From: Porphyromonas asaccharolytica DSM 20707 | Lineage (GTDB): Bacteria; Bacteroidota; Bacteroidia; Bacteroidales; Porphyromonadaceae | Reading direction: 5' to 3' | DNA length: 64,000 nt | Assembly (NCBI RefSeq): GCF_000212375.1 | Contig: NC_015501.1 | Location: 930,001-994,000 of the forward strand | Part shown: in pieces, positions 1 through 64,000 of the stretch | Layout: the number at the start of each line of letters is the position of its first letter | Numbering within the stretch: the first letter of the stretch is position 1 | Program-made: the position numbers and the translations under genes | The notes under the pieces: generated by a model | Seen by the model: only the letters and a program-made list of their open reading frames with translations | Database searches by the model: none | Told to the model about the DNA's origin: nothing

Positions 1-2
1 TG

Positions 3-75
3 CACGGGTTGAGAGGCTCGAACTCCCGACACCAGGTTTTGGAGACCTGTGCTCTACCAACTGAGCTAAACCCGT
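3..75 (-). tRNA. tRNA-Trp (anticodon CCA)
   Basis: The reverse complement folds as a cloverleaf with a perfect 7-bp acceptor stem (ACGGGTT/AACCCGT) and an anticodon loop CTCCAAA, giving CCA for tryptophan. It lies downstream of tuf on the same strand, the usual place for tRNA-Trp before secE-nusG, which would lie outside the window. Confidence 0.95.
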
Positions 76-206
76 ATGTTAGCACCATCTCATAATATGT
101 CCGACTGCTTAACTTGCATAGGACGGATCTAGTGCAGTGTGTACCCTGTCAGTCAGGAGACAACAATCTGCTAGAGATGATGAGTGTGGAGGTGAAAACT
201 CCTCGT

Positions 207-273
207 AACTCCCCCTCCCACTAGGATCTTTGCTCCAAGGGGAGCGAATCTATATTTAGTGGGGGAGGGAGTT
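207..273. repeat. Imperfect inverted repeat between tuf and tRNA-Trp
   Basis: Arms at 207-222 and 258-273 (AACTCCCCCTCCCACT and AGTGGGGGAGGGAGTT) pair at 14 of 16 positions, and a smaller GCTCC/GGAGC hairpin lies inside. It occupies most of the 270-bp gap after tuf. It could be an attenuator or a processing hairpin between the mRNA and the tRNA. There is no T-run, so a simple intrinsic terminator is not shown. Confidence 0.6.
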
Positions 274-349
274 GGGAGAAGTAAAGTTGCTGTCTAGCCT
301 TAAGTGGACTCTAGACGAGCCAAAGAGAGGCTAAGTCAGCTGTAGGTTA

Positions 350-1537
350 TTAGTCCTCTAGAGCTGTGATCTGACCAGCACCGACGGTACGACCACCCTC
401 GCGGATAGCGAAGCGTAGACCTACGCTACAAGCTACTGGAGAGATGAGCTTGACATCGATGGTGACGTTATCACCAGGCATAACCATCTCTACACCCTCT
501 GGGAGTGTGATCTCGCCCGTTACGTCTAGCGTACGGATGTAGAACTGAGGACGGTACTTGTTGTGGAATGGTGTGTGACGACCACCCTCTTCCTTCTTCA
601 GGATATAGACCTCAGCCTTGAAGTGATCGTGAGGCTTGACCTGACCTGGGTGTGCTAGGACCATACCGCGCTTGATCTCGTCCTTGTCGATACCACGGAG
701 TAGGAGACCTACGTTATCACCAGCTTCACCCTCATCAAGGATCTTGCGGAACATTTCCACGCCAGTTACGACGCTCTTCTTACCCTCAGCACCTAGACCG
801 ATGATCTGAACCTCATCGTTGACCTTAACGACACCAGTCTCGATACGACCAGTAGCGACAGTACCACGACCTGTGATAGAGAATACGTCCTCTACAGGCA
901 TTAGGAAAGGCTTGTCGATGTCGCGCTCAGGTAGTGGGATCCAAGTGTCTACAGCCTCCATGAGCTCCATAACCTTCTCTACCCACTTAGGCTCACCATT
1001 GAGAGCACCAAGAGCAGAACCACGGATGACAGGAGTGTTGTCGCCGTCAAAGTCATAGAAGCTTAGTAGCTCACGCATATCCATCTCTACGAGCTCGAGC
1101 ATCTCCTCGTCATCAACAAGGTCGCACTTGTTCATAAAGACAACTAGACGAGGTACGTTGACCTGACGTGCTAGTAGGATGTGCTCACGCGTCTGAGGCA
1201 TAGGACCATCAGTTGCAGCAACTACGATGATAGCACCGTCCATCTGAGCAGCACCAGTAACCATGTTCTTGACATAGTCGGCGTGGCCCGGGCAGTCTAC
1301 GTGTGCGTAGTGACGATTTGCTGTCTCGTACTCAACGTGTGAAGAGTTGATGGTGATACCACGCTCCTTCTCCTCAGGTGCGTTGTCGATAGAGTCGAAC
1401 GAACGAGCCTCTGTAAAGCCTGCGTCAGCCAACACCTTGGTGATTGCTGCGGTGAGCGTAGTCTTACCGTGGTCTACGTGACCGATGGTACCGATGTTGA
1501 CGTGTGGTTTCGTCCTTTGAAAATGTTCTTTAGCCAT
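350..1537 (-). CDS. tuf: Elongation factor Tu
   Basis: This is the translational GTPase that delivers aminoacyl-tRNA to the ribosome in the cytoplasm. The 395-residue protein has the normal family length. The P-loop GHVDHGKT is near residues 19-26, DCPGH near 81 and NKCD near 136, followed by the two beta-barrel domains ([13 protein letters not shown] and the C-terminal GGRTVGAGQ). The start MAKEHF is the canonical one. tRNA-Thr and tRNA-Tyr lie immediately upstream on the same strand and tRNA-Trp downstream, so the gene is probably expressed from the strong promoter ahead of tRNA-Tyr as one tRNA-tuf operon. Confidence 0.98.
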
Positions 1538-1620
1538 AACCTTGTTCTTATGTTTGTCTTAATCTTATTCGTTGCAAGGAGCATCCACCCTCTCGAGGAG
1601 CTAGGTGCTGCCATATTTAG

Positions 1621-1692
<72 letters not shown>

Positions 1693-1703
1693 ATATTGAT
1701 CTG

Positions 1704-1786
1704 TGGGCAGTGATGGATTCGAACCACCGTAGGCTTACGCCAGCTGAGTTACAGTCAGCCCCATTTGGCCACTCTGGTAACTGCCC
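1704..1786 (-). tRNA. tRNA-Tyr (anticodon GTA)
   Basis: This is a class II tRNA with a long variable arm. The anticodon loop CTGTAAC gives GTA for tyrosine, and the acceptor stem GGGCAGT pairs with ACTGCCC. It is the first gene of the tRNA-Tyr, tRNA-Thr, tuf, tRNA-Trp unit, with a strong promoter about 75 bp upstream. Confidence 0.95.
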
Positions 1787-1860
1787 GATTGCTACTTCAG
1801 TTTGTGCTGCCTAGTCACTTTTCACACTTGAGAAAGATGAATGGCGTCACAAACTGAGTG

Positions 1861-1891
1861 CAAATGTACAAACTATTTTGGAAACACCAAA
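1861..1891 (-). promoter_or_regulatory. Promoter of the tRNA-Tyr/Thr/tuf operon
   Basis: On the minus strand TACATTTG (1861-1868) matches the Bacteroidota -7 consensus TAnnTTTG, and TTTG (1888-1891) lies exactly 19 bp upstream. This is the best promoter match in the window, as expected for a stable RNA and EF-Tu transcript. Confidence 0.8.
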
Positions 1892-1944
1892 ACTTTCGGG
1901 CAACTTTCTTTTCAAAAAGAGCGTTTCGAGAGTATGTAGTGCGT

Positions 1945-2012
1945 AGTAGATAGTGGATGATGAGGGTTTACTCCAGATCTTGATTAGCGTTGCTCACTAC
2001 CCACTATCTACT
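1945..2012. repeat. Inverted repeat downstream of the recombinase-hibernation factor gene
   Basis: Perfect 12-bp arms AGTAGATAGTGG (1945-1956) and CCACTATCTACT (2001-2012) flank a 44-bp loop just after the stop codon at 2030. It probably stabilises or ends the minus-strand transcript. There is no T-run. Confidence 0.5.
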
Positions 2013-2029
2013 GAGTAGCTACGTGCTGA

Positions 2030-3241
2030 CTATTTATTTGCTTTAGCGCGATCTATCTGACGCTTTAGCGCATCGATAGACTCATCGATAGCCTCCTCGA
2101 AGGTAGCAGCCCCTTTTTCAGCATAGTGGTCATAACCAGGGACGAATAGACGGATGGCAGCGATCTTGCCTTGGGTAACATTGGACTTGTCTAGTCGCAA
2201 GGTGACCTCAGCCTTGATGATGGTATCGTCAAAGCGAGCGAGACGGTCGATCTTCTTTTTTGCAAACTCTTGAAGTGCCTCACTGGCATCAAACTGTAGA
2301 GACTGGATGTGTACGTTAATCATAGATGGTACTTGACTTTGTGCTCTAGGGTGAGCGTGATACAATTGTTTGAGCTGCTCGAAGGAGGTGTGAGTGTATC
2401 GTGTGGTCGTCTCTAAGTTGCTGTGCCCTAGTAGCTCTTTGATGGAGGTGATTGGAGCTCCAGCATTGAGCATCTCGGTGGCAAAGGAGTGTCTCAGCGT
2501 GTGAGCTCCTCTGCGGGGCAATCCTGGCACTATATCGAGTGCTTTGTGTACCACTTGATAGACGTCAGCTCCTGAGAGCGGTCTGCACTTCAAAGTAACA
2601 AAAAAATAACGAGACTGACCCACTTTTTGCTCCTTTAATGTGAGATAAGCCTTCATTTGCTCTTTTAGAGCCTCTCCAAAGGGGACTATACGCTCCTTGC
2701 GCCCCTTACCCACTACACGCAGCGACATAGAGGCGAGATCGACTTGCTGTGTCTCTAGGCTAGCCACCTCAGCACGGCGTAACCCTGTCTGATAGATAGT
2801 CTCTATGATGAGTCGATTGCGTACTGCGAGAAAGTCCTCTGGGTCGGTCGGGATCGTCTCTAGAGCCTCCTCTATTTGGGCTTGTGTGAGGAAGGAGGGG
2901 AGTGTGTGCTCTCGCTTGGGTCCTCGCAGATAGCGGGTCGGATTGTTGTCGACGACTCCTCGTAGCTGGAGATACTTGTAGAAGGACTTGACGGCACTCA
3001 GATTCTTATTGACCGTTGTGCTGGTCAGCTCGTCGTCCATCTGCTGCATGATCCAGTTGCGCACGAGATCCCGATCGGCGTCACTGGGCTGCCACTCATC
3101 GCTTGCCAGCTCTAGAGCACACTCCATATAAGAAGTGATGGCGGGACGATAGGTGTTGAGCGTGAGCGGAGAGGCGTTTCGCTCTAGTCGCAGGTACTCT
3201 ATAAAGGCTTCTAGCGTCTGCTCCAGTTCTTCGGTCAGCAT
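2030..3241 (-). CDS. XerC-type tyrosine recombinase fused in frame to ribosome hibernation factor
   Basis: Numbering is from the longest possible start at 3271. Residues 10-310 are a tyrosine recombinase with a SAM-like N-terminal domain, catalytic Arg in GLRRAEV (about 165), Lys in GKGRK (188-192), HTLRH (257-261), LLGH (about 283) and Tyr-292 in RYTH. It reaches its normal end (HPRA) and continues without a stop through QSQVPS into a complete 97-residue HPF/RaiA-like protein beginning MINVHIQ at residue 317 (ATG at 2321-2323). Families with these two domains are normally encoded by separate adjacent genes. Either a fusion protein is made, or the internal ATG is also used. The start MLTEELEQ at 3241 is preferred; 3253 and 3271 are alternatives. 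Confidence 0.85.
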   Translation of the reverse strand: MLTEELEQTLEAFIEYLRLERNASPLTLNTYRPAITSYMECALELASDEWQPSDADRDLVRNWIMQQMDDELTSTTVNKNLSAVKSFYKYLQLRGVVDNNPTRYLRGPKREHTLPSFLTQAQIEEALETIPTDPEDFLAVRNRLIIETIYQTGLRRAEVASLETQQVDLASMSLRVVGKGRKERIVPFGEALKEQMKAYLTLKEQKVGQSRYFFVTLKCRPLSGADVYQVVHKALDIVPGLPRRGAHTLRHSFATEMLNAGAPITSIKELLGHSNLETTTRYTHTSFEQLKQLYHAHPRAQSQVPSMINVHIQSLQFDASEALQEFAKKKIDRLARFDDTIIKAEVTLRLDKSNVTQGKIAAIRLFVPGYDHYAEKGAATFEEAIDESIDALKRQIDRAKANK

Positions 3242-3326
3242 GATGTGATCCATACGATCGTGATTAGTCACTTATATAGATTGATATGGAGCGCGAAACA
3301 TTTAGACTACATATCCCCACTAGGCG

Positions 3327-3992
3327 TTACAGCAGAGGGAGTGGACAATTCTTGCCGTCACGCATGAAGTAGATCTCGAGGTTGGGATCTTGCCCACGAA
3401 GACCTGTGACTCGCTCGTTGAAGGCATCATACAGGATCTCTATCTTGCCCACGCCTCTGATGAGGTTAGAGAAGGAGTTGTAGCGGATCTCGTGCCCTCC
3501 AATCCGTCTGATGCGGTCGGAAAACATTTCGTAGTCTATCTCGCAGGTGCCGACCCGCTCCAGTCGATCCGAGAGCATCTGGTACTTAAATGTGTAGGGA
3601 CCGAATTGAGCCACTCGGTCGGAGAGAGGCTCGTACCTCACTTGCCACCCATAGGGGAGCTGGTAAACCCCCTCACGATAGGAGTAGGCGGGCTGACCCT
3701 TTGTGTCATAGACGATGACATCCTCTAGGACCCCATCGCGCAAGACAAAGAGCAGCTGCTTGCGCACTATGACACCGATATGTCGGCCAGAGATGCCAGC
3801 TCCGACAGTTGCCGAGGGCTCTTGATAGTCATACGGATTGGGCTGTCTGCTGATATACTCCCACGTACCGTTGGGGTAGAGCATCACCTCATCGCCGTTG
3901 CTCGTGATGGCGCGCACCTGCGCCATGGTATAGGTTGCTCCTAGGAGTAGGAGAAGCTGTAAGAGGAGAGTCTTTATGGTAAAGTGCTGCAT
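3327..3992 (-). CDS. Secreted protein of unknown function with repeated Tyr/Ser-Asp-Arg segments
   Basis: The start at 3992 gives MQHFTIKT followed by a leucine-rich signal peptide ending TMAQ. It is preferred over an upstream ATG at 4064 because the promoter -7 box lies at 4017-4024, between the two. The mature part begins with ITSNGDEVMLYPNGTWEY and then carries several roughly 18-residue repeats of the form Y..LSDRV..FG or FSDRIRRIGGHEIRY, which suggests a repeated beta-strand fold. I do not recognise the family. Export to the periplasm or beyond is inferred from the signal peptide. Confidence 0.75.
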   Translation of the reverse strand: MQHFTIKTLLLQLLLLLGATYTMAQVRAITSNGDEVMLYPNGTWEYISRQPNPYDYQEPSATVGAGISGRHIGVIVRKQLLFVLRDGVLEDVIVYDTKGQPAYSYREGVYQLPYGWQVRYEPLSDRVAQFGPYTFKYQMLSDRLERVGTCEIDYEMFSDRIRRIGGHEIRYNSFSNLIRGVGKIEILYDAFNERVTGLRGQDPNLEIYFMRDGKNCPLPLL

Positions 3993-4016
3993 AGTCGTAG
4001 AGCCTAGTGTCATGCG

Positions 4017-4024
4017 CAAAGGTA
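4017..4024 (-). promoter_or_regulatory. -7 box for the secreted-protein gene
   Basis: The minus-strand TACCTTTG matches TAnnTTTG. The expected transcription start falls a few bases downstream, about 20 nt before the ATG at 3992, and this is what decides the start codon. Confidence 0.6.
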
Positions 4025-4070
4025 GTAAAATAGAGAGAATGAAGTGGGGAAAGAGTCCTACCATACGAAG

Positions 4071-4100
4071 TTGAGGGTTGGGAGCTTTTTTGTATCTTTA
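4071..4100 (+). promoter_or_regulatory. Candidate promoter of the peptidase-deaminase-phosphorylase cluster
   Basis: TTG (4071-4073) and TATCTTTA (4093-4100) are separated by 19 bp. They resemble the Bacteroidota -33/-7 pair with one mismatch in the last position. The ATG at 4132 follows about 30 bp later. Confidence 0.5.
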
Positions 4101-4131
4101 CGGGGCAATCGAAAAACAAGAAAACGTTACT

Positions 4132-5490
4132 ATGGCAAATATCAAAGAGTATATAGCGGAGCACGAGAACCGCTTTCACGAGGATCTATATGGTCTCGTT
4201 CGTATCCCATCGATCAGTGCACAGAGCGAGCACAAGGCTGACATGCAGCGTGCTGCCGAGTATCTGCGCGACCACCTGCTCTCACTAGGTGTGCAGGAGG
4301 CGGAGGTGATGCCTTCGGAGGGTAATCCCATCGTCTTCGGACACTACAAGCAGCCTGGAGCAACGAAGACCATCCTCGTCTACGGTCACTACGACGTGAT
4401 GCCCGTGGAGCCCCTAGAGCTATGGGAGAGCCAGCCATTCGAGCCTGAGATACGCGATGGACGCATCTACGCCCGTGGTGCCAATGACGACAAGGGGCAA
4501 ATCATGATCCAGCTCAAAGGCTTTGAAACCGCCAAGGCACTGGGCTTAGTCGGGGTCAATGTGAAGTTTATCTTCGAAGGCGAGGAGGAGATCGGCTCAG
4601 GGAGCTTGTCGCCCTTCTGTCGGAAGCATAAAGATCTGCTGGCAGCTGACGTGATACTCGTCTCTGACACGACGATGCTGAGCGAGGAGACACCGAGCAT
4701 CACGGCGGGGCTGCGTGGTCTTTCCTACTGGCAGGTGGAGGTGACGGGCCCTAATAGGGATCTGCACTCAGGTCACTTCGGAGGTGCTGTCGCTAACCCG
4801 ATCAATGAGCTGTGCAAGATCATTGCTCAGATCGTAGACGACAAGGGACGTATCACGGTGCCAGGCTTCTATGACAAGGTGCTGCCGCTCTCCGATGAGG
4901 AGCGTGCGATGATTCGCAAGGCACCATTCTCTGAGGAGGCTTACTGCCGTGCGCTTGACATTCGTGAGACGCAGGGAGAGGAGGGTTATATCACGCTAGA
5001 GCGCAACAGCTGTCGTCCCTCCTTTGACGTGTGCGGTATCTGGGGCGGTTACCAGGGCGAGGGCGCCAAGACGGTGCTACCCTCCAAGGCTTACGCTAAG
5101 CTCTCTTGTCGTCTAGTGGCTAATCAGGATCACGAGGAGATCTCCCGCCTGATGAAAGAGTACATCGAGCAGATTGCGCCTAAGTCTGTCCATGTGAAGG
5201 TGACACCGATGCACGGCGGTGCGGGCTACTACTGTCCGCTAGACCTACCCGCTTACCAAGCAGCAGCTCGGGCGGTCGAGAAGGCTTACGGGGTGGCTCC
5301 TCTAGCGATACGCAGTGGTGGTAGTATCCCGATCATTGCCGCTTTTGAGGAGATCCTCGGGCTCAAGACAGTGCTGATGGGCTTTGGTCTAGAGGAGGAT
5401 GCGATCCACTCGCCCAATGAGAGCTTTTCGGTAGGCGTCTTCCGCAAGGGTGTCGAGGCGGTAGCTGAGTTTTACCGACTATTTAACTAA
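4132..5490 (+). CDS. M20-family dipeptidase/peptidase
   Basis: This is a zinc metallopeptidase of the M20 family, probably cytoplasmic, hydrolysing dipeptides or short peptides. From ATG 4132 the protein begins MANIKEYIAEHENRF and has 452 residues, normal for the family. Metal-site motifs are VYGHYDVMP, ARGANDDKG, the catalytic FEGEEEIGSG, and near the C-terminus SGGSIP and a histidine in DAIHSPNES. The dimerisation insert begins around RDLHSGHFGG. An upstream in-frame ATG at 4078 precedes the candidate promoter and is not used here. The deaminase gene follows 6 bp downstream. Confidence 0.9.
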   Translation: MANIKEYIAEHENRFHEDLYGLVRIPSISAQSEHKADMQRAAEYLRDHLLSLGVQEAEVMPSEGNPIVFGHYKQPGATKTILVYGHYDVMPVEPLELWESQPFEPEIRDGRIYARGANDDKGQIMIQLKGFETAKALGLVGVNVKFIFEGEEEIGSGSLSPFCRKHKDLLAADVILVSDTTMLSEETPSITAGLRGLSYWQVEVTGPNRDLHSGHFGGAVANPINELCKIIAQIVDDKGRITVPGFYDKVLPLSDEERAMIRKAPFSEEAYCRALDIRETQGEEGYITLERNSCRPSFDVCGIWGGYQGEGAKTVLPSKAYAKLSCRLVANQDHEEISRLMKEYIEQIAPKSVHVKVTPMHGGAGYYCPLDLPAYQAAARAVEKAYGVAPLAIRSGGSIPIIAAFEEILGLKTVLMGFGLEEDAIHSPNESFSVGVFRKGVEAVAEFYRLFN

Positions 5491-5496
5491 GCTGGC

Positions 5497-6768
5497 ATGA
5501 GTAGTATACTAATTAAGGAGTCGCTCATCGGAGGGGCGACGCAAGACCTCTTGATCGTGGACAACCGTATCGACAAGATCGGTACGGATCTGCTCCCGAT
5601 CGATGAGGATACGATCATTCTCGACGGCCGTGATAAGGCGGTCGTGCCAGGACTCTGCAACGGACACACACACTGTGCTATGACGCTCTTTAGAGGGTAT
5701 GGCGATGACCTGCCGTTGCAGACTTGGCTGGAGGATTACATCTGGCCAGTGGAGGCACATATGACTGAGGAGGACATCTACGTCGGAGCTTTGCTCGGCT
5801 GTGTGGAGATGATCCAGAGCGGTACGACCTGCTTCCTCGATATGTACACAGCGCCTGAGGCGACCGCTCGTGCGGTGCTGGAGACTGGCATAAGAGCCAA
5901 TCTGAGCTACACGCTCTTCGACCGTGGCGATGCGGAGCGGGCGCAGCTAGATCGGGACAACTGCTACCGCTATGAGCAGCTCTTTGCTGAGCTCCCTGAG
6001 CGGATCGGCTGGAGTGTGGGGCCACACGCTATCTACACCGTTTCGGGCGATCAGTTGCACTTTGCCAAGGAGTTTGCCGAGGAGCATGAGATCCCCATTC
6101 ACCTGCACCTCTCCGAGACAGAGCGTGAGGTGAAGGATTGCATTGCTGAGCATGGCACGACACCTGTGCGCTACCTAGAGCAGATCGATGCGCTCTCACC
6201 ACGCTGCATTATGGCGCACAGCTTATGGCTAGACGATGAGGAGCTAGACATCTTAGCACGTCACGGCTGTACACTAGTACACAACCCTGCGAGCAATATG
6301 AAGCTGGCTAGTGGGGGACGCTTCCGCTACGAAGAGATGAAGGAGCGAGGCATCCCAGTAGCTATCGGCACCGACGGATGCTCTTCAAGCAACGACCTAG
6401 ACATGTACATCGCTATGCGTATGGCTTCGCTCCTTGGCAAGGTATGGCGCTACGACCCGACAGCGGTCTGTGCGACCGACATCTACCGCTCGGCGACGGA
6501 GGTGGGCTATGCTATGCTGGGACTCAAGGGTGGACGCATCGAGGAGGGCTATCTGGCCGATCTTTGTCTCATAGATCTCCAGGCCCCGAGCATGGTGCCT
6601 TGTCACAATCTTACTTCGAATCTAGTTTACGCAGGCTCCTCGACAATCGTCTCGACGACCATCGTGGACGGAGCAATCCTCATGCGTGACCGTGAGATCG
6701 TCGGTATGGAGCGCATCATCGAGATGGCTCGTCGCACAGCTCACGATCTACTACATCGTAAGGGCTAA
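5497..6768 (+). CDS. mtaD: Amidohydrolase, probable MTA/SAH deaminase
   Basis: This is a metal-dependent amidohydrolase of the SsnA/MtaD group (423 residues). It would deaminate 5'-methylthioadenosine or S-adenosylhomocysteine to the inosyl product. Metal ligands are seen in GHTHCAMTLFRG, HLHLSET, MAHSLWLDD and GTDGCSSSNDLDM, with the characteristic small beta-barrel strands at both ends. It starts 6 bp after the peptidase stop and is followed 30 bp later by purine nucleoside phosphorylase, which suits purine and methylthio salvage. The exact substrate is inference; guanine or other purine deamination is the main alternative. Confidence 0.82.
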   Translation: MSSILIKESLIGGATQDLLIVDNRIDKIGTDLLPIDEDTIILDGRDKAVVPGLCNGHTHCAMTLFRGYGDDLPLQTWLEDYIWPVEAHMTEEDIYVGALLGCVEMIQSGTTCFLDMYTAPEATARAVLETGIRANLSYTLFDRGDAERAQLDRDNCYRYEQLFAELPERIGWSVGPHAIYTVSGDQLHFAKEFAEEHEIPIHLHLSETEREVKDCIAEHGTTPVRYLEQIDALSPRCIMAHSLWLDDEELDILARHGCTLVHNPASNMKLASGGRFRYEEMKERGIPVAIGTDGCSSSNDLDMYIAMRMASLLGKVWRYDPTAVCATDIYRSATEVGYAMLGLKGGRIEEGYLADLCLIDLQAPSMVPCHNLTSNLVYAGSSTIVSTTIVDGAILMRDREIVGMERIIEMARRTAHDLLHRKG

Positions 6769-6798
6769 TTTCCTTTTCACTATCAAACGCAATACACT

Positions 6799-7614
6799 AT
6801 GGACTTCCAAAAATATCAGCAAGCAGCCGACTATATTAAGAGCAAGATATCGGCACAGCCCCGCGTGGGCATCATACTAGGTAGCGGTTTAGGCGGACTA
6901 GCCGACGAGATCGCTGACCCGATCGTCATACCATACAGCGAGATCCCCAACTTCGCACACTCGACCGCTATCGGTCACAAGGGCAACTTTATCTCTGGTA
7001 CGCTGGGCGGTGTCCCCGTGGTGGCGATGCAGGGCCGCTTCCACTACTATGAGGGCTACCCGATGGAGGTGGTCACACTACCGGTGCGGGTGATGAAGCT
7101 CCTCGGTATCGAGATCCTCATCGTCTCCAACGCTGCGGGCGGGATCAACTCGAACTTCCATGTGGGTGACCTGATGATCATCAGGGATCATATCAATATG
7201 CTGCCCAACCCGCTCATTGGTCCTAATGACGAGAACTTTGGCGTCCGCTTCCCCGATATGACACGTGCTTACGATCGTGAGCTGATCGCTCTCGCTGAGA
7301 CCATCGCCCAGGAGCAAAAGCTAGCACTCCAAAAGGGTGTCTACGTAAGCCTCACGGGACCCTCCTATGAGACGCCCGCAGAGTATAAGTATTGGCAGAC
7401 GGTCGGTGCCGATGCGGTCGGTATGAGCACGACGCCTGAGGTGATTGTGGCTCGCCATGCAGGTATCCGAGTCTTCGGTATGTCGGTCATCACCAACGAA
7501 GGGTGGCACTTCGAGGGGGACTACACGAACGATGGCGACGAGGTGGTCGCTGCTGCCAATGCTGCCTCCAAGCGTATGGGTGGTCTCATCGCAGAGCTCA
7601 TCTCCCGTGCCTAA
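6799..7614 (+). CDS. Purine nucleoside phosphorylase (trimeric PNP type)
   Basis: This enzyme splits purine (deoxy)nucleosides with phosphate into base and (deoxy)ribose-1-phosphate in the cytoplasm. The 271-residue protein has the PNP/MTAP signature: [11 protein letters not shown] (phosphate site), [18 protein letters not shown], a [11 protein letters not shown] loop and MSVITNE. Length and motifs fit the low-molecular-mass trimeric class. It follows the deaminase on the same strand and overlaps the next gene by 8 bp, so a salvage operon is likely. Confidence 0.93.
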
Positions 7615-8203
7615 CCCGATAGACGAAGAGACGATAGCCTCACAGCTTGCCGACATACGTGCTGCGCTCCGCACACGTATGGACGGCTCTGTGGCGCAGT
7701 CGATGCGGGAGTCTGGACTGGACTACCGCTATAATTGGGGCTGGACACGAGGCTATCTCCTAGAGCTTGCTGCGCAGTACCAGCCTTCCAGACAGCTCGC
7801 TGAGGCTCTGCGGGATACCTCCGTGCGGGAGTTGCTGATCCTCTCCACGATGCTCTTCCCCCGAGAGGAGCTTACGGAGCAAGACGTAGCGGCTTTCCTA
7901 GAGAAGGCCGACAATGTGGAGCTACAGGAGCAGCTAGCCTTTAACCTCTTATCGTATACCCCGTGTGCCATTCGCTGGGCGGAGGAAGTTGTCTTAAGCA
8001 GCGCTACTGATGAGTCGAGGCTTTACGTGGCGCTCCTCACCATCGCAAACTATACGAAGCGACAGCCCGACAAGCCTTTGTCAGAGAAGCTGACGGAAGT
8101 TCTGGAGTCGTATGTCTCTGCCGAAGAGCTACCGATGCACTGTCGTCGTGTGGCGTATGACCTGTTGATTACATTAGAAGAGCGCACAGCAAGCAATGAT
8201 TGA
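7607..8203 (+). CDS. Helical protein of unknown function
   Basis: From GTG 7607, which overlaps the PNP stop by 8 bp, the gene encodes 198 residues, predicted almost wholly helical and acidic, with motifs such as [19 protein letters not shown] and repeated LEE/LTE segments. It overlaps the next gene by 8 bp. No family is recognised with confidence; the helical pattern recalls HEAT-like or DNA-alkylation-repair-like folds. The reading frame is open upstream to an ATG at 7445, but that region lies inside PNP and is not coding. Tight overlaps on both sides argue that it is real and co-translated. Confidence 0.7.
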
Positions 8204-9824
8204 CGCATACTTTATTACAGAGGTGTCGTGGGAGGTCGCCAATAAGGTGGGTGGTATCTACACCGTTCTCTCGTCACGGGCGGGCGAGATGATGCATCGC
8301 CACGGGGCGGAGCAGGTTCTTTTTGTAGGTCCTCATCTACGACCGACGGAGGAGATGGTGGACTTTCGCTCGGAGACCTTTTGCATCACCTTGCCGAGTC
8401 ATATATCGCTACTAGGGGTGGAGCTGCCGATCACCCAGGGCTACTGGCTCACCCCTGGGGGCGAAGCGCAAACGATCCTTGTGGACTACAAGCCGCTCGC
8501 CACAGTCCGTGACCAGCTTTACTACCTCATGTGGCAGCAGTACGGCATCCAGTCCGATCTAGGCTATGGCGACTATGATGACTCCTGTCTCTTTGCCGTT
8601 GCAGCGGCAGCGACACTGCTCGTCGTGACACCGCAGCTTGCGCCGCCTAGTAGTCAGCCGATAGCCATTTATAATGAGTGGATCACTGGCATGGGTCTGC
8701 TCTATCATCACCTGCAGCAGCCCGACCTGCGCTCGCTCTTTATCACCCATGCCACGACCGTGGGGCGCTCTATCTGTAGCAATGGCAAGGATCTCTACCG
8801 CTACTTCACGGGCTACCATGGAGACCAGATGGCGAGCGAACTACATGTCGAGGCAAAGCATGCGCTAGAGAAGGCAGCTGCCCATACCGCGACCATCTTT
8901 GCGACGGTCAGCGAGGTTACCGCTCTAGAGTGTACGCAGCTCTTGGAGCGTACGCCAGTGGTCTTGCCCAATGGCTTCCACGCATTGGCTACAAGCCGAC
9001 TCAAGTCAAAGGCTCGCCAGCGGTTACTAGACGTTGCCAGTGCTCTCTATGGCGAGAGTTTTGACTCTGAGAGCACGACGCTTGTCGCTACCTCAGGACG
9101 CTACGAGTATCGCAATAAAGGGATCGATCTCATTGTCTCCTCTATTGATAGCCTCCTCCAGCAGCAGACGAAGCTGTCGTTTGATCTGATCCTTTACTTC
9201 TTTATTCCTGCTTGGGTTGCTGAGTCAAGAGCAGATATCGCTTACCAGCTCAGCCATACCGACCTAGGGACTAGCAAGTCCCCGCTACAGTATCCTTACT
9301 TAACGCACTGGCTACACAATCTGCGAGAGGATACGCTTGCTAATCGTCTCGGCGAATTCCTCCGAAGAGGAGCGACAGAGCAGCGCATCTATCCGATCTT
9401 TGTGCCCACCTACCTCGATGGTCACGACGGTATCCTAGACCTACCTTATTATGATCTGCTGAGTGCCCTTGACCTGACACTCTTCCCCTCTTACTATGAG
9501 CCGTGGGGCTACACCCCGCTGGAGAGTATCGCCTATGGGGTGCCAACGGTGACGACCGACTTGTCTGGCTTCGGTCAGGCGATTCTAGAGCTCTATGGAG
9601 AGCGTGCTACAGAAAGCCTGCATCATGGTGTGCAGGTTATCCTGCGTCGTGATTATGACGATGCGACTGTGACGAAAGCACTGGCGACGATCCTAGAGCG
9701 CGCTACTGCAGGGCTTCCGAAGGCGTGCTACAAGCAGGCACGGAAGACCGCCTCCCATGCGCTCTGGGCACACTATTATGACTACTACATAGAGGCTTAC
9801 CGTCAGATGATGACGTCTGACTAG
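8196..9824 (+). CDS. Glycogen/starch synthase, GT3-like glycosyltransferase
   Basis: This 542-residue GT-B glycosyltransferase would extend alpha-1,4-glucan from a sugar nucleotide in the cytoplasm. The N-terminus EVSWEVANKVGGIYTVLSS matches the acceptor/donor loop of eukaryote-type (GT3) glycogen synthases rather than bacterial GlgA (GT5), which begins with a different KxGGL context. The C-terminal motif FPSYYEPWGYTPLES, followed by GVPTVTTDLSGFG, is also GT3-like. It overlaps the preceding gene by 8 bp. Its stop codon overlaps that of the convergent gene inside a palindromic CTAG. The polymer is inferred to be glycogen. Confidence 0.85.
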   Translation: MIDAYFITEVSWEVANKVGGIYTVLSSRAGEMMHRHGAEQVLFVGPHLRPTEEMVDFRSETFCITLPSHISLLGVELPITQGYWLTPGGEAQTILVDYKPLATVRDQLYYLMWQQYGIQSDLGYGDYDDSCLFAVAAAATLLVVTPQLAPPSSQPIAIYNEWITGMGLLYHHLQQPDLRSLFITHATTVGRSICSNGKDLYRYFTGYHGDQMASELHVEAKHALEKAAAHTATIFATVSEVTALECTQLLERTPVVLPNGFHALATSRLKSKARQRLLDVASALYGESFDSESTTLVATSGRYEYRNKGIDLIVSSIDSLLQQQTKLSFDLILYFFIPAWVAESRADIAYQLSHTDLGTSKSPLQYPYLTHWLHNLREDTLANRLGEFLRRGATEQRIYPIFVPTYLDGHDGILDLPYYDLLSALDLTLFPSYYEPWGYTPLESIAYGVPTVTTDLSGFGQAILELYGERATESLHHGVQVILRRDYDDATVTKALATILERATAGLPKACYKQARKTASHALWAHYYDYYIEAYRQMMTSD

Positions 9825-10597
9825 TTGATCAGTTGTGTGCGACTATTCTGATCGGCTCTGGTAGGCTCCATCTCGGAGCGTGGTACCATACTCTGGGCGA
9901 GGTAGTCAGGACGATTGGCGTAGATGTATAGGACGCTACCCCCCTTGATCGCATCGATGATGGGGCGCGCCAGTGCACGAGGTACTGCGGGGCAACCGTA
10001 GCTACGCCCGAGACGTCCCTGTCGTATGATCTGATCATTGACATAGGCAGCACCATGTACGACGATAGCCCGTGCCCGCGCCTGATCGTTGTACCCACGC
10101 TCTAGTCCATCGAGACGTAGCGAGTAGCCGTTGTTCCCGCTGTAAGTCTCATTGGTTAGGTAGAAGCCCAGAGAGCTCTGATGTGAGTTAGGTTGGTTGG
10201 AAAAAGAGGTGGCATAGTTCTCCCCGCTACCACGTCCATGCGCACAGAGCGTAGCATAGAGGAGCTTGCCCTGCTCCATATCGATGACAAACATGCGCTC
10301 CTGAGTCGAGGGCTTGGAGAAGTCCACAATGGTGAGTCGTGAGCGATGCTTGTTTGAGATCTGATTGTATCCCCGCACACCTAGGCTAAAGGCCTCAAAC
10401 GAGAGCCTTCCCTCTAGTCCCATCTGCGTATAGAGCTGACGGATCTGCTGTCGCTCTGCTGAGGTGGGTACGACCGTCACACGGTGTCCCGTAGGAGGTA
10501 TGTCCCACAGAGAGACATCAGACCCAGCTACGTAGCTAGGCACGAGTATTACCAAGAGTATCAACCATCTAAATGAAGAGCTGTGAAGCATATGCAT
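9821..10597 (-). CDS. Exported L,D-transpeptidase-like protein (YkuD_2 type)
   Basis: The 258-residue protein has an N-terminal signal peptide (WLILLVILVPSYVAGSD) and a murein L,D-transpeptidase catalytic domain of the YkuD_2 kind. Visible motifs are FVIDMEQGKLLY, CAHGRGSG, a HG pair in AIVVHGAAYV and the nucleophile motif SYGCPAVP. It probably acts on peptidoglycan cross-links or lipoprotein attachment in the periplasm. The start at 10597 lies about 25 bp downstream of the -7 box at 10624-10631. The gene is convergent with the glycogen synthase gene and shares 4 bp with it. Confidence 0.82.
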   Translation of the reverse strand: MHMLHSSSFRWLILLVILVPSYVAGSDVSLWDIPPTGHRVTVVPTSAERQQIRQLYTQMGLEGRLSFEAFSLGVRGYNQISNKHRSRLTIVDFSKPSTQERMFVIDMEQGKLLYATLCAHGRGSGENYATSFSNQPNSHQSSLGFYLTNETYSGNNGYSLRLDGLERGYNDQARARAIVVHGAAYVNDQIIRQGRLGRSYGCPAVPRALARPIIDAIKGGSVLYIYANRPDYLAQSMVPRSEMEPTRADQNSRTQLIN

Positions 10598-10623
10598 ATC
10601 TAGTAAAAGACTTATAGATGCGC

Positions 10624-10683
10624 CAAAGGTACGAAAAAGAGATTAGAAGTTAGAGATTAGAGGTTGGAAGTTAGAGGTTAGAG
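10624..10683 (-). promoter_or_regulatory. Promoter with heptanucleotide array, L,D-transpeptidase gene
   Basis: The minus-strand TACCTTTG (10624-10631) is a -7 box. Ten bases further upstream begins an array of six 7-bp units of the (A/G)TTAGA(A/G) type (10642-10683, written on the plus strand). The -33 position would fall inside the array. The same arrangement, including the shared AAAGGTACGAAAAAGAGATT stretch, is found upstream of tig. Confidence 0.65.
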
Positions 10684-10741
10684 ATTTTTCTAGAGGCACT
10701 AGTACTCCTAGTGTCACTAGTGCCTCTAGCCAATCGCTTTC

Positions 10742-10937
10742 CTACGTGGAAATTCTCAAATCGCCACGTGGAAAAAGAAAATTCTCCACGGAGGAAACAA
10801 AAAATCTCCACGTGGGCAAGAAATAAAACTTCGGAGGAATCAAATGAAACTTCGGAGGAAATGTTTCTCGCCCACGTGGAGATTTTTTGTTTACTCCGTG
10901 GAGAATCTGAAATATCCACGTGGAGATTCTAATTTCC
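10742..10937. repeat. CCACGTGG ruler repeat, copy A
   Basis: Boxes related to CCACGTGG start at 10742, 10764, 10786 and 10808 on the left and 10872, 10894 and 10916 on the right, each exactly 22 bp apart. The centre holds two copies of a 21-bp unit containing AAACTTCGGAGGAATC. Left and right arms are inverted copies of each other: a 40-bp stretch starting at 10785 matches its counterpart at 10864-10904 with only one or two mismatches. No terminal repeats of an insertion sequence are visible here. It lies between the divergent L,D-transpeptidase and BspA-like genes. Confidence 0.9.
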
Positions 10938-11027
10938 TTCGACTCTACACGAAGGGAACTCAACTATAAAGATACGAATGTGTAAGTTAACATCCTCTAA
11001 TAGTGAGACATTGCTCCTTATTTGCCG

Positions 11028-11057
11028 TTTGTCTGTAACTCTTTTTCTGTACCTTTG
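11028..11057 (+). promoter_or_regulatory. Promoter of the BspA-like gene
   Basis: TTTG (11028-11031) and TACCTTTG (11050-11057) are 18 bp apart, close to the Bacteroidota consensus. They leave an untranslated leader of about 120 nt before ATG 11184. Confidence 0.6.
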
Positions 11058-11183
11058 CCTCCACCTATTCGCTAAGTTTGGGGTTAGATGCTACCCAGTA
11101 CTTAGTCCTGACGGCTCCGTATATCTGGAGTCTCTATGCACGAAAGTGCACTACTACTTAATATTTCAATAACAGATTACTTT

Positions 11184-14100
11184 ATGAATCGAATAACAAA
11201 CTTACTACTGCTACTCGTCCTCTCAGCGACGGCTCTTGTCGCGCAGTCAGTGTCGGGTAACGTATTGACCTCTTGGGGAGATGCTACTGGAGCTATCAGG
11301 ATCCCTGACGGGGTGACTGAGATTGCTGCAAACTGCTTTTACACGCCTGGAGAGGATGATCCCAACGGGTGGGGCTCTACAGACCCTATCAGCAATACCA
11401 ATATCACTAGCGTAGATCTCAACGGGGTGACAAAGATCGGTGACAACGCCTTCAAGGGTTGCACGGGCATCAAAACCATCAAGGCTCCTAAGCTAGAGAG
11501 CGTGGGTAGCCACAGCTTCGAGGGGTGTACGGCTCTGGAGGCACTCGAACTGCCGATGATTAAGACGATCGGGGAGAAGGCCTTTGAGAATGCAAACGCA
11601 CTGACCTCACTCTCACTAGGCAAGTCGCTCGAGTCTATCGTGGGCAACCCCTTCCAAAACAGTACCAGCCTCACCTCGCTAACGCTTGAGGAGGGATGCG
11701 CTAACTACCTCGCAACCGAGGGCGCACTCATCTCTCGTGCTGATGGTGTGCTACGACTGCTGGCTGGTGGTGTCCAGAAGGTGACCCTTGGTGAGGAGTG
11801 CAAGGCTATCGGTGATAACGCTATCTTTGGCTGTGGAGCTTTGGAGCGTCTAGAGCTACCTTACGCCAAGGAGATAGGTACAGGTGCTTTTGTCAACTGC
11901 ACTAAGCTCACCGAGCTTTATCTGCCACGCTTGGAGCGTATGAAGAGGGACTGGTTATCTTTCAGCGGTGTAGGCTCACTGCGTATCGTAGACTTGCACT
12001 TGAGTAATTCCATCTCTGGTCTGGAGACACTTTGGCCAGACAATAATACGACAACTGTTTATGTAGCTAGTGAGGCGATCAAGACGGAGCTAGCACAGAA
12101 ACTGAAGAAGTGCCAGATCATCGTCGGTGCTCCCGCAGGAACACAGCAACGCTATAAAGTAACTTACAGTTTTACCGGAGATGGTCAGCTGGAGGCTTGG
12201 ACGACTGGAGCTCAGAATGTCAATAATGGTGATATGCTTCTAGAGCACTCCTCTGTTAGCTTTAAGGCAAGCCCTCGGGCTGAGCAGCAGATCAAGGAGT
12301 GGCGTGTCAATGGCTCTGTCGTGAAGGTCGAGGGTGATCCAAAGTTCCCTCAAATCTATGAGGTCAAAGATCTAACTAGTGATCTGACGGTGACGGTAAC
12401 CTTTGAGGCTCGTCCAGAGGGTGCTGACGTTTACTTCCGTAGTCGTGACCTTCAGATGGGTACCCTAACCTGCGCACTAGATGACGGCACAGAGGTGAAG
12501 TCTGGCGATCGTGTGCCTACAGGTACGATGCTGAATTTTACTGCTACTCCTAAGGAGGGCTATCGCATCGGAGACTGGTTCGAGCAGGTCGAGATAGGAG
12601 GCAGCGAGTTTAAGCCGATAGAGGGACAGAATGGTCAGTCCACCTATCGCTGCGAAGTGCCCGATGCACGTGAGATAGAGGTCGATTTTGACCGTATCGA
12701 GGGACACTTTAGAGTGAAGTTTGCCTCTTTCAATGAGAAGACCGGCACGCTCACTGCTACGGCTGATGGTGTCGAGATTAAAACAGGTCAGGCAGTCAAG
12801 GCTGGTAGCAAGCTCGTCTTTACGGCACACCCTGCTGAGGGCTATGCTGTCGATGAGTGGCAGCTCAATGGTGAGACGCTTCCTAACTACCGTGAACTAA
12901 CCTACACGATCGAGAGCCTCAAGGAGGATGTCGAGGTGAATATGGTCTGCAGCCCAGCTTCGAGTACAGATAAGAAGCCTGAGATCGTCGATGGTGTACT
13001 CTATAAGTGGATGGCTGAGGGCGATGCAGTCCTACCCGATGAGGTGACTTACATTGCTCCGCTAGCTTTCGAGGGTGCCAACCAGATGACTTCGCTGACG
13101 CTCAATAATAAGGTAAAGGGCATCGGTGATCGTGCATTCCTCTTCTGCACGGCTATGACGAAGTTTGTCGTGCCTGAGGCTAATGAGTCGTTCTCAACGA
13201 TAGAGGGTGTCCTCTACAGCAAGGATCAGACGAGACTCATCGCTTACCCCGCAGGTCTCAAGGCTGATAGCTATACTCTAGGGGCTAAGGTTACTTCGAT
13301 ACAGCCTGGAGCATTCCTAACGCCGATACACTTGAATGCTGTCGAGGTTGCCACGGGCAATACGGCGCTTAAGAGTGTCAATGGTATCCTCTACACGGCA
13401 GATGGCTCGAAGCTGCTCTACCTACCTATAGGCAGTCAAACGATCGAACTGGAAGGTAAGCTGGCTCTCTCAGAAGGACTCAAAGAGATATCGAGCCTCG
13501 CCCTAGCGTACAATCCTAGGCTCAAGGAGCTGATACTCCCGGTATCTCTAGAGCGCATCGATGCGATGGCTCTCGCTTACAATGCGGCTATGAAGTCCTT
13601 CGCATGGGCTGAGGGTGTCACACCTCAGCTTGTCTCGGTCGGAGACTCTGCATTTTACTATGATCGTTCGCTAGAGACGGTTCCCTATATGCCTAGTTGT
13701 ACTTCATTTGGCAAGGCTGCCTTTGGACTAGCTTCTGCCCTTAAGGAGGTACATATCCCAGCAGGTTGCTCAATAGAGGCTAATACGTTCACTGGCTGTC
13801 AGATTATCAGTGCTGTTTACGCTTATAGTGTAGAGCCTCCTGTCATCAACGAGGCAACCTTTGGGGATATTTATAGTCCCAAGGAGGCTACGCTCTATGT
13901 ACAGAAGGGCGCTAAGGAGGCTTACAGCAAGGCTAAGGGCTGGCGTATTTTTGGTAATATAGTTGAGGAGGATAACCTCGCTGTGGCTGCCATCGATGAG
14001 CTTGCCATACAACTCTACCCGAACCCGACACAGGAGCTACTCAACGTGGCAGGCGCAGTCGCTAACAGTGACATCCTGCTCTACGACATGACGGGTACGC

Positions 14101-14219
14101 TCGTTGGTACGGCTCGTACTGATGCTGTGGGTAGTGCTGTGGTAGACCTCGCTAGCTATCCCGCTGGCACCTACGTGGTACGCGTATCAGGTGCTGACCG
14201 TCTCGTGGTCAAGCAGTAA
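11184..14219 (+). CDS. BspA-like leucine-rich repeat surface protein with T9SS sorting domain
   Basis: This is a large secreted protein (1011 residues from ATG 11184). A signal peptide (NLLLLLVLSATALVAQ) is followed by BspA-type leucine-rich repeats of the form IGDNAF.GCT.I..I..P, then about three beta-rich modules resembling bacterial repeat domains (GTLTATADGVEIKTGQ, GYRIGDW, GYAVDEWQLNGE), then more BspA repeats. It ends with a type A T9SS C-terminal domain of about 75 residues (IQLYPNPTQELLNV, YPAGTYVVRVSG). It is probably exported by the Por system and anchored to the cell surface, where BspA relatives bind host proteins. The binding partner is unknown. Confidence 0.92.
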   Translation: MNRITNLLLLLVLSATALVAQSVSGNVLTSWGDATGAIRIPDGVTEIAANCFYTPGEDDPNGWGSTDPISNTNITSVDLNGVTKIGDNAFKGCTGIKTIKAPKLESVGSHSFEGCTALEALELPMIKTIGEKAFENANALTSLSLGKSLESIVGNPFQNSTSLTSLTLEEGCANYLATEGALISRADGVLRLLAGGVQKVTLGEECKAIGDNAIFGCGALERLELPYAKEIGTGAFVNCTKLTELYLPRLERMKRDWLSFSGVGSLRIVDLHLSNSISGLETLWPDNNTTTVYVASEAIKTELAQKLKKCQIIVGAPAGTQQRYKVTYSFTGDGQLEAWTTGAQNVNNGDMLLEHSSVSFKASPRAEQQIKEWRVNGSVVKVEGDPKFPQIYEVKDLTSDLTVTVTFEARPEGADVYFRSRDLQMGTLTCALDDGTEVKSGDRVPTGTMLNFTATPKEGYRIGDWFEQVEIGGSEFKPIEGQNGQSTYRCEVPDAREIEVDFDRIEGHFRVKFASFNEKTGTLTATADGVEIKTGQAVKAGSKLVFTAHPAEGYAVDEWQLNGETLPNYRELTYTIESLKEDVEVNMVCSPASSTDKKPEIVDGVLYKWMAEGDAVLPDEVTYIAPLAFEGANQMTSLTLNNKVKGIGDRAFLFCTAMTKFVVPEANESFSTIEGVLYSKDQTRLIAYPAGLKADSYTLGAKVTSIQPGAFLTPIHLNAVEVATGNTALKSVNGILYTADGSKLLYLPIGSQTIELEGKLALSEGLKEISSLALAYNPRLKELILPVSLERIDAMALAYNAAMKSFAWAEGVTPQLVSVGDSAFYYDRSLETVPYMPSCTSFGKAAFGLASALKEVHIPAGCSIEANTFTGCQIISAVYAYSVEPPVINEATFGDIYSPKEATLYVQKGAKEAYSKAKGWRIFGNIVEEDNLAVAAIDELAIQLYPNPTQELLNVAGAVANSDILLYDMTGTLVGTARTDAVGSAVVDLASYPAGTYVVRVSGADRLVVKQ

Positions 14220-14341
14220 GATCCAGTTGTGTAGTGTCTGTCGCTCTTGTGGCAGACGCTACCGCGCTGGTTAGAAGCTCTCGAGCTATCATACGGAGGG
14301 AGAGCTCTATCGTGTGAACTGGTAGAGCTTTATCCGAAAAG

Positions 14342-14388
14342 AAAAAGGTGGCGAGGACCTCGATCGTGAGGCACTCGCCACCTTTTTT
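14342..14388 (+). terminator. Intrinsic terminator of the BspA-like gene
   Basis: AAAAAGGTGGCGAG (14342-14355) pairs with CTCGCCACCTTTTTT (14374-14388), a strong stem ending in a T-run. It can act in both directions. Confidence 0.85.
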
Positions 14389-14494
14389 ACGTCATGGTCT
14401 AGATGCGCATACTGGCACCAAGCGGGACGGTGTGCAAAAGGTCTTCAACACCGCAGGTCAGGTAACCCCAACGAGCCGAGCAACGATATGTGTA

Positions 14495-14512
14495 GACGCA
14501 CGATCGTGCGTC
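14495..14512. repeat. Perfect 18-bp palindrome
   Basis: GACGCACGATCGTGCGTC is a perfect palindrome with flanking GTA/TAC that extends it loosely. It lies in the gap between the BspA-like gene and the tRNA-Thr cluster. A partial copy (CAATCGTGCGTCCTA) lies near 61503. It could be a protein-binding site or a small repeat; function unknown. Confidence 0.5.
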
Positions 14513-14577
14513 CCTACAACGGGTCACTCGTGAGATCAGCGGAATTGCTGTCCCCTGAGGTCGTTTGATCTGAATAC

Positions 14578-14613
14578 AAAAAACGAGCAGACTGCTAAGC
14601 TTAGCAATCTGCT
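14578..14613 (-). terminator. Intrinsic terminator after tRNA-Thr
   Basis: On the minus strand a near-perfect hairpin AGCAGATTGCTAAG/CTTAGCAGTCTGCT (14586-14613) is followed by CG and a T-run. It would end the SRP RNA and tRNA-Thr transcript. Confidence 0.8.
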
Positions 14614-14654
14614 GGTCAATTGTGGATATAGTCTCTAGGACTAGTCTTGAAGAG

Positions 14655-14727
14655 AGCCTCTTGTCGGACTCGAACCAACGACCCCGAGATTACAAATCAC
14701 GTGCTCTACCAACTGAGCTAAAGAGGC
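14655..14727 (-). tRNA. tRNA-Thr (anticodon TGT)
   Basis: The acceptor stem GCCTCTT/AAGAGGC is perfect and the anticodon loop TTTGTAA gives TGT, threonine. The T-arm contains GGTTCGAGTCC. It follows the SRP RNA gene by 4 bp on the same strand, so the two are probably one transcript. Confidence 0.93.
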
Positions 14728-14731
14728 AAAA

Positions 14732-14827
14732 GGGCGAGCAATCCACATCGCGCCGCTACGACCCGCTACCCTTGCTGCGGTCAAGCCCTAGGGGATTCAC
14801 AGGGAGCTGGCCGTGTGGCACTCGCCC
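14732..14827 (-). ncRNA. ffs: Small (4.5S-type) signal recognition particle RNA
   Basis: The 96-nt minus-strand segment is one long hairpin: GGGCGAGTGCCACA at the 5' end pairs with TGTGGATTGCTCGCCC at the 3' end. The apical part TAGGGCTTGACCGCAGCAAGG matches helix 8 of bacterial SRP RNA (AGG, a tetraloop, then GCAGCA) with UUGA in place of the common GGAA tetraloop. It would bind Ffh for co-translational membrane targeting. A promoter ends a few bases upstream and tRNA-Thr follows. Confidence 0.78.
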
Positions 14828-14833
14828 GGATCA

Positions 14834-14864
14834 CAAAGGTACGACAATTTTCTTAATCTGCAAG
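14834..14864 (-). promoter_or_regulatory. Promoter of the SRP RNA and tRNA-Thr unit
   Basis: The minus-strand TACCTTTG (14834-14841) and CTTG (14861-14864) are 19 bp apart. The expected start coincides with the first G of the SRP RNA. Confidence 0.75.
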
Positions 14865-14915
14865 TCTTATCGGACCTTTGTTTTGATTCGAACCTTTATA
14901 ACCGCCCTAAAATCA

Positions 14916-16529
14916 CTAGGAAATGGAGATTAAAGTGGTGCTTTTTTCGAGAAAAGAGATGAAGTCTGAGATCTTGTAAGACCTCACAACTAGCCCCTTA
15001 CGTTCCTTAAGCCAAGAAAACTGGTCTATCGTGTCGATGTATAGCGTAGGGGCAACAAAAACACCCTCTGCATTAAAGTCCCCAGACTCTTTAGCAAAAG
15101 TCTCAAGGTGCCGACCGACGGGCCAGCACTCCATCATCGTCTGAGTGCGTCCTCCAGCTGTGGTAACCTCTACAAGAACACCTCGGGAGCCTTCCATACA
15201 TTCGATATCCCCCTTGTCACCACCTGCGGTGGAGAGGGGAAGCCCTTCGTCATCACATGGATAGTTAGGCGATACAGCAACTTTTTCAAATGTCTGACAG
15301 ATGGCTAAAGCAGTGAGAAATTCGAGCCTAGCAGGTGCTGGAACAAACCGCAGTGTTGGGTGTTTTGAACTCCTACCCTTTTCGATGATAGAAAGCTCTT
15401 TTTTGACCATATCGGGAGCATACTCGCTAAGAGAAGAAAGTCTCTTCAAAGCCTTGCCAGCATCTGTCTTAATCGTTAGTGCGGTACATGCTTTGTCGAA
15501 GTATGGTACAATAGTACTAGCATACTCAAAGTACTTTTTTTCATCAGAAAAAGGATGATACCACTCCTTGTAATGAGTTAGGATATAGTTAATAGTTTGA
15601 TCCTCATTGTGATTGATATCTATAAAGCGTCCTGCTCCACGTAGTGATATAAGTCCTGTGAGACGCATCTTACGTATAAAGTCGTCAGGGTATTCTGAAA
15701 CTACGCTTCTGAGTGTAAACTTCTTGAATCCACCAAGTATCTCTTCCGTGCAAATTTGCTTAATAGTCTCGCTTGAGGGGGTATAGCGCCACTCTTGTCT
15801 GAGCTTTTTGATGCGCTGGTATAGTGCCTCAGCGTTATCGTCCTTCCAAAAGAGCACAAGGGGTAACTCGTGGTATCCAATGCCTGTGTTGTTGTACTCA
15901 GGGTCAGCGTTGAGTAGCTTTATCACTTGAAGTAGCATTACAAGAGGAATGTTCCGATTTAACTCACGGATGAAAGGATTTCCTCTTTGATGTCGTGCAA
16001 AGGCGTTCAAAAACACGAGGCGCTCATAATGGGGGTGGAGCATTTTTCTTGTGATTAAGCCGGCTTCTATTTCTATAGATACACTATTTGCTAGTAATCG
16101 ACCAGCAGTTGAAAATTCGATCTTATCTCCGAGGTTGTAATAGACAAGACCTAAGACCTTCATAAGCTTGAATTGGGTGTCAAATCTACTAAGCCAGCCA
16201 GCAGGGAAGCCAGCCTCTTTGTGGTTTTGCTTATTTGCTTTATAGAGAAAGTCTGTCTCTTCATCAGTTAAGGCGTAAAGTGCGACATCGCCTTTGTTTG
16301 CCCCTTTCCACTTGTCAGAAATAGAGTCTAGTCGCCTCATAGGACGATATAGTCCAACACGAAAGAGATCCTTTTCGATAGCCTCTACACTGGACTCATC
16401 TAGCACTACATCATCGTATCTCAATAGTATATGCATCAAATCCTTGTAGCGCTCTGGGTTTCTAATTGTAGTCGTATAGAGGAGAGGTTTGTATTCAGGG
16501 GCTCTGCGATTTTTCTTAGTCGTATTCAT
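14916..16529 (-). CDS. AlwI-family type II restriction endonuclease
   Basis: The 537-residue protein matches the AlwI restriction endonuclease family. The N-terminus has KPLLYTTTIRNPERYKDL and VGLYRP, and the C-terminal nuclease core has GDKGDIECMEG followed by LVEVTTAGGRTQ, a PD-(D/E)XK-like Asp and Glu arrangement. Family members recognise the asymmetric site GGATC (AlwI) or GAGTC-type sites (PleI, MlyI, N.BstNBI) and cut outside it. The actual specificity here is unknown. It lies 48 bp downstream of two adenine methyltransferase genes on the same strand, completing a restriction-modification unit. Confidence 0.88.
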   Translation of the reverse strand: MNTTKKNRRAPEYKPLLYTTTIRNPERYKDLMHILLRYDDVVLDESSVEAIEKDLFRVGLYRPMRRLDSISDKWKGANKGDVALYALTDEETDFLYKANKQNHKEAGFPAGWLSRFDTQFKLMKVLGLVYYNLGDKIEFSTAGRLLANSVSIEIEAGLITRKMLHPHYERLVFLNAFARHQRGNPFIRELNRNIPLVMLLQVIKLLNADPEYNNTGIGYHELPLVLFWKDDNAEALYQRIKKLRQEWRYTPSSETIKQICTEEILGGFKKFTLRSVVSEYPDDFIRKMRLTGLISLRGAGRFIDINHNEDQTINYILTHYKEWYHPFSDEKKYFEYASTIVPYFDKACTALTIKTDAGKALKRLSSLSEYAPDMVKKELSIIEKGRSSKHPTLRFVPAPARLEFLTALAICQTFEKVAVSPNYPCDDEGLPLSTAGGDKGDIECMEGSRGVLVEVTTAGGRTQTMMECWPVGRHLETFAKESGDFNAEGVFVAPTLYIDTIDQFSWLKERKGLVVRSYKISDFISFLEKSTTLISIS

Positions 16530-16577
16530 ATAAAGGGCTAGTCTTTTTTGAGGGTACTCCTCGCTGTTTAGAATGAC

Positions 16578-17486
16578 CTAATAGTTGGTTACAAAAACCT
16601 CTCGGCTTTGCTTCTGTGTATTATCGTGATAACTGATGTAGTTGCTCTTGATTTCGTGCATTTTATATCGTCTTGACCACTCGATAAACGTCTGATTTTC
16701 TCGACCTCGATAGTGAGTCACATTAGATATACCAAAAGCCACTCCCTTATCATTTAGCTTGTCTAAGGTTTGAAGAAGAGCTTTTTCTTCTTGAATGCTC
16801 CAAAACTTATTGTACTCGCTAAAAGTAATTAAATAAGGTGGGTCTAGGTAGACGAAATCACCAACTTGTGGATTGGATAAGGTTAGTAAATCTCGAAAGT
16901 CTGATACATGCCAACTGATATCTTTGTCCTTTACTGCCTCGAAATAGCCTTCTAGAGATGAGACTACATTTTTATTGAAGTCGACATTACCTACGGGTAG
17001 ATTAAATTCTCCCTTAGTATTGAATCGAATCATGTGGTTGAAGCCATATATGAGTAAGAGATATAATCGTGTAAAGTCTTTGGGGTTACTACGATTGAAG
17101 TCGGATCGTAGCCTTAGGTAGGCCTCTTTATTATACTTCGCAAAATAGGTCTTGGGGTAAGCCTGCCTTAGAGTCATTGGAATCTCATCTTTTAAAAAAG
17201 AGCAGGAGAGACCATAATGCCTGGCGGTATCAAACAAGTTAGATAAGAATGATGTCCCTTCTCCTGCATACTGAATCAGATGACGATGCAGTCCCACTAC
17301 AAAGGGGTTTATATCACCCTCTATATAGTGATCGGCGTAGACGTTGAGCATAACTGTACCTCCACCTGCAAAAGGCTCGATGAAAGTGCTGATTTCCTTT
17401 GGAAAGAGAGGTAGTAGCGAAGGCATTAGTCTGAACTTGTCACCTACGTAAAAGAGGGGAGAACGCCTTATTTCTTTTGTCTTCAT
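16578..17486 (-). CDS. D12-class DNA adenine N6-methyltransferase of the restriction unit
   Basis: The 302-residue enzyme has the AdoMet motif FIEPFAGGGTVMLN (about residues 36-49) and the catalytic motif DPPY in FVYLDPPYLITFSEY. A Dam-like target recognition region lies between them. It would protect one strand of the asymmetric restriction site. Its start overlaps the end of the upstream methyltransferase gene by 47 bp in another frame, which implies translational coupling. A downstream start is possible, but the N-terminal KEIRRSPLFYVGDKF resembles the conserved start of Dam-type enzymes. Confidence 0.88.
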   Translation of the reverse strand: MKTKEIRRSPLFYVGDKFRLMPSLLPLFPKEISTFIEPFAGGGTVMLNVYADHYIEGDINPFVVGLHRHLIQYAGEGTSFLSNLFDTARHYGLSCSFLKDEIPMTLRQAYPKTYFAKYNKEAYLRLRSDFNRSNPKDFTRLYLLLIYGFNHMIRFNTKGEFNLPVGNVDFNKNVVSSLEGYFEAVKDKDISWHVSDFRDLLTLSNPQVGDFVYLDPPYLITFSEYNKFWSIQEEKALLQTLDKLNDKGVAFGISNVTHYRGRENQTFIEWSRRYKMHEIKSNYISYHDNTQKQSREVFVTNY

Positions 17487-18810
17487 TCACTTTTGTGATA
17501 AAAAGCAACTCCTTGTGGTCTTTAAATTCAGTCTTCCCCGTATTGAAAGCTTGGTGCCTATGCTCGAAGACTTTGGTCTCTCCCGCCTGGGAGAGTATGC
17601 ACTCTATCTCCTCTAGGCTGATTTTGTTTTCACTAGACTTGCTCTTGGAATTATAGGTATTGTTGTATGAGACGACTATGTATCGAGTCTTCATCTTTGA
17701 GACGAGATCCCGAAAAGCATCTACAGCTTTCACAGTGCAATAGCGACTCATATTTTCAGGAGCTGGCTTTAGAGCTACCCCATAGAGCTTTGGTTCATCC
17801 CACTTTACCAAAGTCTCGTAAACATGATAAAATCGAGAGTACTGTCTCGAGTTGTAAGGAGGATCAAGATAGAATAGGTCTGCCTCCACTTTTGTTGCTA
17901 GACAATTGGCATCTTCTCTGTAAATTTCCACTCCTTCGTACTCCTGTGCGTCAATCATATGAAAGAATGGTCTTGTCTCAGTAATGGGCTTCTTAATATA
18001 GGCATCGAAATGTCCTACAGTATTAGACAATCGATCTACATTATAGATAAGTGCGGAGAGGAGGATGGCATACTCCTTACCAGTGAGTTCATTTCGCAGA
18101 TCTTCAATCTGCTGTCGGATATGTCCGATCACTTTGCTTGTTTTTTCGCCAAAAAATTTGCCTCCAAAGTGTGTCGAGAAATAGTTGTCTGTCAGCTCGT
18201 CTGGGTTAAGGACATTCCAAGAATTAATGACCCCCTGCACTTTCTCCTTGTCCCATTGACCTTGATCAAAAAAGGCTGTGTAAATAATGTGGTTGGTGTA
18301 GAGGAAGTCGTTCACAATCACTTGGTCGTAAGTCTTAAGAGCACAGCTGGTTACTACGCCAGTCCCACCAAAGAGGTCGCAAAAAGAATGTACTCCTGTA
18401 GTCTCCTTTTTTATGGTCTCCATGATCCAGCCTGTCAGCTTAGCTTTATTGCCAATGTATCGACGGCTTTCTATACTGAGAGTCTTTGGAAGGGTGTATT
18501 CTTGAAATAAAGGGATGTATTGAATCTCATATTGTAATCCCTTTTCAGCCACTTTGGGCACGGAAAAATCAAGGGGCGGATATTTTAGGCTGCTTGAAAC
18601 CTGACCCTTCTTCCATGGCTCAAGGAGTTCTTCGGGATCGAGTCCATAAGCCTTGGAAAGTTTACTTACTTGATCTGAGGTAGGCATCTTGATACCAGTC
18701 TCGATTTTATTAATGAGAGTACTTTCGATACCCGTTCGGCGTTGAACTTCCAATAGCTGTAATCTGCGATCCGCACGAATCTCTTTGAGTATCTGATTTA
18801 TGTTATTCAT
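17440..18810 (-). CDS. DNA adenine methyltransferase with N-terminal XRE-type HTH domain
   Basis: From ATG 18810 the protein begins MNNINQILKEIRADRRLQ. Residues 1-60 form an XRE/Cro helix-turn-helix (LLEVQRRTGIESTLINKIETG). The rest is a second D12-type adenine methyltransferase with LFGGTGVVTS and the catalytic DPPYNSRQYSR. Asymmetric sites such as GGATC need a separate enzyme for each strand, so two methyltransferases fit an AlwI-type system. The HTH probably lets this protein repress the unit's own promoter, replacing a separate controller gene. An upstream ATG at 18864 would add 18 poorly conserved residues. Confidence 0.87.
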   Translation of the reverse strand: MNNINQILKEIRADRRLQLLEVQRRTGIESTLINKIETGIKMPTSDQVSKLSKAYGLDPEELLEPWKKGQVSSSLKYPPLDFSVPKVAEKGLQYEIQYIPLFQEYTLPKTLSIESRRYIGNKAKLTGWIMETIKKETTGVHSFCDLFGGTGVVTSCALKTYDQVIVNDFLYTNHIIYTAFFDQGQWDKEKVQGVINSWNVLNPDELTDNYFSTHFGGKFFGEKTSKVIGHIRQQIEDLRNELTGKEYAILLSALIYNVDRLSNTVGHFDAYIKKPITETRPFFHMIDAQEYEGVEIYREDANCLATKVEADLFYLDPPYNSRQYSRFYHVYETLVKWDEPKLYGVALKPAPENMSRYCTVKAVDAFRDLVSKMKTRYIVVSYNNTYNSKSKSSENKISLEEIECILSQAGETKVFEHRHQAFNTGKTEFKDHKELLFITKVNEDKRNKAFSPLLRR

Positions 18811-19180
18811 CTTTTCTAGAGTGTCCACTGATATCTGCTGGCGGCAAATATACTTGTTTTTCATCTAACCTCATCATTGTACGTAAGGGCGGAATAAGAT
18901 GATACGAAATCAACGACAATCTAGGCTCCCTATCGTCTCTTAATTACCTAACCACCGAGAGTCTTCATCAGCGTGTCTGGCTAATTGTTGGTTTATTCAA
19001 AAGTCGGAAAACAGCACTAGAAGAAAGCCCTCTATAGTTGTCAGTCGTATCTTTGCAGGGATGTCTGCCAGCGGGTGAATCTTCCCTCTGAGCTACTGAA
19101 TTAGCAAATCGGAGAAACGCAAGAGTAATAGAGCAACTAGTTCTTAATGTTTTGAGGTGTAAAAACTATTATAAGGAAAA
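18811..19180. other. Intergenic upstream region of the restriction unit
   Basis: No gene is seen. The stretch looks more AT-rich than its neighbours and should hold the promoter and any operator for the HTH-methyltransferase. I could not identify an unambiguous -7 box or a clear operator palindrome. Confidence 0.4.
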
Positions 19181-19244
19181 GTCTCTCTTTCGCTTAATCT
19201 CGAAAGGTTCTAACTGCTTTGTCAAGATTAAGAGAAGGAGAGAC
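19181..19244. terminator. Imperfect inverted repeat downstream of the TlpA-like gene
   Basis: Arms 19181-19203 (GTCTCTCTTTCGCTTAATCTCGA) and 19222-19244 match at about 19 of 23 positions. The repeat lies just past the end of the minus-strand TlpA-like gene and is probably its transcript end. It has no clear T-run. Confidence 0.5.
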
Positions 19245-19292
19245 TCTGTCCTTAGACTACTCTAGAGACATTGACTATTATAGTAATGTCGA

Positions 19293-20324
19293 CTACTTGT
19301 ATATCTCGCTGAGGATCTGCTCGATCTGTTCTCCACGAAGATCACGCTGCATGATGACTCCGTCAGGCCCTATGAGCATAATCTGAGGGATACCCATGAT
19401 GCCGTACAGAGAGGTGGCGTGATTGTTTTGATCATCATAGATCTGTGGATAGGGGATCTGGAGCTCCTTGACGGCCTGTAGATGGGTGTCGTGGTTATCC
19501 TCCCATACACCGACGCCGAGGACGAGTAGTCCTTTGTCTTTGTACTTCTTGTGCATCTGGATGAGCGTGGGGATCTCGCGACGGCAAGGACCGCACCAAG
19601 AAGCCCAGAAATCAACGAGTGCATACTGCCCCTGACCTACGTAGTCAGAGAGCTTGACCTGCTCACCCTCTGTGGTGATGCCCGCAAAGTCTACAAAGGG
19701 TTGACCTGCTTTGGTATTGATCATTGCTTTGATCTGCTCCGTTAGGGTTGTATAGGCTGGAAGGCGCTTGACGTTTTCGCCCATCTCCTCTAGAGGCTTC
19801 TGAAACTCAGAGAGATCATCGAAGAGATACATAGCATACTGCATAGCGCGTAGTACGAGGGGGTTGTCCTTTTGCTCGGCAATGTACTTACGGACTATCT
19901 CCTGACCAGCAGCCTGGTCGATGGAGTCAGCCTGCATGACTACCATAATGTCTTGCTCGAAGGCGTTGCAAGCATCGTTGGCGGGAGAACCGCTGACTTG
20001 CCCATCGTTGAGGTTATAGTCTAGTGAGGTCCCCTCGTAGACAAACTGAGCGTTGAGTGGTGTACCCTCGCAAGAGAGTAGGTAGAGGTACCCTTTTTGT
20101 AGGTTGTCTAAGGATAGACTGGCGATGGTGTCGTGAATGACGATGCTGTCGATGGGCGTCTTGGGGTCAGCTTCATCATAAAGATAAGCTGTCAGACCAG
20201 ACAGGTTGTCCCCTAGTCCATGGAGCTGTAGCGTCGTCTTCTGATCGTTGCGGTTACAGCTGCTAAGCACCAAGAGCGTGCCTAGCACGATCAGCAGAGA
20301 GGAAAGGGATAGTGTTCGTTTCAT
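19293..20324 (-). CDS. TlpA-like thiol-disulfide oxidoreductase lipoprotein
   Basis: The 343-residue lipoprotein has a signal peptide with lipobox LSSC. A variable N-terminal domain of the DUF4369 kind is followed by a thioredoxin fold with ALVDFWASWCGPCRREIPTL. The CxxC cysteines and the YPQIYDDQNN..SLYGIMGIPQIMLIGPDG strand fit TlpA/ResA proteins, which reduce disulfides outside the inner membrane. Its ATG overlaps the bioC stop (ATGA), so it may be co-translated with the biotin genes. A functional link to biotin synthesis is not established. Confidence 0.88.
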   Translation of the reverse strand: MKRTLSLSSLLIVLGTLLVLSSCNRNDQKTTLQLHGLGDNLSGLTAYLYDEADPKTPIDSIVIHDTIASLSLDNLQKGYLYLLSCEGTPLNAQFVYEGTSLDYNLNDGQVSGSPANDACNAFEQDIMVVMQADSIDQAAGQEIVRKYIAEQKDNPLVLRAMQYAMYLFDDLSEFQKPLEEMGENVKRLPAYTTLTEQIKAMINTKAGQPFVDFAGITTEGEQVKLSDYVGQGQYALVDFWASWCGPCRREIPTLIQMHKKYKDKGLLVLGVGVWEDNHDTHLQAVKELQIPYPQIYDDQNNHATSLYGIMGIPQIMLIGPDGVIMQRDLRGEQIEQILSEIYK

Positions 20325-21097
20325 ATTATAGGATGTTTGTTGATGATGATATAAACCGGATGAAAGGTGAGTGTGACTCGACCCGTCTCGTCTGCAAAGT
20401 TAGTAATATATTTTTTTGTAAAGTCTTTGAGTTGTCTGGATGTGTGTATCTGCTGAGGAGCGTTGGGTAGCTGTGCGGTGCCTGTATGGCGCAGATGCTG
20501 TAGTACAGCTAGAGGGTCAGCAAAGGGGATGACGAGTCGCTCCGCATGGATCTCGTAGGGGTAGCCAAGCTCCTGAAGGGTATTGTGCCATGTGGCTAGT
20601 GAGGGGTAGTGTAGTCCTTGTCTCGTGAGCTGTCGTAGCTCGAGAAGGTTGTCTGGTCCGAAGGTGCTGACGGCTACTGTCGCCTGTGCTGCGAGCTCTC
20701 GGACGGTGCGCTGTAAGTAGGCGCAAGGGTCTGTGAGCCACTGCATGGCACTGCTGGAAACGAAGAGATCAATGCCGAGTCCCTCTAGAGAGAGCTCGAA
20801 GGCGTCTCCTACGCATAGCTCTGGGTGTGGGTCTCTCAGTCTAGGGACCTGCGCCAGAAGTGCTGGGGATAGGTCGGCGAGGGTCCAATGGTCGACCTCA
20901 ACGAGCTGATCTATACGCTCCGTCAGTAGTCCAGATCCCGCTCCCATCTCAAAGGCGTGAGCAAAGTGACGCTCCGTCTTAGATAAATGCTCCTCGAGCA
21001 ACTGAACGAGCCGATCGATCACTAGTCGCTGTGGCTCGGCAGCCTCGTTGTAATGAGCTGCTGCACGGTCGAACTGATGGGCGAGAGATGCTGTCAT
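20321..21097 (-). CDS. bioC: Malonyl-ACP O-methyltransferase BioC
   Basis: This SAM-dependent methyltransferase (258 residues) would methylate malonyl-ACP to start pimeloyl-ACP synthesis for biotin. Motif I is FEMGAGSGLLTERI and the N-terminus FDRAAAHYNEAAEPQR is typical of BioC. It is third in the bioF-bioG-bioC order. The next gene overlaps its stop by 4 bp. Confidence 0.88.
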   Translation of the reverse strand: MTASLAHQFDRAAAHYNEAAEPQRLVIDRLVQLLEEHLSKTERHFAHAFEMGAGSGLLTERIDQLVEVDHWTLADLSPALLAQVPRLRDPHPELCVGDAFELSLEGLGIDLFVSSSAMQWLTDPCAYLQRTVRELAAQATVAVSTFGPDNLLELRQLTRQGLHYPSLATWHNTLQELGYPYEIHAERLVIPFADPLAVLQHLRHTGTAQLPNAPQQIHTSRQLKDFTKKYITNFADETGRVTLTFHPVYIIINKHPII

Positions 21098-21139
21098 AAT
21101 GGTTGGGTGGGGTGGGGAAGTTGTAAGGACTCTCTAGTT

Positions 21140-21853
21140 TTACTCTAAGGCCTCCCATAGCTCACTCCACGAGTGCCATAGGTCAAAGAGGTAATGGTAG
21201 CCATCGGGAAGTAGTAGTGTCGGAACATTTACCGCATCCCATAGCGTGGAGAGGTTTTTCGCTGGGAAGATTTGATCACGCTCTCCGATGATCGCTAGAT
21301 CCCAGGCTAGGCTAGAGTGGGGCGTTGCTTCGGGTGCTTCAGTAGTAGCTAGGCTGTCGTAGACCGATTGCAGTTCGTCGCGAAGCTCTGTGGTGGGTCG
21401 CTCGGATAGGATATCGTAAAGCTGCTTGTATCGCTTGCCGCCACACATACGGCGGTTGAAGCGCTGGCGGTTTTCGTCGGTTAGTCCCTCTAGGGTACCT
21501 ACGAATATTTGGCTAGGAATCCCCCACTGGTCGTGCATAGGATAGGGCGAACCGGCGACTGCTATCAGACGCCGTGTGCTGGGCAGTATAGACCAATGCG
21601 GTATGACCTGCTCGGCAGCCCAAACGCCTAGCGACCAAGCTACGATGGTGACCGCCTGGTAAGAGTCCCAAGGTAAATCTGTGAGGTCGATGCTCAGCTC
21701 GAGGGTCCGATAATCGTAAAGTGCGAGTAAGTCACACCGATCAGGCAATGTCAGGTGCGAAACCGTCGCAGGCGTCATACCCCATCCGCAGAAGTATATG
21801 ATGAGTTGGCGGGCGGGAGCCTGGTCACTGTTTCGCTGGAAGATGTACTGCAT
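21140..21853 (-). CDS. bioG: Pimeloyl-ACP methyl ester esterase BioG
   Basis: This alpha/beta hydrolase of the BioG type (DUF452, 237 residues) frees the methyl group at the end of pimeloyl-ACP synthesis, replacing BioH. The N-terminal LIIYFCGWGMTP and the nucleophile elbow VAWSLGVWAA are characteristic, and DGYHYLFD near the C-terminus probably carries the catalytic His. It starts 5 bp after the bioF stop. Confidence 0.85.
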   Translation of the reverse strand: MQYIFQRNSDQAPARQLIIYFCGWGMTPATVSHLTLPDRCDLLALYDYRTLELSIDLTDLPWDSYQAVTIVAWSLGVWAAEQVIPHWSILPSTRRLIAVAGSPYPMHDQWGIPSQIFVGTLEGLTDENRQRFNRRMCGGKRYKQLYDILSERPTTELRDELQSVYDSLATTEAPEATPHSSLAWDLAIIGERDQIFPAKNLSTLWDAVNVPTLLLPDGYHYLFDLWHSWSELWEALE

Positions 21854-21858
21854 AAGCT

Positions 21859-23067
21859 CTAGGCAAGGTGTGCTAGGATGACTTGGCAGAGTCGCTTGAC
21901 GTCTGACGAGGTTAGGCCTGCCGTGAGTGAGATCCTCAGACGCTCAGAGCCGACAGGTACGGTCGGAGACATGATGGGGCGGATGAAGTAACCCTCCTCG
22001 TGTAGTGCTTGCGCCACGGTTCTAGCTCGCTCACGACTCCCGCAGAGGAGTGGTATGATATGGCTGTGTGGAGTGGGTAGGAGTTGCTCCGGGAGTGAAG
22101 CTAGCTCATCGGTCAGCAGCTGTTGTAGCGTAGCTAGGTGCGCTCTTCGCTGGGAGAGTGTGGGGAGAGCTTGCCAGACTGCTAGTACCCACTGAATGAT
22201 GAGTGGAGGCAGCATGGTCGAGTAAATGAGACTTCGTGAGCGTGTGATGAGTAGTGTGCGTACCGCCTCAGAGCAAGCGACATAAGCGCCCATAGATCCG
22301 AGAGCCTTGCCAAAGGTGCCGACAAGTAGGTCGATCTCTGGAAGTAAGCCTAGCTCTTCGCAGAGACCATAGCCATGGGCTCCACGAACTCCGATGGCGT
22401 GCGCTTCGTCTATATAGAGAGCCACCTTGGGGTATTGCTTTTTGAGAGCCACGAGAGCTTGTAGCGGGGCGAGATCACCATCCATGCTGTAGATGCTCTC
22501 GGCCATGACGATGATATGCTGGCAACTCTCGGAGCTGTGATGCTTCTCGATGAGACGCTGGAGCTGCGTTACGTCGTTGTGACGAAAGCGTTCGAAGGGC
22601 AGTCCAGAGAGACGTATCCCATCGATCATACTGGCATGGATCAGTTTGTCGGCTATCACCACCATACCTGGTAGCTTGAGTGCTGGCAGGATTCCGACGT
22701 TAGCGTGGTAACCACTGTTGAAGAGCAAGGCAGCCTCGTGCTGTAACGACTTTGCGATGAGATCCTCCAGCTGGTGCATCACTGCCCTGTCTCCCGAGAG
22801 CAAGCGCGAAGAGGTAGAGCCGACATCCTTCGCAGAGAGCGTCTGTAGGCTGTCGGTCAGATCGGTCTCATCGGCAAAGTGACAGGTAGCGTCGTGGAGA
22901 GCTAGGTAGTCGTTGCTGTTGAGGTTAATGAGCGGTTGCTGTTGCGCATCTTCGAGGGCTTGGTAACGTCCATCCTCTAGAGGCTCAATGGGGGAGAGCG
23001 AACGGAGAGCCCGCTCGTCACGTAGCGTGGCGAGGATCTGCTCTATATGTGACTCGAAGTGAGACAT
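21859..23067 (-). CDS. bioF: 8-amino-7-oxononanoate synthase BioF
   Basis: This PLP enzyme condenses pimeloyl-ACP with alanine in biotin synthesis. The 402-residue protein has LNSNDYLAL, GSTSSRLLSGD, the cofactor region LYIDEAHAIGVRGAHGYG and the PLP lysine in GTFGKALGSMGAY. It is the first gene of the bioF-bioG-bioC unit. BioA, bioB and bioD are not in the window. The family also includes related alpha-oxoamine synthases, but the bio neighbours settle the call. Confidence 0.9.
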   Translation of the reverse strand: MSHFESHIEQILATLRDERALRSLSPIEPLEDGRYQALEDAQQQPLINLNSNDYLALHDATCHFADETDLTDSLQTLSAKDVGSTSSRLLSGDRAVMHQLEDLIAKSLQHEAALLFNSGYHANVGILPALKLPGMVVIADKLIHASMIDGIRLSGLPFERFRHNDVTQLQRLIEKHHSSESCQHIIVMAESIYSMDGDLAPLQALVALKKQYPKVALYIDEAHAIGVRGAHGYGLCEELGLLPEIDLLVGTFGKALGSMGAYVACSEAVRTLLITRSRSLIYSTMLPPLIIQWVLAVWQALPTLSQRRAHLATLQQLLTDELASLPEQLLPTPHSHIIPLLCGSRERARTVAQALHEEGYFIRPIMSPTVPVGSERLRISLTAGLTSSDVKRLCQVILAHLA

Positions 23068-23153
23068 AACCCTTAGCTAGTATGGAGAGCGTTTCGTCAG
23101 AATTGTAATACTTGAGCGAGCCCATTGATAAGCCCTCTCTTCTCTTGTGAATA

Positions 23154-23248
23154 GACCTACACGGAATCTAGTAGCACGACGTGTGCCAACTCTAGATACT
23201 GTGTAGGTCCAGATCAGTCAGACGCATGAATGTCTTAAGTCTTCATGC
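23154..23248. repeat. Two hairpins between bioF and the FKBP cluster
   Basis: GACCTACACGGAATCTAG (23154-23171) pairs with 23192-23209 at 16 of 18 positions. A second hairpin GCATGAA/TTCATGC lies at 23224-23248. They sit between the start of bioF and the stop of the FKBP lipoprotein gene, both on the minus strand, so they may end the FKBP transcript or regulate bioF. Confidence 0.5.
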
Positions 23249-23271
23249 ATGGCGACAGTGCGTCGCGCTGA

Positions 23272-24129
23272 TTACTTCTTCTCTGCGGGGATAACCTCTA
23301 GGAGTGTCACGTCGAAGATAAGCGTGGAGAATGGCTCGATAGAAGCCCCACTACCATTAGCCCCGTAAGCTAGGTTGTAAGGAATGTAAGCGATCACTTG
23401 GTCGCCTTCCTTCATCAGTTTGAGAAGCTCGGTCCAACCTGGGATCACCTGGTTCACACCAAACTCAATAGGCTCTTCGCTCTTGTCAAACTCAGTGCCA
23501 TCGACCAGTGTACCACGATAGGTCACCTTCACCTTGTCACCATCTACAGGAGATTTGCCCGTACCCTTCGTAGCGTAGCGGTAAGCGATACCAGACTCTG
23601 TCGTGATGACGTTATCTTGCTTAGCAAAGTCCTCGATGGCCTTCTTGCCCTCCTCGATGTTCTTGCCGTACTTCTCCTTATTCTCGATCTCCTGCTTCTT
23701 ATTGTAGTAGTTCTGAATATAGTTGTACGCTGTCTCTTGATCCATTGTCATCTTAGTCGTGTCGCCCTTGAGAGCATACTCGAGGTACTGGGCAAAGATC
23801 TTAGCATCGATGCCCTCCTTAGCAAGACCCATGCCAGTTTGTACTCCCTGGATCTGTCCTGCGTAATAAGAGAACTTCGTTGTGTCGGCGATACCCTTCT
23901 TGAAGCCCTTGAGGAACTCAACGGTGTCTACAGGCATGCCTTGCATAGCCATCATCATAAACTGTTGACCGAGCTGCTGACCAGTCATATAGCCCTGGAT
24001 CATAGCTACACTATCAGTCATAGATGATAGTTCGTCGTTTGTGTCACTCTTCTGAGCCGTCTTGTTACAGCTAGCAAAGGTGCAGACCATTGCCACCACT
24101 GCGAGGAGTGAGAGAATTGATTTCTTCAT
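23272..24129 (-). CDS. FKBP-type peptidyl-prolyl isomerase lipoprotein
   Basis: The 285-residue protein has a lipoprotein signal (VAMVCTFASC), an N-terminal FkpA-like helical domain with GYMTGQQLGQQF and a C-terminal FKBP domain (VKVTYRGTLVDGTEFD, VIPGWTELLKLMKEGDQ, YIPYNLAYG). It would speed proline isomerisation and fold envelope proteins. It is the last of three consecutive FKBP genes on this strand. An acidic/lysine-rich linker (YYNKKQEIENKEKYGKNIEE) joins the domains. Confidence 0.92.
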   Translation of the reverse strand: MKKSILSLLAVVAMVCTFASCNKTAQKSDTNDELSSMTDSVAMIQGYMTGQQLGQQFMMMAMQGMPVDTVEFLKGFKKGIADTTKFSYYAGQIQGVQTGMGLAKEGIDAKIFAQYLEYALKGDTTKMTMDQETAYNYIQNYYNKKQEIENKEKYGKNIEEGKKAIEDFAKQDNVITTESGIAYRYATKGTGKSPVDGDKVKVTYRGTLVDGTEFDKSEEPIEFGVNQVIPGWTELLKLMKEGDQVIAYIPYNLAYGANGSGASIEPFSTLIFDVTLLEVIPAEKK

Positions 24130-24173
24130 TGTAAGTTGTATTTAAGATATTTGTTCGCGATGTATTGTTCAGA

Positions 24174-24899
24174 TTACTTATCCGTTGGGGTAGCGAGGGG
24201 AATAGGCTCGCCCTTGATCACCTCTAGTAGCTCGATCTCGAAGATCAGCGTCGCATAAGGCGGGATCATATTACCCGCTCCACGCTCACCATATGCAAGA
24301 CGTGCGGGGATGTAAAGCTTAGCCTTACTGCCCTCAGGCAGTAGACATAGTCCCTCAGTCCAGCCTGGGATTACTTGTAAGAGCCCAAACTTAGCAGGCT
24401 CGCCACGATCCACGGAGCTATCGAACTTCGTGCCATCGATGAGCGTACCCGTGTAGTGTACACGGACCGTATCCTCGACCGTGGGACGAGGGCCCTTGCC
24501 CTCGGAGATGATCTCATACTGTAGTCCGCTCTGGGTCGTCTTGACCTCAGGACGCTCTCCATTGCCCTTGAGGAATGCCTCGTTCTTTTCCTTTGTCTTC
24601 TGCATCTCTTGCTCTTGGAGCTGCTGGAAGTATTTGGAGAGGAAAGCCTGCGCCTCCTCATTGGTCATAGCTGTAGGTTGCTCTAGAAAAGCTGCCGTGA
24701 AGCCGGCCAAAAGCAACTCCTTATTGATAGGGTCGCCAGGCATCTGAGATAGGTTTTGTGCAAAGCCTACGCCATTAGCCACGCCTAGTGCATAGGCAGC
24801 TGTATCAGCTGATGAGATGAGACGTGGAGGCTCAGCCGCCGTGAGTGCGCCTACGCTTATGAGTAGCGTCAGCGCAACGGTCAAGATGCGATGTGTCAT
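24174..24899 (-). CDS. Periplasmic FKBP-type peptidyl-prolyl isomerase
   Basis: This is a 241-residue member of the tandem FKBP set. It has a cleavable signal peptide (ILTVALTLLISVGALTAA), a short helical domain with the conserved AYALGVANG and a full FKBP domain (VRVHYTGTLIDGTKFDSS, VIPGWTEGLCLLPEGSK, YIPARLAYG). No lipobox is visible, so it should be soluble in the periplasm, unlike its lipoprotein neighbour. Confidence 0.92.
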   Translation of the reverse strand: MTHRILTVALTLLISVGALTAAEPPRLISSADTAAYALGVANGVGFAQNLSQMPGDPINKELLLAGFTAAFLEQPTAMTNEEAQAFLSKYFQQLQEQEMQKTKEKNEAFLKGNGERPEVKTTQSGLQYEIISEGKGPRPTVEDTVRVHYTGTLIDGTKFDSSVDRGEPAKFGLLQVIPGWTEGLCLLPEGSKAKLYIPARLAYGERGAGNMIPPYATLIFEIELLEVIKGEPIPLATPTDK

Positions 24900-24912
24900 A
24901 TCTTTAGTGTGT

Positions 24913-25503
24913 CTATACGATGTCTAGTAGCTCGATCTCGAAGATCAGCGTCATATTGGGGCGAATCACGTCGCCAGCGCCACGGCTGCCGTAAGCTAGC
25001 TCGGAGGGTATCACGACACGCCACTTGCTGCCCACGGGCATCAGCTGTAGGATCTCCGTCCAGCCTGGGATGACCGCATTGAGTGGAAACTCAGCTGGCT
25101 CGCCACGCTCTACGGAGCTGTCGAAGACGACCCCATTGATGAGCGTGCCGTGGTAGTGTACGCGCACCTTGTCGGTAGCCTTAGGCTTAGCGCCAGAGCC
25201 CTCCTTGATGATCTCGTATTGTAGTCCGCTGGGGAGCGTCACGACACCACTCTTGTGGCGCATGATCTCTTGGTACTCCTTGCCAGCAGCTGCGTTGAGC
25301 TCTGACTCCTCTTGCTGCAGGCGCATAAACAGTTGGTTGATCACCTCACGAGCTCGTTCGGTGGTCATCTGTGGCTCACGCTCAGCTAGAGCGTCTTGGA
25401 GACCTGCGATAAAGTCCTCAGAGGTGATCGCCTTGATTCCGGACGCTTTGAAGTTCTGACCGATGCTTAGGCCTAGTGCGTAGCTTACTTCGTCTTGTGG
25501 CAT
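24913..25503 (-). CDS. FKBP-type peptidyl-prolyl isomerase without signal peptide
   Basis: From ATG 25503 the 196-residue protein begins MPQDEVSYALGLSIGQNF and has no signal peptide, so it is probably cytoplasmic. The FKBP domain shows VRVHYHGTLINGVVFDSS, VIPGWTEILQLMPVGSK and SELAYGSRGAG. A longer start at 25629 lies upstream of the -7 box at 25540-25547 and inside the hisS reading frame, so it is rejected. It is first in the three-gene FKBP array. Confidence 0.9.
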   Translation of the reverse strand: MPQDEVSYALGLSIGQNFKASGIKAITSEDFIAGLQDALAEREPQMTTERAREVINQLFMRLQQEESELNAAAGKEYQEIMRHKSGVVTLPSGLQYEIIKEGSGAKPKATDKVRVHYHGTLINGVVFDSSVERGEPAEFPLNAVIPGWTEILQLMPVGSKWRVVIPSELAYGSRGAGDVIRPNMTLIFEIELLDIV

Positions 25504-25539
25504 AGGGGTTATTCTGTTTTTAGATGAGAAATACTCCTG

Positions 25540-25547
25540 CAAAGGTA
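25540..25547 (-). promoter_or_regulatory. -7 box of the FKBP cluster
   Basis: TACCTTTG on the minus strand lies about 37 bp before ATG 25503. It supports the shorter start for the first FKBP gene. Confidence 0.55.
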
Positions 25548-25571
25548 GCAATTCTTCACGAGATGAGCTAT

Positions 25572-26951
25572 CTAATGACCAACGGAGAGCGACTCCCTCA
25601 GGCGAGAAACGATCTCCTCGAGTGGACACTCCTGCTGCGTGCCGAGGGTCATATCCTTGATCGAGACCTTGCCATCGCTCAGCTCTTGACTTCCAGCGAT
25701 GATGACGTAGCGACAGCCACGACTATTGGCGTAAGAGAGCTGCTTCTTCATCTTGTCTGCTGAAGGGTAAACCTCCGTGGGGAGTCCCGCCTGGCGTAGC
25801 TGACGTGCTATGGGGAGTAGCTTCTGCAGCTCCTCCTCGCCAAAGTTGACTATGATGATGCGCTCTTCGGGAGCCATCGCTGTCTCAAACTTACCCAGCG
25901 AAAGCATAATGTCGTAGATACGCTCTGCGCCAAAAGAGATGCCGACGCCTGAGACGCCATCCAGCCCGAAGATACCCGTCAGATTGTCGTAGCGTCCGCC
26001 ACCGGAGATAGATCCCATCGGGGCATCGAGCGACTTGACCTCTAGGATAGCGCCTGTGTAGTAGTCCAGGCCACGTGCCAGCGAAGGCGAGAAGGTTAGA
26101 TCTGTCATCAGGTCGCTCGTGTCGACATGGTCCAGGACGTACTCGAGCTCTTCCAGCCCCTTGAGCCCTATCTCGGAGTCAGCGAGCAGCTGTCGGAGCG
26201 TTGTCACCTTGTCACGATTGCTCCCCTCTAGCGTCAGCACCTTGCGAACGGGTTCTAGCGAGTCTGGATCAAAGCCACTCTCGACGAGGTCCGCCAAGAC
26301 AGCTTCCACAGAGGTTTTGTCCAGCTTGTCCATACAGATGGTCAACTGGGCTAGGCGGTCAGGAGCCTTGATCACCTCAGCAATGCCCGCCAGTATCTTG
26401 CGGTTGTTGAGTAGTAGTGTGGTACGCAGGTCAAGCCGACGGAAGACTTCGTCGATCATATAGACAAAGTCCACCTCAGGCATCAGCGAGTCGGTACCGA
26501 TGACATCGGCATCGCACTGGTAAAACTCGCGATAGCGACCCTTCTGCGGTCTGTCGGCACGCCATACGGGTTGCATCTGGTAGCGCTTGAAGGGGAAGGT
26601 TAGCTCGTTGCGGTGCATCACCACATAGCGAGCGAAGGGTACGGTCAGATCGTAGCGTAGCCCACGATCACAAAGACGAGCCGCCAAGGCTGCGGGAGAC
26701 TCCTCCGTAAAGGTCTCAGCGTCAATCCCCGCCTTATAGTCGCCCGAGTTGAGGATCTTAAAGAGTAGTCGGTCTCCCTCTACACCATACTTGCCCGTGA
26801 GCGTAGTAAGCTGCTCCATAGCGGGCGTCTCTATCTGCTCGAAGCCGTAGAGCGCGAAGACGGAGCGTATCGTCTCAAATATATAGTTGCGTCGGCGCAT
26901 CTCCTCAGCACCGAAGTCTCTTGTTCCCTTAGGTATCGAAGGTTTACTCAT
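25572..26951 (-). CDS. hisS: Histidyl-tRNA synthetase
   Basis: This class II aminoacyl-tRNA synthetase charges tRNA-His in the cytoplasm. The 459-residue protein shows KGTRDFGAEEMRRR, motif 2 PVWRADRPQKGRYREFYQCD, the histidine-A loop ARGLDYYTG, motif 3 GGGRYDNL and GVGISFGAERI, and a C-terminal anticodon-binding domain. Its start overlaps the end of folA by 8 bp, so the two are translationally coupled. Confidence 0.97.
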   Translation of the reverse strand: MSKPSIPKGTRDFGAEEMRRRNYIFETIRSVFALYGFEQIETPAMEQLTTLTGKYGVEGDRLLFKILNSGDYKAGIDAETFTEESPAALAARLCDRGLRYDLTVPFARYVVMHRNELTFPFKRYQMQPVWRADRPQKGRYREFYQCDADVIGTDSLMPEVDFVYMIDEVFRRLDLRTTLLLNNRKILAGIAEVIKAPDRLAQLTICMDKLDKTSVEAVLADLVESGFDPDSLEPVRKVLTLEGSNRDKVTTLRQLLADSEIGLKGLEELEYVLDHVDTSDLMTDLTFSPSLARGLDYYTGAILEVKSLDAPMGSISGGGRYDNLTGIFGLDGVSGVGISFGAERIYDIMLSLGKFETAMAPEERIIIVNFGEEELQKLLPIARQLRQAGLPTEVYPSADKMKKQLSYANSRGCRYVIIAGSQELSDGKVSIKDMTLGTQQECPLEEIVSRLRESLSVGH

Positions 26952-27465
26952 AGCGTTTAGCCGTTGCGATTCGTTTGTATAGCGTTTGTGTCACGGGGTA
27001 GTCATTGCGCTCATCAGCTGGATAGTGCGTCTCCTCGAGCTTGGACCACTCCGCTAGGTTGATCTCTGGGAAATGTGTGTCAGCATCAGGTACGACCGTG
27101 TCAATCACTGTCAGATTGAGGTGCGTAGCGTAGGGTAGACCACTCTTGTAGAGCACCCCGCCTCCCATGATGTAGGCGCGCTCGTAGCCCGCCTGCTGGC
27201 AATGGTGTAGTGCCTGCTCTAGGGTGGAGGCGACATAGTGCGTCTCGGCATTGCCCTCGGTCAAGGTGCGAGAGACCACTATATTGTAGCGGTTGGGCAG
27301 TGGACGAGCGCCGATGGAGTCCCAAGTGTGTCGCCCCATAATGACTGCGTGTCCCGTCGTAGTCGCCTTAAATCGGCGCAAATCATCTCTCAGACGCCAC
27401 GGCATCGTGCCATCACGCCCTATCGCACGGTCCTGCGCCGTCGCCACTATAATCCATACTTCCAT
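26944..27465 (-). CDS. folA: Dihydrofolate reductase
   Basis: NADPH-dependent dihydrofolate reductase (173 residues) in the tetrahydrofolate pathway. Signature motifs are IVATAQDRAIGRDGTMPWRLRDDLRRF, VIMGRHTWDSIG, RPLPNR.NIVVSR and AYIMGGGVLY. It is the first gene of a folA-hisS pair. Its promoter abuts a heptanucleotide array. Confidence 0.96.
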   Translation of the reverse strand: MEVWIIVATAQDRAIGRDGTMPWRLRDDLRRFKATTTGHAVIMGRHTWDSIGARPLPNRYNIVVSRTLTEGNAETHYVASTLEQALHHCQQAGYERAYIMGGGVLYKSGLPYATHLNLTVIDTVVPDADTHFPEINLAEWSKLEETHYPADERNDYPVTQTLYKRIATAKRYE

Positions 27466-27487
27466 ATCCAGACAAACTAATTTGGGA

Positions 27488-27578
27488 GCTAAGGTACGAA
27501 AATTAGAGGTTAGAGGCTAGAAGTTAGAGGTTAGAGGTTAGAGATTAGAAGTTAGAGATTAGAGGTTAGAGGTTAGAG
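27488..27578 (-). promoter_or_regulatory. folA promoter abutted by an 11-unit heptanucleotide array
   Basis: TACCTTAG on the minus strand (27488-27495) is a one-mismatch -7 box. Six bases upstream begins an array of eleven 7-bp units, mostly GTTAGAG with ATTAGAG, ATTAGAA and GCTAGAA variants (27502-27578, plus-strand spelling). This is the longest of three such arrays in the window. Confidence 0.65.
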
Positions 27579-27618
27579 AGGCGGTCTGCGACGTCGCCAT
27601 CCGAGGTGGTATATATAA

Positions 27619-27656
27619 GGAGAGGCATCCCTATCATATGTGCGGGGTGCCTCTCC
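27619..27656. terminator. Hairpin after the Ig-like lipoprotein gene
   Basis: GGAGAGGCATCCC (27619-27631) pairs with GGGGTGCCTCTCC (27644-27656). The same stem sequence, with a different loop, forms the rplS terminator at 50105-50139. The minus-strand stem is followed by TTATATATA rather than a pure T-run. Confidence 0.65.
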
Positions 27657-27718
27657 TGCTATGCTACTATTATATAGTATAGTAAGGTGTCAGCTCTGTT
27701 GCTGAGGAGACTCCTTAC

Positions 27719-29284
27719 TTACCTAACGCACTGTGCGATCTTTGGATAGGAGCGCATGGCACGCTTAGCTCTGGACTTACTCTGCAAGTCTTTCTTGAGT
27801 GTGATGGTCATGGCGCAGATAGGAGGATTCTCGTAGTCTCTGATGGCGACGACGCATTGATCTCCCTGAGCGTTGTAGACCTCGACCTCTTTGTACTCCG
27901 TGATTTTGTAATTCTGGTCAAATCCGTTGGCCTTGAGATAGCTCTTCAGCTCTTCGGACTCTAGGTCATCCTGACTACCCACACATAGTAGGCGACAGCT
28001 GATGAAGACGGGTGGAAAGAGCGGTGGCTCTAGCAAGTAGCTTACGTACTCTATGTTGCTCTTGGCGATCATATCCTCTTTAGTGTTGAAGTAAAGGGTG
28101 GTCCCTGTAGAGGACTTCTGATCGTCGTAAGTACGTAGTCCGAGATTGCTCTCGAAAGCCTTAATCTTGTCAGGATCGAGTGTAGCAAAGTCTGTCACAG
28201 AGGGGAAGTCCTTAGCATCGGTCAGGATAGCGTGCTTGGTCTGGATAGGATCGGGTGGTAGCTGCTTGGCAAACTGTACGTATAGTATGCTCTTGAGCTT
28301 AGGATTGGGGTCATTGTAGATAGTTACGGAGACTTCAGGATCGCTCTCGCAGACAGCTACTAGAGCTTTCTCCTGACGATCATCGACAGCGACGACAGTC
28401 TCCTTGAAGTCCTTAAAGCCTAGCTTGTTGAGCATAGCCTTCGTGCGTGGACACTCATCTAGATTCTCCTTGCTATAGCCTACGATGTAGTCGGCCACCC
28501 CTTTAGCACGTAGTCCGTAGAGAACTCCAGTGATGGTTGTGAGGTTGGTATTGACAAAGCCTAGGAAGTTCTGATGATTGGTGAAGTCAATGCCTTGCTC
28601 CGTACGTCCTAGAGCCTTCTCGTAGGCTAGGACCTCTGGGTCTGTGATGTGTAGCTCTTTGTTGTACTTAGCAGAGAACTTCAAGAGAGGCATCTCCTGC
28701 TTGATGTTCGCTGGGTCGTCCTCTACGATGACCGTACAAGTTGCGCTCTTGTCATTGGCTTTCAGCGTGATGGTAGCATATCCCATGAGGAGACCTGTCA
28801 CCTCGCCAGTCTCACTGACCGTGGCTACTTCAGGGGTGTCAGACTCAAAGGTGACGGTCGTCTCCTGTGGTGTGACGGTGTAGCCGATAGTTGCTTTTTC
28901 GCCCTTCTGGACTGTGATCTCAGGCGTTGTAATCGTTAGGACAGTCTCGACGGGAGCCTCCTTAGCGACTACCGAAACAGGACAGGTAGCCTGCTTGTCT
29001 CCGACATGTACAATGATGCTAGTCTGCCCCTCCTTGACAGCCTGTACGACCCCTTGCTCTGTCACAGTGGCGATCTCTGGCGACTGGCTCTCATACGAGA
29101 TGGCGAAGGTCACATCCTTAGGCTCATAAGAGACCTGCAGAGCCTGCGTATCCCCTACGTGCATTGTGATTGACTTAGGTTCTACTGAGATGTTCGTTGG
29201 GGATACATCTGGGCTGTTTGACTGGCAACTAGCGACTCCAAGGAGGAGTGCCAGTGTAGCGATTAGATAGGTGATCTGTTTCAT
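27719..29284 (-). CDS. Lipoprotein with two bacterial Ig-like (BIG2) domains
   Basis: The 521-residue protein has a lipobox (LLLGVASC) and two BIG2-type domains at about residues 33-110 and 115-190 (ISVEPKSITMHVGDTQAL, ATVTEQGVVQAVKEGQTSI; ITVQKGEKATIGYTV, ATVSETGEVTGLLMGYATI). The remaining 330 residues, with motifs such as LNKLGFKDFKETVVAVDDRQ, are not recognised. It is probably a surface or periplasmic lipoprotein. A T9SS cargo gene lies upstream on the same strand, 129 bp away. Confidence 0.82.
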   Translation of the reverse strand: MKQITYLIATLALLLGVASCQSNSPDVSPTNISVEPKSITMHVGDTQALQVSYEPKDVTFAISYESQSPEIATVTEQGVVQAVKEGQTSIIVHVGDKQATCPVSVVAKEAPVETVLTITTPEITVQKGEKATIGYTVTPQETTVTFESDTPEVATVSETGEVTGLLMGYATITLKANDKSATCTVIVEDDPANIKQEMPLLKFSAKYNKELHITDPEVLAYEKALGRTEQGIDFTNHQNFLGFVNTNLTTITGVLYGLRAKGVADYIVGYSKENLDECPRTKAMLNKLGFKDFKETVVAVDDRQEKALVAVCESDPEVSVTIYNDPNPKLKSILYVQFAKQLPPDPIQTKHAILTDAKDFPSVTDFATLDPDKIKAFESNLGLRTYDDQKSSTGTTLYFNTKEDMIAKSNIEYVSYLLEPPLFPPVFISCRLLCVGSQDDLESEELKSYLKANGFDQNYKITEYKEVEVYNAQGDQCVVAIRDYENPPICAMTITLKKDLQSKSRAKRAMRSYPKIAQCVR

Positions 29285-29413
29285 AAACTATTTATTGATA
29301 GGGTTAAGTTGTTAATGTTACGTATTATGTCTCTTCTCGGCGGAAAAGCTACTGCCCATACATACGCTCTACTCCCTATGGGTGTATGAGTGGATAGCGA
29401 TACTTGCTAGAGC

Positions 29414-31177
29414 TTAGCGGATGATGATGGGACGTCGTATGATCTGACCATCAGGTGCTGTGATGCGGGCTAGGTAGCGCCCGGCGGGAAGCTGTGCTAT
29501 GGTCATCGTAGTCTCAGCACTAGTCGCTTGAGTCGTAGCTACCATTGTCCCATCGCTGGCGAAGAGCTCGATAGTGCTACCTACGACCGTTCGGACGGTA
29601 ATGAGGTCGGTAGCCGGGTTGGGATAGAGCGATGTCTGGATCGTGTGTGTAGGTGTCTCGACCTCTGTTGTCGATCCGTCCATCGTCACTCGGAGCTGGT
29701 CTACAGCGATGCCACTAGGCCCGTTAACGACGGGTATTAGTGAGAGGTAGATGGTCTTACCCTTGTAGGCCGAGAGATCTGCTTGGATTTGCGTCCACTC
29801 CTCGGTGGCGGTCTGAGGCACCAGTAGCTCTACGGGTGTGCCGCCTGGCTCAGAGACCATCACTTTGAGCCCGTCCGTCTTTTCAGCCCATAGGAAGTTT
29901 TTGATATAGCAAGAGAAGGTGGGGCGGGTCGCATTGACCTCAATGACCATGGGGGCTGAGCGTAGCTCATTCTGAGGAGTGATGTCGTAGCCCTGTAGAC
30001 GATCGTGATCGTCCATAATCACGGGGAAGAATGTACCCCAAGAGACAAGACAATCGTTACTATCCTCAGCGCCCGTAAAGGTCTCCGCGGGAGAAAGTCT
30101 AACGCGCTCATAGTAGCCACGTCCTAGCGCTGAGTCAAAGGCGAATCCGTCTCCATCATGATCTACGGAGCGCCACCCCTTGTCGAGCTTGTCTTTATGG
30201 TCCATAGGAGCGAAGAAGGGGTAGCTGGATATGGGCTCAGAGACGGACACGGCGACACGCTCGCTTGTCGTACCGTTTTTGTTGGTTACGCTTACTGAGA
30301 TCTCATAATCGCCGACATGCTGTGCGGTGACTTTGTACTGTGTGTCACTGATCTTCGTGACGCTCAGACCTTCAGGCGCATTGTGTTCGATAGAGGTGAT
30401 GGGTGCGACACTGGTGTAGTGCAGGGTTAGCGTGGCAGACTCACCTAGATAGAGATCTGTCATACCAGAGAAGCCCACCTCCTCAGGCTTGTCATCTTGT
30501 GTGGGGAAGAGGGTGAGCATCTGCGTGAGCATCTTGAAGTCATGGTCGAAGATCATAACACCCTGATCATTATAGTCATATATCGCATCATCGCAGTTAG
30601 CCCACTTCTTATTGGCCCCTATGAGTACGAAAGTAGGCCAGGAGGAAAAGTGTACTCCGAGTGTCCGGATAGCTAGCTCGCTATCCGATATGATGGGATA
30701 AGGTATAGGGTTGCCGTTGGTGTCCTTCGTCCAGTCTCCTCTCGTGCGTCCCGCCTTATAGGTGAGCGTGTCACCCTTGATCGCTTCGATGGGCTCATTT
30801 GCCGCCTCTACCCAGAAGATCTCAATCTGGTTGGTCCCATTAGGACCAAACGTCTCATAGATCTTGTCCAACACGCCAAGCTTATGTATAGACCAGCAGG
30901 GGCTACACCAAGTGGCTGAGAAGTCTATCAGGATAGCCTTGCCAGACTTAAGGATAGCATCGATGTCGTGCTCCTCGCCATTGATGTCCTTGACGACATA
31001 CTGAGAGGTGCGGAGGTCGATCAGGTCATCAGCTTGCTCTGCTCGTAGTGGTGTAGTCCCAACGAACTGCGGGTTACTATTTGCGAGCTGTTGCTGTGCC
31101 GTAGCCGTGGTCACTGGCAGGAGCATACCTCCAATGAGCGAGAGGCTTAGAGCTAAGCGTGTGATTAAGTTCCTCAT
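29414..31177 (-). CDS. Thioredoxin-fold surface protein with T9SS sorting domain
   Basis: The 587-residue protein has a signal peptide (LSLIGGMLLPVTTATAQ), a TlpA-like thioredoxin fold with AILIDFSATWCSPCWSIHKLG (CxxC motif CSPC), a PKD/Ig-like region (GDYEISVSVTNKNGTTSE) and a jelly-roll-like domain. It ends with a type A T9SS C-terminal domain (TSLYPNPATDLITVRT, LPAGRYLARITAPDG, RRPIIIR). It is predicted to reach the cell surface through the Por secretion system. An unusual point is the redox CxxC domain on a surface-delivered protein. Confidence 0.88.
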   Translation of the reverse strand: MRNLITRLALSLSLIGGMLLPVTTATAQQQLANSNPQFVGTTPLRAEQADDLIDLRTSQYVVKDINGEEHDIDAILKSGKAILIDFSATWCSPCWSIHKLGVLDKIYETFGPNGTNQIEIFWVEAANEPIEAIKGDTLTYKAGRTRGDWTKDTNGNPIPYPIISDSELAIRTLGVHFSSWPTFVLIGANKKWANCDDAIYDYNDQGVMIFDHDFKMLTQMLTLFPTQDDKPEEVGFSGMTDLYLGESATLTLHYTSVAPITSIEHNAPEGLSVTKISDTQYKVTAQHVGDYEISVSVTNKNGTTSERVAVSVSEPISSYPFFAPMDHKDKLDKGWRSVDHDGDGFAFDSALGRGYYERVRLSPAETFTGAEDSNDCLVSWGTFFPVIMDDHDRLQGYDITPQNELRSAPMVIEVNATRPTFSCYIKNFLWAEKTDGLKVMVSEPGGTPVELLVPQTATEEWTQIQADLSAYKGKTIYLSLIPVVNGPSGIAVDQLRVTMDGSTTEVETPTHTIQTSLYPNPATDLITVRTVVGSTIELFASDGTMVATTQATSAETTMTIAQLPAGRYLARITAPDGQIIRRPIIIR

Positions 31178-31273
31178 AAGTTATACAGCTTGATTTGAAT
31201 GTGCGAAAGGGGAAACTCTAGTGTGACGTTGTGATGTGCCTAGCGTCATCGAAAGCAAAACTAAGCAATATAT

Positions 31274-31395
31274 TTATAAAAAGCAAACCTGAAAATTCCG
31301 CAAATCGGCCGTACATTCCGCCCACTGGTGCGATTTCTCGAGGAAGATGTTTTTGATAGCTTTATCGGGTGGCTTATAATTTAGGCGTTTTGGAG
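31274..31395 (-). pseudogene. Relic of the 3' end of an IS5-like element
   Basis: The sequence GTACATTCCGCCCACT..GCGATTTCTCGAGGAAGATGTTTTT is homologous to the stretch following 51002, where the companion coding relic reads as an IS5-type transposase C-terminus. Here the reading frame (KAIKNIFLEKSHQWAECT) is too short to be a gene. It preserves an uninterrupted version of the site into which the 50.7-kb element inserted. Confidence 0.5.
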
Positions 31396-31645
31396 GCAGA
31401 CCTAGTGGATCTCCACGTGGAAAATCGCGAATATCCACGTGGAAAATAAAAATTCTCCACGTGGGGAAGAAATAAAACTTCGGAGGAATCAAATGAAACT
31501 TCGGAGGAATCAAATGAAACTTCGGAGGAATTTTTTCTTTCCTACGTGGGAAATGTCCTCTTCCTGAAAAAAGTACACAGTTGGGGAGGTGTTACTGAGA
31601 TGGTACACGGGTTACTTTTGTTAGTCCTGTGAGTGTACTCATTTG

Positions 31646-32701
31646 TTAGTTTTGCTCCTGCTGGGGTACACGACTTGTGGTCGTTTTTACTGCGGAGGTA
31701 CACAAAGATAGGTCTTTGTGTGGAGTTAAGCGGCATGAGCTCGGAGATTTGAGGCTCAGAGCTTTGGGAGAATTGTTCTTAGATGTCTGTTTCTTAGAGG
31801 GTTGGGTGGTTAGAGGGTTGGGGTAATTTGGTATGAGCATCTGCATCGGAGTCTTCTTGTTGATGGCTCGATGAGGTCGCGCTGTGTTATAGAGAGCAAT
31901 CGTTTGAGAGAGGATCTCTCGAACTTGATCTATGGGCTTATCCTCGAAGTTGTAAAGCCAGTCGTTCTTGATGATCCCGTTAAGTCGCTCAGCCATAGCG
32001 TTGTGAAGGGGGTTTCCGGTCTGGGTGACGCTGGTTACGATGCCTAGGCTGGCCTCGTAGTCGGTCATCTGCTTGGAGACATATTGACAGCCTCGGTCGC
32101 TATGGAAGATGAGCCCTTTGAGGTCAAAGCCATGCTTCTGATAGAAGTCAACGGTCTGTCTTAGTGCGTTGTAGGGACCCTCTGTGGAGAGCGTGGGCTG
32201 CAGGTCAAAGCCGGTGATGATGCGGCTATAAGCGTCCATCGTCAGGGAGAGATATGCGAATCCCCCTAAACATTTGACGTAGGTTATGTCTGAGACGGTG
32301 AGCCGGCAATGGTCGGTGGCTATGTACTTAGGGGTGGTGTTCAGGTGGTCTTGGAAGCCGTGATTGACCACTCCCTTGGTCGTCTGGGGTGGACGCTTGC
32401 GCTTGCGACTTCTTAGTAGCATATCGTTGGCTCCTAAGACTTTGTACAGCCAGTCTCGACCTACTTGAAAGGTCCCTTTGAAGTATTCGTTGGCACACTG
32501 CTGGATGGTGTCTACGCCTGCTTTGGGGAGCTGACCGCGCACATACTGGCAATAGTGTAGGACGGAAGCTACTTTGACATCTTCGTCTTGCTCGGTGAAG
32601 GTGTGCTTGTAGTAGCCTTTGCGGCTGACTTCTAACAGCTGACAAAGGTAGGTTATGGAGAGCTTTTGATCTCTCTCTTTGGCGGACTCAAGCTGTCTCA
32701 C
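31646..32701 (-). CDS. IS3-family transposase OrfB (DDE integrase)
   Basis: The 351-residue catalytic part has an HTH_21 region (SRKGYYKHTF), then the rve core with DITYVKCLGGFAYLSLTMD, IFHSDRGCQY and NAMAERLNGIIKN (the three DDE acids). It begins at a GTG that overlaps the OrfA stop (GTGA). OrfAB is expected from -1 slippage at A-AAA-AAG in the run at 32717-32725. Confidence 0.93.
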   Translation of the reverse strand: MRQLESAKERDQKLSITYLCQLLEVSRKGYYKHTFTEQDEDVKVASVLHYCQYVRGQLPKAGVDTIQQCANEYFKGTFQVGRDWLYKVLGANDMLLRSRKRKRPPQTTKGVVNHGFQDHLNTTPKYIATDHCRLTVSDITYVKCLGGFAYLSLTMDAYSRIITGFDLQPTLSTEGPYNALRQTVDFYQKHGFDLKGLIFHSDRGCQYVSKQMTDYEASLGIVTSVTQTGNPLHNAMAERLNGIIKNDWLYNFEDKPIDQVREILSQTIALYNTARPHRAINKKTPMQMLIPNYPNPLTTQPSKKQTSKNNSPKALSLKSPSSCRLTPHKDLSLCTSAVKTTTSRVPQQEQN

Positions 32702-33102
32702 GGCTGCAAATCGGTCTTTTTTTTTAGATCAATGTGGTAGCGATTCAAGACCACTTCGAGTAGTGTCTTGTTGACTAATGCCTTGCTCTCAGCCTGGAAG
32801 AGGGCTGCTTTGAGACGAGCGTTTTCACGCTTGAGTTCAGCGTACTCTGGATCTACGTCTTTGTTCTTGTTTGTCTTGCTCATAGTGCTACTGCTGCTTT
32901 GGTTGGGTAACTCTACACCAAAGGTACGCAACCAATTTCGAATGGTGCGTGTGGTAATGCCGTAGCGCTGGCTGGTGGTGGCAATGCTGTCACCGGTGGC
33001 TAGGAGGTCGTCAATGACTCTCCACTTGAAATCTAGGGGATATCCCTTTCGTCCTCGGGTACTTTTTTCTTGTTTCATAGTTGTTGGGGTTGGCTTCCCC
33101 AA
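32698..33102 (-). CDS. IS3-family transposase OrfA (HTH)
   Basis: The 134-residue protein has a helix-turn-helix (DFKWRVIDDLLATGDSIATTSQRYGITTRTIRNWL; positions about 25-60) and a C-terminal leucine-zipper-like coiled coil (YAELKRENARLKAALFQAE). It binds the IS ends. Its last codons cover a run of nine A residues, a canonical A-AAA-AAG slippery site for fusion to OrfB. Confidence 0.92.
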   Translation of the reverse strand: MGKPTPTTMKQEKSTRGRKGYPLDFKWRVIDDLLATGDSIATTSQRYGITTRTIRNWLRTFGVELPNQSSSSTMSKTNKNKDVDPEYAELKRENARLKAALFQAESKALVNKTLLEVVLNRYHIDLKKKTDLQP

Positions 33103-33223
33103 CTGTGTACTATTTCAGGAGAGGACAAAATAAAAAATAGCCACGTGGAAATTTGGAATTTTCCACGTGGCTATTGTGTATGACTCGGACGCTGTCCGAT
33201 TACGATGACGACAGTCGCAGTGA

Positions 33224-33541
33224 CTAGTCGAGGAGCTTCTGAGCCTCCTCCTGTAGTTTAGCCTTGCTCTGTGCACCGACGAGCTTGCTCACCATCTCAC
33301 CGCCCTTGAAGAAGAGGATCGTTGGGATGTTGCGGATGCCGTACTGACTGGGCAGGTCGCTGTTTTCGTCGACGTTGACCTTGCCAACGATGATCTTACC
33401 GTTGAACTCCTCAGCGATCTCGTCAATCATCGGGCCAACCATCTGACAGGGACCACACCAAGTAGCCCAAAAGTCTAGGATCATTGGTTTGCCCTCAGCC
33501 ATCAGACCGGCTATATTCGCATCTGTTATTTCCATTGCCAT
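33224..33541 (-). CDS. trxA: Thioredoxin
   Basis: The 105-residue cytoplasmic thioredoxin has the WCGPC active site in [17 protein letters not shown] and the cis-proline strand [12 protein letters not shown]. It has no signal peptide. It follows dnaE by 57 bp on the same strand and may share its transcript. Confidence 0.96.
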
Positions 33542-33598
33542 AGTTCTTGTGTATTTAGAGTTAGTATGAAATGTCTTCTATATATAGGTGGGGGGCTA

Positions 33599-36500
33599 TC
33601 ACTTAGCCGTCTGCACGGTACACTGGATCTGGTTCTTCTTGACGATCTCTAGGAGCCACTTGCCGGGCTCTATGCTGGGTGCATACATGGTGGTCGTGTA
33701 GGGTACCATAGAGGAGCAGAAGGTTATCTCTAGCTCCGTCTTACCGGGGTGATCCTTGATTGCGTTGCCCAGCTCGATAGCTCCCTCGAGGGTGTTGGGG
33801 CGGTCGAGTATCTCCTCCTCGCCGTCGGCGCCCTCTTCGTATGATCCAGCTGGGGTCGCATCTTCGCCTTGACTCAGATCGATCGTCAGCTGAATGCTCC
33901 TGAAGGCATCCTCGGTGATGTCTGAGAGGAGCTGTATGCTCTGCACAGAGCGGTAAAGACGATTCGGGTCATATCGGCTCGGCGTGACGCTCATCTTCGC
34001 TAAGATGGCTAGTCCTTCCTGCGCAAAGTTACCGAAATTCACGTAATCCTGGCCAAAGAGCGGTATCTCGCCAGTACCCGAAGTATCTTCGATCTGGATA
34101 ATGGCGTAAGGCTCGTTTCTCTTGCTAATGCCTTGACGCACCTTGGTGACTAGACCAGCGCAGGTAAGCTGCGTGAGCCCTAGCTCAGCAAACTGGTCTA
34201 GCTCGGAGGCGGGACAGTTGCAGAGATACTCGATGATAAAGGCGTAAGGATCTAGTGGGTGTGCGCTCAGGTACATCCCTATATAGGTCTGCTCCTTGGT
34301 CAGTCGCTCTAGATGGCTCCACGGCTCTACATCCTTGGGGGGCAGTGGCTTGGGAAGCTTGACACTGGGATCGCTATCGCCAAAGAGGGAGGCCTGGACC
34401 TGTGTGCGTTCGCTCTCGAGGATCTTACCGTACTGCATGAGTGCTGTGAGGAAGGTCTCATCCTTGCCATAGGAGAGACTGCTCACGCCACTCTTAGCAA
34501 TGGGTGCGAAGTAAACCTCTCGCTCGATGCCAAAGTTGTCGAAAGCGCCCGACAGTATGAGCGCCTCGAGTGCACGTCGTGAACAATTGCTCAGGTCGGT
34601 GCGCTGGAAGAAGTCGTACACGTCTTGATAGGCGCCATGCTCCTCGCGCTCCTGTATGATAGCCTCCGCGACAGATAGCCCCACGTGTGAGATGCCTCCG
34701 AGACCAAAGCGTATGACACCCTCTTTGTTTGCCGAGAAAGCAGTAAAGCTCTCGTTGACGTCTGGCCCCTTGACCTCCAGACCCATATGCTGCACCTCCT
34801 CGAGATACTTAGTGAGCTTGTCTGACTTGCTCTGGTTGCAGGTCAGAAGTGCTGCCATAAACTGTGCGGGGTAGTGCGCCTTGAGGTAGGCGGTCTGGTA
34901 GGCGACCCATGCGTAGCAGACGGAGTGACTCTTGTTGAAGGCGTAGCTGGCAAACTTCTGCCACCCGTCGTAGATGCGCTCGAGCGTGTCACGAGGATGT
35001 CCCTTGGCGACACCGTTCTCGACAAACTTGATGCGGTACTTAGCCATCTCCTTTTCCTTTTTCTTACCCATCGCCTTACGCAGGCTATCGCTGTCGCCTC
35101 GTGTGAAGTCGCCTAGCACACGAGAGAGGATCATCACCTGCTCCTGATAGACGGTGATGCCGTAGGTGTCCTTGAGGTAAGGCTCCATCTCGGGCAGATC
35201 GTAGGTGATCTCTTGACGACCGAGCTTGCGCTCGATAAAGGTGGGGATATTGTCCATAGGCCCTGGGCGGTAGAGCGCGTTCATAGCTACTAGATCCTTA
35301 AACTCGGTGGGCTCTAGCTGCTGCAAGTACTTGCGCATGCCTGGGCTCTCAAACTGGAAGGTGCCGACGGTGTCACCGCGCGAGTAGAGTTCGAAGGTCT
35401 TGGGATCATCGACAGGGATCGTGTCGATGTCTAGGTCGATGCCGTAGCTCATCTTGATGTTTTGCAGGGCATCGTTGATGATACTGAGGGTCTGCAGACC
35501 GAGGAAGTCCATCTTGATCAGTCCCGTGGGCTCGATCACCTTACCCTCATATTGCGCGACCAGCTTGCGCTCGTTGGTGTCTGGATCGATGGCTGTCGAG
35601 AGCGGGACGACATCGCTGACGGGCGGCCCGCTGATGATGACACCGCAGGCGTGTACGCCCGTAGTGCTGGCCGTGCCCTCTAACTGACGGGCATAGCGGA
35701 TCGTATTGGCTAGCTGCTCGTTTTGACTAACGGATGCTTCGCGAAACTCTTGGTTGTTTTGCACCATCCAGTCTAGGGTGAGGTGCTTGACCCCCTCGGG
35801 TGCTCTGTCGGGAATGAGTTTGCAAAGCCTATTGGCTTGGTCTAGAGGTAGCTCCTCGACACGTGCCACCCCTTTGATCGCACCTTTGGTAGCCATCGTG
35901 GTGAGCGTGATGATGTTGGAGACATGATCGCGGCCATACTTATTGGTCACCCACTCGAGGACACGCCAGCGGTTCTTATCGTCAAAGTCGATGTCGATAT
36001 CTGGCATGGAGATACGATCGGGATTGAGAAAGCGCTCGAAGAGCAAGCCGTACTTAATCGGCTCAATCTGAGTGATAGACAGACAGTAAGCGACCGCAGA
36101 GCCGGCAGCAGAACCACGACCTGGGCCGACACGCACTCCCAGCTGTCGGGCTGCTGCGATGAAGTCCTGCACGACGAGGAAGTAGCCTGGGAAGCCCATG
36201 TTCTGTATCACGCCCAGCTCCATATCGATGCGCTCCTGCACCTCTGGAGGAACGGGGTCGCCGTAGCGCTTCTTGGCACCCTCGTAGGTGAGGTGGCGCA
36301 GATAGTCGTCTTCGCTAGCAAAGCCCTCGGGAAGCTCGAAGTGGGGCATCAGCGGGGCGTGATCGATGCTGTAGTACTCCACCTTGTTACAGATCTCTAG
36401 CGTGTTTTCCAGTACGTCTGGATAGTCGGCAAAGAGTGCTGTCATCTCTTCGGGCGACTTGAGCCACTCCTGCTTGGTGTAGCGCATACGATTGGGGTCG

Positions 36501-37417
36501 GAGATAGGCGAATTGGTCGTCATACAGATCAGGTGATCGTGCGCCTCGGCATCTTCCTCGTTCAGGAAGTGGGTGTCATTCGTCGCAATGACCTTGATGC
36601 CCAGCTCCTGTCCCATCTTGATCACCTCCTGAGCCACCTGCAGCTGCTTGTGGTAGGTCTCTTGCCCCCCCAGCGGATCGCTATTCGGGTGGAGCATGAT
36701 CTCTAGATAGTAGTCCTCGCCAAAGGTCTCCTTGTACCATAGTGCCGTCTTACGCGCCTCATCGAGACGACCATGCAGGATATGCTGTGCGATCTCACCG
36801 CCGAGGCAAGCACTGGAGGCTATGATCCCCTCGTGATGCTCTGACAGCAGCTTCTTGTCGATACGTGGCTTATAGTACTCTCCATGCTCCCACGCTATGG
36901 AGACCATCTTGATGAGGTTGCGGTAGCCCTGGAGGTTCTTGGCTAGGAGGATCAGGTGGTAGCCGCTGCGGTCTATGCTGCGGGTGGGGTTGTCGGGATC
37001 TTTGGCATCTTTGTCCTTCAGTTCGAGCGATCGGCGCGCCACGTACACTTCGCAGCCCACGATCGCCTTAAAGAGACTCTGCTCGATCGTCTTGATCTCC
37101 CCCTCGATGCGAGCGATCTCATCAGCGTTGGACGCTTCGGCTTCTAGCTCTTTGATCTGCTTGCGGAGCGACTTGATCTGGGCGAGCTTGTCGCCGTTGA
37201 TCTTATCATTGGCATAGTTGGTAAAGTTCTTGATCCCATACATAGCACCGTGATCGGTGAGTGCAATGCCCGGCATACCGCAGGCGACCGCCTTGTCGAC
37301 GAGCTTCTCGACGGGTGCCATACCATCTAGTATAGAGTAGTGCGAGTGAACGTGCAGCGGCACGTACATACGTGTCCCAGCCGAGGGACTATGGGGAGTG
37401 TCGGGAGTGTGATTCAT
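33599..37417 (-). CDS. dnaE: DNA polymerase III alpha subunit
   Basis: This is the replicative polymerase catalytic subunit, a C-family polymerase (1272 residues from ATG 37417). The PHP domain starts PLHVHSHYSILDGM. The palm has GPGRGSAAGSAVAYCL and the aspartate motif MPDIDIDFDD. Then come the helix-hairpin-helix region and an OB-fold domain (TCAGLVTKVRQGISKRNEPYA). A longer start at 37525 lies upstream of the -7 box at 37503-37510 and is rejected. An insertion of about 50 residues (KDKDAKDPDNPTRSIDRSG region) sits in the PHP domain. Confidence 0.96.
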   Translation of the reverse strand: MNHTPDTPHSPSAGTRMYVPLHVHSHYSILDGMAPVEKLVDKAVACGMPGIALTDHGAMYGIKNFTNYANDKINGDKLAQIKSLRKQIKELEAEASNADEIARIEGEIKTIEQSLFKAIVGCEVYVARRSLELKDKDAKDPDNPTRSIDRSGYHLILLAKNLQGYRNLIKMVSIAWEHGEYYKPRIDKKLLSEHHEGIIASSACLGGEIAQHILHGRLDEARKTALWYKETFGEDYYLEIMLHPNSDPLGGQETYHKQLQVAQEVIKMGQELGIKVIATNDTHFLNEEDAEAHDHLICMTTNSPISDPNRMRYTKQEWLKSPEEMTALFADYPDVLENTLEICNKVEYYSIDHAPLMPHFELPEGFASEDDYLRHLTYEGAKKRYGDPVPPEVQERIDMELGVIQNMGFPGYFLVVQDFIAAARQLGVRVGPGRGSAAGSAVAYCLSITQIEPIKYGLLFERFLNPDRISMPDIDIDFDDKNRWRVLEWVTNKYGRDHVSNIITLTTMATKGAIKGVARVEELPLDQANRLCKLIPDRAPEGVKHLTLDWMVQNNQEFREASVSQNEQLANTIRYARQLEGTASTTGVHACGVIISGPPVSDVVPLSTAIDPDTNERKLVAQYEGKVIEPTGLIKMDFLGLQTLSIINDALQNIKMSYGIDLDIDTIPVDDPKTFELYSRGDTVGTFQFESPGMRKYLQQLEPTEFKDLVAMNALYRPGPMDNIPTFIERKLGRQEITYDLPEMEPYLKDTYGITVYQEQVMILSRVLGDFTRGDSDSLRKAMGKKKEKEMAKYRIKFVENGVAKGHPRDTLERIYDGWQKFASYAFNKSHSVCYAWVAYQTAYLKAHYPAQFMAALLTCNQSKSDKLTKYLEEVQHMGLEVKGPDVNESFTAFSANKEGVIRFGLGGISHVGLSVAEAIIQEREEHGAYQDVYDFFQRTDLSNCSRRALEALILSGAFDNFGIEREVYFAPIAKSGVSSLSYGKDETFLTALMQYGKILESERTQVQASLFGDSDPSVKLPKPLPPKDVEPWSHLERLTKEQTYIGMYLSAHPLDPYAFIIEYLCNCPASELDQFAELGLTQLTCAGLVTKVRQGISKRNEPYAIIQIEDTSGTGEIPLFGQDYVNFGNFAQEGLAILAKMSVTPSRYDPNRLYRSVQSIQLLSDITEDAFRSIQLTIDLSQGEDATPAGSYEEGADGEEEILDRPNTLEGAIELGNAIKDHPGKTELEITFCSSMVPYTTTMYAPSIEPGKWLLEIVKKNQIQCTVQTAK

Positions 37418-37502
37418 GAGACTGAGCGTGAGATATAAAGAGGCAAGAGCGAGCTGCAAGTCGCTCTCTCGGGCGCAACGATGCGATCGTGGATCCTCCC
37501 CA

Positions 37503-37510
37503 CAAAGATA
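37503..37510 (-). promoter_or_regulatory. -7 box of dnaE
   Basis: TATCTTTG on the minus strand fits TAnnTTTG. It gives a leader of about 80 nt before ATG 37417. Confidence 0.5.
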
Positions 37511-37551
37511 CACTATTCGGCGCAAATGATCCCCGATGAGGACGCTATTTT

Positions 37552-37620
37552 AACCCAAGTTTGACGGGTGGTGCCGTTTGGGACTGGGCAGGTGTTGATC
37601 GTTTTGTGGCGCTGCACCTC
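37552..37620. other. Solo terminal end related to the IS1634-like element
   Basis: ACCCAAGTTTGACGGGTGG resembles the terminal repeat CCCAAGTTTCACGGGAGG of the element at 45019. The following bases (GGTGCCGTTTGGGACTGGGCAGG) are loosely similar to its internal end. No second end or transposase is near, so this is a relic. It lies between dnaE and tig. Confidence 0.4.
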
Positions 37621-37650
37621 TCTGAGCGCAGCCGTTGGAACAAACAGAGA

Positions 37651-37710
37651 GCGGGACCACCCCACCTTCGTGAGATGATCCCGCTATCGGTATGTTTTTT
37701 TGGGGGGGGG
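37651..37710 (-). terminator. Hairpin and T7G9 tract after tig
   Basis: AGCGGGA (from 37651) pairs with TCCCGCT (to 37685) just downstream of the tig stop. Between the hairpin and the stop lies a T7-G9 tract, read as C9A7 on the coding strand. The tract lies outside coding sequence. Confidence 0.5.
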
Positions 37711-37722
37711 AAAGGTGCTAGG

Positions 37723-39165
37723 CTACTCCTCCTCTGGCGCTGACTCCTCGTCTTCTGACTCCTCGTCGTAGAACTTGAGTAGCGTGTTGATCTCCCTCTG
37801 TAGCTTGGTGTGAATCTTGTAAAGCTCTTCGACGGAGAGAGGCTCCTGCTCGTCAAGCGTGACCAGCTCCTTTACCTTTGCTGCGAGAGCCTGCTCCTTG
37901 GCCTGCTCCTTAGCGGCAAAGAGCTGATCGTTGTTCTGCTCCATAGCATTGTTGACAAGGCTCTCGATGAAGTCGTCGTTGGAGAGTAGCTGACCGAGAC
38001 CAGCAGCTTGTACTTGTCTCATCACACCCTCTCTTACGATCTTGCGAACCAGCCCGTCGGAGACCTCAACGCCTAGCTGCTTGTTGAGATCAGCGACCAT
38101 GCACTGGTAGCGTACGTATGGCATAACCTGGTTGATCCGCTCGTCGTACTCCTCCTGAGTCTCCTCCTCCGTTTTTTCGTTGAGTAGGAGTGCTAGGTGC
38201 TTATCAGAGAAGGGTAGACCCTGGATCTTCTCAACGACATACTTAGAGACGACCGTGGTAAAGATATCGTTAGCCATCGATGCGTTGCGCGACTCCTGCA
38301 TCCGCTTTAGCTCAGCTCTGAGCTCCTCCTCGTTGGTTACCTCAGTCGTTGGTCCGAGCATCAGCTTAAAGAGCTTCTCATCGATAGCATGTGGCGTGTT
38401 GCGTAGGATGCGGTTGATCTTGATCTCAAAAGCGTTGGTGTGATCCTTGACCTCCTCCTGCTTGATCTGGAGGAAAGAGGCGATCTCGACCTCGCTACCA
38501 TCATACGCCTTTTGGAGGTCTATGGTGAGTGTGTCACCCTTGTGAGCCTTTAGGATCTCTGCGCGAATCTCCTCATTGGTCACATACTGTGGCATGAGGA
38601 AGCTCTCCTCGAGTGCGATGCCCTCAGAGGCGTGCTCACCCTTGTCGTCTAGCTCCTGTACAGAGACGTAGAGGACATCTTTCTCCTGTACATCCTCTAC
38701 CTCGTTGCGCTCGCCGGCACTCTCCTGAGCGTTGCTGATCATCTGATCGATCTCGGCATCGTCGACCTGGACGGTGTAGTAAGGGAGTGTCACGTTGCTA
38801 TCGATCGTCTCAGGGAACTGAGGCAGTAGTCCCGTCGACACCTGTAGCTGGTAGTCGGTCTGCTCGGGCGTATAGCTATTGTCGTCTTGCTCCATGAGAA
38901 AACCTCCGATCGTCTTAATGCCCTGCTCCTTAAGGTAGCTGACTGCCTCATTGGATGTAGCCTTGCTGACAACGCTAAAGCGTACAGCCTGACCGTACTT
39001 CTTCTCAATGAGTGCTGCTGGGGTCTTGCCTGGGCGGAATCCTGGCGTTTCAGCCGTCTTGCGCAGATGCTTCAACTGATCGGTGACCTGCTCTTTAATT
39101 TCGTCACTGGTGAGCGTGATGTTCAAGAGAACCTGATCTTCCTTAAGCTCGTGTGATATGTTCAT
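37723..39165 (-). CDS. tig: Trigger factor
   Basis: This is a ribosome-associated chaperone that receives nascent chains. The 480-residue protein has the ribosome-binding domain with the signature GFRPGKTPAALIEKKYG, a divergent central PPIase-like region and a long helical C-terminal arm. It ends in an acidic tail (DEESEDEESAPEEE). It is somewhat longer than the E. coli protein, as is usual in Bacteroidota. A heptanucleotide array lies just upstream of its promoter. Confidence 0.92.
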   Translation of the reverse strand: MNISHELKEDQVLLNITLTSDEIKEQVTDQLKHLRKTAETPGFRPGKTPAALIEKKYGQAVRFSVVSKATSNEAVSYLKEQGIKTIGGFLMEQDDNSYTPEQTDYQLQVSTGLLPQFPETIDSNVTLPYYTVQVDDAEIDQMISNAQESAGERNEVEDVQEKDVLYVSVQELDDKGEHASEGIALEESFLMPQYVTNEEIRAEILKAHKGDTLTIDLQKAYDGSEVEIASFLQIKQEEVKDHTNAFEIKINRILRNTPHAIDEKLFKLMLGPTTEVTNEEELRAELKRMQESRNASMANDIFTTVVSKYVVEKIQGLPFSDKHLALLLNEKTEEETQEEYDERINQVMPYVRYQCMVADLNKQLGVEVSDGLVRKIVREGVMRQVQAAGLGQLLSNDDFIESLVNNAMEQNNDQLFAAKEQAKEQALAAKVKELVTLDEQEPLSVEELYKIHTKLQREINTLLKFYDEESEDEESAPEEE

Positions 39166-39207
39166 AGGACTAAGATGCTATATGCGTGTATATTCAGTTA
39201 TAGGGAA

Positions 39208-39267
39208 CAAAGGTACGAAAAAGAGATTAGAAGTTGGGGATTAGATATTAGAGGTTAGATATTAGAG
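39208..39267 (-). promoter_or_regulatory. tig promoter with heptanucleotide array
   Basis: TACCTTTG on the minus strand (39208-39215) is a -7 box. After 10 bp comes an array of six 7-bp units (39226-39267; ATTAGAA, GTTGGGG, ATTAGAT, ATTAGAG, GTTAGAT, ATTAGAG). The box, spacer and first unit are identical to those at 10624-10648. Confidence 0.65.
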
Positions 39268-39298
39268 ATCTAGTGGCTCTAGTAGTTCTAGCCAATCG

Positions 39299-40477
39299 CT
39301 AGTGCTGGGCATTGAGCAGCGGCTGAGCGTACATCTGGAGGAGCTGCGTGCGTAGTTCGTCGGCACTGTAAGCGTCGGTCGGTGCTTTCGCAATCTGCTC
39401 CTCGAGGTAGCGAAGCGTCTTCTCCTTGTCAGCCTCGCTGTAGAGCTCCTTTGGGTGCGCTTTGTCAGGGTGAAGGAGGTCGTAAGCGATGTAGTTGATC
39501 GGGTAGAAGCGGTAATTGCTATGTAGCTCCGTGTCGATGATTGTGGCGAGGTGCGGGTAGAGCTGCTGCTTGGGGAGAGCTCGTAGCTCGGCTTCTAGCT
39601 CAGGAGTGATCAGCTCGTTGAGGCGCGTGCCTATGGCAAAGTGTACGCGTCCCTTGTAGCCGAGTAGACCTGTCTTCATATTGATCAGGTCCTCCTCGCC
39701 ACCCTTGACATACTGCTCGTTGGGGTGATGCTTGCGCCAGAGGAGCTCGCACGCCTTGAGGATGTCGCAAGGGTCGTATTCGTAGCTGATGGTCGTGGGG
39801 GCGATGTTGACCCGCATCAGTTGGGTCAGAGGATCGTTGCTTTGTGAGGAAGCGATCATCTTGAGGACGCTCGGCTGTGTTTGGTCGCTATTGTCCTTGG
39901 CACGCCCCTCACGCTGGGCTATCCATACCGACTTGTGATCCTGCTGTATGCTCTGGTCGATAAAGGCGGAGAGCGCCTGAGCTGCTAGGAGCATCTGTCG
40001 GATCGGTAGCGAGCGACGCACGACAAAAGAGTCGTTGAGCTTGACCACCGCCTCGATCCATGGCCTGCCGAAGAGGTTGTCACCAATAGCGATGCGTGGC
40101 ATCAGATAGTTGCGCTCTCGCATGACTAGATTGAGAAATGCGGAGTCTAGTATGATGTCTCTGTGATTTGTGACAAAGGTCGTGGGCAGATCCCCTCCTA
40201 GTCTACTGGCTCCGCTAAGGGATACGGAGAAAGTGGTCTGCTTTGCTAGTTTGACCACGAGGGGGTAGGAGATGAGTTCCTTAAAGGCATCAACACTCTG
40301 GATGCTCTTTAGGTGCTGTAGGAGCGCAGTCGTCTCATCCTCCGAGAGCAGTGCCGATAGAACATAATGTAGCTCAGGCTGGTTGGCTAGCTGGGCAACG
40401 ACAGCTGGCACCTCCTCGTCGAGGTAGGGACGTATAGAGTCGTACTCGTACGGCTGTGGGGCTGTGTGTGTGGTCAT
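39299..40477 (-). CDS. Acyltransferase of the glycerol-3-phosphate/lysophosphatidate family
   Basis: The 392-residue protein has the PlsC-type motifs in a divergent form: TFVTNHRDIILDSAFL (motif I with NHRD), an RRSLPIRQ block (motif II) and VWIAQREGRAKD (motif III). It is probably a membrane-associated enzyme acylating glycerophospholipids or a related acceptor; the substrate is not determined. Its ATG overlaps the ddl stop (ATGA), making it the last gene of the PASTA-rluD-ddl-acyltransferase operon. Confidence 0.8.
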   Translation of the reverse strand: MTTHTAPQPYEYDSIRPYLDEEVPAVVAQLANQPELHYVLSALLSEDETTALLQHLKSIQSVDAFKELISYPLVVKLAKQTTFSVSLSGASRLGGDLPTTFVTNHRDIILDSAFLNLVMRERNYLMPRIAIGDNLFGRPWIEAVVKLNDSFVVRRSLPIRQMLLAAQALSAFIDQSIQQDHKSVWIAQREGRAKDNSDQTQPSVLKMIASSQSNDPLTQLMRVNIAPTTISYEYDPCDILKACELLWRKHHPNEQYVKGGEEDLINMKTGLLGYKGRVHFAIGTRLNELITPELEAELRALPKQQLYPHLATIIDTELHSNYRFYPINYIAYDLLHPDKAHPKELYSEADKEKTLRYLEEQIAKAPTDAYSADELRTQLLQMYAQPLLNAQH

Positions 40478-41463
40478 GATAGTTTGCTCTTGATGATACG
40501 TGTGATGAGGTCGCTCAGCTGTAGACCAGCTGCACGTACCTGCTGAGGAATGAAGCTGGCCTCCGTCATGCCTGGGGTCGTGTTGACCTCTAGAAGTGTG
40601 GGTATGCCGTCCGCCTCGATGATGTAGTCTATACGTACGAAGCCGTAGCAGTCTAGTAGGTGGGCGATCGTCAGCGAGGTCTCCTGTACGCGCTGTGTCT
40701 GCTCTGGCGAGATGCGTGCGGGGGTTATCTCGTCGCTCTTGCCGTAGTACTTAGCGTCATAGTCGAAGAAGGTGTCGTGCGCCACCACCTCTGTGACAGG
40801 CAGGGCAAAAGAGTCGTCGGGTAAGACCACGCAACCGCAGGTCACCTCGGTGCCGACGATGCACTCCTCGATGAGGACATCGGGTGCCGCTGTGTAAGCG
40901 TCTGCCACGGCTGTGGAAAGTTGCTCCCACTGGTCAATGCGTGTCGTGGCGATGCTGGAGCCGCCTGTATTGGGCTTGACAAAGAGTGGCAGACGCAGGC
41001 GAGATTGGATCAGTTCTTGCTCTTCGGACGAGAATTCTCTAGTATGATTGCGAAGGCAGTGGGAGCGAGCGATGCGCAAGCCGTGATGCGCTAGATAAGC
41101 GTTGCACGCCTCCTTATTAAAGGTCAAAGCCTCGCAGAGCACTCCGCCTGTCGTGTAGGGTATGCCGAGCATATCTAGGTAACCCTGTAGGAGGCCATTC
41201 TCTCCAGGGGTGCCGTGGATGGTAATGTAAGCTAGTGCGAAGGTTACTTCGGCCGTACCAAAGCGTGCAACTAGCGCATGATCTATCGTTCCAGCCTTCC
41301 CCTCAGCATCGGTCACGCTCCATGCGTCTCTTGTGATGGTGACTAGGTAAGGGGTGAAGAGGGTTTGATCGATCTGCTTGAGGATCGTCTGGGCACTACG
41401 CTGCGAGACCTCCGCCTCGCCAGAGTATCCGCCACAGATGATCGCAATATTGGGTTTGTCCAT
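40474..41463 (-). CDS. ddl: D-alanine-D-alanine ligase
   Basis: This cytoplasmic ATP-grasp enzyme makes the D-Ala-D-Ala dipeptide of peptidoglycan. The 329-residue protein has IAIICGGYSGEAEVS at the N-terminus, the Ser loop HGTPGENGLLQGYLDMLGIPYT, LFVKPNTGGSSIAT, and the magnesium-binding YGFVRIDYI..LLEVNTTPGMTEASFIP. It lies 30 bp after the pseudouridine synthase gene and overlaps the acyltransferase by 4 bp. Confidence 0.97.
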   Translation of the reverse strand: MDKPNIAIICGGYSGEAEVSQRSAQTILKQIDQTLFTPYLVTITRDAWSVTDAEGKAGTIDHALVARFGTAEVTFALAYITIHGTPGENGLLQGYLDMLGIPYTTGGVLCEALTFNKEACNAYLAHHGLRIARSHCLRNHTREFSSEEQELIQSRLRLPLFVKPNTGGSSIATTRIDQWEQLSTAVADAYTAAPDVLIEECIVGTEVTCGCVVLPDDSFALPVTEVVAHDTFFDYDAKYYGKSDEITPARISPEQTQRVQETSLTIAHLLDCYGFVRIDYIIEADGIPTLLEVNTTPGMTEASFIPQQVRAAGLQLSDLITRIIKSKLS

Positions 41464-41493
41464 AGGGTATAATGGGATATTGCAATGGTTCGT

Positions 41494-42624
41494 TTAGTTA
41501 GAGAGTTCGAGCGGTGCCACATAGCGTCTCCACTTGTCTATGAGCTGCCTCATATCGTCGGGTAGTGGTGCCGAGAAGTGCATCCGCTCACCCGTCGTGG
41601 GGTGGTCGAAGGCGAGGGTCTCAGCGTGCAATGCTTGGCGGGGGCAGATCTTGAGACAGTTATTGACAAACTGCTGGTAGGAGCTGGTGCGCTGTCCCCA
41701 CAGGATCTGGTCACCGCCATAGCGCTCATCACCAAAGAGCGGGTGGTCGATAGACTTCATGTGAGCACGTATCTGATGGGTTCGCCCCGTCTCCAGTTCA
41801 CACGCTATGAGTGTCACAAAGCCCAGTCGCTCTAGCTGCGTGTAGTGGGTCACGGCCGGCTTGCCTATCTCACTCGTCGGGGGATAGACGGTCATACGGG
41901 TACGGTCCCGCGGGTCACGAGCTATATTGCCCTCGATCGTCCCTTGTGGCTGGTCAAGCTTGCCCCAGACGAGTGCTTGATAGCGTCGTCCCGTAGTCTT
42001 GAGGAAGAACTGTCTTGCTAGTCGTATCTTAGCCTCCGTACGTTTTGCCACTAGAAGTAGCCCACTGGTGTCTTTGTCAATGCGGTGCACCAGTCCTACG
42101 GAAGCATCGTTCGGATCGTAGAGTGGGTCGTTACGTAAGTAGTAAGCGAGGGCGTGGACGAGTGTGCCACTATAGTTGCCGTGACCTGGGTGTACGACCA
42201 TACCCGCAGGTTTATTGACCACCAGCAGCTGATCGTCCTCATAGACTATGTCAAGCGGTATATCCTCCGGCGTGATCGACCAGTCCTGCTTCGGATGCGC
42301 CAGCATCATTGTGATGGTCTCCAGCGGCTTGACCTTGTAGTTGCTCTTGACTGGCTCGCCATCCACCCAGATGAGTCCCGCCTTGGCGGCAAGCTGTATG
42401 CGATGGCGCGAAGTGTGTGGCATGCGATCCACTAGGAAGCGGTCGATGCGTAGCGGAGTTTGTCCAGGATCTACCTGCACACGGTAATGCTCGTAGAGCT
42501 CCTCACCGTGTGCCCCTGCGACCCACTGATCCTCCTCGTCAGTAGCGATGAGGTCAGCCTCTAGCTCCTGCTCCTCGAGGGGAAGTGACTCCCTATCGGG
42601 ATTACATCCAGGACTCATCTTCAT
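41494..42624 (-). CDS. rluD: RluA/RluD-family 23S rRNA pseudouridine synthase
   Basis: The 376-residue enzyme has an N-terminal S4 RNA-binding domain (RIDRFLVDRMPHTSRHRIQ), then the catalytic core with VVNKPAGMVVHPGHGN and the aspartate motif VHRIDKDTSGLLLVAKR. It would isomerise uridines in helix 69 or another stem of 23S rRNA; the exact target is inferred from the family. The start overlaps the PASTA gene by 23 bp. The acidic N-terminal 50 residues are an extension. Confidence 0.9.
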   Translation of the reverse strand: MKMSPGCNPDRESLPLEEQELEADLIATDEEDQWVAGAHGEELYEHYRVQVDPGQTPLRIDRFLVDRMPHTSRHRIQLAAKAGLIWVDGEPVKSNYKVKPLETITMMLAHPKQDWSITPEDIPLDIVYEDDQLLVVNKPAGMVVHPGHGNYSGTLVHALAYYLRNDPLYDPNDASVGLVHRIDKDTSGLLLVAKRTEAKIRLARQFFLKTTGRRYQALVWGKLDQPQGTIEGNIARDPRDRTRMTVYPPTSEIGKPAVTHYTQLERLGFVTLIACELETGRTHQIRAHMKSIDHPLFGDERYGGDQILWGQRTSSYQQFVNNCLKICPRQALHAETLAFDHPTTGERMHFSAPLPDDMRQLIDKWRRYVAPLELSN

Positions 42625-43255
42625 CAGGCTCTAGAATGTGTTTCGTCGAGTCGGTGGGTAGGACTTGTCCACCCGTTCCCGTGATCGAGTCGTAAGGCCC
42701 GAAGGCGCCATGAGGTATGCTGTCACTAGTAGCCACAGAGACTAGGAGTATGAGCGGCGTGGCGAGCGGTATGCGTGTACCGGGTGCAAGGGTCTGCCCT
42801 GAGGGCAGCTGCACGCCCATGACTAGGTCGTCAAAGGATCCTGCTACGTAACTGGGAGTGATGTTTTCGAAACCTAGGCTGACGAGACGTGCTCGTGCTT
42901 GTCGCTCGGACACATCGACGAGCGAGGGAATGATGCCGTTGCGAGGAGAGGAGGCGTTGAGCGTGAGGAAGATGATACGTCCCGCTTTGACCCGACTACC
43001 CGCCTTAGGGCTTAAATCATAGACAGCCCCCTTGGGTACTTCTGTCGTGTAGACTGAGTCGATCACCTCGTAGCGCAGGTCAGCTTTGTCCAGGAGCTGC
43101 ACCGCCTCGCTCGCAGGGAGACCATATATATTAGGTATCTCGACAGATGATCCGTGGCGTGTGAAAAGGTTCATCCAGACGAGCGCCAGGACGACGATGA
43201 TGACTGACGCTAGGATCATCAAACCAATGTGAATCAAAAGAGAAGGACGTCGCAT
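42602..43255 (-). CDS. Membrane-anchored PASTA-domain protein
   Basis: The 217-residue protein has one N-terminal transmembrane helix (LLIHIGLMILASVIIVVLALVWM) and an extracytoplasmic part of two to three PASTA repeats (EIPNIYGLPASEAVQLLDKADLRYEVID, GIIPSLVDVSERQARARLVSLGFENI, then a partial third). PASTA domains bind peptidoglycan fragments or beta-lactams. There is no kinase domain. It heads the operon with rluD, ddl and the acyltransferase, which fits a cell-wall role. Confidence 0.88.
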   Translation of the reverse strand: MRRPSLLIHIGLMILASVIIVVLALVWMNLFTRHGSSVEIPNIYGLPASEAVQLLDKADLRYEVIDSVYTTEVPKGAVYDLSPKAGSRVKAGRIIFLTLNASSPRNGIIPSLVDVSERQARARLVSLGFENITPSYVAGSFDDLVMGVQLPSGQTLAPGTRIPLATPLILLVSVATSDSIPHGAFGPYDSITGTGGQVLPTDSTKHILEPDEDESWM

Positions 43256-43282
43256 AGGGTATATCTATTAGCAGAGACTATG

Positions 43283-43290
43283 CAAAGGTA
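43283..43290 (-). promoter_or_regulatory. -7 box of the PASTA-rluD-ddl operon
   Basis: TACCTTTG on the minus strand lies 28 bp before ATG 43255. The ISL3-type element begins only about 50 bp upstream, so the operon promoter itself survived the insertion. Confidence 0.55.
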
Positions 43291-43468
43291 ACGATAATTT
43301 GATAGTGTCGCATCATCAAGGTAAAGGTATCAGACGAATTGGGCTAATTCCTATTTTGAGGTGCTGGGGGAGAAGCCACACGCAAAAAACTAACTGAAGT
43401 GAATTGATTAACTTGCACCCCCAAATGAATGAGGAGAGCTTTTCGCCCTCCCCCTTACCACCTCAAAT

Positions 43469-43861
43469 ATGACTAAAGAACTAGATTGGATTGAGCTATT
43501 CGCTCCACAAGAAATTCTCCGAGACTTTAACTTCGAGAAGTTGGTTGAAGAAAACGGCATTTACCGCATCTTTATGGTAGAGAAAGATGACGCTGCCCAT
43601 ATCCCCGCAGAGTTGAAAAAAGAGGTCAACGGAGATCTTTCAAACATAGTCCTAGACGGCTATACGAACTACATTGAGTTGCAGACCTTCCCAGCTATGG
43701 GCAAGGAGGTCTTCCTCTACCTCAAGCGTCGTCGCTGGAAGGTAAAACAGGACCAGCGACAAGAGGAAAAGAGCTACTCCAACAGCTACTCATACAATGA
43801 AAAAGGCATGAAAGCGACCAAGGCTTTCGGCAATTTTTTAAAAGAAATTGATTGGGTCTAA
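43469..43861 (+). CDS. ISAon1-type transposase N-terminal region
   Basis: The 130-residue protein (LDWIELFAPQEILRDFNFEKL, RRRWKVKQDQRQEEKSYSNSYSYNEKG) matches the short first frame of ISAon1-type ISL3 elements. It probably forms the zinc- or DNA-binding N-terminal part of the transposase. It overlaps the next frame by 14 bp in the +1 frame. No standard -1 slippery site is evident. Confidence 0.85.
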   Translation: MTKELDWIELFAPQEILRDFNFEKLVEENGIYRIFMVEKDDAAHIPAELKKEVNGDLSNIVLDGYTNYIELQTFPAMGKEVFLYLKRRRWKVKQDQRQEEKSYSNSYSYNEKGMKATKAFGNFLKEIDWV

Positions 43862-44951
43862 GCCCACCAGTATCGGGCAAGTCGCCTACTGTATGGGGAT
43901 GAGCTCGAAGAAACTCTTTCGCTGGTACAAAGATGTCTTGAGCGGATACAAAAGCCCAGGGCACCAACGCCATTTGCAGAAGACTGGAGCCTCACGATCT
44001 CTAGGGTCTTCTGCTAAAAGCCCTGTAAGTTCTGATCTAAAGATCCCCATTCTCAATGAGAAGAATATGGGATCCATCATCTGCATAGACGAAAAGAACA
44101 TCAACGGGGATTGCTACACCATCGTGTCGAACCCAGAGACGAATAAAATCGTCCTGATGGTCAACACGCTCCGAGCCTCCCAGATCGTCTATCTAATGAG
44201 ATCAAACATCTCCCAAGAAGCACTTTTCGCAGTCTCTTGCGTAACCCGTGATATGGCTCCAAACTACGACTGGGTGGCTCGTGAACTCTTCCCCAATGCC
44301 TATCAAGTTGCGGACAAATTTCACGTTGTCAAAAACATCATTGATCAAGTCCAGTCAGTAAGAATACGCTACCGCCAAGAGCTTCTACGCAAGCAACGGG
44401 AGCTGGAGGAGGCGAGTCGCAAACGGTCTAAACTGCAGCCCGCCCCCAAAATCCAGCAAGAGCTCAAAGAGTTCAAAAAAGAGCTGTCCAATGGAGATAC
44501 CCAGCTACAGCTCCTCCAGCGCAGCAAAGGGTTACTACACAAGCTTCACAACGAGCAGACAGCCAGTCAAAAGCTACGCGCTCGGCTACTCTTTAGACTT
44601 TTCCCAGACATCAAAGAAGCGTACAAATTCTCCGTAGCGCTACGGAAGTGGTACCAACGTCCTATGCGAAATGGTACCTCCATAACACCCTCCCGACACC
44701 TGTTGGAGTGTAAGAAAAAAGCACTTCTAGAGATCATCACTAATCACCTCAGTAGTCCATGTGAAGAGGTCAAGAACATCGCTCACTTTATGGTCAAGCA
44801 CATAGGAGAGATCTGCAACTACTTCCTCGGCTATAAGACCAACGCTTCAGCAGAAGCACTCAACCAGAACCTCCAACGCTTTATCGCCATCAACTATGGA
44901 ACCCGAAATAGTGACTTCTTCCTCTACCGCATCGCCGTTCACTTCAGTTAG
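43848..44951 (+). CDS. ISL3-family transposase catalytic part (DDE)
   Basis: The 367-residue protein starts at a TTG that overlaps the first frame. It contains an HTH (SIGQVAYCMGMSSKKLFRWY) and the ISL3 DDE domain with ICIDEKNINGDCYTI, the second acid in AVSCVTRDMAPNYD, VADKFHVVKNIID and a late SAEALNQNLQRFIAINYG. It would act on the GGCTAATTCC ends, including those of the 280-bp element at 50715-50994. Confidence 0.9.
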   Translation: MIGSKPTSIGQVAYCMGMSSKKLFRWYKDVLSGYKSPGHQRHLQKTGASRSLGSSAKSPVSSDLKIPILNEKNMGSIICIDEKNINGDCYTIVSNPETNKIVLMVNTLRASQIVYLMRSNISQEALFAVSCVTRDMAPNYDWVARELFPNAYQVADKFHVVKNIIDQVQSVRIRYRQELLRKQRELEEASRKRSKLQPAPKIQQELKEFKKELSNGDTQLQLLQRSKGLLHKLHNEQTASQKLRARLLFRLFPDIKEAYKFSVALRKWYQRPMRNGTSITPSRHLLECKKKALLEIITNHLSSPCEEVKNIAHFMVKHIGEICNYFLGYKTNASAEALNQNLQRFIAINYGTRNSDFFLYRIAVHFS

Positions 44952-45018
44952 TTTTTTGCGTGTGGCTTTCTCCCCAGCACCTCAAAATAGGAATTAGCCA
45001 CGAATTGCCCTCTTCTAA

Positions 45019-47119
45019 CCCAAGTTTCACGGGAGGGGACGTGTAACGGCTGCTGGGAGCGGGCGGTAGCGTTTGTGTTATGGACTTTGTGTCCTACAGA
45101 TTTTGATTTTCCTAAAGGGGGCTTCTCGTAAGCCTAGCTTTTGGTAGATCTCGGTGGCTTGTTTCGAGGGCTTGCTACATTGTCGCATTTCGACCTTTTC
45201 GCCCAGCGGATTGACGCCTTCGGTGGTGACTAACTTCTGTGTAGACATACGTCGGACGATCTCCCGCCAGTAGCAGTTCTCGCCCTGCGCTTTGAGTCCA
45301 CAGCGTATGGTATTGACAACCCAGTAAGCGAGCAGGCCAAAGAAAAGATGGGCATCGCTGCGCTGATCCGTCTGATGAAAGAGCGGGCGCAAGTGTAGAT
45401 CCGTCTTGAGCTGACGATTCGTGCACTCTATCTCTCGGATCAAGTTGTAGTAGTCCCAGGTGGTGCGCTCGTCTAGTGTACGGACGTTGGTGCGCAGGAA
45501 GTAACCGCCGTGACCGCCCTCTACCTTGGAGAGGTCTTTGATCTTCCAAGCCACCTCTTGCATCTCTAGGGGCTTCTCCTCACTGCGGATGTAGTTGATC
45601 TCGTAGTAGCGTGCAATCGACGGATAACGCTCTATGGCTCTGCCTGTTCGCTCCACGACCCTTTCGTACTTCTTCGTGCCTCCCTTCTTCTTGATCGCCT
45701 CGTTTATCTTGATCAACTCAGCCTCAAAACGACTGCGCCATTGCCTGTTCATAGAGGCTTCGGTCATCGCTTTTGAGGGGGAGGTAATCTCTAGAAAATA
45801 GTCCTCATCGGGAGCCGTGTGCACCTCACGAAGCTTGATCTCTCGCTTGCTGGAGTCCTGCACGACGATACACTTGTGGTTCTCTCGGAGGGTGTACTCC
45901 TTCAGCCTCGTACGCGAGACGCAGAGGTAGTTGTAGCCCTTCGCTTTGATTTTCGTTAGGTTCTCCTCAGTGGCAATGCCCGCATCCATAACGATCAGCG
46001 TCTTTTCCTTTCTGGCAGGGCTTTTCTGAGCCAAGCTCTCAATCATATCGGGCAAAGACTTCGGGTCTGCCGTATTGCCCTCGAGGATCGAAGAGTAGCG
46101 AATGAACCCCTCTTTGTTGATGCACAGTGCCAAGACGAGGAGTTTGCAGTCGGAGCGTTTTTCTTTGGATCGACCAAACTTGCTCTTCTGGCTATTGCGC
46201 TTGCTTCCCTCAAAGTAGAAGTTAGTCAAGTCAAACAGCATCAGCTTATTGTCTATGTTAAAGAGGTGGTCGGTCATCATGCAGAGATGATGCTCAAGTT
46301 GCTCCTTGAGGGCAAAGAGCTGGTCGGTAATCGTGTAAAGCGCATTCCTACCTGGGAGCCAATCGGGGCGACCTGAGTAGAGTTCAGTAGCCGCCGAATT
46401 GTCACGCATAGTGAAGTAGGAGGCGTGCTCAGAGGTGGCATAGACGGTGCGAACGATCAGTGCAGAGAGAGCCGTGTGGATGGCCTGCTCCGACCAACCT
46501 TGACGCTTCAAAAAGCTCTCCAGCTCTAGCTTATCAATGGTTTGCTTGCAGAGCCACTCGGCTCCCACATTGCGAGCATCGGTGTGCTTGGCGGAGTCCA
46601 AGTCGATGTAGTGCTCCGCCTCCTTGCGAGCAGCCTGCTCTCGCTTGTCAAAGCGATCTATCCCGCCCTCCTGAACCATCCTATTCCACCATTCGTCAGC
46701 CTTAGCTTGTTCGTGTTCGGTCAACCCATTGAGTCGTTCGGAGAAGAGCGTCGTGGCGTGACGATTCTCAAACCTATTCGTCAGTGCACGAGCGATCTTC
46801 TTAGCCTGCAGAGCATCAATGGAGGGGTCGAAGCCGACGTTGAGCAGGATCAGCGAATGGACATTTCCCCGCACATCACGATAAGACTCCTTCAGTCGAT
46901 AATAAGGAGCCTTCTCGCCGATTGTAGGGTTGAAACGGGTCTGAACATTTGCGTGCATGGCGCAAAGTAACAACAAATATTTCACCCAAAAGTGTCCTAC
47001 AAATCGGAATCAGCTCCGATCGCCAAAAGCCCCCTTTGACACTCAGCGAGTTACGACTCTCGCCCCCTCAAGTTTCGGGGCAAAACGTCCCGAAATTCAT
47101 TTTTGCCGTGAAACTTGGG
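45019..47119 (-). mobile_element. IS1634-like insertion sequence
   Basis: Terminal inverted repeats CCCAAGTTTCACGG (45019) and CCGTGAAACTTGGG (ending 47119) are flanked by CTAA on both sides (45015-45018 and 47120-47123), a short target duplication. The element is 2101 bp with one transposase gene. Only 11 bp separate the ISL3-type target duplication from this insertion and its CTAA. Confidence 0.82.
45078..46958 (-). CDS. IS1634-family transposase
   Basis: From ATG 46958 the protein has about 626 residues. It shows MLFDLTNFYFEG, KRSDCKLLVLALCINKEGF, YSSILEGNTADPKSLPDMI, TLIVMDAGIATEENL and the late FLRTNVRTLDERTTWDYYNLIREIE, which carries the third acid of the IS4-superfamily DDE fold. The frame is intact. 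A slightly upstream ATG at 46985 is possible. Confidence 0.88.
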   Translation of the reverse strand: MHANVQTRFNPTIGEKAPYYRLKESYRDVRGNVHSLILLNVGFDPSIDALQAKKIARALTNRFENRHATTLFSERLNGLTEHEQAKADEWWNRMVQEGGIDRFDKREQAARKEAEHYIDLDSAKHTDARNVGAEWLCKQTIDKLELESFLKRQGWSEQAIHTALSALIVRTVYATSEHASYFTMRDNSAATELYSGRPDWLPGRNALYTITDQLFALKEQLEHHLCMMTDHLFNIDNKLMLFDLTNFYFEGSKRNSQKSKFGRSKEKRSDCKLLVLALCINKEGFIRYSSILEGNTADPKSLPDMIESLAQKSPARKEKTLIVMDAGIATEENLTKIKAKGYNYLCVSRTRLKEYTLRENHKCIVVQDSSKREIKLREVHTAPDEDYFLEITSPSKAMTEASMNRQWRSRFEAELIKINEAIKKKGGTKKYERVVERTGRAIERYPSIARYYEINYIRSEEKPLEMQEVAWKIKDLSKVEGGHGGYFLRTNVRTLDERTTWDYYNLIREIECTNRQLKTDLHLRPLFHQTDQRSDAHLFFGLLAYWVVNTIRCGLKAQGENCYWREIVRRMSTQKLVTTEGVNPLGEKVEMRQCSKPSKQATEIYQKLGLREAPFRKIKICRTQSP

Positions 47120-47123
47120 CTAA

Positions 47124-47486
47124 ATTTATTGATGTCCGATAATATAGCTTGTCTCTATAAACTCGAGCTCTGATTCTCTCAAGGACGTGTCGGATTTGAG
47201 ATGCTTGTAATAGGCTTGTGGGCTTTTATTTAGCTTCTTACAGACCTTCTTGATTTGATATTTATATTGATCTCGCACGGCTGTCACGATGAGGAGCCTC
47301 TTTTTTCTGCTTTTCGCCGTATACCTCCAAGCAGGTCTTAAAGACATCTCGCTCTAAGCATGCTTGGTGAAGAGCTTTTTCGAGCTCTAGGATACGTGCC
47401 TTCATGGTGGCACAGTCGTCGTTGCTGAGCTCCTCAGAGGAGGCGCTTTGTGGGGGTATTCTCTTTTTGTTTATCTCTTTAGCCAC
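47124..47486 (-). pseudogene. Truncated IS3-family element (end of orfA, start of orfB)
   Basis: The frame at 47262-47486 encodes the C-terminal half of an IS3 OrfA coiled coil (MKARILELEKALHQACLERDVFK). The frame at 47126-47347 encodes the start of OrfB (KRRLLIVTAVRDQYKYQIKKVCKKLNKSPQAYYKHLK). OrfB breaks off after ELEFIETS close to the IS1634-like insertion. Neither frame is functional. Confidence 0.75.
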
Positions 47487-47785
47487 TATAGGGTTTTCTT
47501 GCTCAAAGGTGCGAATTCAATTGCGATCCGTCCATAATGTCCCCTGCTACTAGTTTGCTAGAAGCTTGGTTGAGTAGCCAGTTATGTAATAGCGCTTTAG
47601 AGTCTCAATTCGTTCGACCATTGTGGCATGTCCCTTGGTAGGGCGATTTTTTGAAGCCTATGCGGGCATCGATTACGTGTATTTTCTCTGTTTCATTGTA
47701 CCCTTGGTTATCTTACTTACGAGTAAACTTTTTTCAAATTAAGACAGTTGTTGGACTGTTTGTTTATATGTATAAATATTTTTAT
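47487..47785. other. Gene-free stretch between the IS island and the lipoprotein leader
   Basis: About 300 bp of AT-rich sequence with no convincing gene. It may contain further IS debris. I see no clear repeat ends or RNA structure. Confidence 0.4.
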
Positions 47786-47803
47786 TACATTTGTAGGCGT
47801 AAT
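47786..47803 (+). promoter_or_regulatory. Promoter of the lipoprotein pair, with shared initiation motif
   Basis: TACATTTG (47786-47793) matches the -7 consensus and continues as TAGGCGTAAT. The 15-bp string ATTTGTAGGCGTAAT is repeated exactly at the promoter of another lipoprotein gene (60634-60648). It implies a leader of about 265 nt before ATG 48066; the leader contains no gene. Confidence 0.6.
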
Positions 47804-48065
47804 GAGCTTGGTAATGGAATGTCTTTCTAGCTTAACGCTCAGAGTCGACAAATGAAAAAGATCAAAATGAACAGTGAAGAGTAAATAGATAGATTTCACG
47901 CAGCTAGAGTAAGTTCCTCAAAGGTCTAAACCTTAAGTGTGGGCTCATCTAGATGAAGCTTTGACAGATACGTGAGGAAATGACTTGGGTTGTCAAGATG
48001 TAACGTAAGGACTTATCAGTAAATCACGAAAACTAATAACTACTAATACTAAACACTATAATGCT

Positions 48066-48662
48066 ATGACCAACAAACACTTTTATGCTGTCCTAGTGCT
48101 AGCGTTTACGCTCTTTGCATTGCAGAGTTGCGATCCTAAGACTCCTGTGAGAAAGCCTGTAGTCGAGGCTACAGTGCCTTCAGTCAAGGTCTTTGAGATA
48201 CCGCTAGATGTGTCTAGCGCTCTCGATGTCAGCCAAAAAACTACGCTAGATTTGAGAGATGCTCAGGAGAAAGTGCTATATGAAGATTGCCTCTCTTGGG
48301 ATATGAGCGATGTCATCAACTCTAGTGGTTTCTCTCAAGCGGAGATTAAAAGTATCCGACTTGACAAAATGACAATCGAGTGCATCAAGCCCGAAGGCGT
48401 AGACCTGACTTTGTTTGCGCCTATGCGTCTCTATGCAGGACAAAACTACAAGTTGATTGCAGAGACAAATGCGGAGAATGCTCATCCTAATCTGCTAGAT
48501 TTAGTACTACATGAGAAGGATCTAGCACAGTACATCACAGCTGATCAACTGCCGATACGTATCTCCACAACGAGAGACAAGATCTCTGAGTGGCCATATG
48601 GAGATACAAACGTATATGTGAAGATTACGCTTTCTATAACAAGTACAGTTCGAGCAAAATGA
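48066..48662 (+). CDS. Lipoprotein of unknown function
   Basis: The 198-residue protein has a lipobox (LFALQSC), a proline-rich linker and a beta-rich domain (IPLDVSSALDVSQKTTLDLRDA, FAPMRLYAGQNYKLIAE). No family is recognised. Its stop overlaps the start of the next gene (ATGA), so the two are co-translated and probably act together at the outer membrane. Confidence 0.75.
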   Translation: MTNKHFYAVLVLAFTLFALQSCDPKTPVRKPVVEATVPSVKVFEIPLDVSSALDVSQKTTLDLRDAQEKVLYEDCLSWDMSDVINSSGFSQAEIKSIRLDKMTIECIKPEGVDLTLFAPMRLYAGQNYKLIAETNAENAHPNLLDLVLHEKDLAQYITADQLPIRISTTRDKISEWPYGDTNVYVKITLSITSTVRAK

Positions 48663-49564
48663 ACCGAATCCTCTATCGTATCCTAATAGGAGCGGCTACT
48701 TCGCTCCTTCTCTGCACGGGGGTATCAGCTCAGAAGACCTCCACCTACAAGCGTCTTCCCAATGGACGCTATGTCTCTGAAAAGCCTAGAAAAGCTCATC
48801 GAGCAGTATCCCAAGAGGATGAAATGCCCGTAGGACTTGCTCTAGGCGTGTCAGTGCCTGATGGTGTTACGGCTCAGTGTGCCGTGCGTATCATCCCTCA
48901 GCTCACCATACGTGCAGGCGTTGGCTTCTTCCCTAAGTTACAGGTCTATAAAAGAACTTTTGACCTAGGTGATGCTGCTCAGATGCAAAGCTACCGAGAT
49001 GCACTAGGCTACACGCCTCAGGTGTACACGAATGCTGCTTATAGCAACCTCAATGGGCAGCTTATGCTTGACTGGCACCCGATGGAAAACGGCTTCCGTG
49101 TCTCAGGGGGCATCTATCTAGGAGCTCCCAAGGTGCATGCTCATGGCATGATGATCGATGCTAAGACGAAAGAGTCAATTATGAAGCAAGAAAGTAGCCT
49201 TGATCCAAACAATATGCCTAGTATCACCATCTCCGACGACAATGATGCAAGTCAAAGTGTCACCATACAGCCTAGTAGTGAAGCGGCGCTTGATGCTACG
49301 GCCACTTTAGGTCGTACTGTGAGACCTTACATAGGAATCGGGTATGGTCAGATGGCTCCATCAGACAAGCCTGTCTCATTTTTCATCGACTTAGGCGTTT
49401 TACTGGCGGGAAAGGCTCGCATTGCTTCTCCAAACGTTATCGCTGGAGATCCTAACGTACTCGTTGACTTTGATGCCTCGGTGCAGGATGTAGTCTACAA
49501 AGCACAGTTCCTACCAGTCCTTAATGTAGGTGTAGCAATAAGACTAGGAGAGCCGATCCAATAA
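48659..49564 (+). CDS. Exported, probably outer-membrane protein
   Basis: From ATG 48659 the 301-residue protein begins with a signal peptide (LIGAATSLLLCTGVSAQ). It has alternating hydrophobic strands (CAVRIIPQLTIRAGVGFFPKL, LMLDWHPMENGFRVSGGIYLG, YIGIGYGQM, VSFFIDLGVLLAG) and ends in a beta strand (VLNVGVAIRLG), the pattern of a small outer-membrane beta-barrel. Function unknown. It overlaps the lipoprotein gene by 4 bp. A start at 48590 lies inside that gene and is rejected. Confidence 0.78.
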   Translation: MNRILYRILIGAATSLLLCTGVSAQKTSTYKRLPNGRYVSEKPRKAHRAVSQEDEMPVGLALGVSVPDGVTAQCAVRIIPQLTIRAGVGFFPKLQVYKRTFDLGDAAQMQSYRDALGYTPQVYTNAAYSNLNGQLMLDWHPMENGFRVSGGIYLGAPKVHAHGMMIDAKTKESIMKQESSLDPNNMPSITISDDNDASQSVTIQPSSEAALDATATLGRTVRPYIGIGYGQMAPSDKPVSFFIDLGVLLAGKARIASPNVIAGDPNVLVDFDASVQDVVYKAQFLPVLNVGVAIRLGEPIQ

Positions 49565-49607
49565 CAGAGTTTATGGCTCTGTGGTTTGGCTTGTTGTATG
49601 TAGAATA

Positions 49608-49635
49608 AGGGAGAACCTTTATAAAGGTTCTCCCT
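49608..49635 (+). terminator. Intrinsic terminator of the lipoprotein pair
   Basis: AGGGAGAACCTTT pairs perfectly with AAAGGTTCTCCCT and is followed by ATTTTG. It ends the plus-strand transcript. Confidence 0.82.
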
Positions 49636-49652
49636 ATTTTGTTCTTCGCGAG

Positions 49653-49856
49653 CTACTCGTGGCGTAGTAGGTAGTGGTGGTCGGCATTATCGTCTTCGAT
49701 GAGGTGCCACGCGCCTGAGTAGTAGAGCGTGTGTGGAGGTTCGTCGTGATGCCAAGGCGTTAGTTCGACGCCTCGCTTATGGTCGTGGTAGGAGTAGCAC
49801 GGAGTGCAGGAGCTCATCACGATAGCGCAGTTGTCGGAAAGCAATTCGATCGCCAA
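49653..49856 (-). CDS. Small hypothetical protein, doubtful
   Basis: A 67-residue frame (MAIELLSDNCAIVMSSCTPCYSYHDHKRG..) rich in His, Cys and Tyr lies between a terminator and an IS relic. It has no recognised domain, no visible promoter and no good ribosome-binding context. It might be the remnant of a longer gene. Confidence 0.3.
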   Translation of the reverse strand: MAIELLSDNCAIVMSSCTPCYSYHDHKRGVELTPWHHDEPPHTLYYSGAWHLIEDDNADHHYLLRHE

Positions 49857-49956
49857 GGTGTAAGATGATCTGTCGTGCCATCGGTGTGGTGCTTGTGCTT
49901 GCTACATCGGGGATATGAGTAAGATCCTAGCGAGCGATGACATGTAGCTCCTGTAG

Positions 49957-50057
49957 CTTAACCCAAGTTTCACGGCAAAAATAGAAAGCCCAACCGCTTC
50001 AAATCTACGGTTGAGCCCCCTCGGTATGCTCTTTCTGATTTTTATCGGACATCAATA
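49957..50057. other. Relic related to the IS1634-like element
   Basis: AACCCAAGTTTCACGGCAAAAAT repeats the right-hand end of the element ending at 47119 (GCCCAAGTTTCACGGCAAAAAT inverted). About 80 bp later TTATCGGACATCAATAA repeats the sequence flanking that same element (47129-47145 inverted). It is a rearranged fragment with no transposase. Confidence 0.5.
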
Positions 50058-50104
50058 ATTTCCGAAGCTTCCGATACCCTCTAGTCTCTAACATCTAATA
50101 ACTT

Positions 50105-50139
50105 AAAGAGAGGCACCCCGCATTGGGATGCCTCTCTTT
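50105..50139 (-). terminator. rplS terminator
   Basis: AAAGAGAGGCACCCC pairs with GGGATGCCTCTCTTT, a 15-bp near-perfect stem with a 5-base loop, 22 bp after the rplS stop. The stem core is the same as that at 27619-27656. Confidence 0.85.
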
Positions 50140-50160
50140 ATTTGTCTTTGAGCCAACTTA

Positions 50161-50526
50161 CTACTTAACGCTAGCTGATAGCGTACGACGCTCACGAATG
50201 CGAGCAGCCTTACCGCGGAGGTTGCGTAGGTAGTAGAGCTTAGCACGACGTACCTTACCGTGACGCTCGACGTGGATCTCCTCAATAAAGGGGCTATTGA
50301 ATGGGAAGATACGCTCTACGCCCACCCCATCTGAGATCTTGCGCACGGTGAAGCGACGCTGATCGCCATGACCGCTGATGCGGATGACCGTACCACGAAA
50401 CTTCTGGATACGCTCCTTGTTACCCTCCTTAATACGGTAGTCCACAACGATCGTGTCACCGGGGGCAAACTTAGGTAGTTGCTTGCCGCTCTGAAAGTCT
50501 TCTTCGACTAGCTTGATAAAGTCCAT
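50161..50526 (-). CDS. rplS: 50S ribosomal protein L19
   Basis: The 121-residue ribosomal protein has the L19 signatures [33 protein letters not shown] and [35 protein letters not shown]. Its length is normal. It is a single-gene transcript with its own promoter and terminator. Confidence 0.97.
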
Positions 50527-50648
50527 AATAATGATGTATTACTTTTTTGATTAGCTATGAGCTAAACGTAATATACACAGGCGACTGACGAGACCTAGAT
50601 CTAGTGCCCTGGTCTCTCTTCCTGTCAGAGATTACGCAAAGCTGACGA

Positions 50649-50656
50649 CAAAGGTA
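50649..50656 (-). promoter_or_regulatory. -7 box of rplS
   Basis: TACCTTTG on the minus strand, with GTTG 19 bp upstream (50676-50679), leaves a leader of about 115 nt before ATG 50526. The long leader could hold ribosomal-protein autoregulation; no structure was resolved. Confidence 0.5.
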
Positions 50657-50714
50657 CAAAATTCTTGGTAATCAACAACTACTTTCAAGGCGCGTACATT
50701 TCACCGTACATTCC

Positions 50715-50994
50715 GGCTAATTTTTATTTTGAGGTGCTGGAGAGAAGGTAGATCCCCACGTGGGAATTCTCAAATCTCCACGTGGAAATTCTCAAATCTC
50801 CACGTGAAGAATAAAAAATCTCCACGTGGAGATGAAATGAAACTTCGGAGGAATCGTTTCGTCCCTACGTGGAGAATAAAAAATATCCACGTGGAAAATC
50901 GAAAATCTCCACGTGGATATTCTGTTTTATAGTCTCAGTTGATTAGAACACGTCATCCTAAAGTTTTCTCAGCACCTCAAAATAGGAATTAGCC
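50715..50994. mobile_element. 280-bp MITE carrying ruler repeat copy C, with ISL3-type ends
   Basis: The ends GGCTAATTTTTATTTTGAGGTGCTGGAGAGAA and, inverted on the right, GGCTAATTCCTATTTTGAGGTGCTGAGAAAA match the 43342-44999 element over about 30 bp. TACATTCC flanks both sides (50707-50714 and 50995-51002), an 8-bp duplication. Inside, CCACGTGG boxes start at 50756, 50778, 50800 and 50822, then, after one central 21-bp unit, at 50865, 50887 and 50909. No protein is encoded, so movement would need a transposase in trans. Confidence 0.92.
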
Positions 50995-51021
50995 TACATT
51001 CCACCCGCTAATGCCATTTTC

Positions 51022-51168
51022 TCAAGAATGATGCTTTTTCAAAGCTGTGCGATTCTTTTGTGAGGTATAGCCCTTGTCGGCTAATATCATCGTTCTTTCT
51101 GAAAGTCCTGCTTTTTCAACTAGCGAAATGATTTGAGTCGTGTCGAAAGTGTTTGCCAAAATCAGATG
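51022..51168 (-). pseudogene. Fragment of an IS5-type transposase
   Basis: The minus-strand frame reads HLILANTFDTTQIISLVEKAG, then LSERTMILADKGYTSQKNRT and ALKKHHS before a stop. ADKGYTS is the conserved catalytic-region motif of IS5-like DDE transposases. Only this C-terminal part remains. Confidence 0.65.
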
Positions 51169-51290
51169 TTCGCTTTACATCGGCTGCCACAAATGACAAC
51201 TTTATGCTACAGCTCTCTAACTTCATCAAGGGTGATATAATAACTATGGATCACGCCTATATCAGCAATACTTCGGAATCGTCGAAGGAC
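51161..51290 (+). pseudogene. Fragment of an IS4-type transposase
   Basis: The plus-strand frame FTSAATNDNFMLQLSNFIKG, then DIITMDHAYISN resembles the IS4-family core (DxAYI after a KGDI turn) in Bacteroidota elements. It ends abruptly at a GC-rich hairpin next to the capsule gene stop. It abuts the opposite-strand IS5-type fragment. Confidence 0.5.
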
Positions 51291-51314
51291 CCCGACGGGG
51301 ACGGGATCCCCGGG

Positions 51315-53393
51315 CTAGTTATGTGGTAGCTCTGCTGCGACTTTGCCTAGCTCCTCCTCGAGATCGAAGGGTATATGCTCACCACGTTCGAAGGAAGCAA
51401 AGGTCTCACTGTTGAGACTCTTATACTCTGGGATCGCCTGCTTGAGAAGGTAGACGACTCCATCGACATTTCCCTGGTGTGCCAACTGCCGGAAGAGCAG
51501 CACCATCCGGTGGATCCGCTCGAACGACTCCTCACGGGTCTGTACGATGTGAATCTTATTGTGTGCCGTGGGTAGGTCTTTCTCCTTGTCGTGGATGGTC
51601 TCCTCGTAGAGCTTCTCACCAGGTCGCAGACCTGTGTAGACGATCTTGATGTCCTTATCAGGCTCGTAGCCCGCTAGGCGTATCATACGCTCAGCGAGGT
51701 CGGCGATCTTGACGAGATCACCCATGTCAAAGACAAAGACCTCTCCTCCATGCGAGAGCATGCTGGCCTCCAAGACGAGCTGACTAGCCTCTGGAATGGT
51801 CATAAAGTAGCGCTCGATGCGTGGATCGGTGACGGTGAGAGGTCCTCCACGCTGTAGCTGACGCTTGAAGGTGGGGATGACGGAACCCGCCGAGTTAAGG
51901 ACATTGCCGAAGCGTGTCGTCGCAAAGCGTGTCGTCATGGTCGTCTGCACCTCTCCTCGTTTGATCGCTAGGTCTAAGCTCTGGACGATCATTTCGCAGA
52001 AACGCTTCGTAGCTCCCATGACGCTACTGGGGTTGACCGCCTTGTCTGTCGATAGCATAACCATCTGATCGACACCATACTCGAGACATTTGCTCGCTAT
52101 GTTGAAGGTGCCAACGATATTGGTGGCAACCGCCTCACATGGGTTTTCCTCCATGAGTGGTACATGCTTGTAGGCTGCTGCGTGAAAGACCTTGTCGGGG
52201 TGGAACTTGCGCATGACAAAGTCTAGTCGCTGAGGATTGCGTATGTCTCCCATAACATAGGCGAAGCGTCCATTCGGACAGCAGCGCTGTAGCTCTAGTC
52301 GCAGCTCGTGCATCGGTGTCTCCGCTATGTCAAAGAGCACGATCAGTTGAGGCTCTAGGCGAGCGAGCTGACGGACGATCTCGCTACCGATAGAACCTGT
52401 AGCTCCTGTCACAAGGATCGTCTTGTCGTGCAAAGCATCCGATATGGGCTTCATGTTGAGGAAGATGGATTCACGACCTAGTATATCTTCTATCTGTATC
52501 TCCTCGATGGGTGGACGACTATCTACATTGAGTATGCGTCGTGGCTCCTGATCGACTAAGAGACGAATCTTGCGGTCTATGCAGATCGATGCAAAGGGGG
52601 CATTCTCGTGCAGCACATCGTAACCAGCGAAGAGGAGTACGGAGACGTGATGCTTCTCTAGTAGTGCGGAGAAGCTGTCGGTGTCTGGAGCGTAGAAGAT
52701 TGGTTTGCCACCGACGGTCATGCTTTTAGCAGGTTGCTCTGTCTCGACGTACCCTATGACATAGAGCCCTTTGTCCTGATAAGAGTTGGAGAGCTTCTCC
52801 GCAAGCTGTGAGGATCTATCATTGACCCCAAAGATGAGTGCGGGTGTGCGACTGATCGTCGAGGGAACTCCATTGACAAACCTCCAAACAAATTGCACGA
52901 CGATTCTGAAGCCCGTCAAAAAGAAGAGTGTGAAGAATGTGTCTAATGCAAAGTATAGCACGCCAAAGAGCCATCCTCTAGACAGAATGCCCGAGATTAG
53001 CCCCAGAACGAACGCTTTGCTCAGTGATAACCATAGATAGTTAAAGCCATTAGAGAAGGTCCGAATGCGGATGATCCCCTTGTAAACGGGAAAGATGAGC
53101 AGTACAATCAGCGAAACAACTCCCGAAAGTCCCAAAAAAGAAAGGGTAGGGTGTGTCAGTCCTGTGTACTCTATGATAGTCTCATGGAAGTAAACCCCAG
53201 TGAGCGTAAGAAGCGTGTAACTAGTTATGAATATAGCAGACAGCGAGGCTATAATGCTCAGAAGTAAGTCAATGAGCGCAATAATGCGGTAGTTGACATA
53301 ACGACTACCTAGACATTTACGTAAGAACTCTTTTGTTTTCACAGTAACCAAGCTTCTATTAGTTTTGCGGGGGGGGGGGGGGCAGACTTGCAT
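51315..53393 (-). CDS. CapD/FlaA1-type UDP-sugar 4,6-dehydratase/epimerase membrane protein
   Basis: The 692-residue protein has four to five N-terminal membrane helices, then a nucleotide-sugar dehydratase domain with ILVTGATGSIGSEIVRQL, VMGDIRNPQRLDFVM, FHAAAYKHVPLMEENPCEA and STDKAVNPSSVMGATKR (Ser-x24-Tyr replaced by the Met/Lys form seen in FlaA1-like enzymes). It makes a modified UDP-sugar for capsule or O-antigen. A run of 14 C on the coding strand falls at codons 4-9. A GTG at 53342 just after it is an alternative start. Phosphatase, Wzc and Wza genes lie upstream. Confidence 0.88.
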   Translation of the reverse strand: MQVCPPPPRKTNRSLVTVKTKEFLRKCLGSRYVNYRIIALIDLLLSIIASLSAIFITSYTLLTLTGVYFHETIIEYTGLTHPTLSFLGLSGVVSLIVLLIFPVYKGIIRIRTFSNGFNYLWLSLSKAFVLGLISGILSRGWLFGVLYFALDTFFTLFFLTGFRIVVQFVWRFVNGVPSTISRTPALIFGVNDRSSQLAEKLSNSYQDKGLYVIGYVETEQPAKSMTVGGKPIFYAPDTDSFSALLEKHHVSVLLFAGYDVLHENAPFASICIDRKIRLLVDQEPRRILNVDSRPPIEEIQIEDILGRESIFLNMKPISDALHDKTILVTGATGSIGSEIVRQLARLEPQLIVLFDIAETPMHELRLELQRCCPNGRFAYVMGDIRNPQRLDFVMRKFHPDKVFHAAAYKHVPLMEENPCEAVATNIVGTFNIASKCLEYGVDQMVMLSTDKAVNPSSVMGATKRFCEMIVQSLDLAIKRGEVQTTMTTRFATTRFGNVLNSAGSVIPTFKRQLQRGGPLTVTDPRIERYFMTIPEASQLVLEASMLSHGGEVFVFDMGDLVKIADLAERMIRLAGYEPDKDIKIVYTGLRPGEKLYEETIHDKEKDLPTAHNKIHIVQTREESFERIHRMVLLFRQLAHQGNVDGVVYLLKQAIPEYKSLNSETFASFERGEHIPFDLEEELGKVAAELPHN
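53369..53382 (-). repeat. C14 homopolymer at the start of the capsule dehydratase gene
   Basis: Fourteen G on the plus strand read as C14 in codons TGC CCC CCC CCC CCC CGC. From ATG 53393 the frame is open at this length; a change of one or two bases would shift it. If translation starts at GTG 53342, the tract lies in the leader instead. Confidence 0.85.
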
Positions 53394-53455
53394 AGGCGGG
53401 CGGAGTATACTAATTTTCTATATGAATTTACTACATAAATTGCACTAGATGTTTA

Positions 53456-54199
53456 TTATTCGCGTGTAGCTACTAGTGTTTGGTTGTTGCTCATGAGAGC
53501 GCGTATAGGCTCTTCGTACCGAGCGTAAGTTTTAGCGGATGAGATCGTCTTTCGGAAGAAATCTATCCGATGAGTATCAGTGCCTACAAAGTCATAGAAC
53601 CCACGCTCGAGGAGCTGCTGAGCTCGCTTCTGAACCTGCTCTCCGTACATTCCAGTGAGACTGAAAAGGTTGAGTTGGAAAGCACAACCAGCACCTCTCA
53701 AGCGGCTATACGCTCCATCGCTCATATAGAGGTATCGCTCAGGATGAGCTAGCATTGGGATCGCACCTGCCGAGATGACAAGCTGAATGAGCCGGTAGAG
53801 GTCTAGGGGAGCACCTATAAACGAAGTCTCCACGAGCAAGAACTTGCTACTCCCCAGAGTGAGCAGTGGCTTGGATAGCTGTGCCTCAAAGCCTTCGTCC
53901 ATCATATATTCAGCTCCGAGCGTGAGCGGTACTCCTAGATCCGATAGATCAGGGAGCAGTCGCTCTACTTCTTGCTGGAGTGTATTGCTATCGTTGTGTG
54001 GGTAGCGCCTGTAGATATGTGGTGTGGTGATGATGCGCTGAATGCCGATAGAGTGCATTGTCTCGATCAGTTGGCGGGTTTCATCTAGCGAACGGCTGCC
54101 GTCATCAACTGCAGGAACAAGGTGACAGTGTATGTCTGTCATTCCTTCGAGCCACCCCGCAGCGATGATGTCTACAGTCCTATTTCTTGTCCACCACAT
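53456..54199 (-). CDS. PHP-type protein tyrosine phosphatase (CpsB/YwqE-like)
   Basis: The 247-residue enzyme has the PHP metal motif TDIHCHLVPAVDDGSRSLDET (about residues 21-41), TTPHIYRRYPHND, LLVETSF, PMLAHPERY and VGTDTHR. It dephosphorylates the C-terminal tyrosines of the Wzc-type kinase encoded just upstream, 28 bp away. The N-terminal 20 residues before MTDIHCH are an extension also seen in other Bacteroidota. Confidence 0.9.
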   Translation of the reverse strand: MWWTRNRTVDIIAAGWLEGMTDIHCHLVPAVDDGSRSLDETRQLIETMHSIGIQRIITTPHIYRRYPHNDSNTLQQEVERLLPDLSDLGVPLTLGAEYMMDEGFEAQLSKPLLTLGSSKFLLVETSFIGAPLDLYRLIQLVISAGAIPMLAHPERYLYMSDGAYSRLRGAGCAFQLNLFSLTGMYGEQVQKRAQQLLERGFYDFVGTDTHRIDFFRKTISSAKTYARYEEPIRALMSNNQTLVATRE

Positions 54200-54227
54200 A
54201 TAGCTCCCTTAGTCTGAACTAAACTAA

Positions 54228-56732
54228 TTAATTAGACTTGCTATCATGCTCGCTTTCGCTGCCGTAACCGTAACCGTAGCCGTAACCGTAGCCGTAACCG
54301 TAACCATAGCCATAAGAAGAGGCTCCGACACCAGCATCATTGACTACGATGCTAAGCCCTTTGAGCAAACGCTCTCGGTAGAGGGTCTCCAGCTCAGGTA
54401 GCAAGCGACGTGGCAGGTGGTTCTCACGTGCGATCATAATTGTAATGTCTGCAAGTGGGCTGATTACACGAGTATCTGCAAGATTGAGCACGGGAATGGT
54501 ATCCAATACTATATAGTCAAACTGTTTGTCGGCATAGTCTAGCAGGGCTTCAAAGCGAGGAGACATAAACAGTTCTGTAGGATTGGGTGGTATAGGACCA
54601 CTTGGGGTGAAGAAGAGACTATCCGCAACAGTGGTTGGACAGATAATCTTCTGTGGATCCACCTTGCTGTCAGATAGGTAAGTGGATAGACCATCCAACC
54701 CCGATCGATGCATACCAATAGCCTTAGATAGAGTGTTCTTGCGCAGGTCGCAATCTATCAGCAATACGCGACTGCCAGCTTGAGCTAAGCTTAACGCTAG
54801 ATTGGAGGAGGAGAAAGTCTTCCCTGATCCCAGTATCGCAGAGGTGATCATAATGCGCTTGACTTGCTGTGTACTATTGGGCGTCAGGAAGGATATGTTG
54901 GAGCGTACGACTGTGAAAGCCTCGGAGACTACACTGCGCCTGTGATGCCCGACGATGAACATACGAGCTGCTTGGTCTATGATCTCGTTTCGCTCCTTAC
55001 TGCTTAGTCCTACAAGCTGATCTTTGATCTGCTCCTCGACCTGCTTGATATGCTTCTTGGATGCCTTGTAGTGGGGGATCTCACCTAGCACGGGGATTGA
55101 GGTGTAACGCTCTATGTCTGCCTTACCTCGTATCTTATTATTGGCGATGCCACGTATGTATAGTATGCCCATAGGAATCAGCAGACCAAGCAACCCAGCG
55201 GCCAGCATGATGATAGGAGCACGAGGGCTAACAGGCTCAGTAGGTCCTGTAGGCGTTTGGATGAGACGTGCGTTTGACTCGGCAGCCTCGATAGAGAGTG
55301 CGTTTTGCTCTCGTACGTTGAGGAGGAAGAGGTAGAGCTCCTCCTTGATCTTTTGCTGTCGGTAGATACTTCCTACGATGCGCTCCTGCATAGGCACAGA
55401 GGTGATGCGACCCTTATAGCTGGACTGCTCGGAGAGAATACCTTGACGCTCCACTTCGAGTGTAGATATGAGGTTATCTATGGAAGTGATGATAGAGAGT
55501 CTCTGTGCTGCGAGCTGTGTGTTAAGTTCCTGAACGAGCGGGTTCTGGCTACTAGAGTTAGCTTGTAGCTGGTCACGCTTGAGTAGAAACTCGTTGTACT
55601 TAGCGATAGCCGCTTCGATGGAAGGGGAGGCAATGCCCACATTAGCTGGAATGAGAGACTCCATTTGATTCTTGTCCTTAAGGTGCCCTCGGACAAACTG
55701 AGCGATGGAGATACTATTGTTCAGTTCGACTAGTCGTGTCTTGACTTCAGAGCTTCCCTTAATGTACTCCTGTGCTTCGGCCTGTATATCGGCAATCTGC
55801 TGGGACTGCTTGAAGTCTTCGATCTCAGCATCGACCTGTCCCAGCTCGGAACTGATGATAGCTAGACGATCATCGACAAAGCGCTGGGTACTCTCCGCTA
55901 TCTTGACTTTATCAGAGCGCTCTAGCTCTGTGTAAACAAGGATGAGCGTGGAGAGAAAGTCCTCAGCAAGTAGAGGATTGCCCGCCTGTATGGTGAGCTT
56001 GATGACGGATGCGTCTTTCTGCTGAAGGGATACCTGAAGAGCCTTCATGTAGTTGCGCACGACAGCATTGAAGTTGTCTTTTTGCACCTTCAGCACTTCA
56101 TAGTTTGGAAAGTTGCTGTAGTACGGTGTAGCCTCTACAACAACCTTGCCAATGGGGGTGGCTATGGTATCTCCTAGAGTAGCAGCGATAGGCTCTTGAA
56201 CTTTGCCAATCAGTGAGCTCTTGATATCGTAGAGGATCACTTGATTGTGCGCCTCTTTGTCAGACTTGATACGGAGGGAAATCTTTTCGTCAGGGTCTGC
56301 ATTGACAAAGCGGATAGATACGGGCGACTGCTTGTAGAGATCTTTCTCTCGCAACCCCGCATCATAATGATACTGTACATCTAGTCCGAGACGACGGACG
56401 GTCTCGCTGACGACACGCTCGGTCCCTAAGATTATGATCTGGTTGGAGACATCATCGCTGTAGGAGTGCTTGTCTCCTGTAAACTGCGCTAGCCTCTCTA
56501 TGGCGGAGTTGATCGAAGTTTCGCTCTTGATCAAGAGACTCGCAGATCGACTGTATTGATGGGAAGAGGACTTGATGTAGAGAAATCCTAGAGCGAGACA
56601 AACGAGGAACGATAGAAGTATAAATAGCCAGTTGGCCTTGAGGATCATCAGAATATCTCGTAAGGAGAATGTGCTGACCTCCTCGGAGGAACGTATAGGT
56701 TCCTGCTGGGTAGAAGCTGTTTGATATTCCAT
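54228..56732 (-). CDS. wzc: Wzc-type polysaccharide co-polymerase and tyrosine autokinase
   Basis: The 834-residue inner-membrane protein has two membrane helices flanking a large periplasmic coiled-coil domain (Wzz-like; first helix WLFILLSFLVCLALGFLYI, second near IIMLAAGLLGLLIPMGILYI). The cytoplasmic BY-kinase has Walker A ILGSGKTFSSSN, A' VLLIDCDLRK and B FDYIVLDTIPVLN. The C-terminus is (Tyr-Gly)9 followed by SESEHDSKSN, the autophosphorylation cluster. It controls polymer length and export with Wza and the phosphatase. Confidence 0.94.
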   Translation of the reverse strand: MEYQTASTQQEPIRSSEEVSTFSLRDILMILKANWLFILLSFLVCLALGFLYIKSSSHQYSRSASLLIKSETSINSAIERLAQFTGDKHSYSDDVSNQIIILGTERVVSETVRRLGLDVQYHYDAGLREKDLYKQSPVSIRFVNADPDEKISLRIKSDKEAHNQVILYDIKSSLIGKVQEPIAATLGDTIATPIGKVVVEATPYYSNFPNYEVLKVQKDNFNAVVRNYMKALQVSLQQKDASVIKLTIQAGNPLLAEDFLSTLILVYTELERSDKVKIAESTQRFVDDRLAIISSELGQVDAEIEDFKQSQQIADIQAEAQEYIKGSSEVKTRLVELNNSISIAQFVRGHLKDKNQMESLIPANVGIASPSIEAAIAKYNEFLLKRDQLQANSSSQNPLVQELNTQLAAQRLSIITSIDNLISTLEVERQGILSEQSSYKGRITSVPMQERIVGSIYRQQKIKEELYLFLLNVREQNALSIEAAESNARLIQTPTGPTEPVSPRAPIIMLAAGLLGLLIPMGILYIRGIANNKIRGKADIERYTSIPVLGEIPHYKASKKHIKQVEEQIKDQLVGLSSKERNEIIDQAARMFIVGHHRRSVVSEAFTVVRSNISFLTPNSTQQVKRIMITSAILGSGKTFSSSNLALSLAQAGSRVLLIDCDLRKNTLSKAIGMHRSGLDGLSTYLSDSKVDPQKIICPTTVADSLFFTPSGPIPPNPTELFMSPRFEALLDYADKQFDYIVLDTIPVLNLADTRVISPLADITIMIARENHLPRRLLPELETLYRERLLKGLSIVVNDAGVGASSYGYGYGYGYGYGYGYGYGSESEHDSKSN
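54261..54314 (-). repeat. Hexanucleotide array encoding (Tyr-Gly)9 in Wzc
   Basis: Nine in-frame hexamers TA(C/T)GG(C/T) lie back to back. On the plus strand the units alternate between CCGTAA and CCGTAG forms. Slippage would change the number of kinase tyrosines in steps of one without breaking the frame. Confidence 0.85.
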
Positions 56733-56775
56733 TCTAATAAACCGTGCTGAGTGTAGAAGTTAGAGCTAGAAGTGC

Positions 56776-57597
56776 TTACTTCTTCTGGCTAGCTATAATT
56801 GTGAAGACAAAGGTTGTCAAAGAAGTCGCTGTGCTGACAACGCTTAGCCAAGTCCCCACATTGTTGTTGGGGTTGATGCTAGCTGTCTGTGCTTTTGCGT
56901 TGTTTGGCTCCACATAGACGATGTCTCCCTGACGGAGGAAGTAACAGGGAGATTCAAATATATTGTTGCTACGTAGATCGTGTGCGATGATGTATCGCTC
57001 TCCATTGATCTCTCGTATGACCAATACGTTGTCTCTGCGTCCTTGTATCGTTAGGTCACCTGCCATAGCGATTGCGTCTAAGATGGAGACCTGATCACTC
57101 ACCATAGGAAAGCGACCTGGACGAGCCACTTCGCCTAGTACAGATATCTGTGCATTGAGTAGAGAGACCGTAACGGTGGCATCGTTGAGAAGACCTTGAT
57201 CACGGAGCGCTGTAGCGATCTTATTATTTAGCTCATTGCGGGTTAGTCCCTCTGCCTTAATTCGACCTAAAGTTGGGAATGTTACGTAGCCCTCATCGTC
57301 CACAAGATAGCCCTGCTGGGTATTAGCTGCTGAAATGCCGAAAGCACTATAGTAACCGACCATTGGAAGGTTGAAGGGATCAGAGAGCTCTCGATTCTTG
57401 GAGTTGACGGTGATACCGAGCATATCACCCTTAGCAATATGTAGGACAGGCACACTGTACTGGCTCTGGGAGCCTATGGAGGCATCTTGTAGGTAGACAA
57501 CATCTTTGCGTGATGCACAAGAGGTCGTTATAAGACAGAGTGTCGCTACCAGAAGAACTCCAAAGAAGGGTGTGTTAAGGCGAACTAAAGATTTCAT
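56776..57597 (-). CDS. wza: Wza-type polysaccharide export lipoprotein
   Basis: The 273-residue outer-membrane lipoprotein has a lipobox (CLITTSC), a polysaccharide export domain (HIAKGDMLGITVNSKNRELSDPF, GYVTFPTLGRIKAEGLTRNEL) and an SLBB domain (ISVLGEVARPGRFPMVSDQVSILDAIAMAG). A C-terminal helix (WLSVVSTATSLTTFVFTII) would span the outer membrane. It forms the export channel working with Wzc, encoded 43 bp downstream. Confidence 0.92.
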   Translation of the reverse strand: MKSLVRLNTPFFGVLLVATLCLITTSCASRKDVVYLQDASIGSQSQYSVPVLHIAKGDMLGITVNSKNRELSDPFNLPMVGYYSAFGISAANTQQGYLVDDEGYVTFPTLGRIKAEGLTRNELNNKIATALRDQGLLNDATVTVSLLNAQISVLGEVARPGRFPMVSDQVSILDAIAMAGDLTIQGRRDNVLVIREINGERYIIAHDLRSNNIFESPCYFLRQGDIVYVEPNNAKAQTASINPNNNVGTWLSVVSTATSLTTFVFTIIASQKK

Positions 57598-57723
57598 TCT
57601 TAAGTAGATGCGTTATATTGTTTGCTTAGAGAGCTCGCTCCAAAAGAGGCAAAGCCCCCCTTTTTTCTTGTTTGAAAGCTTCTCCCTTCGGATAGTTACT
57701 ATAGATTAGTCATTTAGCAGAGG

Positions 57724-57731
57724 CAAAGATA
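57724..57731 (-). promoter_or_regulatory. -7 box of wza
   Basis: TATCTTTG on the minus strand, about 127 bp before ATG 57597. The gap between 57598 and 57782 also contains a T/A-rich stretch but no gene. Confidence 0.45.
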
Positions 57732-57782
57732 CGTATAAAAAGTGATTCAAGAAACTCTTCTTGCCACGAGATATGCACACCC

Positions 57783-58892
57783 TTATCTTAAGGCATTCTT
57801 TATAAAGTCCATAGAGTCCGTTCGATGTTGTGACATTTTCTGTGCTATAGCCTGTACATCGTAGCGCTCAGGCGAGCTAACCAACTCATAGGCTCCTTCT
57901 TGCTGACTCTCCAAACCGAAGGTCTTGATAAGCGTGTCAAAGCGACTGCAACCACCATGGTTATTGACGATAGCAACAAAAGGCTTGCCAAAGATGAGTG
58001 AGAAGGCCACACCGTGAAAGGAGTCTGTCACCACATACTGGGCGTTGAGAATCCCCTCGAGCCACGCCTCTACGGGAGGTAAGATGCACTCCTCCAGGCT
58101 CTCGCCGCGTGCGGTCCAGTGCCGCCACGGAGAGAAGAGCTGGTAGGTAGTATGCTGCGACTGCGCTATCTGCTGAGCGAGCGCCTCCTTGTGTGGTGTA
58201 TCGGTAAGCATATAGGCGAACACCCCGCTCGAAGGCTCCACTCGCAATCCAAATAGGTCGATATACTCCTCTCTCGTGAGGAGCATCGTCGGATCCAGTA
58301 CCCACTGCGCCGAAGCGCCAAACTGCTGTTTCAGGATTGGCACAGCAGAGAGCTCACGCACCGAAATCGCTACAAAGCGACTTAGTAAGTCGCTATAACG
58401 AGCCGTTCGCTCGGGAGCAATATCGATCGGATCTACGCCAAAGGAAGCAGCATAGGCGATGCGTCGCACGGGGTCTGACTCGGGAATAAAGCGAAAGAAG
58501 TAGTCGTCGAGCATCGGGACAAACGCTTGTCGCCACACCTGATCACTTCCCACGATATAAGCATGAGCGGGCTGCTGGCGGTAGTACTCCCGTAGCTCTT
58601 TGGCACTGCGGAGTCGTGGTGAGAGCGTGATGTGCTGCTGTACGAAGCGGGATGTGTGCTGCTGTATGATACGTTCCGCTTTTCTAGACTGGTCGTAGGG
58701 GATCTGCTTTAGTGTTAAGAGTCGTGACTTAGCCCACCGTCTTAGTGGAGATCGCTGGTCGAAGGGGATGTCTAGTGTCACAGGATCGTAGCCCAACTGG
58801 CGCAAGGCTTGCTGCAATGCATATGCCTGCATGATACCGCCATAGTTAGCTCCTAGGGGGTGTGTCAGTATATGGATCCGTTTTGTCGTCAT
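57783..58892 (-). CDS. Polysaccharide pyruvyl transferase family protein
   Basis: The 369-residue protein has the family N-terminus ILTHPLGANYGGIMQAYALQQAL and the later YIVGSDQVWRQAF, YVLDPTMLL-like block (WVLDPTMLLTREEY) and VVTDSFHGVAFSLIFGKPFVAI. Members transfer pyruvate ketals onto sugars of exopolysaccharides in the cytoplasm. The acceptor sugar is unknown. It lies 14 bp after the flippase gene. Confidence 0.87.
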   Translation of the reverse strand: MTTKRIHILTHPLGANYGGIMQAYALQQALRQLGYDPVTLDIPFDQRSPLRRWAKSRLLTLKQIPYDQSRKAERIIQQHTSRFVQQHITLSPRLRSAKELREYYRQQPAHAYIVGSDQVWRQAFVPMLDDYFFRFIPESDPVRRIAYAASFGVDPIDIAPERTARYSDLLSRFVAISVRELSAVPILKQQFGASAQWVLDPTMLLTREEYIDLFGLRVEPSSGVFAYMLTDTPHKEALAQQIAQSQHTTYQLFSPWRHWTARGESLEECILPPVEAWLEGILNAQYVVTDSFHGVAFSLIFGKPFVAIVNNHGGCSRFDTLIKTFGLESQQEGAYELVSSPERYDVQAIAQKMSQHRTDSMDFIKNALR

Positions 58893-58906
58893 TTTATTTG
58901 GTCAAG

Positions 58907-60490
58907 TCAGTCGTTTGGAGCCTGCCGCCGCTTAGAAAGATGCAGATAGCCCTTGACGAGTCGCTTCTCTTCGCCTGTCAGTGAGAGTGTTAGGATCACT
59001 ACGGCACATAGCCCTCCGAGTAAGATAGAGGCTACCAATAGTCCCCAAATAGAGCCGACATAGGGGAGCCAACGCCGATAGAGGTAAGCTCCTAATAGCA
59101 TGACGATGGTCGGCGGTAAGATGGGCAGCACCACACGCTTGAGGTAGTAGCCGACGCCTAGTGCGTGATACTTATAGGAGAGCACTAGACGCACCGCTAG
59201 GCACGCTATAGAGACTACTATATTAATGTATACCGAGTACTCTGGTGGAGCACCCAGCCAGAAGGCGAGCATAGAGAGCGGTAGGATCATGATGATCATT
59301 CCTCCGACCAGCACTTGGTAGGTGCGCACACGTCCTGTCGCCTGAATACCTGTCATCAGCGCCCCCGAGAGGCTCTCTATGAGCAGTACGATGAGCGTCA
59401 GCTGGAGCAGTAGCGAGGCATACTCAGGCGGCTTGACCAGCCATAAGCGAAGTAGCAGATCTAGATCTAACGCAAAGGGAATCACCACGCAGAGCATCAG
59501 CAGGTAGGAGATCTTAGCACTGGCGCAGATGAGCTTGTGGAGATAGCCATACTCCTCAGCAGCGTACGACTTGATGATCTGCGGATTAGCCGCCATCTGA
59601 TAGTTATTTGCAAAGATCAGTAACGTACTACGCACTGAGTTGACAATGCCAAAAGCTGCATTCAGAAGTGGCCCGAAGAAGTAGTTGTAGACGATGTTGA
59701 TGCCCTGCGTCTGAGCCACAGCAGCTAGATTGCCAAAGAGGTTCCACCCCGAGTAGGATAGTATCTCGCGATAGGCCGGCCTATCCCGTACCCAGCGAAA
59801 GTGCACCTGACGAAAGAGTCGTCTTGTGCTCCCCACATAGCAGAGAGCCATCACGCCGCTGACGGCAAGGAGCAGGATCGGGTAGAGGAGGAGTTGATCG
59901 CCAGCGTAGCTTTTCAGGAGTAGCACGGCACCAAGTCGCAGAGCGATGTCCACGATGCTGAGCAGAGCAAAGAGATTCATCCGTTCATGTGAGACGATGA
60001 GGCTCTGAAACGGGGTAAGCATCATATTGACCACAAAGGTCCCCAAAGAGATGAAGTAGATCCAGAGTGCCACAGTCATGCGCTCAGGCGGTGCCACAAG
60101 CTTGTTTGGCACGTACCATAGACCGAAGGGGATCGCGATAGCGCATACCAGCAAGACCAGCAGGAGCTGCACAACGATGGAGACACTGTAGATGCGCCCT
60201 ACGCCTGAGAGATTGCCTCGTCCCAGCTCGTAGGAGTAGAAACGCTGTGTGGCGGATACCATCGCTCCATTGATAAAGCCAAAGGCGGTCACCAAGCTCC
60301 CCACCACCTGGTAGATACCGAAGTCCTCCGCTCCGAGCGCAGCTAGGAGTACACGGGAGATGTAGAGCGAGAGGAGGGTGACCACCGCCATACGCACAAA
60401 GAGGAAGAGCGTATTGCGGGCGATACGCTGCGAGCGAGACGATTGCATAGAGCGCTCGTCGGTAGTTTTGTTGTGTAGATCTTGTGCCAT
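58907..60490 (-). CDS. Wzx-type polysaccharide flippase
   Basis: An integral membrane protein of about 527 residues from ATG 60490 (MAQDLHNK), with 12-14 predicted helices. It begins RIARNTLFLFVRMAVVTLLSLYISRVLLAALGAEDFGIYQVVG (about residues 20-60) and contains NGAMVSATQRFYSYELGR, typical of the MVF/PST flippase superfamily. It moves lipid-linked repeat units across the inner membrane. ATGs at 60448 and 60583 are alternatives; the latter is upstream of the -7 box at 60542 and is rejected. Confidence 0.9.
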   Translation of the reverse strand: MAQDLHNKTTDERSMQSSRSQRIARNTLFLFVRMAVVTLLSLYISRVLLAALGAEDFGIYQVVGSLVTAFGFINGAMVSATQRFYSYELGRGNLSGVGRIYSVSIVVQLLLVLLVCAIAIPFGLWYVPNKLVAPPERMTVALWIYFISLGTFVVNMMLTPFQSLIVSHERMNLFALLSIVDIALRLGAVLLLKSYAGDQLLLYPILLLAVSGVMALCYVGSTRRLFRQVHFRWVRDRPAYREILSYSGWNLFGNLAAVAQTQGINIVYNYFFGPLLNAAFGIVNSVRSTLLIFANNYQMAANPQIIKSYAAEEYGYLHKLICASAKISYLLMLCVVIPFALDLDLLLRLWLVKPPEYASLLLQLTLIVLLIESLSGALMTGIQATGRVRTYQVLVGGMIIMILPLSMLAFWLGAPPEYSVYINIVVSIACLAVRLVLSYKYHALGVGYYLKRVVLPILPPTIVMLLGAYLYRRWLPYVGSIWGLLVASILLGGLCAVVILTLSLTGEEKRLVKGYLHLSKRRQAPND

Positions 60491-60541
60491 GGGATCTGCA
60501 GAGCAGTAGGGGGTGACACCTTGGTAAAGGTTTCTCCGATA

Positions 60542-60549
60542 CAAAGGTA
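60542..60549 (-). promoter_or_regulatory. -7 box of the flippase and pyruvyl transferase genes
   Basis: TACCTTTG on the minus strand, about 50 bp before ATG 60490. A related 30-bp stretch (GCAAAGGTGGTGAAATC..ACCAGCCACC) recurs near 61437. Confidence 0.5.
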
Positions 60550-60630
60550 GTGAAATCACACAATCAGCCACCTCGCCCATCACCTAGACTGGCAAATGTA
60601 AAATATGTAGCTCTCCGTGAATTATTTCTC

Positions 60631-60648
60631 TATATTTGTAGGCGTAAT
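60631..60648 (+). promoter_or_regulatory. Promoter of the two-module lipoprotein gene
   Basis: TATATTTG (60631-60638) is a -7 box and continues TAGGCGTAAT. ATTTGTAGGCGTAAT is shared exactly with the promoter at 47789-47803. The start codon lies 35 bp downstream. Confidence 0.6.
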
Positions 60649-60682
60649 ACGCTAGATATTCACAAACTAAAACCCTATAACA

Positions 60683-61390
60683 ATGATGAAGTACATTGCC
60701 TATATGATATGCGCAGCTTCTCTTCTTGGGCTTTTGCTACTAGCCACTTCTTGCAGTAAAAGTGTGCCACCGACTCCTCAGGAGCCACAAGAGAACACTT
60801 TCAAAGCCAAGTTTATGGCCACGCCCAATTCCTTCTCAGGCTATGGAGGCTATGGGAAGGTTCACGGAGTGCTACAAGAACTATCTCCCAGCGGAGAGCT
60901 ACTCCATGAGACCCCGCTGGGGAATTCAGAGTTTACACTGCACTTTGAGAAGTATTCTTCTGAGATAGAGCCTTGTGCGTATCGACCTAATGAGTTTTTT
61001 GTCCGAGAGGGTATAAATGCTAAGACCTTTAAGATTGAAGCTGAGGTCATCAGTGGCAAGGGTAAGGGCTGTAAGCAGACCATCCTCATAATGCGTGGCG
61101 GATGGAGATTCTCTTTCAAAGCCGAGCCAAGTCAATTTACCTCGAAGGGCGGGTCTGGTAAAGTGATAGGGACGATGTATATTACAGACTTTGATGGTAA
61201 CGTCGTTAAGGAGAGCGATCTCGGTGATTGCAACTTCGGACTCAATGTAGTTGGTAATCCAAAGGGCATCACGATTGACGACCTTGAGAAGACCTTCACG
61301 GTCGCAGCGGGTGGTCCAACGACCTTCGAACTACAAGCTTGTACAGGTTATGGACAGCCATATCTCATTGAGATAAAGCGTGAAGGCTGA
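60683..61390 (+). CDS. Lipoprotein with two related beta-rich modules
   Basis: The 235-residue protein has a lipobox (LLLLATSC) and two similar modules of about 90 residues: FKAKFMATPNSFSGYGGYGKVHGVL and FSFKAEPSQFTSKGGSGKVIGTM, each followed by DLGDCNF-like or PLGNSEF-like strands and a closing TFKIEAEV or TFELQACTGYGQ. The duplication suggests a beta-sandwich binding protein. No named family is recognised. It is alone on its strand, between the capsule genes and the group II intron. Confidence 0.78.
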   Translation: MMKYIAYMICAASLLGLLLLATSCSKSVPPTPQEPQENTFKAKFMATPNSFSGYGGYGKVHGVLQELSPSGELLHETPLGNSEFTLHFEKYSSEIEPCAYRPNEFFVREGINAKTFKIEAEVISGKGKGCKQTILIMRGGWRFSFKAEPSQFTSKGGSGKVIGTMYITDFDGNVVKESDLGDCNFGLNVVGNPKGITIDDLEKTFTVAAGGPTTFELQACTGYGQPYLIEIKREG

Positions 61391-61592
61391 TAGGCTACGA
61401 GAGCGATACGATGGCTCAGTGACAGCCTCACCACTGCAAAGGTGGTGAAATCGTACGACCAGCCACCGATCCTCCGCTTCAGCTCCACGCTGCAAATCTC
61501 ACAATCGTGCGTCCTAGTCAATCGTTATTTGTCTCGTTTTAATCTCTAAGTCCGAATCTCCAGCCCATTTTATCGGAGAAGATTGAAATCCT

Positions 61593-61787
61593 CCACGAGG
61601 AGTTTCCCAATCCCTCCCTAGGGATTTCCAAATTCCTAGGGAGGAACAGAAAAATCCCCACGTAGGGACGAAATAAAACTTCGGAGGAATGAAATGAAAC
61701 TTCGGAGAAATCATTTCTCGCCTACGTGGCGAATTTTTATTTTCCAGCGAGCTATTGGAAAATTTCCACGTGGAAGTTTCGAAGCAA
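61593..61787. repeat. CCACGTGG ruler repeat, copy D (degenerate)
   Basis: Boxes near 61593, 61615, 61637 and 61658 on the left have decayed (CCACGAGG, TCCCTAGG, TAGGGAGG, CCACGTAG). On the right CTACGTGG (61722), CCAGCGAG (61744) and CCACGTGG (61766) keep the 22-bp spacing. Two central AAACTTCGGAG units remain. One single-base slip breaks the left arm. No IS ends are visible. Confidence 0.8.
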
Positions 61788-61884
61788 TCGGAAGGTGTCG
61801 AAATAATTGGAGAATATCGGAGTAATCGGAGACGTGTAGTAACCCTTTGCCCTATACACAAACCGTGCGTTCTCGCATAAAAGA

Positions 61885-61916
61885 AGAGCCTGCCACGAGA
61901 GGTCGTGACAGGCTCT
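61885..61916. terminator. Terminator-like hairpin at the group II intron insertion site
   Basis: AGAGCCTGCCACGA pairs with TCGTGACAGGCTCT around a 4-base loop. On the minus strand it is followed by TCTTTTAT, so it was probably the dcp terminator. On the plus strand the intron starts three bases after the stem. Confidence 0.75.
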
Positions 61917-61919
61917 TGC

Positions 61920-63790
61920 GTGTATGACGGGCATGTCATACATCTGTGGTGAAAGTCCACACGGGGCGTAGTTGCCAACGAACCCCATAGCGACTTGCAA
62001 GTTTCAAGGGGTGACCCTTGGGAGAGAAGAAGCAATAGCGAATTCGTGGCCTGACGAACAGAAACCTAATACCAAGGCGTATCAAGCGGACAAGCTGGCA
62101 CGCGACAGTGAAGCTCCAAAAGGCAACCGTAACCTTGATGCGTAAATTAGGCAGGTAAACGATGAAAGATGTATGGCTTATCCCGTGAGGCCTCGGCAGT
62201 CCTCAAGGATAGTAACAACGAATGTCGAGGAGTCAGCAGAGGTCGAAGTAGCCGTTCTCGCGCAGAACAAGGCGAAGGACCGAATAATTCGTAACGTTAA
62301 TCAAGAATGTATGTTCCGATGTTTTTGCTGACGAGTGGCAACGGTCAAAACGTCAATGCGATCGACCACATAGAGCTAAGCACGCGAGCATCGGAAGCGG
62401 AAATTAAGAAAGACGGAAGATGAAACTAATCGAACAGATACTCGCCAAGAATAATGTACGCGAGGCACTCAATCGTGTTGTGAGCAACAAGGGCGCCTCG
62501 GGTATAGACGGTATGAAAGTCGAGGAGCTCCGCGACTATATGAACGCCAATTGGACGAGCATCAAGCAGTCGATCCTAGAGCGTAGGTACAAGCCAGCCC
62601 CCGTACGGAGGGTTGAGATACCTAAGCCCAACGGAGGCGTACGCAAGCTCGGTATCCCGACCGTTGTCGACCGAACCCTTCAACAATCGATTGTCCAAGT
62701 CCTGACTCCCATCTTCGAGGCAGAGTTTCAAGAGAACAGCTACGGCTTCCGCCCCGGCAGGAGCTGTGAGCAAGCCGTTCAGAAGCTTTTGGAATACCTC
62801 AACGAGGGAGCGGAGTGGATAGTTGACATAGACTTGGAGAAGTTCTTCGACAATGTTCCACAAGACAAACTGATGAGTTATGTGGGTCGTGTGATCCATG
62901 ACCCAGACACCGAAAGTCTGATACGCAAGTATCTGAAGTCGGGCGTAATGGAGAATGGTCTTTACGAAGCCACAGAACTCGGCACGCCCCAAGGTGGCAA
63001 TTTGTCCCCCTTGTTGAGCAATGTGATGCTCAACGAGCTAGATAAGGAAATGGTCAGACGGGGGCTGCGCTATGTTCGATACGCAGACGACTGCGTCATA
63101 GCAGTAAGAAGCGAAGCAAGTGCCAAACGAGTGATGCACTCTGTCACCCAATGGATAGAGCGTGTCCTCGGGCTTAAGGTCAATGCCACCAAAACGCACG
63201 TCTGCCGACCGAGCAAACTTAAGTACCTCGGTTTTGGATTTTACAAATCCCCTCAGACCAAGCAGTGGACGGCAAGACCTCACGAGGACTCCGTAGCGAA
63301 GTTTGTCAGGAAGCTGAAGAAACTATGCAAACGCTCGTGGAGCATCTCCATGACTGCCCGTATCACAATGCTGAACAGAGTGATACGTGGATGGATAAAC
63401 TACTTTGCCATTGGAGCTATGAAAGGCAAGATGGTAGGGATAGACGAACATCTGCGCACGATGCTACGTAAGGTGATATGGAAGCAATGGAAAACACCTC
63501 GAAAGCGAGCCTGGGGGCTACGCAAGCTTGGTATCTGCAACGACTTAGCCAAGCTCACCTCGTGCAGCGGAGACCGCTACGAATGGGTGGTGAGACGTAC
63601 ATGCGTGGTACGAGCAATATCGAAAGATGTGCTAGCCCGCAGAGGCCTCGTAAGCTGTTTGGACTACTATGCGATTAGACACTCTTTGAAAACGAATTAA
63701 ACCGCCGTATGCCGAACGGCACGTACGGTGGTGTGAGAGGAAAGGAAACGAAAGTAGGTCAGAAAACTTTCGTTTCCCGACCTACTCGAT
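61920..63790 (+). mobile_element. Group II intron with maturase gene
   Basis: The 5' end GTGTATGACGGGCATGTCATACATCTGTGG, then TGAAAGTCCACACGGGG fits bacterial group II introns. Domain V (63702-63731) reads CCGCCGTATGCCGAA then CGGCACGTACGGTGG. Domain VI starts GTGTGAGAGG and closes CCTACTCGAT with a bulged A at 63784 and a long stem (AAACGAAAGT/ACTTTCGTTT). The exact 3' end is placed at 63790 by this structure. Insertion beside a terminator hairpin and a short maturase suggest class C, though this was not modelled. Confidence 0.87.
62420..63700 (+). CDS. ltrA: Group II intron reverse transcriptase/maturase
   Basis: The 426-residue protein has RT motifs NKGASGIDGM, RRVEIPKPNGGVRKLGIPTV, NSYGFRPGRSCEQAV, WIVDIDLEKFFDNV, GTPQGGNLSPLLSNVMLNELD, the catalytic YADD in VRYADDCVIAV, then the maturase X domain (WINYFAIG). 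It ends without an HNH endonuclease domain, as in short group IIC-type proteins. It promotes splicing and retrohoming of its own intron. Confidence 0.94.
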   Translation: MKLIEQILAKNNVREALNRVVSNKGASGIDGMKVEELRDYMNANWTSIKQSILERRYKPAPVRRVEIPKPNGGVRKLGIPTVVDRTLQQSIVQVLTPIFEAEFQENSYGFRPGRSCEQAVQKLLEYLNEGAEWIVDIDLEKFFDNVPQDKLMSYVGRVIHDPDTESLIRKYLKSGVMENGLYEATELGTPQGGNLSPLLSNVMLNELDKEMVRRGLRYVRYADDCVIAVRSEASAKRVMHSVTQWIERVLGLKVNATKTHVCRPSKLKYLGFGFYKSPQTKQWTARPHEDSVAKFVRKLKKLCKRSWSISMTARITMLNRVIRGWINYFAIGAMKGKMVGIDEHLRTMLRKVIWKQWKTPRKRAWGLRKLGICNDLAKLTSCSGDRYEWVVRRTCVVRAISKDVLARRGLVSCLDYYAIRHSLKTN

Positions 63791-63845
63791 TGTCTGTATT
63801 GATCTAGCGCTAGCTACGATTTACTCGGCTAGCCGCGCTGTATGA

Positions 63846-64000
63846 TTAGCGGAGACCGCGGAAGCGTAGGAGTGGCTCGATGTCGACCTCCTTGTGTCCG
63901 GTGAACTGCTCGAAGAGTACCATCAGGTCCTCGCTGTTACCACGAGAGAGGAGGATGTCGGCTAGGCGCTGTCCGTTCTCACGAGTCATACCTCCGTGAG
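63846..64000 (-). CDS. dcp: M3-family peptidyl-dipeptidase Dcp, C-terminal end
   Basis: The last 50 codons read GMTRENGQRLADILLSRGNS, then EDLMVLFEQFTGHKEVDIE and PLLRFRGLR before TAA (63846-63848). This matches the C-terminus of M3 metallopeptidases of the Dcp group, which release dipeptides from peptide C-termini. The rest lies beyond the window edge, so the zinc site cannot be seen. Confidence 0.75.
   Translation of the reverse strand, partial: HGGMTRENGQRLADILLSRGNSEDLMVLFEQFTGHKEVDIEPLLRFRGLR

Follow-up and report, generated by a model that had tools for sequence, protein, structure and literature searches.

The window analysed here, a 64,000-nucleotide stretch of the Porphyromonas asaccharolytica DSM 20707 chromosome (positions 930001-994000 of a 2.19-Mb genome, contig of 2,186,370 bases), contains four copies of a repeat in which core units are flanked on both sides by arms of palindromic boxes (Table 1). 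An earlier note made from the sequence had placed copies at 10742, 31413, 50756 and 61593, and all four are present there. It had also proposed that the distance from the last left box to the first right box equals 22 + 21n bp; measured distances were 64, 85, 43 and 64 bp in that order of copies, corresponding to n = 2, 3, 1 and 2. Copy 1 lacks a recognised transposon chassis and sits between the divergent genes 9821-10597 (minus strand) and 11136-14219 (plus strand). The right arm of copy 2 is split by an insertion sequence (IS) of the IS3 family, and the right boxes at 33141 and 33163 had not been joined to it. Copy 4 is followed directly by a group II intron (61925-63790, with a reverse transcriptase/maturase gene at 62420-63700); a terminator-like inverted repeat at approximately 61885-61920 separates the two.

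Table 1. Coordinates of the four array copies and associated mobile elements, as positions in the window.
Feature	Position	Strand	Details
Copy 1	10742..10937	+	left boxes 10742, 10764, 10786, 10808; core 10826, 10847
Copy 1, right boxes	10872, 10894, 10916	+	three boxes
Copy 2, left part	31413..31554	+	left boxes 31413, 31435, 31457; first right box 31542
Copy 2, core units	31475, 31496, 31517	+	three units
IS3-family IS inside right arm of copy 2	31555..33126	-	ends GTCCTCTTCCTGAAA; orfB 31646-32701, orfA 32698-33102
Copy 2, remainder of right arm	33127..33178	+	boxes 33141, 33163
ISL3-family (ISAon1-type) IS, autonomous	43342..44999	+	TIRs same as copy 3
Left 8-bp target-site duplication of copy-3 MITE	50707..50714		TACATTCC
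Copy 3, complete 280-bp MITE	50715..50994	+	TIRs GGCTAATTTTTATTTTGAGGTGCTGG / TCAGCACCTCAAAATAGGAATTAGCC
Copy 3, boxes	left 50756, 50778, 50800, 50822; right 50865, 50887, 50909		core unit 50840
Right 8-bp target-site duplication of copy-3 MITE	50995..51002		TACATTCC
Copy 4	61593..61775	+	degenerate arms, boxes 61593, 61658, 61722, 61766; core 61676, 61697

To describe the family across the genome, we searched with the core query AAACTTCGGAGGAA, allowing up to two mismatches, in the sequence surrounding box and core matches. This gave 121 core clusters, with two units in 99, one in 18 and three in 4; the cluster at genome position 683884 appears to be a chance match within a gene, which leaves approximately 120 arrays. 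The sequence covered comprised the stretches around elements and one contiguous 384-kb sample, in which a profile search added a few further partial arrays. The typical copy consists of three boxes, two core units and three more boxes, with a pitch of 22 bp between boxes and 21 bp between core units, although cores range from one to three units. Relative to the core, boxes fall in register at -18, -40 and -62 on the left and at +11, +33 and +55 on the right. The earlier note had set its 22-bp ruler against random spacing in other copies, and no such randomness was found, within-arm spacing being 22 bp in 345 of the 372 adjacent box pairs genome-wide. The distance across the core is 64 bp in 88 elements, with 43, 85 and 108 bp as the other main values and 86 bp where the innermost box is degenerate. 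Exact CCACGTGG boxes number 15 in the window versus 0.56 expected, and the pattern CCACGTGG-N14-CCACGTGG occurs 198 times in the genome versus 0 for a reversed-pattern control. The ruler recurs about 120 times; some of the boxes in the window are one- or two-base variants (in copy 1, CTACGTGG at 10742, CCACGGAG at 10786 and CTCCGTGG at 10894), and copy 4 retains a single exact box. Elements lie in both orientations (65 plus, 56 minus) with no obvious pattern, and we rejected an orientation bias by replication strand.

The 121 clusters were sorted by their surroundings into 19 copies in an A chassis, 27 in a B/C chassis and 75 bare copies, a grouping set by similarity extents and flank searches under simple rules, so that a small number of copies may be misassigned. 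The ends of B/C copies are 26-bp inverted repeats identical or nearly identical to those of a 1658-bp ISL3-family IS, and pairs of GGCTAATTNNTATTTTGAGGTGCTGG ends enclose either that IS (six copies) or array-bearing segments of 279-343 bp. The second ORF of the IS, which has six copies in the genome, matches ISL3 transposases (PF01610), and the copy in the window is flanked by an exact 8-bp duplication, ACGAATTG (43334-43341 and 45000-45007). Among 11 array MITEs with both ends found, the 8-bp duplication is exact in three, and 6-7 of 8 bases agree in several others. The 1658-bp ISL3-type IS is the likely source of the transposase. An IS1595 transposase was rejected as the source of the GGCTAATT ends, since PF12762 has no match in the genome and the source is of ISL3 type. 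Copies of the A class have CAGGGCTGACGCATTAT ends (consensus CAGGG[CG]TGAC[AG]CATTAT), measure 455-606 bp when complete and show target duplications of about 10 bp in five of six complete copies, four perfect (one of them 11 bp) and one matching at 9 of 10 bases. A search for A-class ends returned array-sized pairs and solo ends, and no clear IS-sized pair except one interrupted by the IS3-family IS. In A copies such as L091 and L112, the outer CAGGGCTGACGCATTAT ends enclose shorter segments of approximately 80-110 bp, bounded by the same inverted ends, on either side of the array, which suggests a nested or composite MITE.

Since ISL3-type and CAGGGCTGACGCATTAT-type ends carry the same array, the array is cargo of two unrelated vehicles and spreads at least in part in this way. 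For the approximately 75 bare copies we found neither a recognised chassis nor a common flank sequence, and a C-type left flank was detectable in only 6 of 74, so the idea that all bare copies are eroded C-type MITEs was rejected. The array is also better conserved than its chassis. On the right side, identity within B copies is 0.97 for the arm versus 0.89 for the flank, and within A copies 0.94 versus 0.82. Core identity within chassis groups reaches 0.97-0.99, a value inflated by the core-based search, whereas the arms were not selected on in that search.

Arrays are in turn the target of another mobile element. The IS3-family IS that splits copy 2 has nine copies in the genome, five of which lie in or beside recognised elements, an association above chance both against the whole genome (p = 6e-8) and against intergenic DNA (p = 2e-4); three more adjoin degenerate palindromic arrays. 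The four right-arm insertions lie a few bases past a box at a site reading GTGG[AG]GA[AT]T or similar, and junctions of copies inside right arms show 5-bp duplications, e.g., AGAAT. The degenerate arrays beside this IS (L125 1581-1735, L126 3470-3602 and L124 1583-1729) are coreless, have CCTAGG and CCAAGG boxes and may be earlier generations of such arrays.

Copies were found to avoid each other. Inter-element distances average 18 kb with a coefficient of variation (CV) of 0.60, compared to 0.99 +/- 0.09 for random placement (0 of 20000 placements as even), and gaps below 5 kb number 4 versus 28.6 expected. In the 384-kb sample, which holds 18 elements, the CV was 0.33, compared to approximately 0.82 for random placement in the real intergenic gaps (0 of 4000). 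A control repeat of the same genome, the TTAGAG arrays, is clustered, with a CV of 1.22 for the best 100 of 115 matches. The avoidance crosses chassis boundaries: the mean distance from an A copy to its closest non-A neighbor is 16.3 kb versus 8.2 kb after rotation of positions (p = 0.001), B/C copies lie 13.7 versus 8.6 kb from the nearest copy of another group (p = 0.001), and the union of groups is more even than all independent rotations (0 of 5000). Depletion of neighboring copies extends to approximately 8 kb, between different chassis as well. Pairs closer than 10 kb comprise 11 direct and 10 opposed; deletion between direct repeats was therefore rejected as the cause of the evenness.

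The same avoidance is seen in related species. Gaps below 8 kb number 1 versus 10.1 expected in the genome G025 (p = 0.0002; exact cores in the first 1.6 Mb) and 2 versus 8.1 expected in P. uenonis (p = 0.004). The exact core occurs in 5 of the 26 Porphyromonas genomes examined, with that of the window (G000) among the five, and in a scan of approximately 85,000 species, from which close relatives may be missing, it was confined to Porphyromonas (P. uenonis DSM 23387 and one MAG). Boxes in G025 are the same CCACGTGG at 22 bp, while those of P. uenonis are mainly CCTAGG with a 23-bp pitch. Box sequence and pitch are species-specific, and the core is common to all three. In P. uenonis (L169 2994-3060, L170 2955-3010), and not in the window genome, core units facing in opposite directions also lie close together as an inverted pair. 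Positions turn over between species: 6 of 20 sampled G025 elements share an intergenic region with an element of the window genome, and of the eight window-genome sites located in G025 by a concatenated flank query, one still has a cored element. Cleanly empty orthologous sites, a further sign of mobility that bears on the bare copies, were found for E783426 in both G025 and P. uenonis and for E843364 in G025, and both of these insertions lie just past the intrinsic terminator of the upstream gene. The G025 site of E406930 holds a shrunken remnant with two boxes. At that of E1622666 (L152 3200-3225 compared with L092) a single box-like palindrome, CGACATCCAGGTAGGGAGTCGA, is left, as would result from an array reduced to one box, or from one still to expand. 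The family is clade-specific, with positions that turn over between species.

We classified the elements according to their flanking genes, using ORF-based, uncurated gene calls. Nearly all clusters (119 of 121) lie outside gene calls. Relative to the element, the flanking pairs are divergent in 41 cases, both leftward in 37, both rightward in 24 and convergent in 14, and the excess of divergent over convergent pairs is significant both against a 1:1 expectation (p = 4e-4) and when the expected ratio is set by the intergenic lengths of the 384-kb sample (p = 0.02). The right-hand gene points away from the element in 64 of 110 elements. A role as a bidirectional terminator between convergent genes was rejected, as no class is rarer than the convergent pairs (14 of 116). 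The window also contains another intergenic repeat family, arrays of 7-bp units (TTAGAGG/TTAGAGA) at 27503-27578, 10638-10686 and 39222-39269; among 63 TTAGAG arrays located, at least 19 are no more than 300 bp away from an element core, compared to 2.1 expected.

The inverted arms had led the earlier note to expect one very long hairpin in a transcript. This was not borne out: pairing between left and right boxes was no better within copies than between copies (z approximately 0 for L1-R3, L2-R2 and L3-R1). What does covary is a local hairpin at the right end, formed by boxes R2 and R3 (z = 8.8 for all copies and 7.3 for bare copies). When 35 distinct bare copies were aligned without gaps, both sides were changed at 7 of the 15 R2-R3 pairs, and double-changed cells numbered 32 versus 12.2 in shuffles (0 of 500). 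Kinship among sequences can inflate this comparison beyond what shuffles capture, but pairing dropped from 91% to 36-47% in slid controls. Read on the minus strand, the R2-R3 hairpin is followed by a T-tract, TTTTTATTCT. At the right end of copy 2, a 16-bp hairpin followed by TTTTTATTTT (minus strand, 33175-33136) has a terminator-like form and lies 46 bp after the stop codon of a thioredoxin gene (33224-33541, minus strand); in copy 3, a GC-containing hairpin on the minus strand (50923-50880) again precedes a T-tract. Hairpins of the R2-R3 type were two of the strongest terminator-like sites in a 20-kb scan. The stem of bare copies is near-perfect in 15 of 29 with the right-hand gene reading in, compared to 7 of 36 with that gene reading away (p = 0.009), whereas a rank test of stem against gene orientation across all copies was not significant (p = 0.12). 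The transcript end that the earlier note had considered is partly backed, in one direction only, by the minus-strand R2-R3 hairpin and its T-tract. On these sequence grounds, the right-end box pair is supported as a putative factor-independent terminator acting one way, on transcripts that arrive from the right.

We compared the arrays with known repeat systems, and found no earlier description of the family in the open-access literature searched. The earlier note had mentioned the BrickBuilt elements of Porphyromonas gingivalis, of which there are 19 copies, with head-to-tail direct 23-nt repeats and an IS5-like TIR (PMC4596501). Likenesses include the genus, a MITE with a short-period minisatellite, an always intergenic location and predicted stem-loops (PMC4596501). 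However, the arrays described here have inverted palindromic arms, a distinct core, ISL3-type or other ends and approximately 120 copies, and membership failed on both repeat and ends: the BrickBuilt repeat AGAYCATARTATCCTCTCRTRTG was absent from the window (up to three mismatches) and from all 121 clusters (up to five), and the TIR GAGACCTTTGCA from within 260 bp of all 121 (up to one). BIMEs, REP/PU sequences and REPINs of enterobacteria and pseudomonads are likewise mosaic intergenic palindromes in inverted pairs with more than 100 copies (PMC2817692, PMC3116915); REPINs also show compensatory hairpin changes (PMC3116915), as R2-R3 does here, and REPs serve as IS targets (PMC1525189). The arrays differ in having no GTAG-type head or RAYT link that we could find, in being borne on DDE-type MITEs, in favoring divergent gene pairs and in their over-dispersed spacing. 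The IS3-family IS, which selects a fixed position next to the palindromes and has 8 of its 9 copies in or next to intact or degenerate arrays, resembles IS1397, ISKpn1 and other REP-targeting IS (PMC1525189), although host, IS and palindrome are different and what it targets is an array carried by MITEs, not a REP. As in ISL3-family MITEs, the 26-bp TIRs are common with a full-length ISL3/ISAon1-type IS of the same genome and 8-bp duplications are present; the difference is the palindrome array inside, which is also found in a second, unrelated chassis and without a recognised one.

We tentatively favor, at slightly below an even chance, the explanation that these are MITE-borne, clade-specific palindrome arrays partly domesticated as one-way terminators and intergenic boundary modules. 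In such a scheme, the boxes and core units, which follow one another at roughly two turns of the helix, would form a multivalent site for a putative host DNA-binding protein; copies would be kept only at intervals of approximately 18 kb, with arrays acting on or interfering with one another at chromosome scale; and the element may insulate neighboring transcription units or serve as an anchor between them. Exclusion between chassis tips the balance from selfish cargo towards a retained site, as transposase-specific immunity cannot easily explain it. Against this explanation stand the excess in divergent pairs (41 versus 14 convergent), where a terminator is least needed, the 64 of 110 right-hand genes that point away, and the fact that the stem-orientation test is one comparison of modest strength. 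The turnover of positions between close species argues against an essential site at any single locus. Alternatively, the arrays may be a chromosome-scale ruler, i.e., a mobile-derived protein-binding site selected at intervals of approximately 15-20 kb whichever transposon delivered it, which would mark a topological or nucleoid boundary from one transcription unit to the next; we regard this as rather unlikely. The even spacing across chassis hints that a mobile repeat has turned into a chromosome-organising or insulating element.

A purely selfish origin, in which a passenger minisatellite rides in two MITEs and is conserved through recent spread and gene conversion, keeps a sizeable minority share of the probability. 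The hallmarks of MITEs are clear and turnover is high, and evenness could result if close copies were purged or target sites limited. The occupied share of suitable intergenic regions is indeed sizeable, and lowers the expected CV to approximately 0.82; the CV observed in the 384-kb sample nevertheless lies far below this, the depletion to about 8 kb holds between different chassis too, and the near balance of direct and opposed close pairs rules direct-repeat deletion out as the cause of the spacing. Selfish cargo also does not predict arms more conserved than the chassis flanks of the same copies, or covariation of a single hairpin when neighboring boxes are equally spaced throughout. Target immunity, whereby a transposition-linked protein bound to the array would block insertion nearby and give spacing with no benefit to the host, seems improbable. 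Immunity of this kind occurs in Mu and Tn7, and such elements carry repeated transposase-binding sites, which the several 22-bp sites per arm recall; an exclusion spanning several kilobases would also fit. However, the two chassis that exclude each other have different ends and duplication lengths, and hence different transposases, and the array lies inside the chassis rather than at its ends. We know of no immunity in ISL3 elements.

Two further explanations are weaker still. It is quite improbable that the whole array is transcribed and folded as one long structured non-coding RNA: the predicted free energy of -77.1 kcal/mol (z -7.9) is expected of any inverted array, the predicted fold consists of a series of local hairpins and a core stem, long-range pairing does not covary, and none of the arrays in the window overlaps an Rfam match. 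A REPIN- or BIME-type element moved by a Y1 transposase (RAYT) is very improbable indeed, despite palindromes in inverted pairs, compensatory hairpin changes and use as an IS target. The genome has two Y1 genes, neither flanked by cores or complete arrays, and the one Y1 protein scanned scores as IS200/IS605 rather than RAYT, on which grounds a RAYT-driven REPIN was rejected. TIRs with 8- or 10-bp duplications indicate DDE-type transposition for two of the classes, which also argues against a RAYT, and REPINs are described in the literature as randomly distributed.

Dispersed bacterial palindromes are usually taken as randomly scattered parasites. A family whose copies keep apart over approximately 8 kb, whichever of the unrelated vehicles carried them and in three species whose sites largely differ, would be a rare signature, at the level of sequence, of a length scale in the bacterial chromosome. 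Transport as MITE cargo is a route that could seed such sites repeatedly, and about 120 natural sites are at hand for testing the spacing of supercoil domains or nucleoid anchors.
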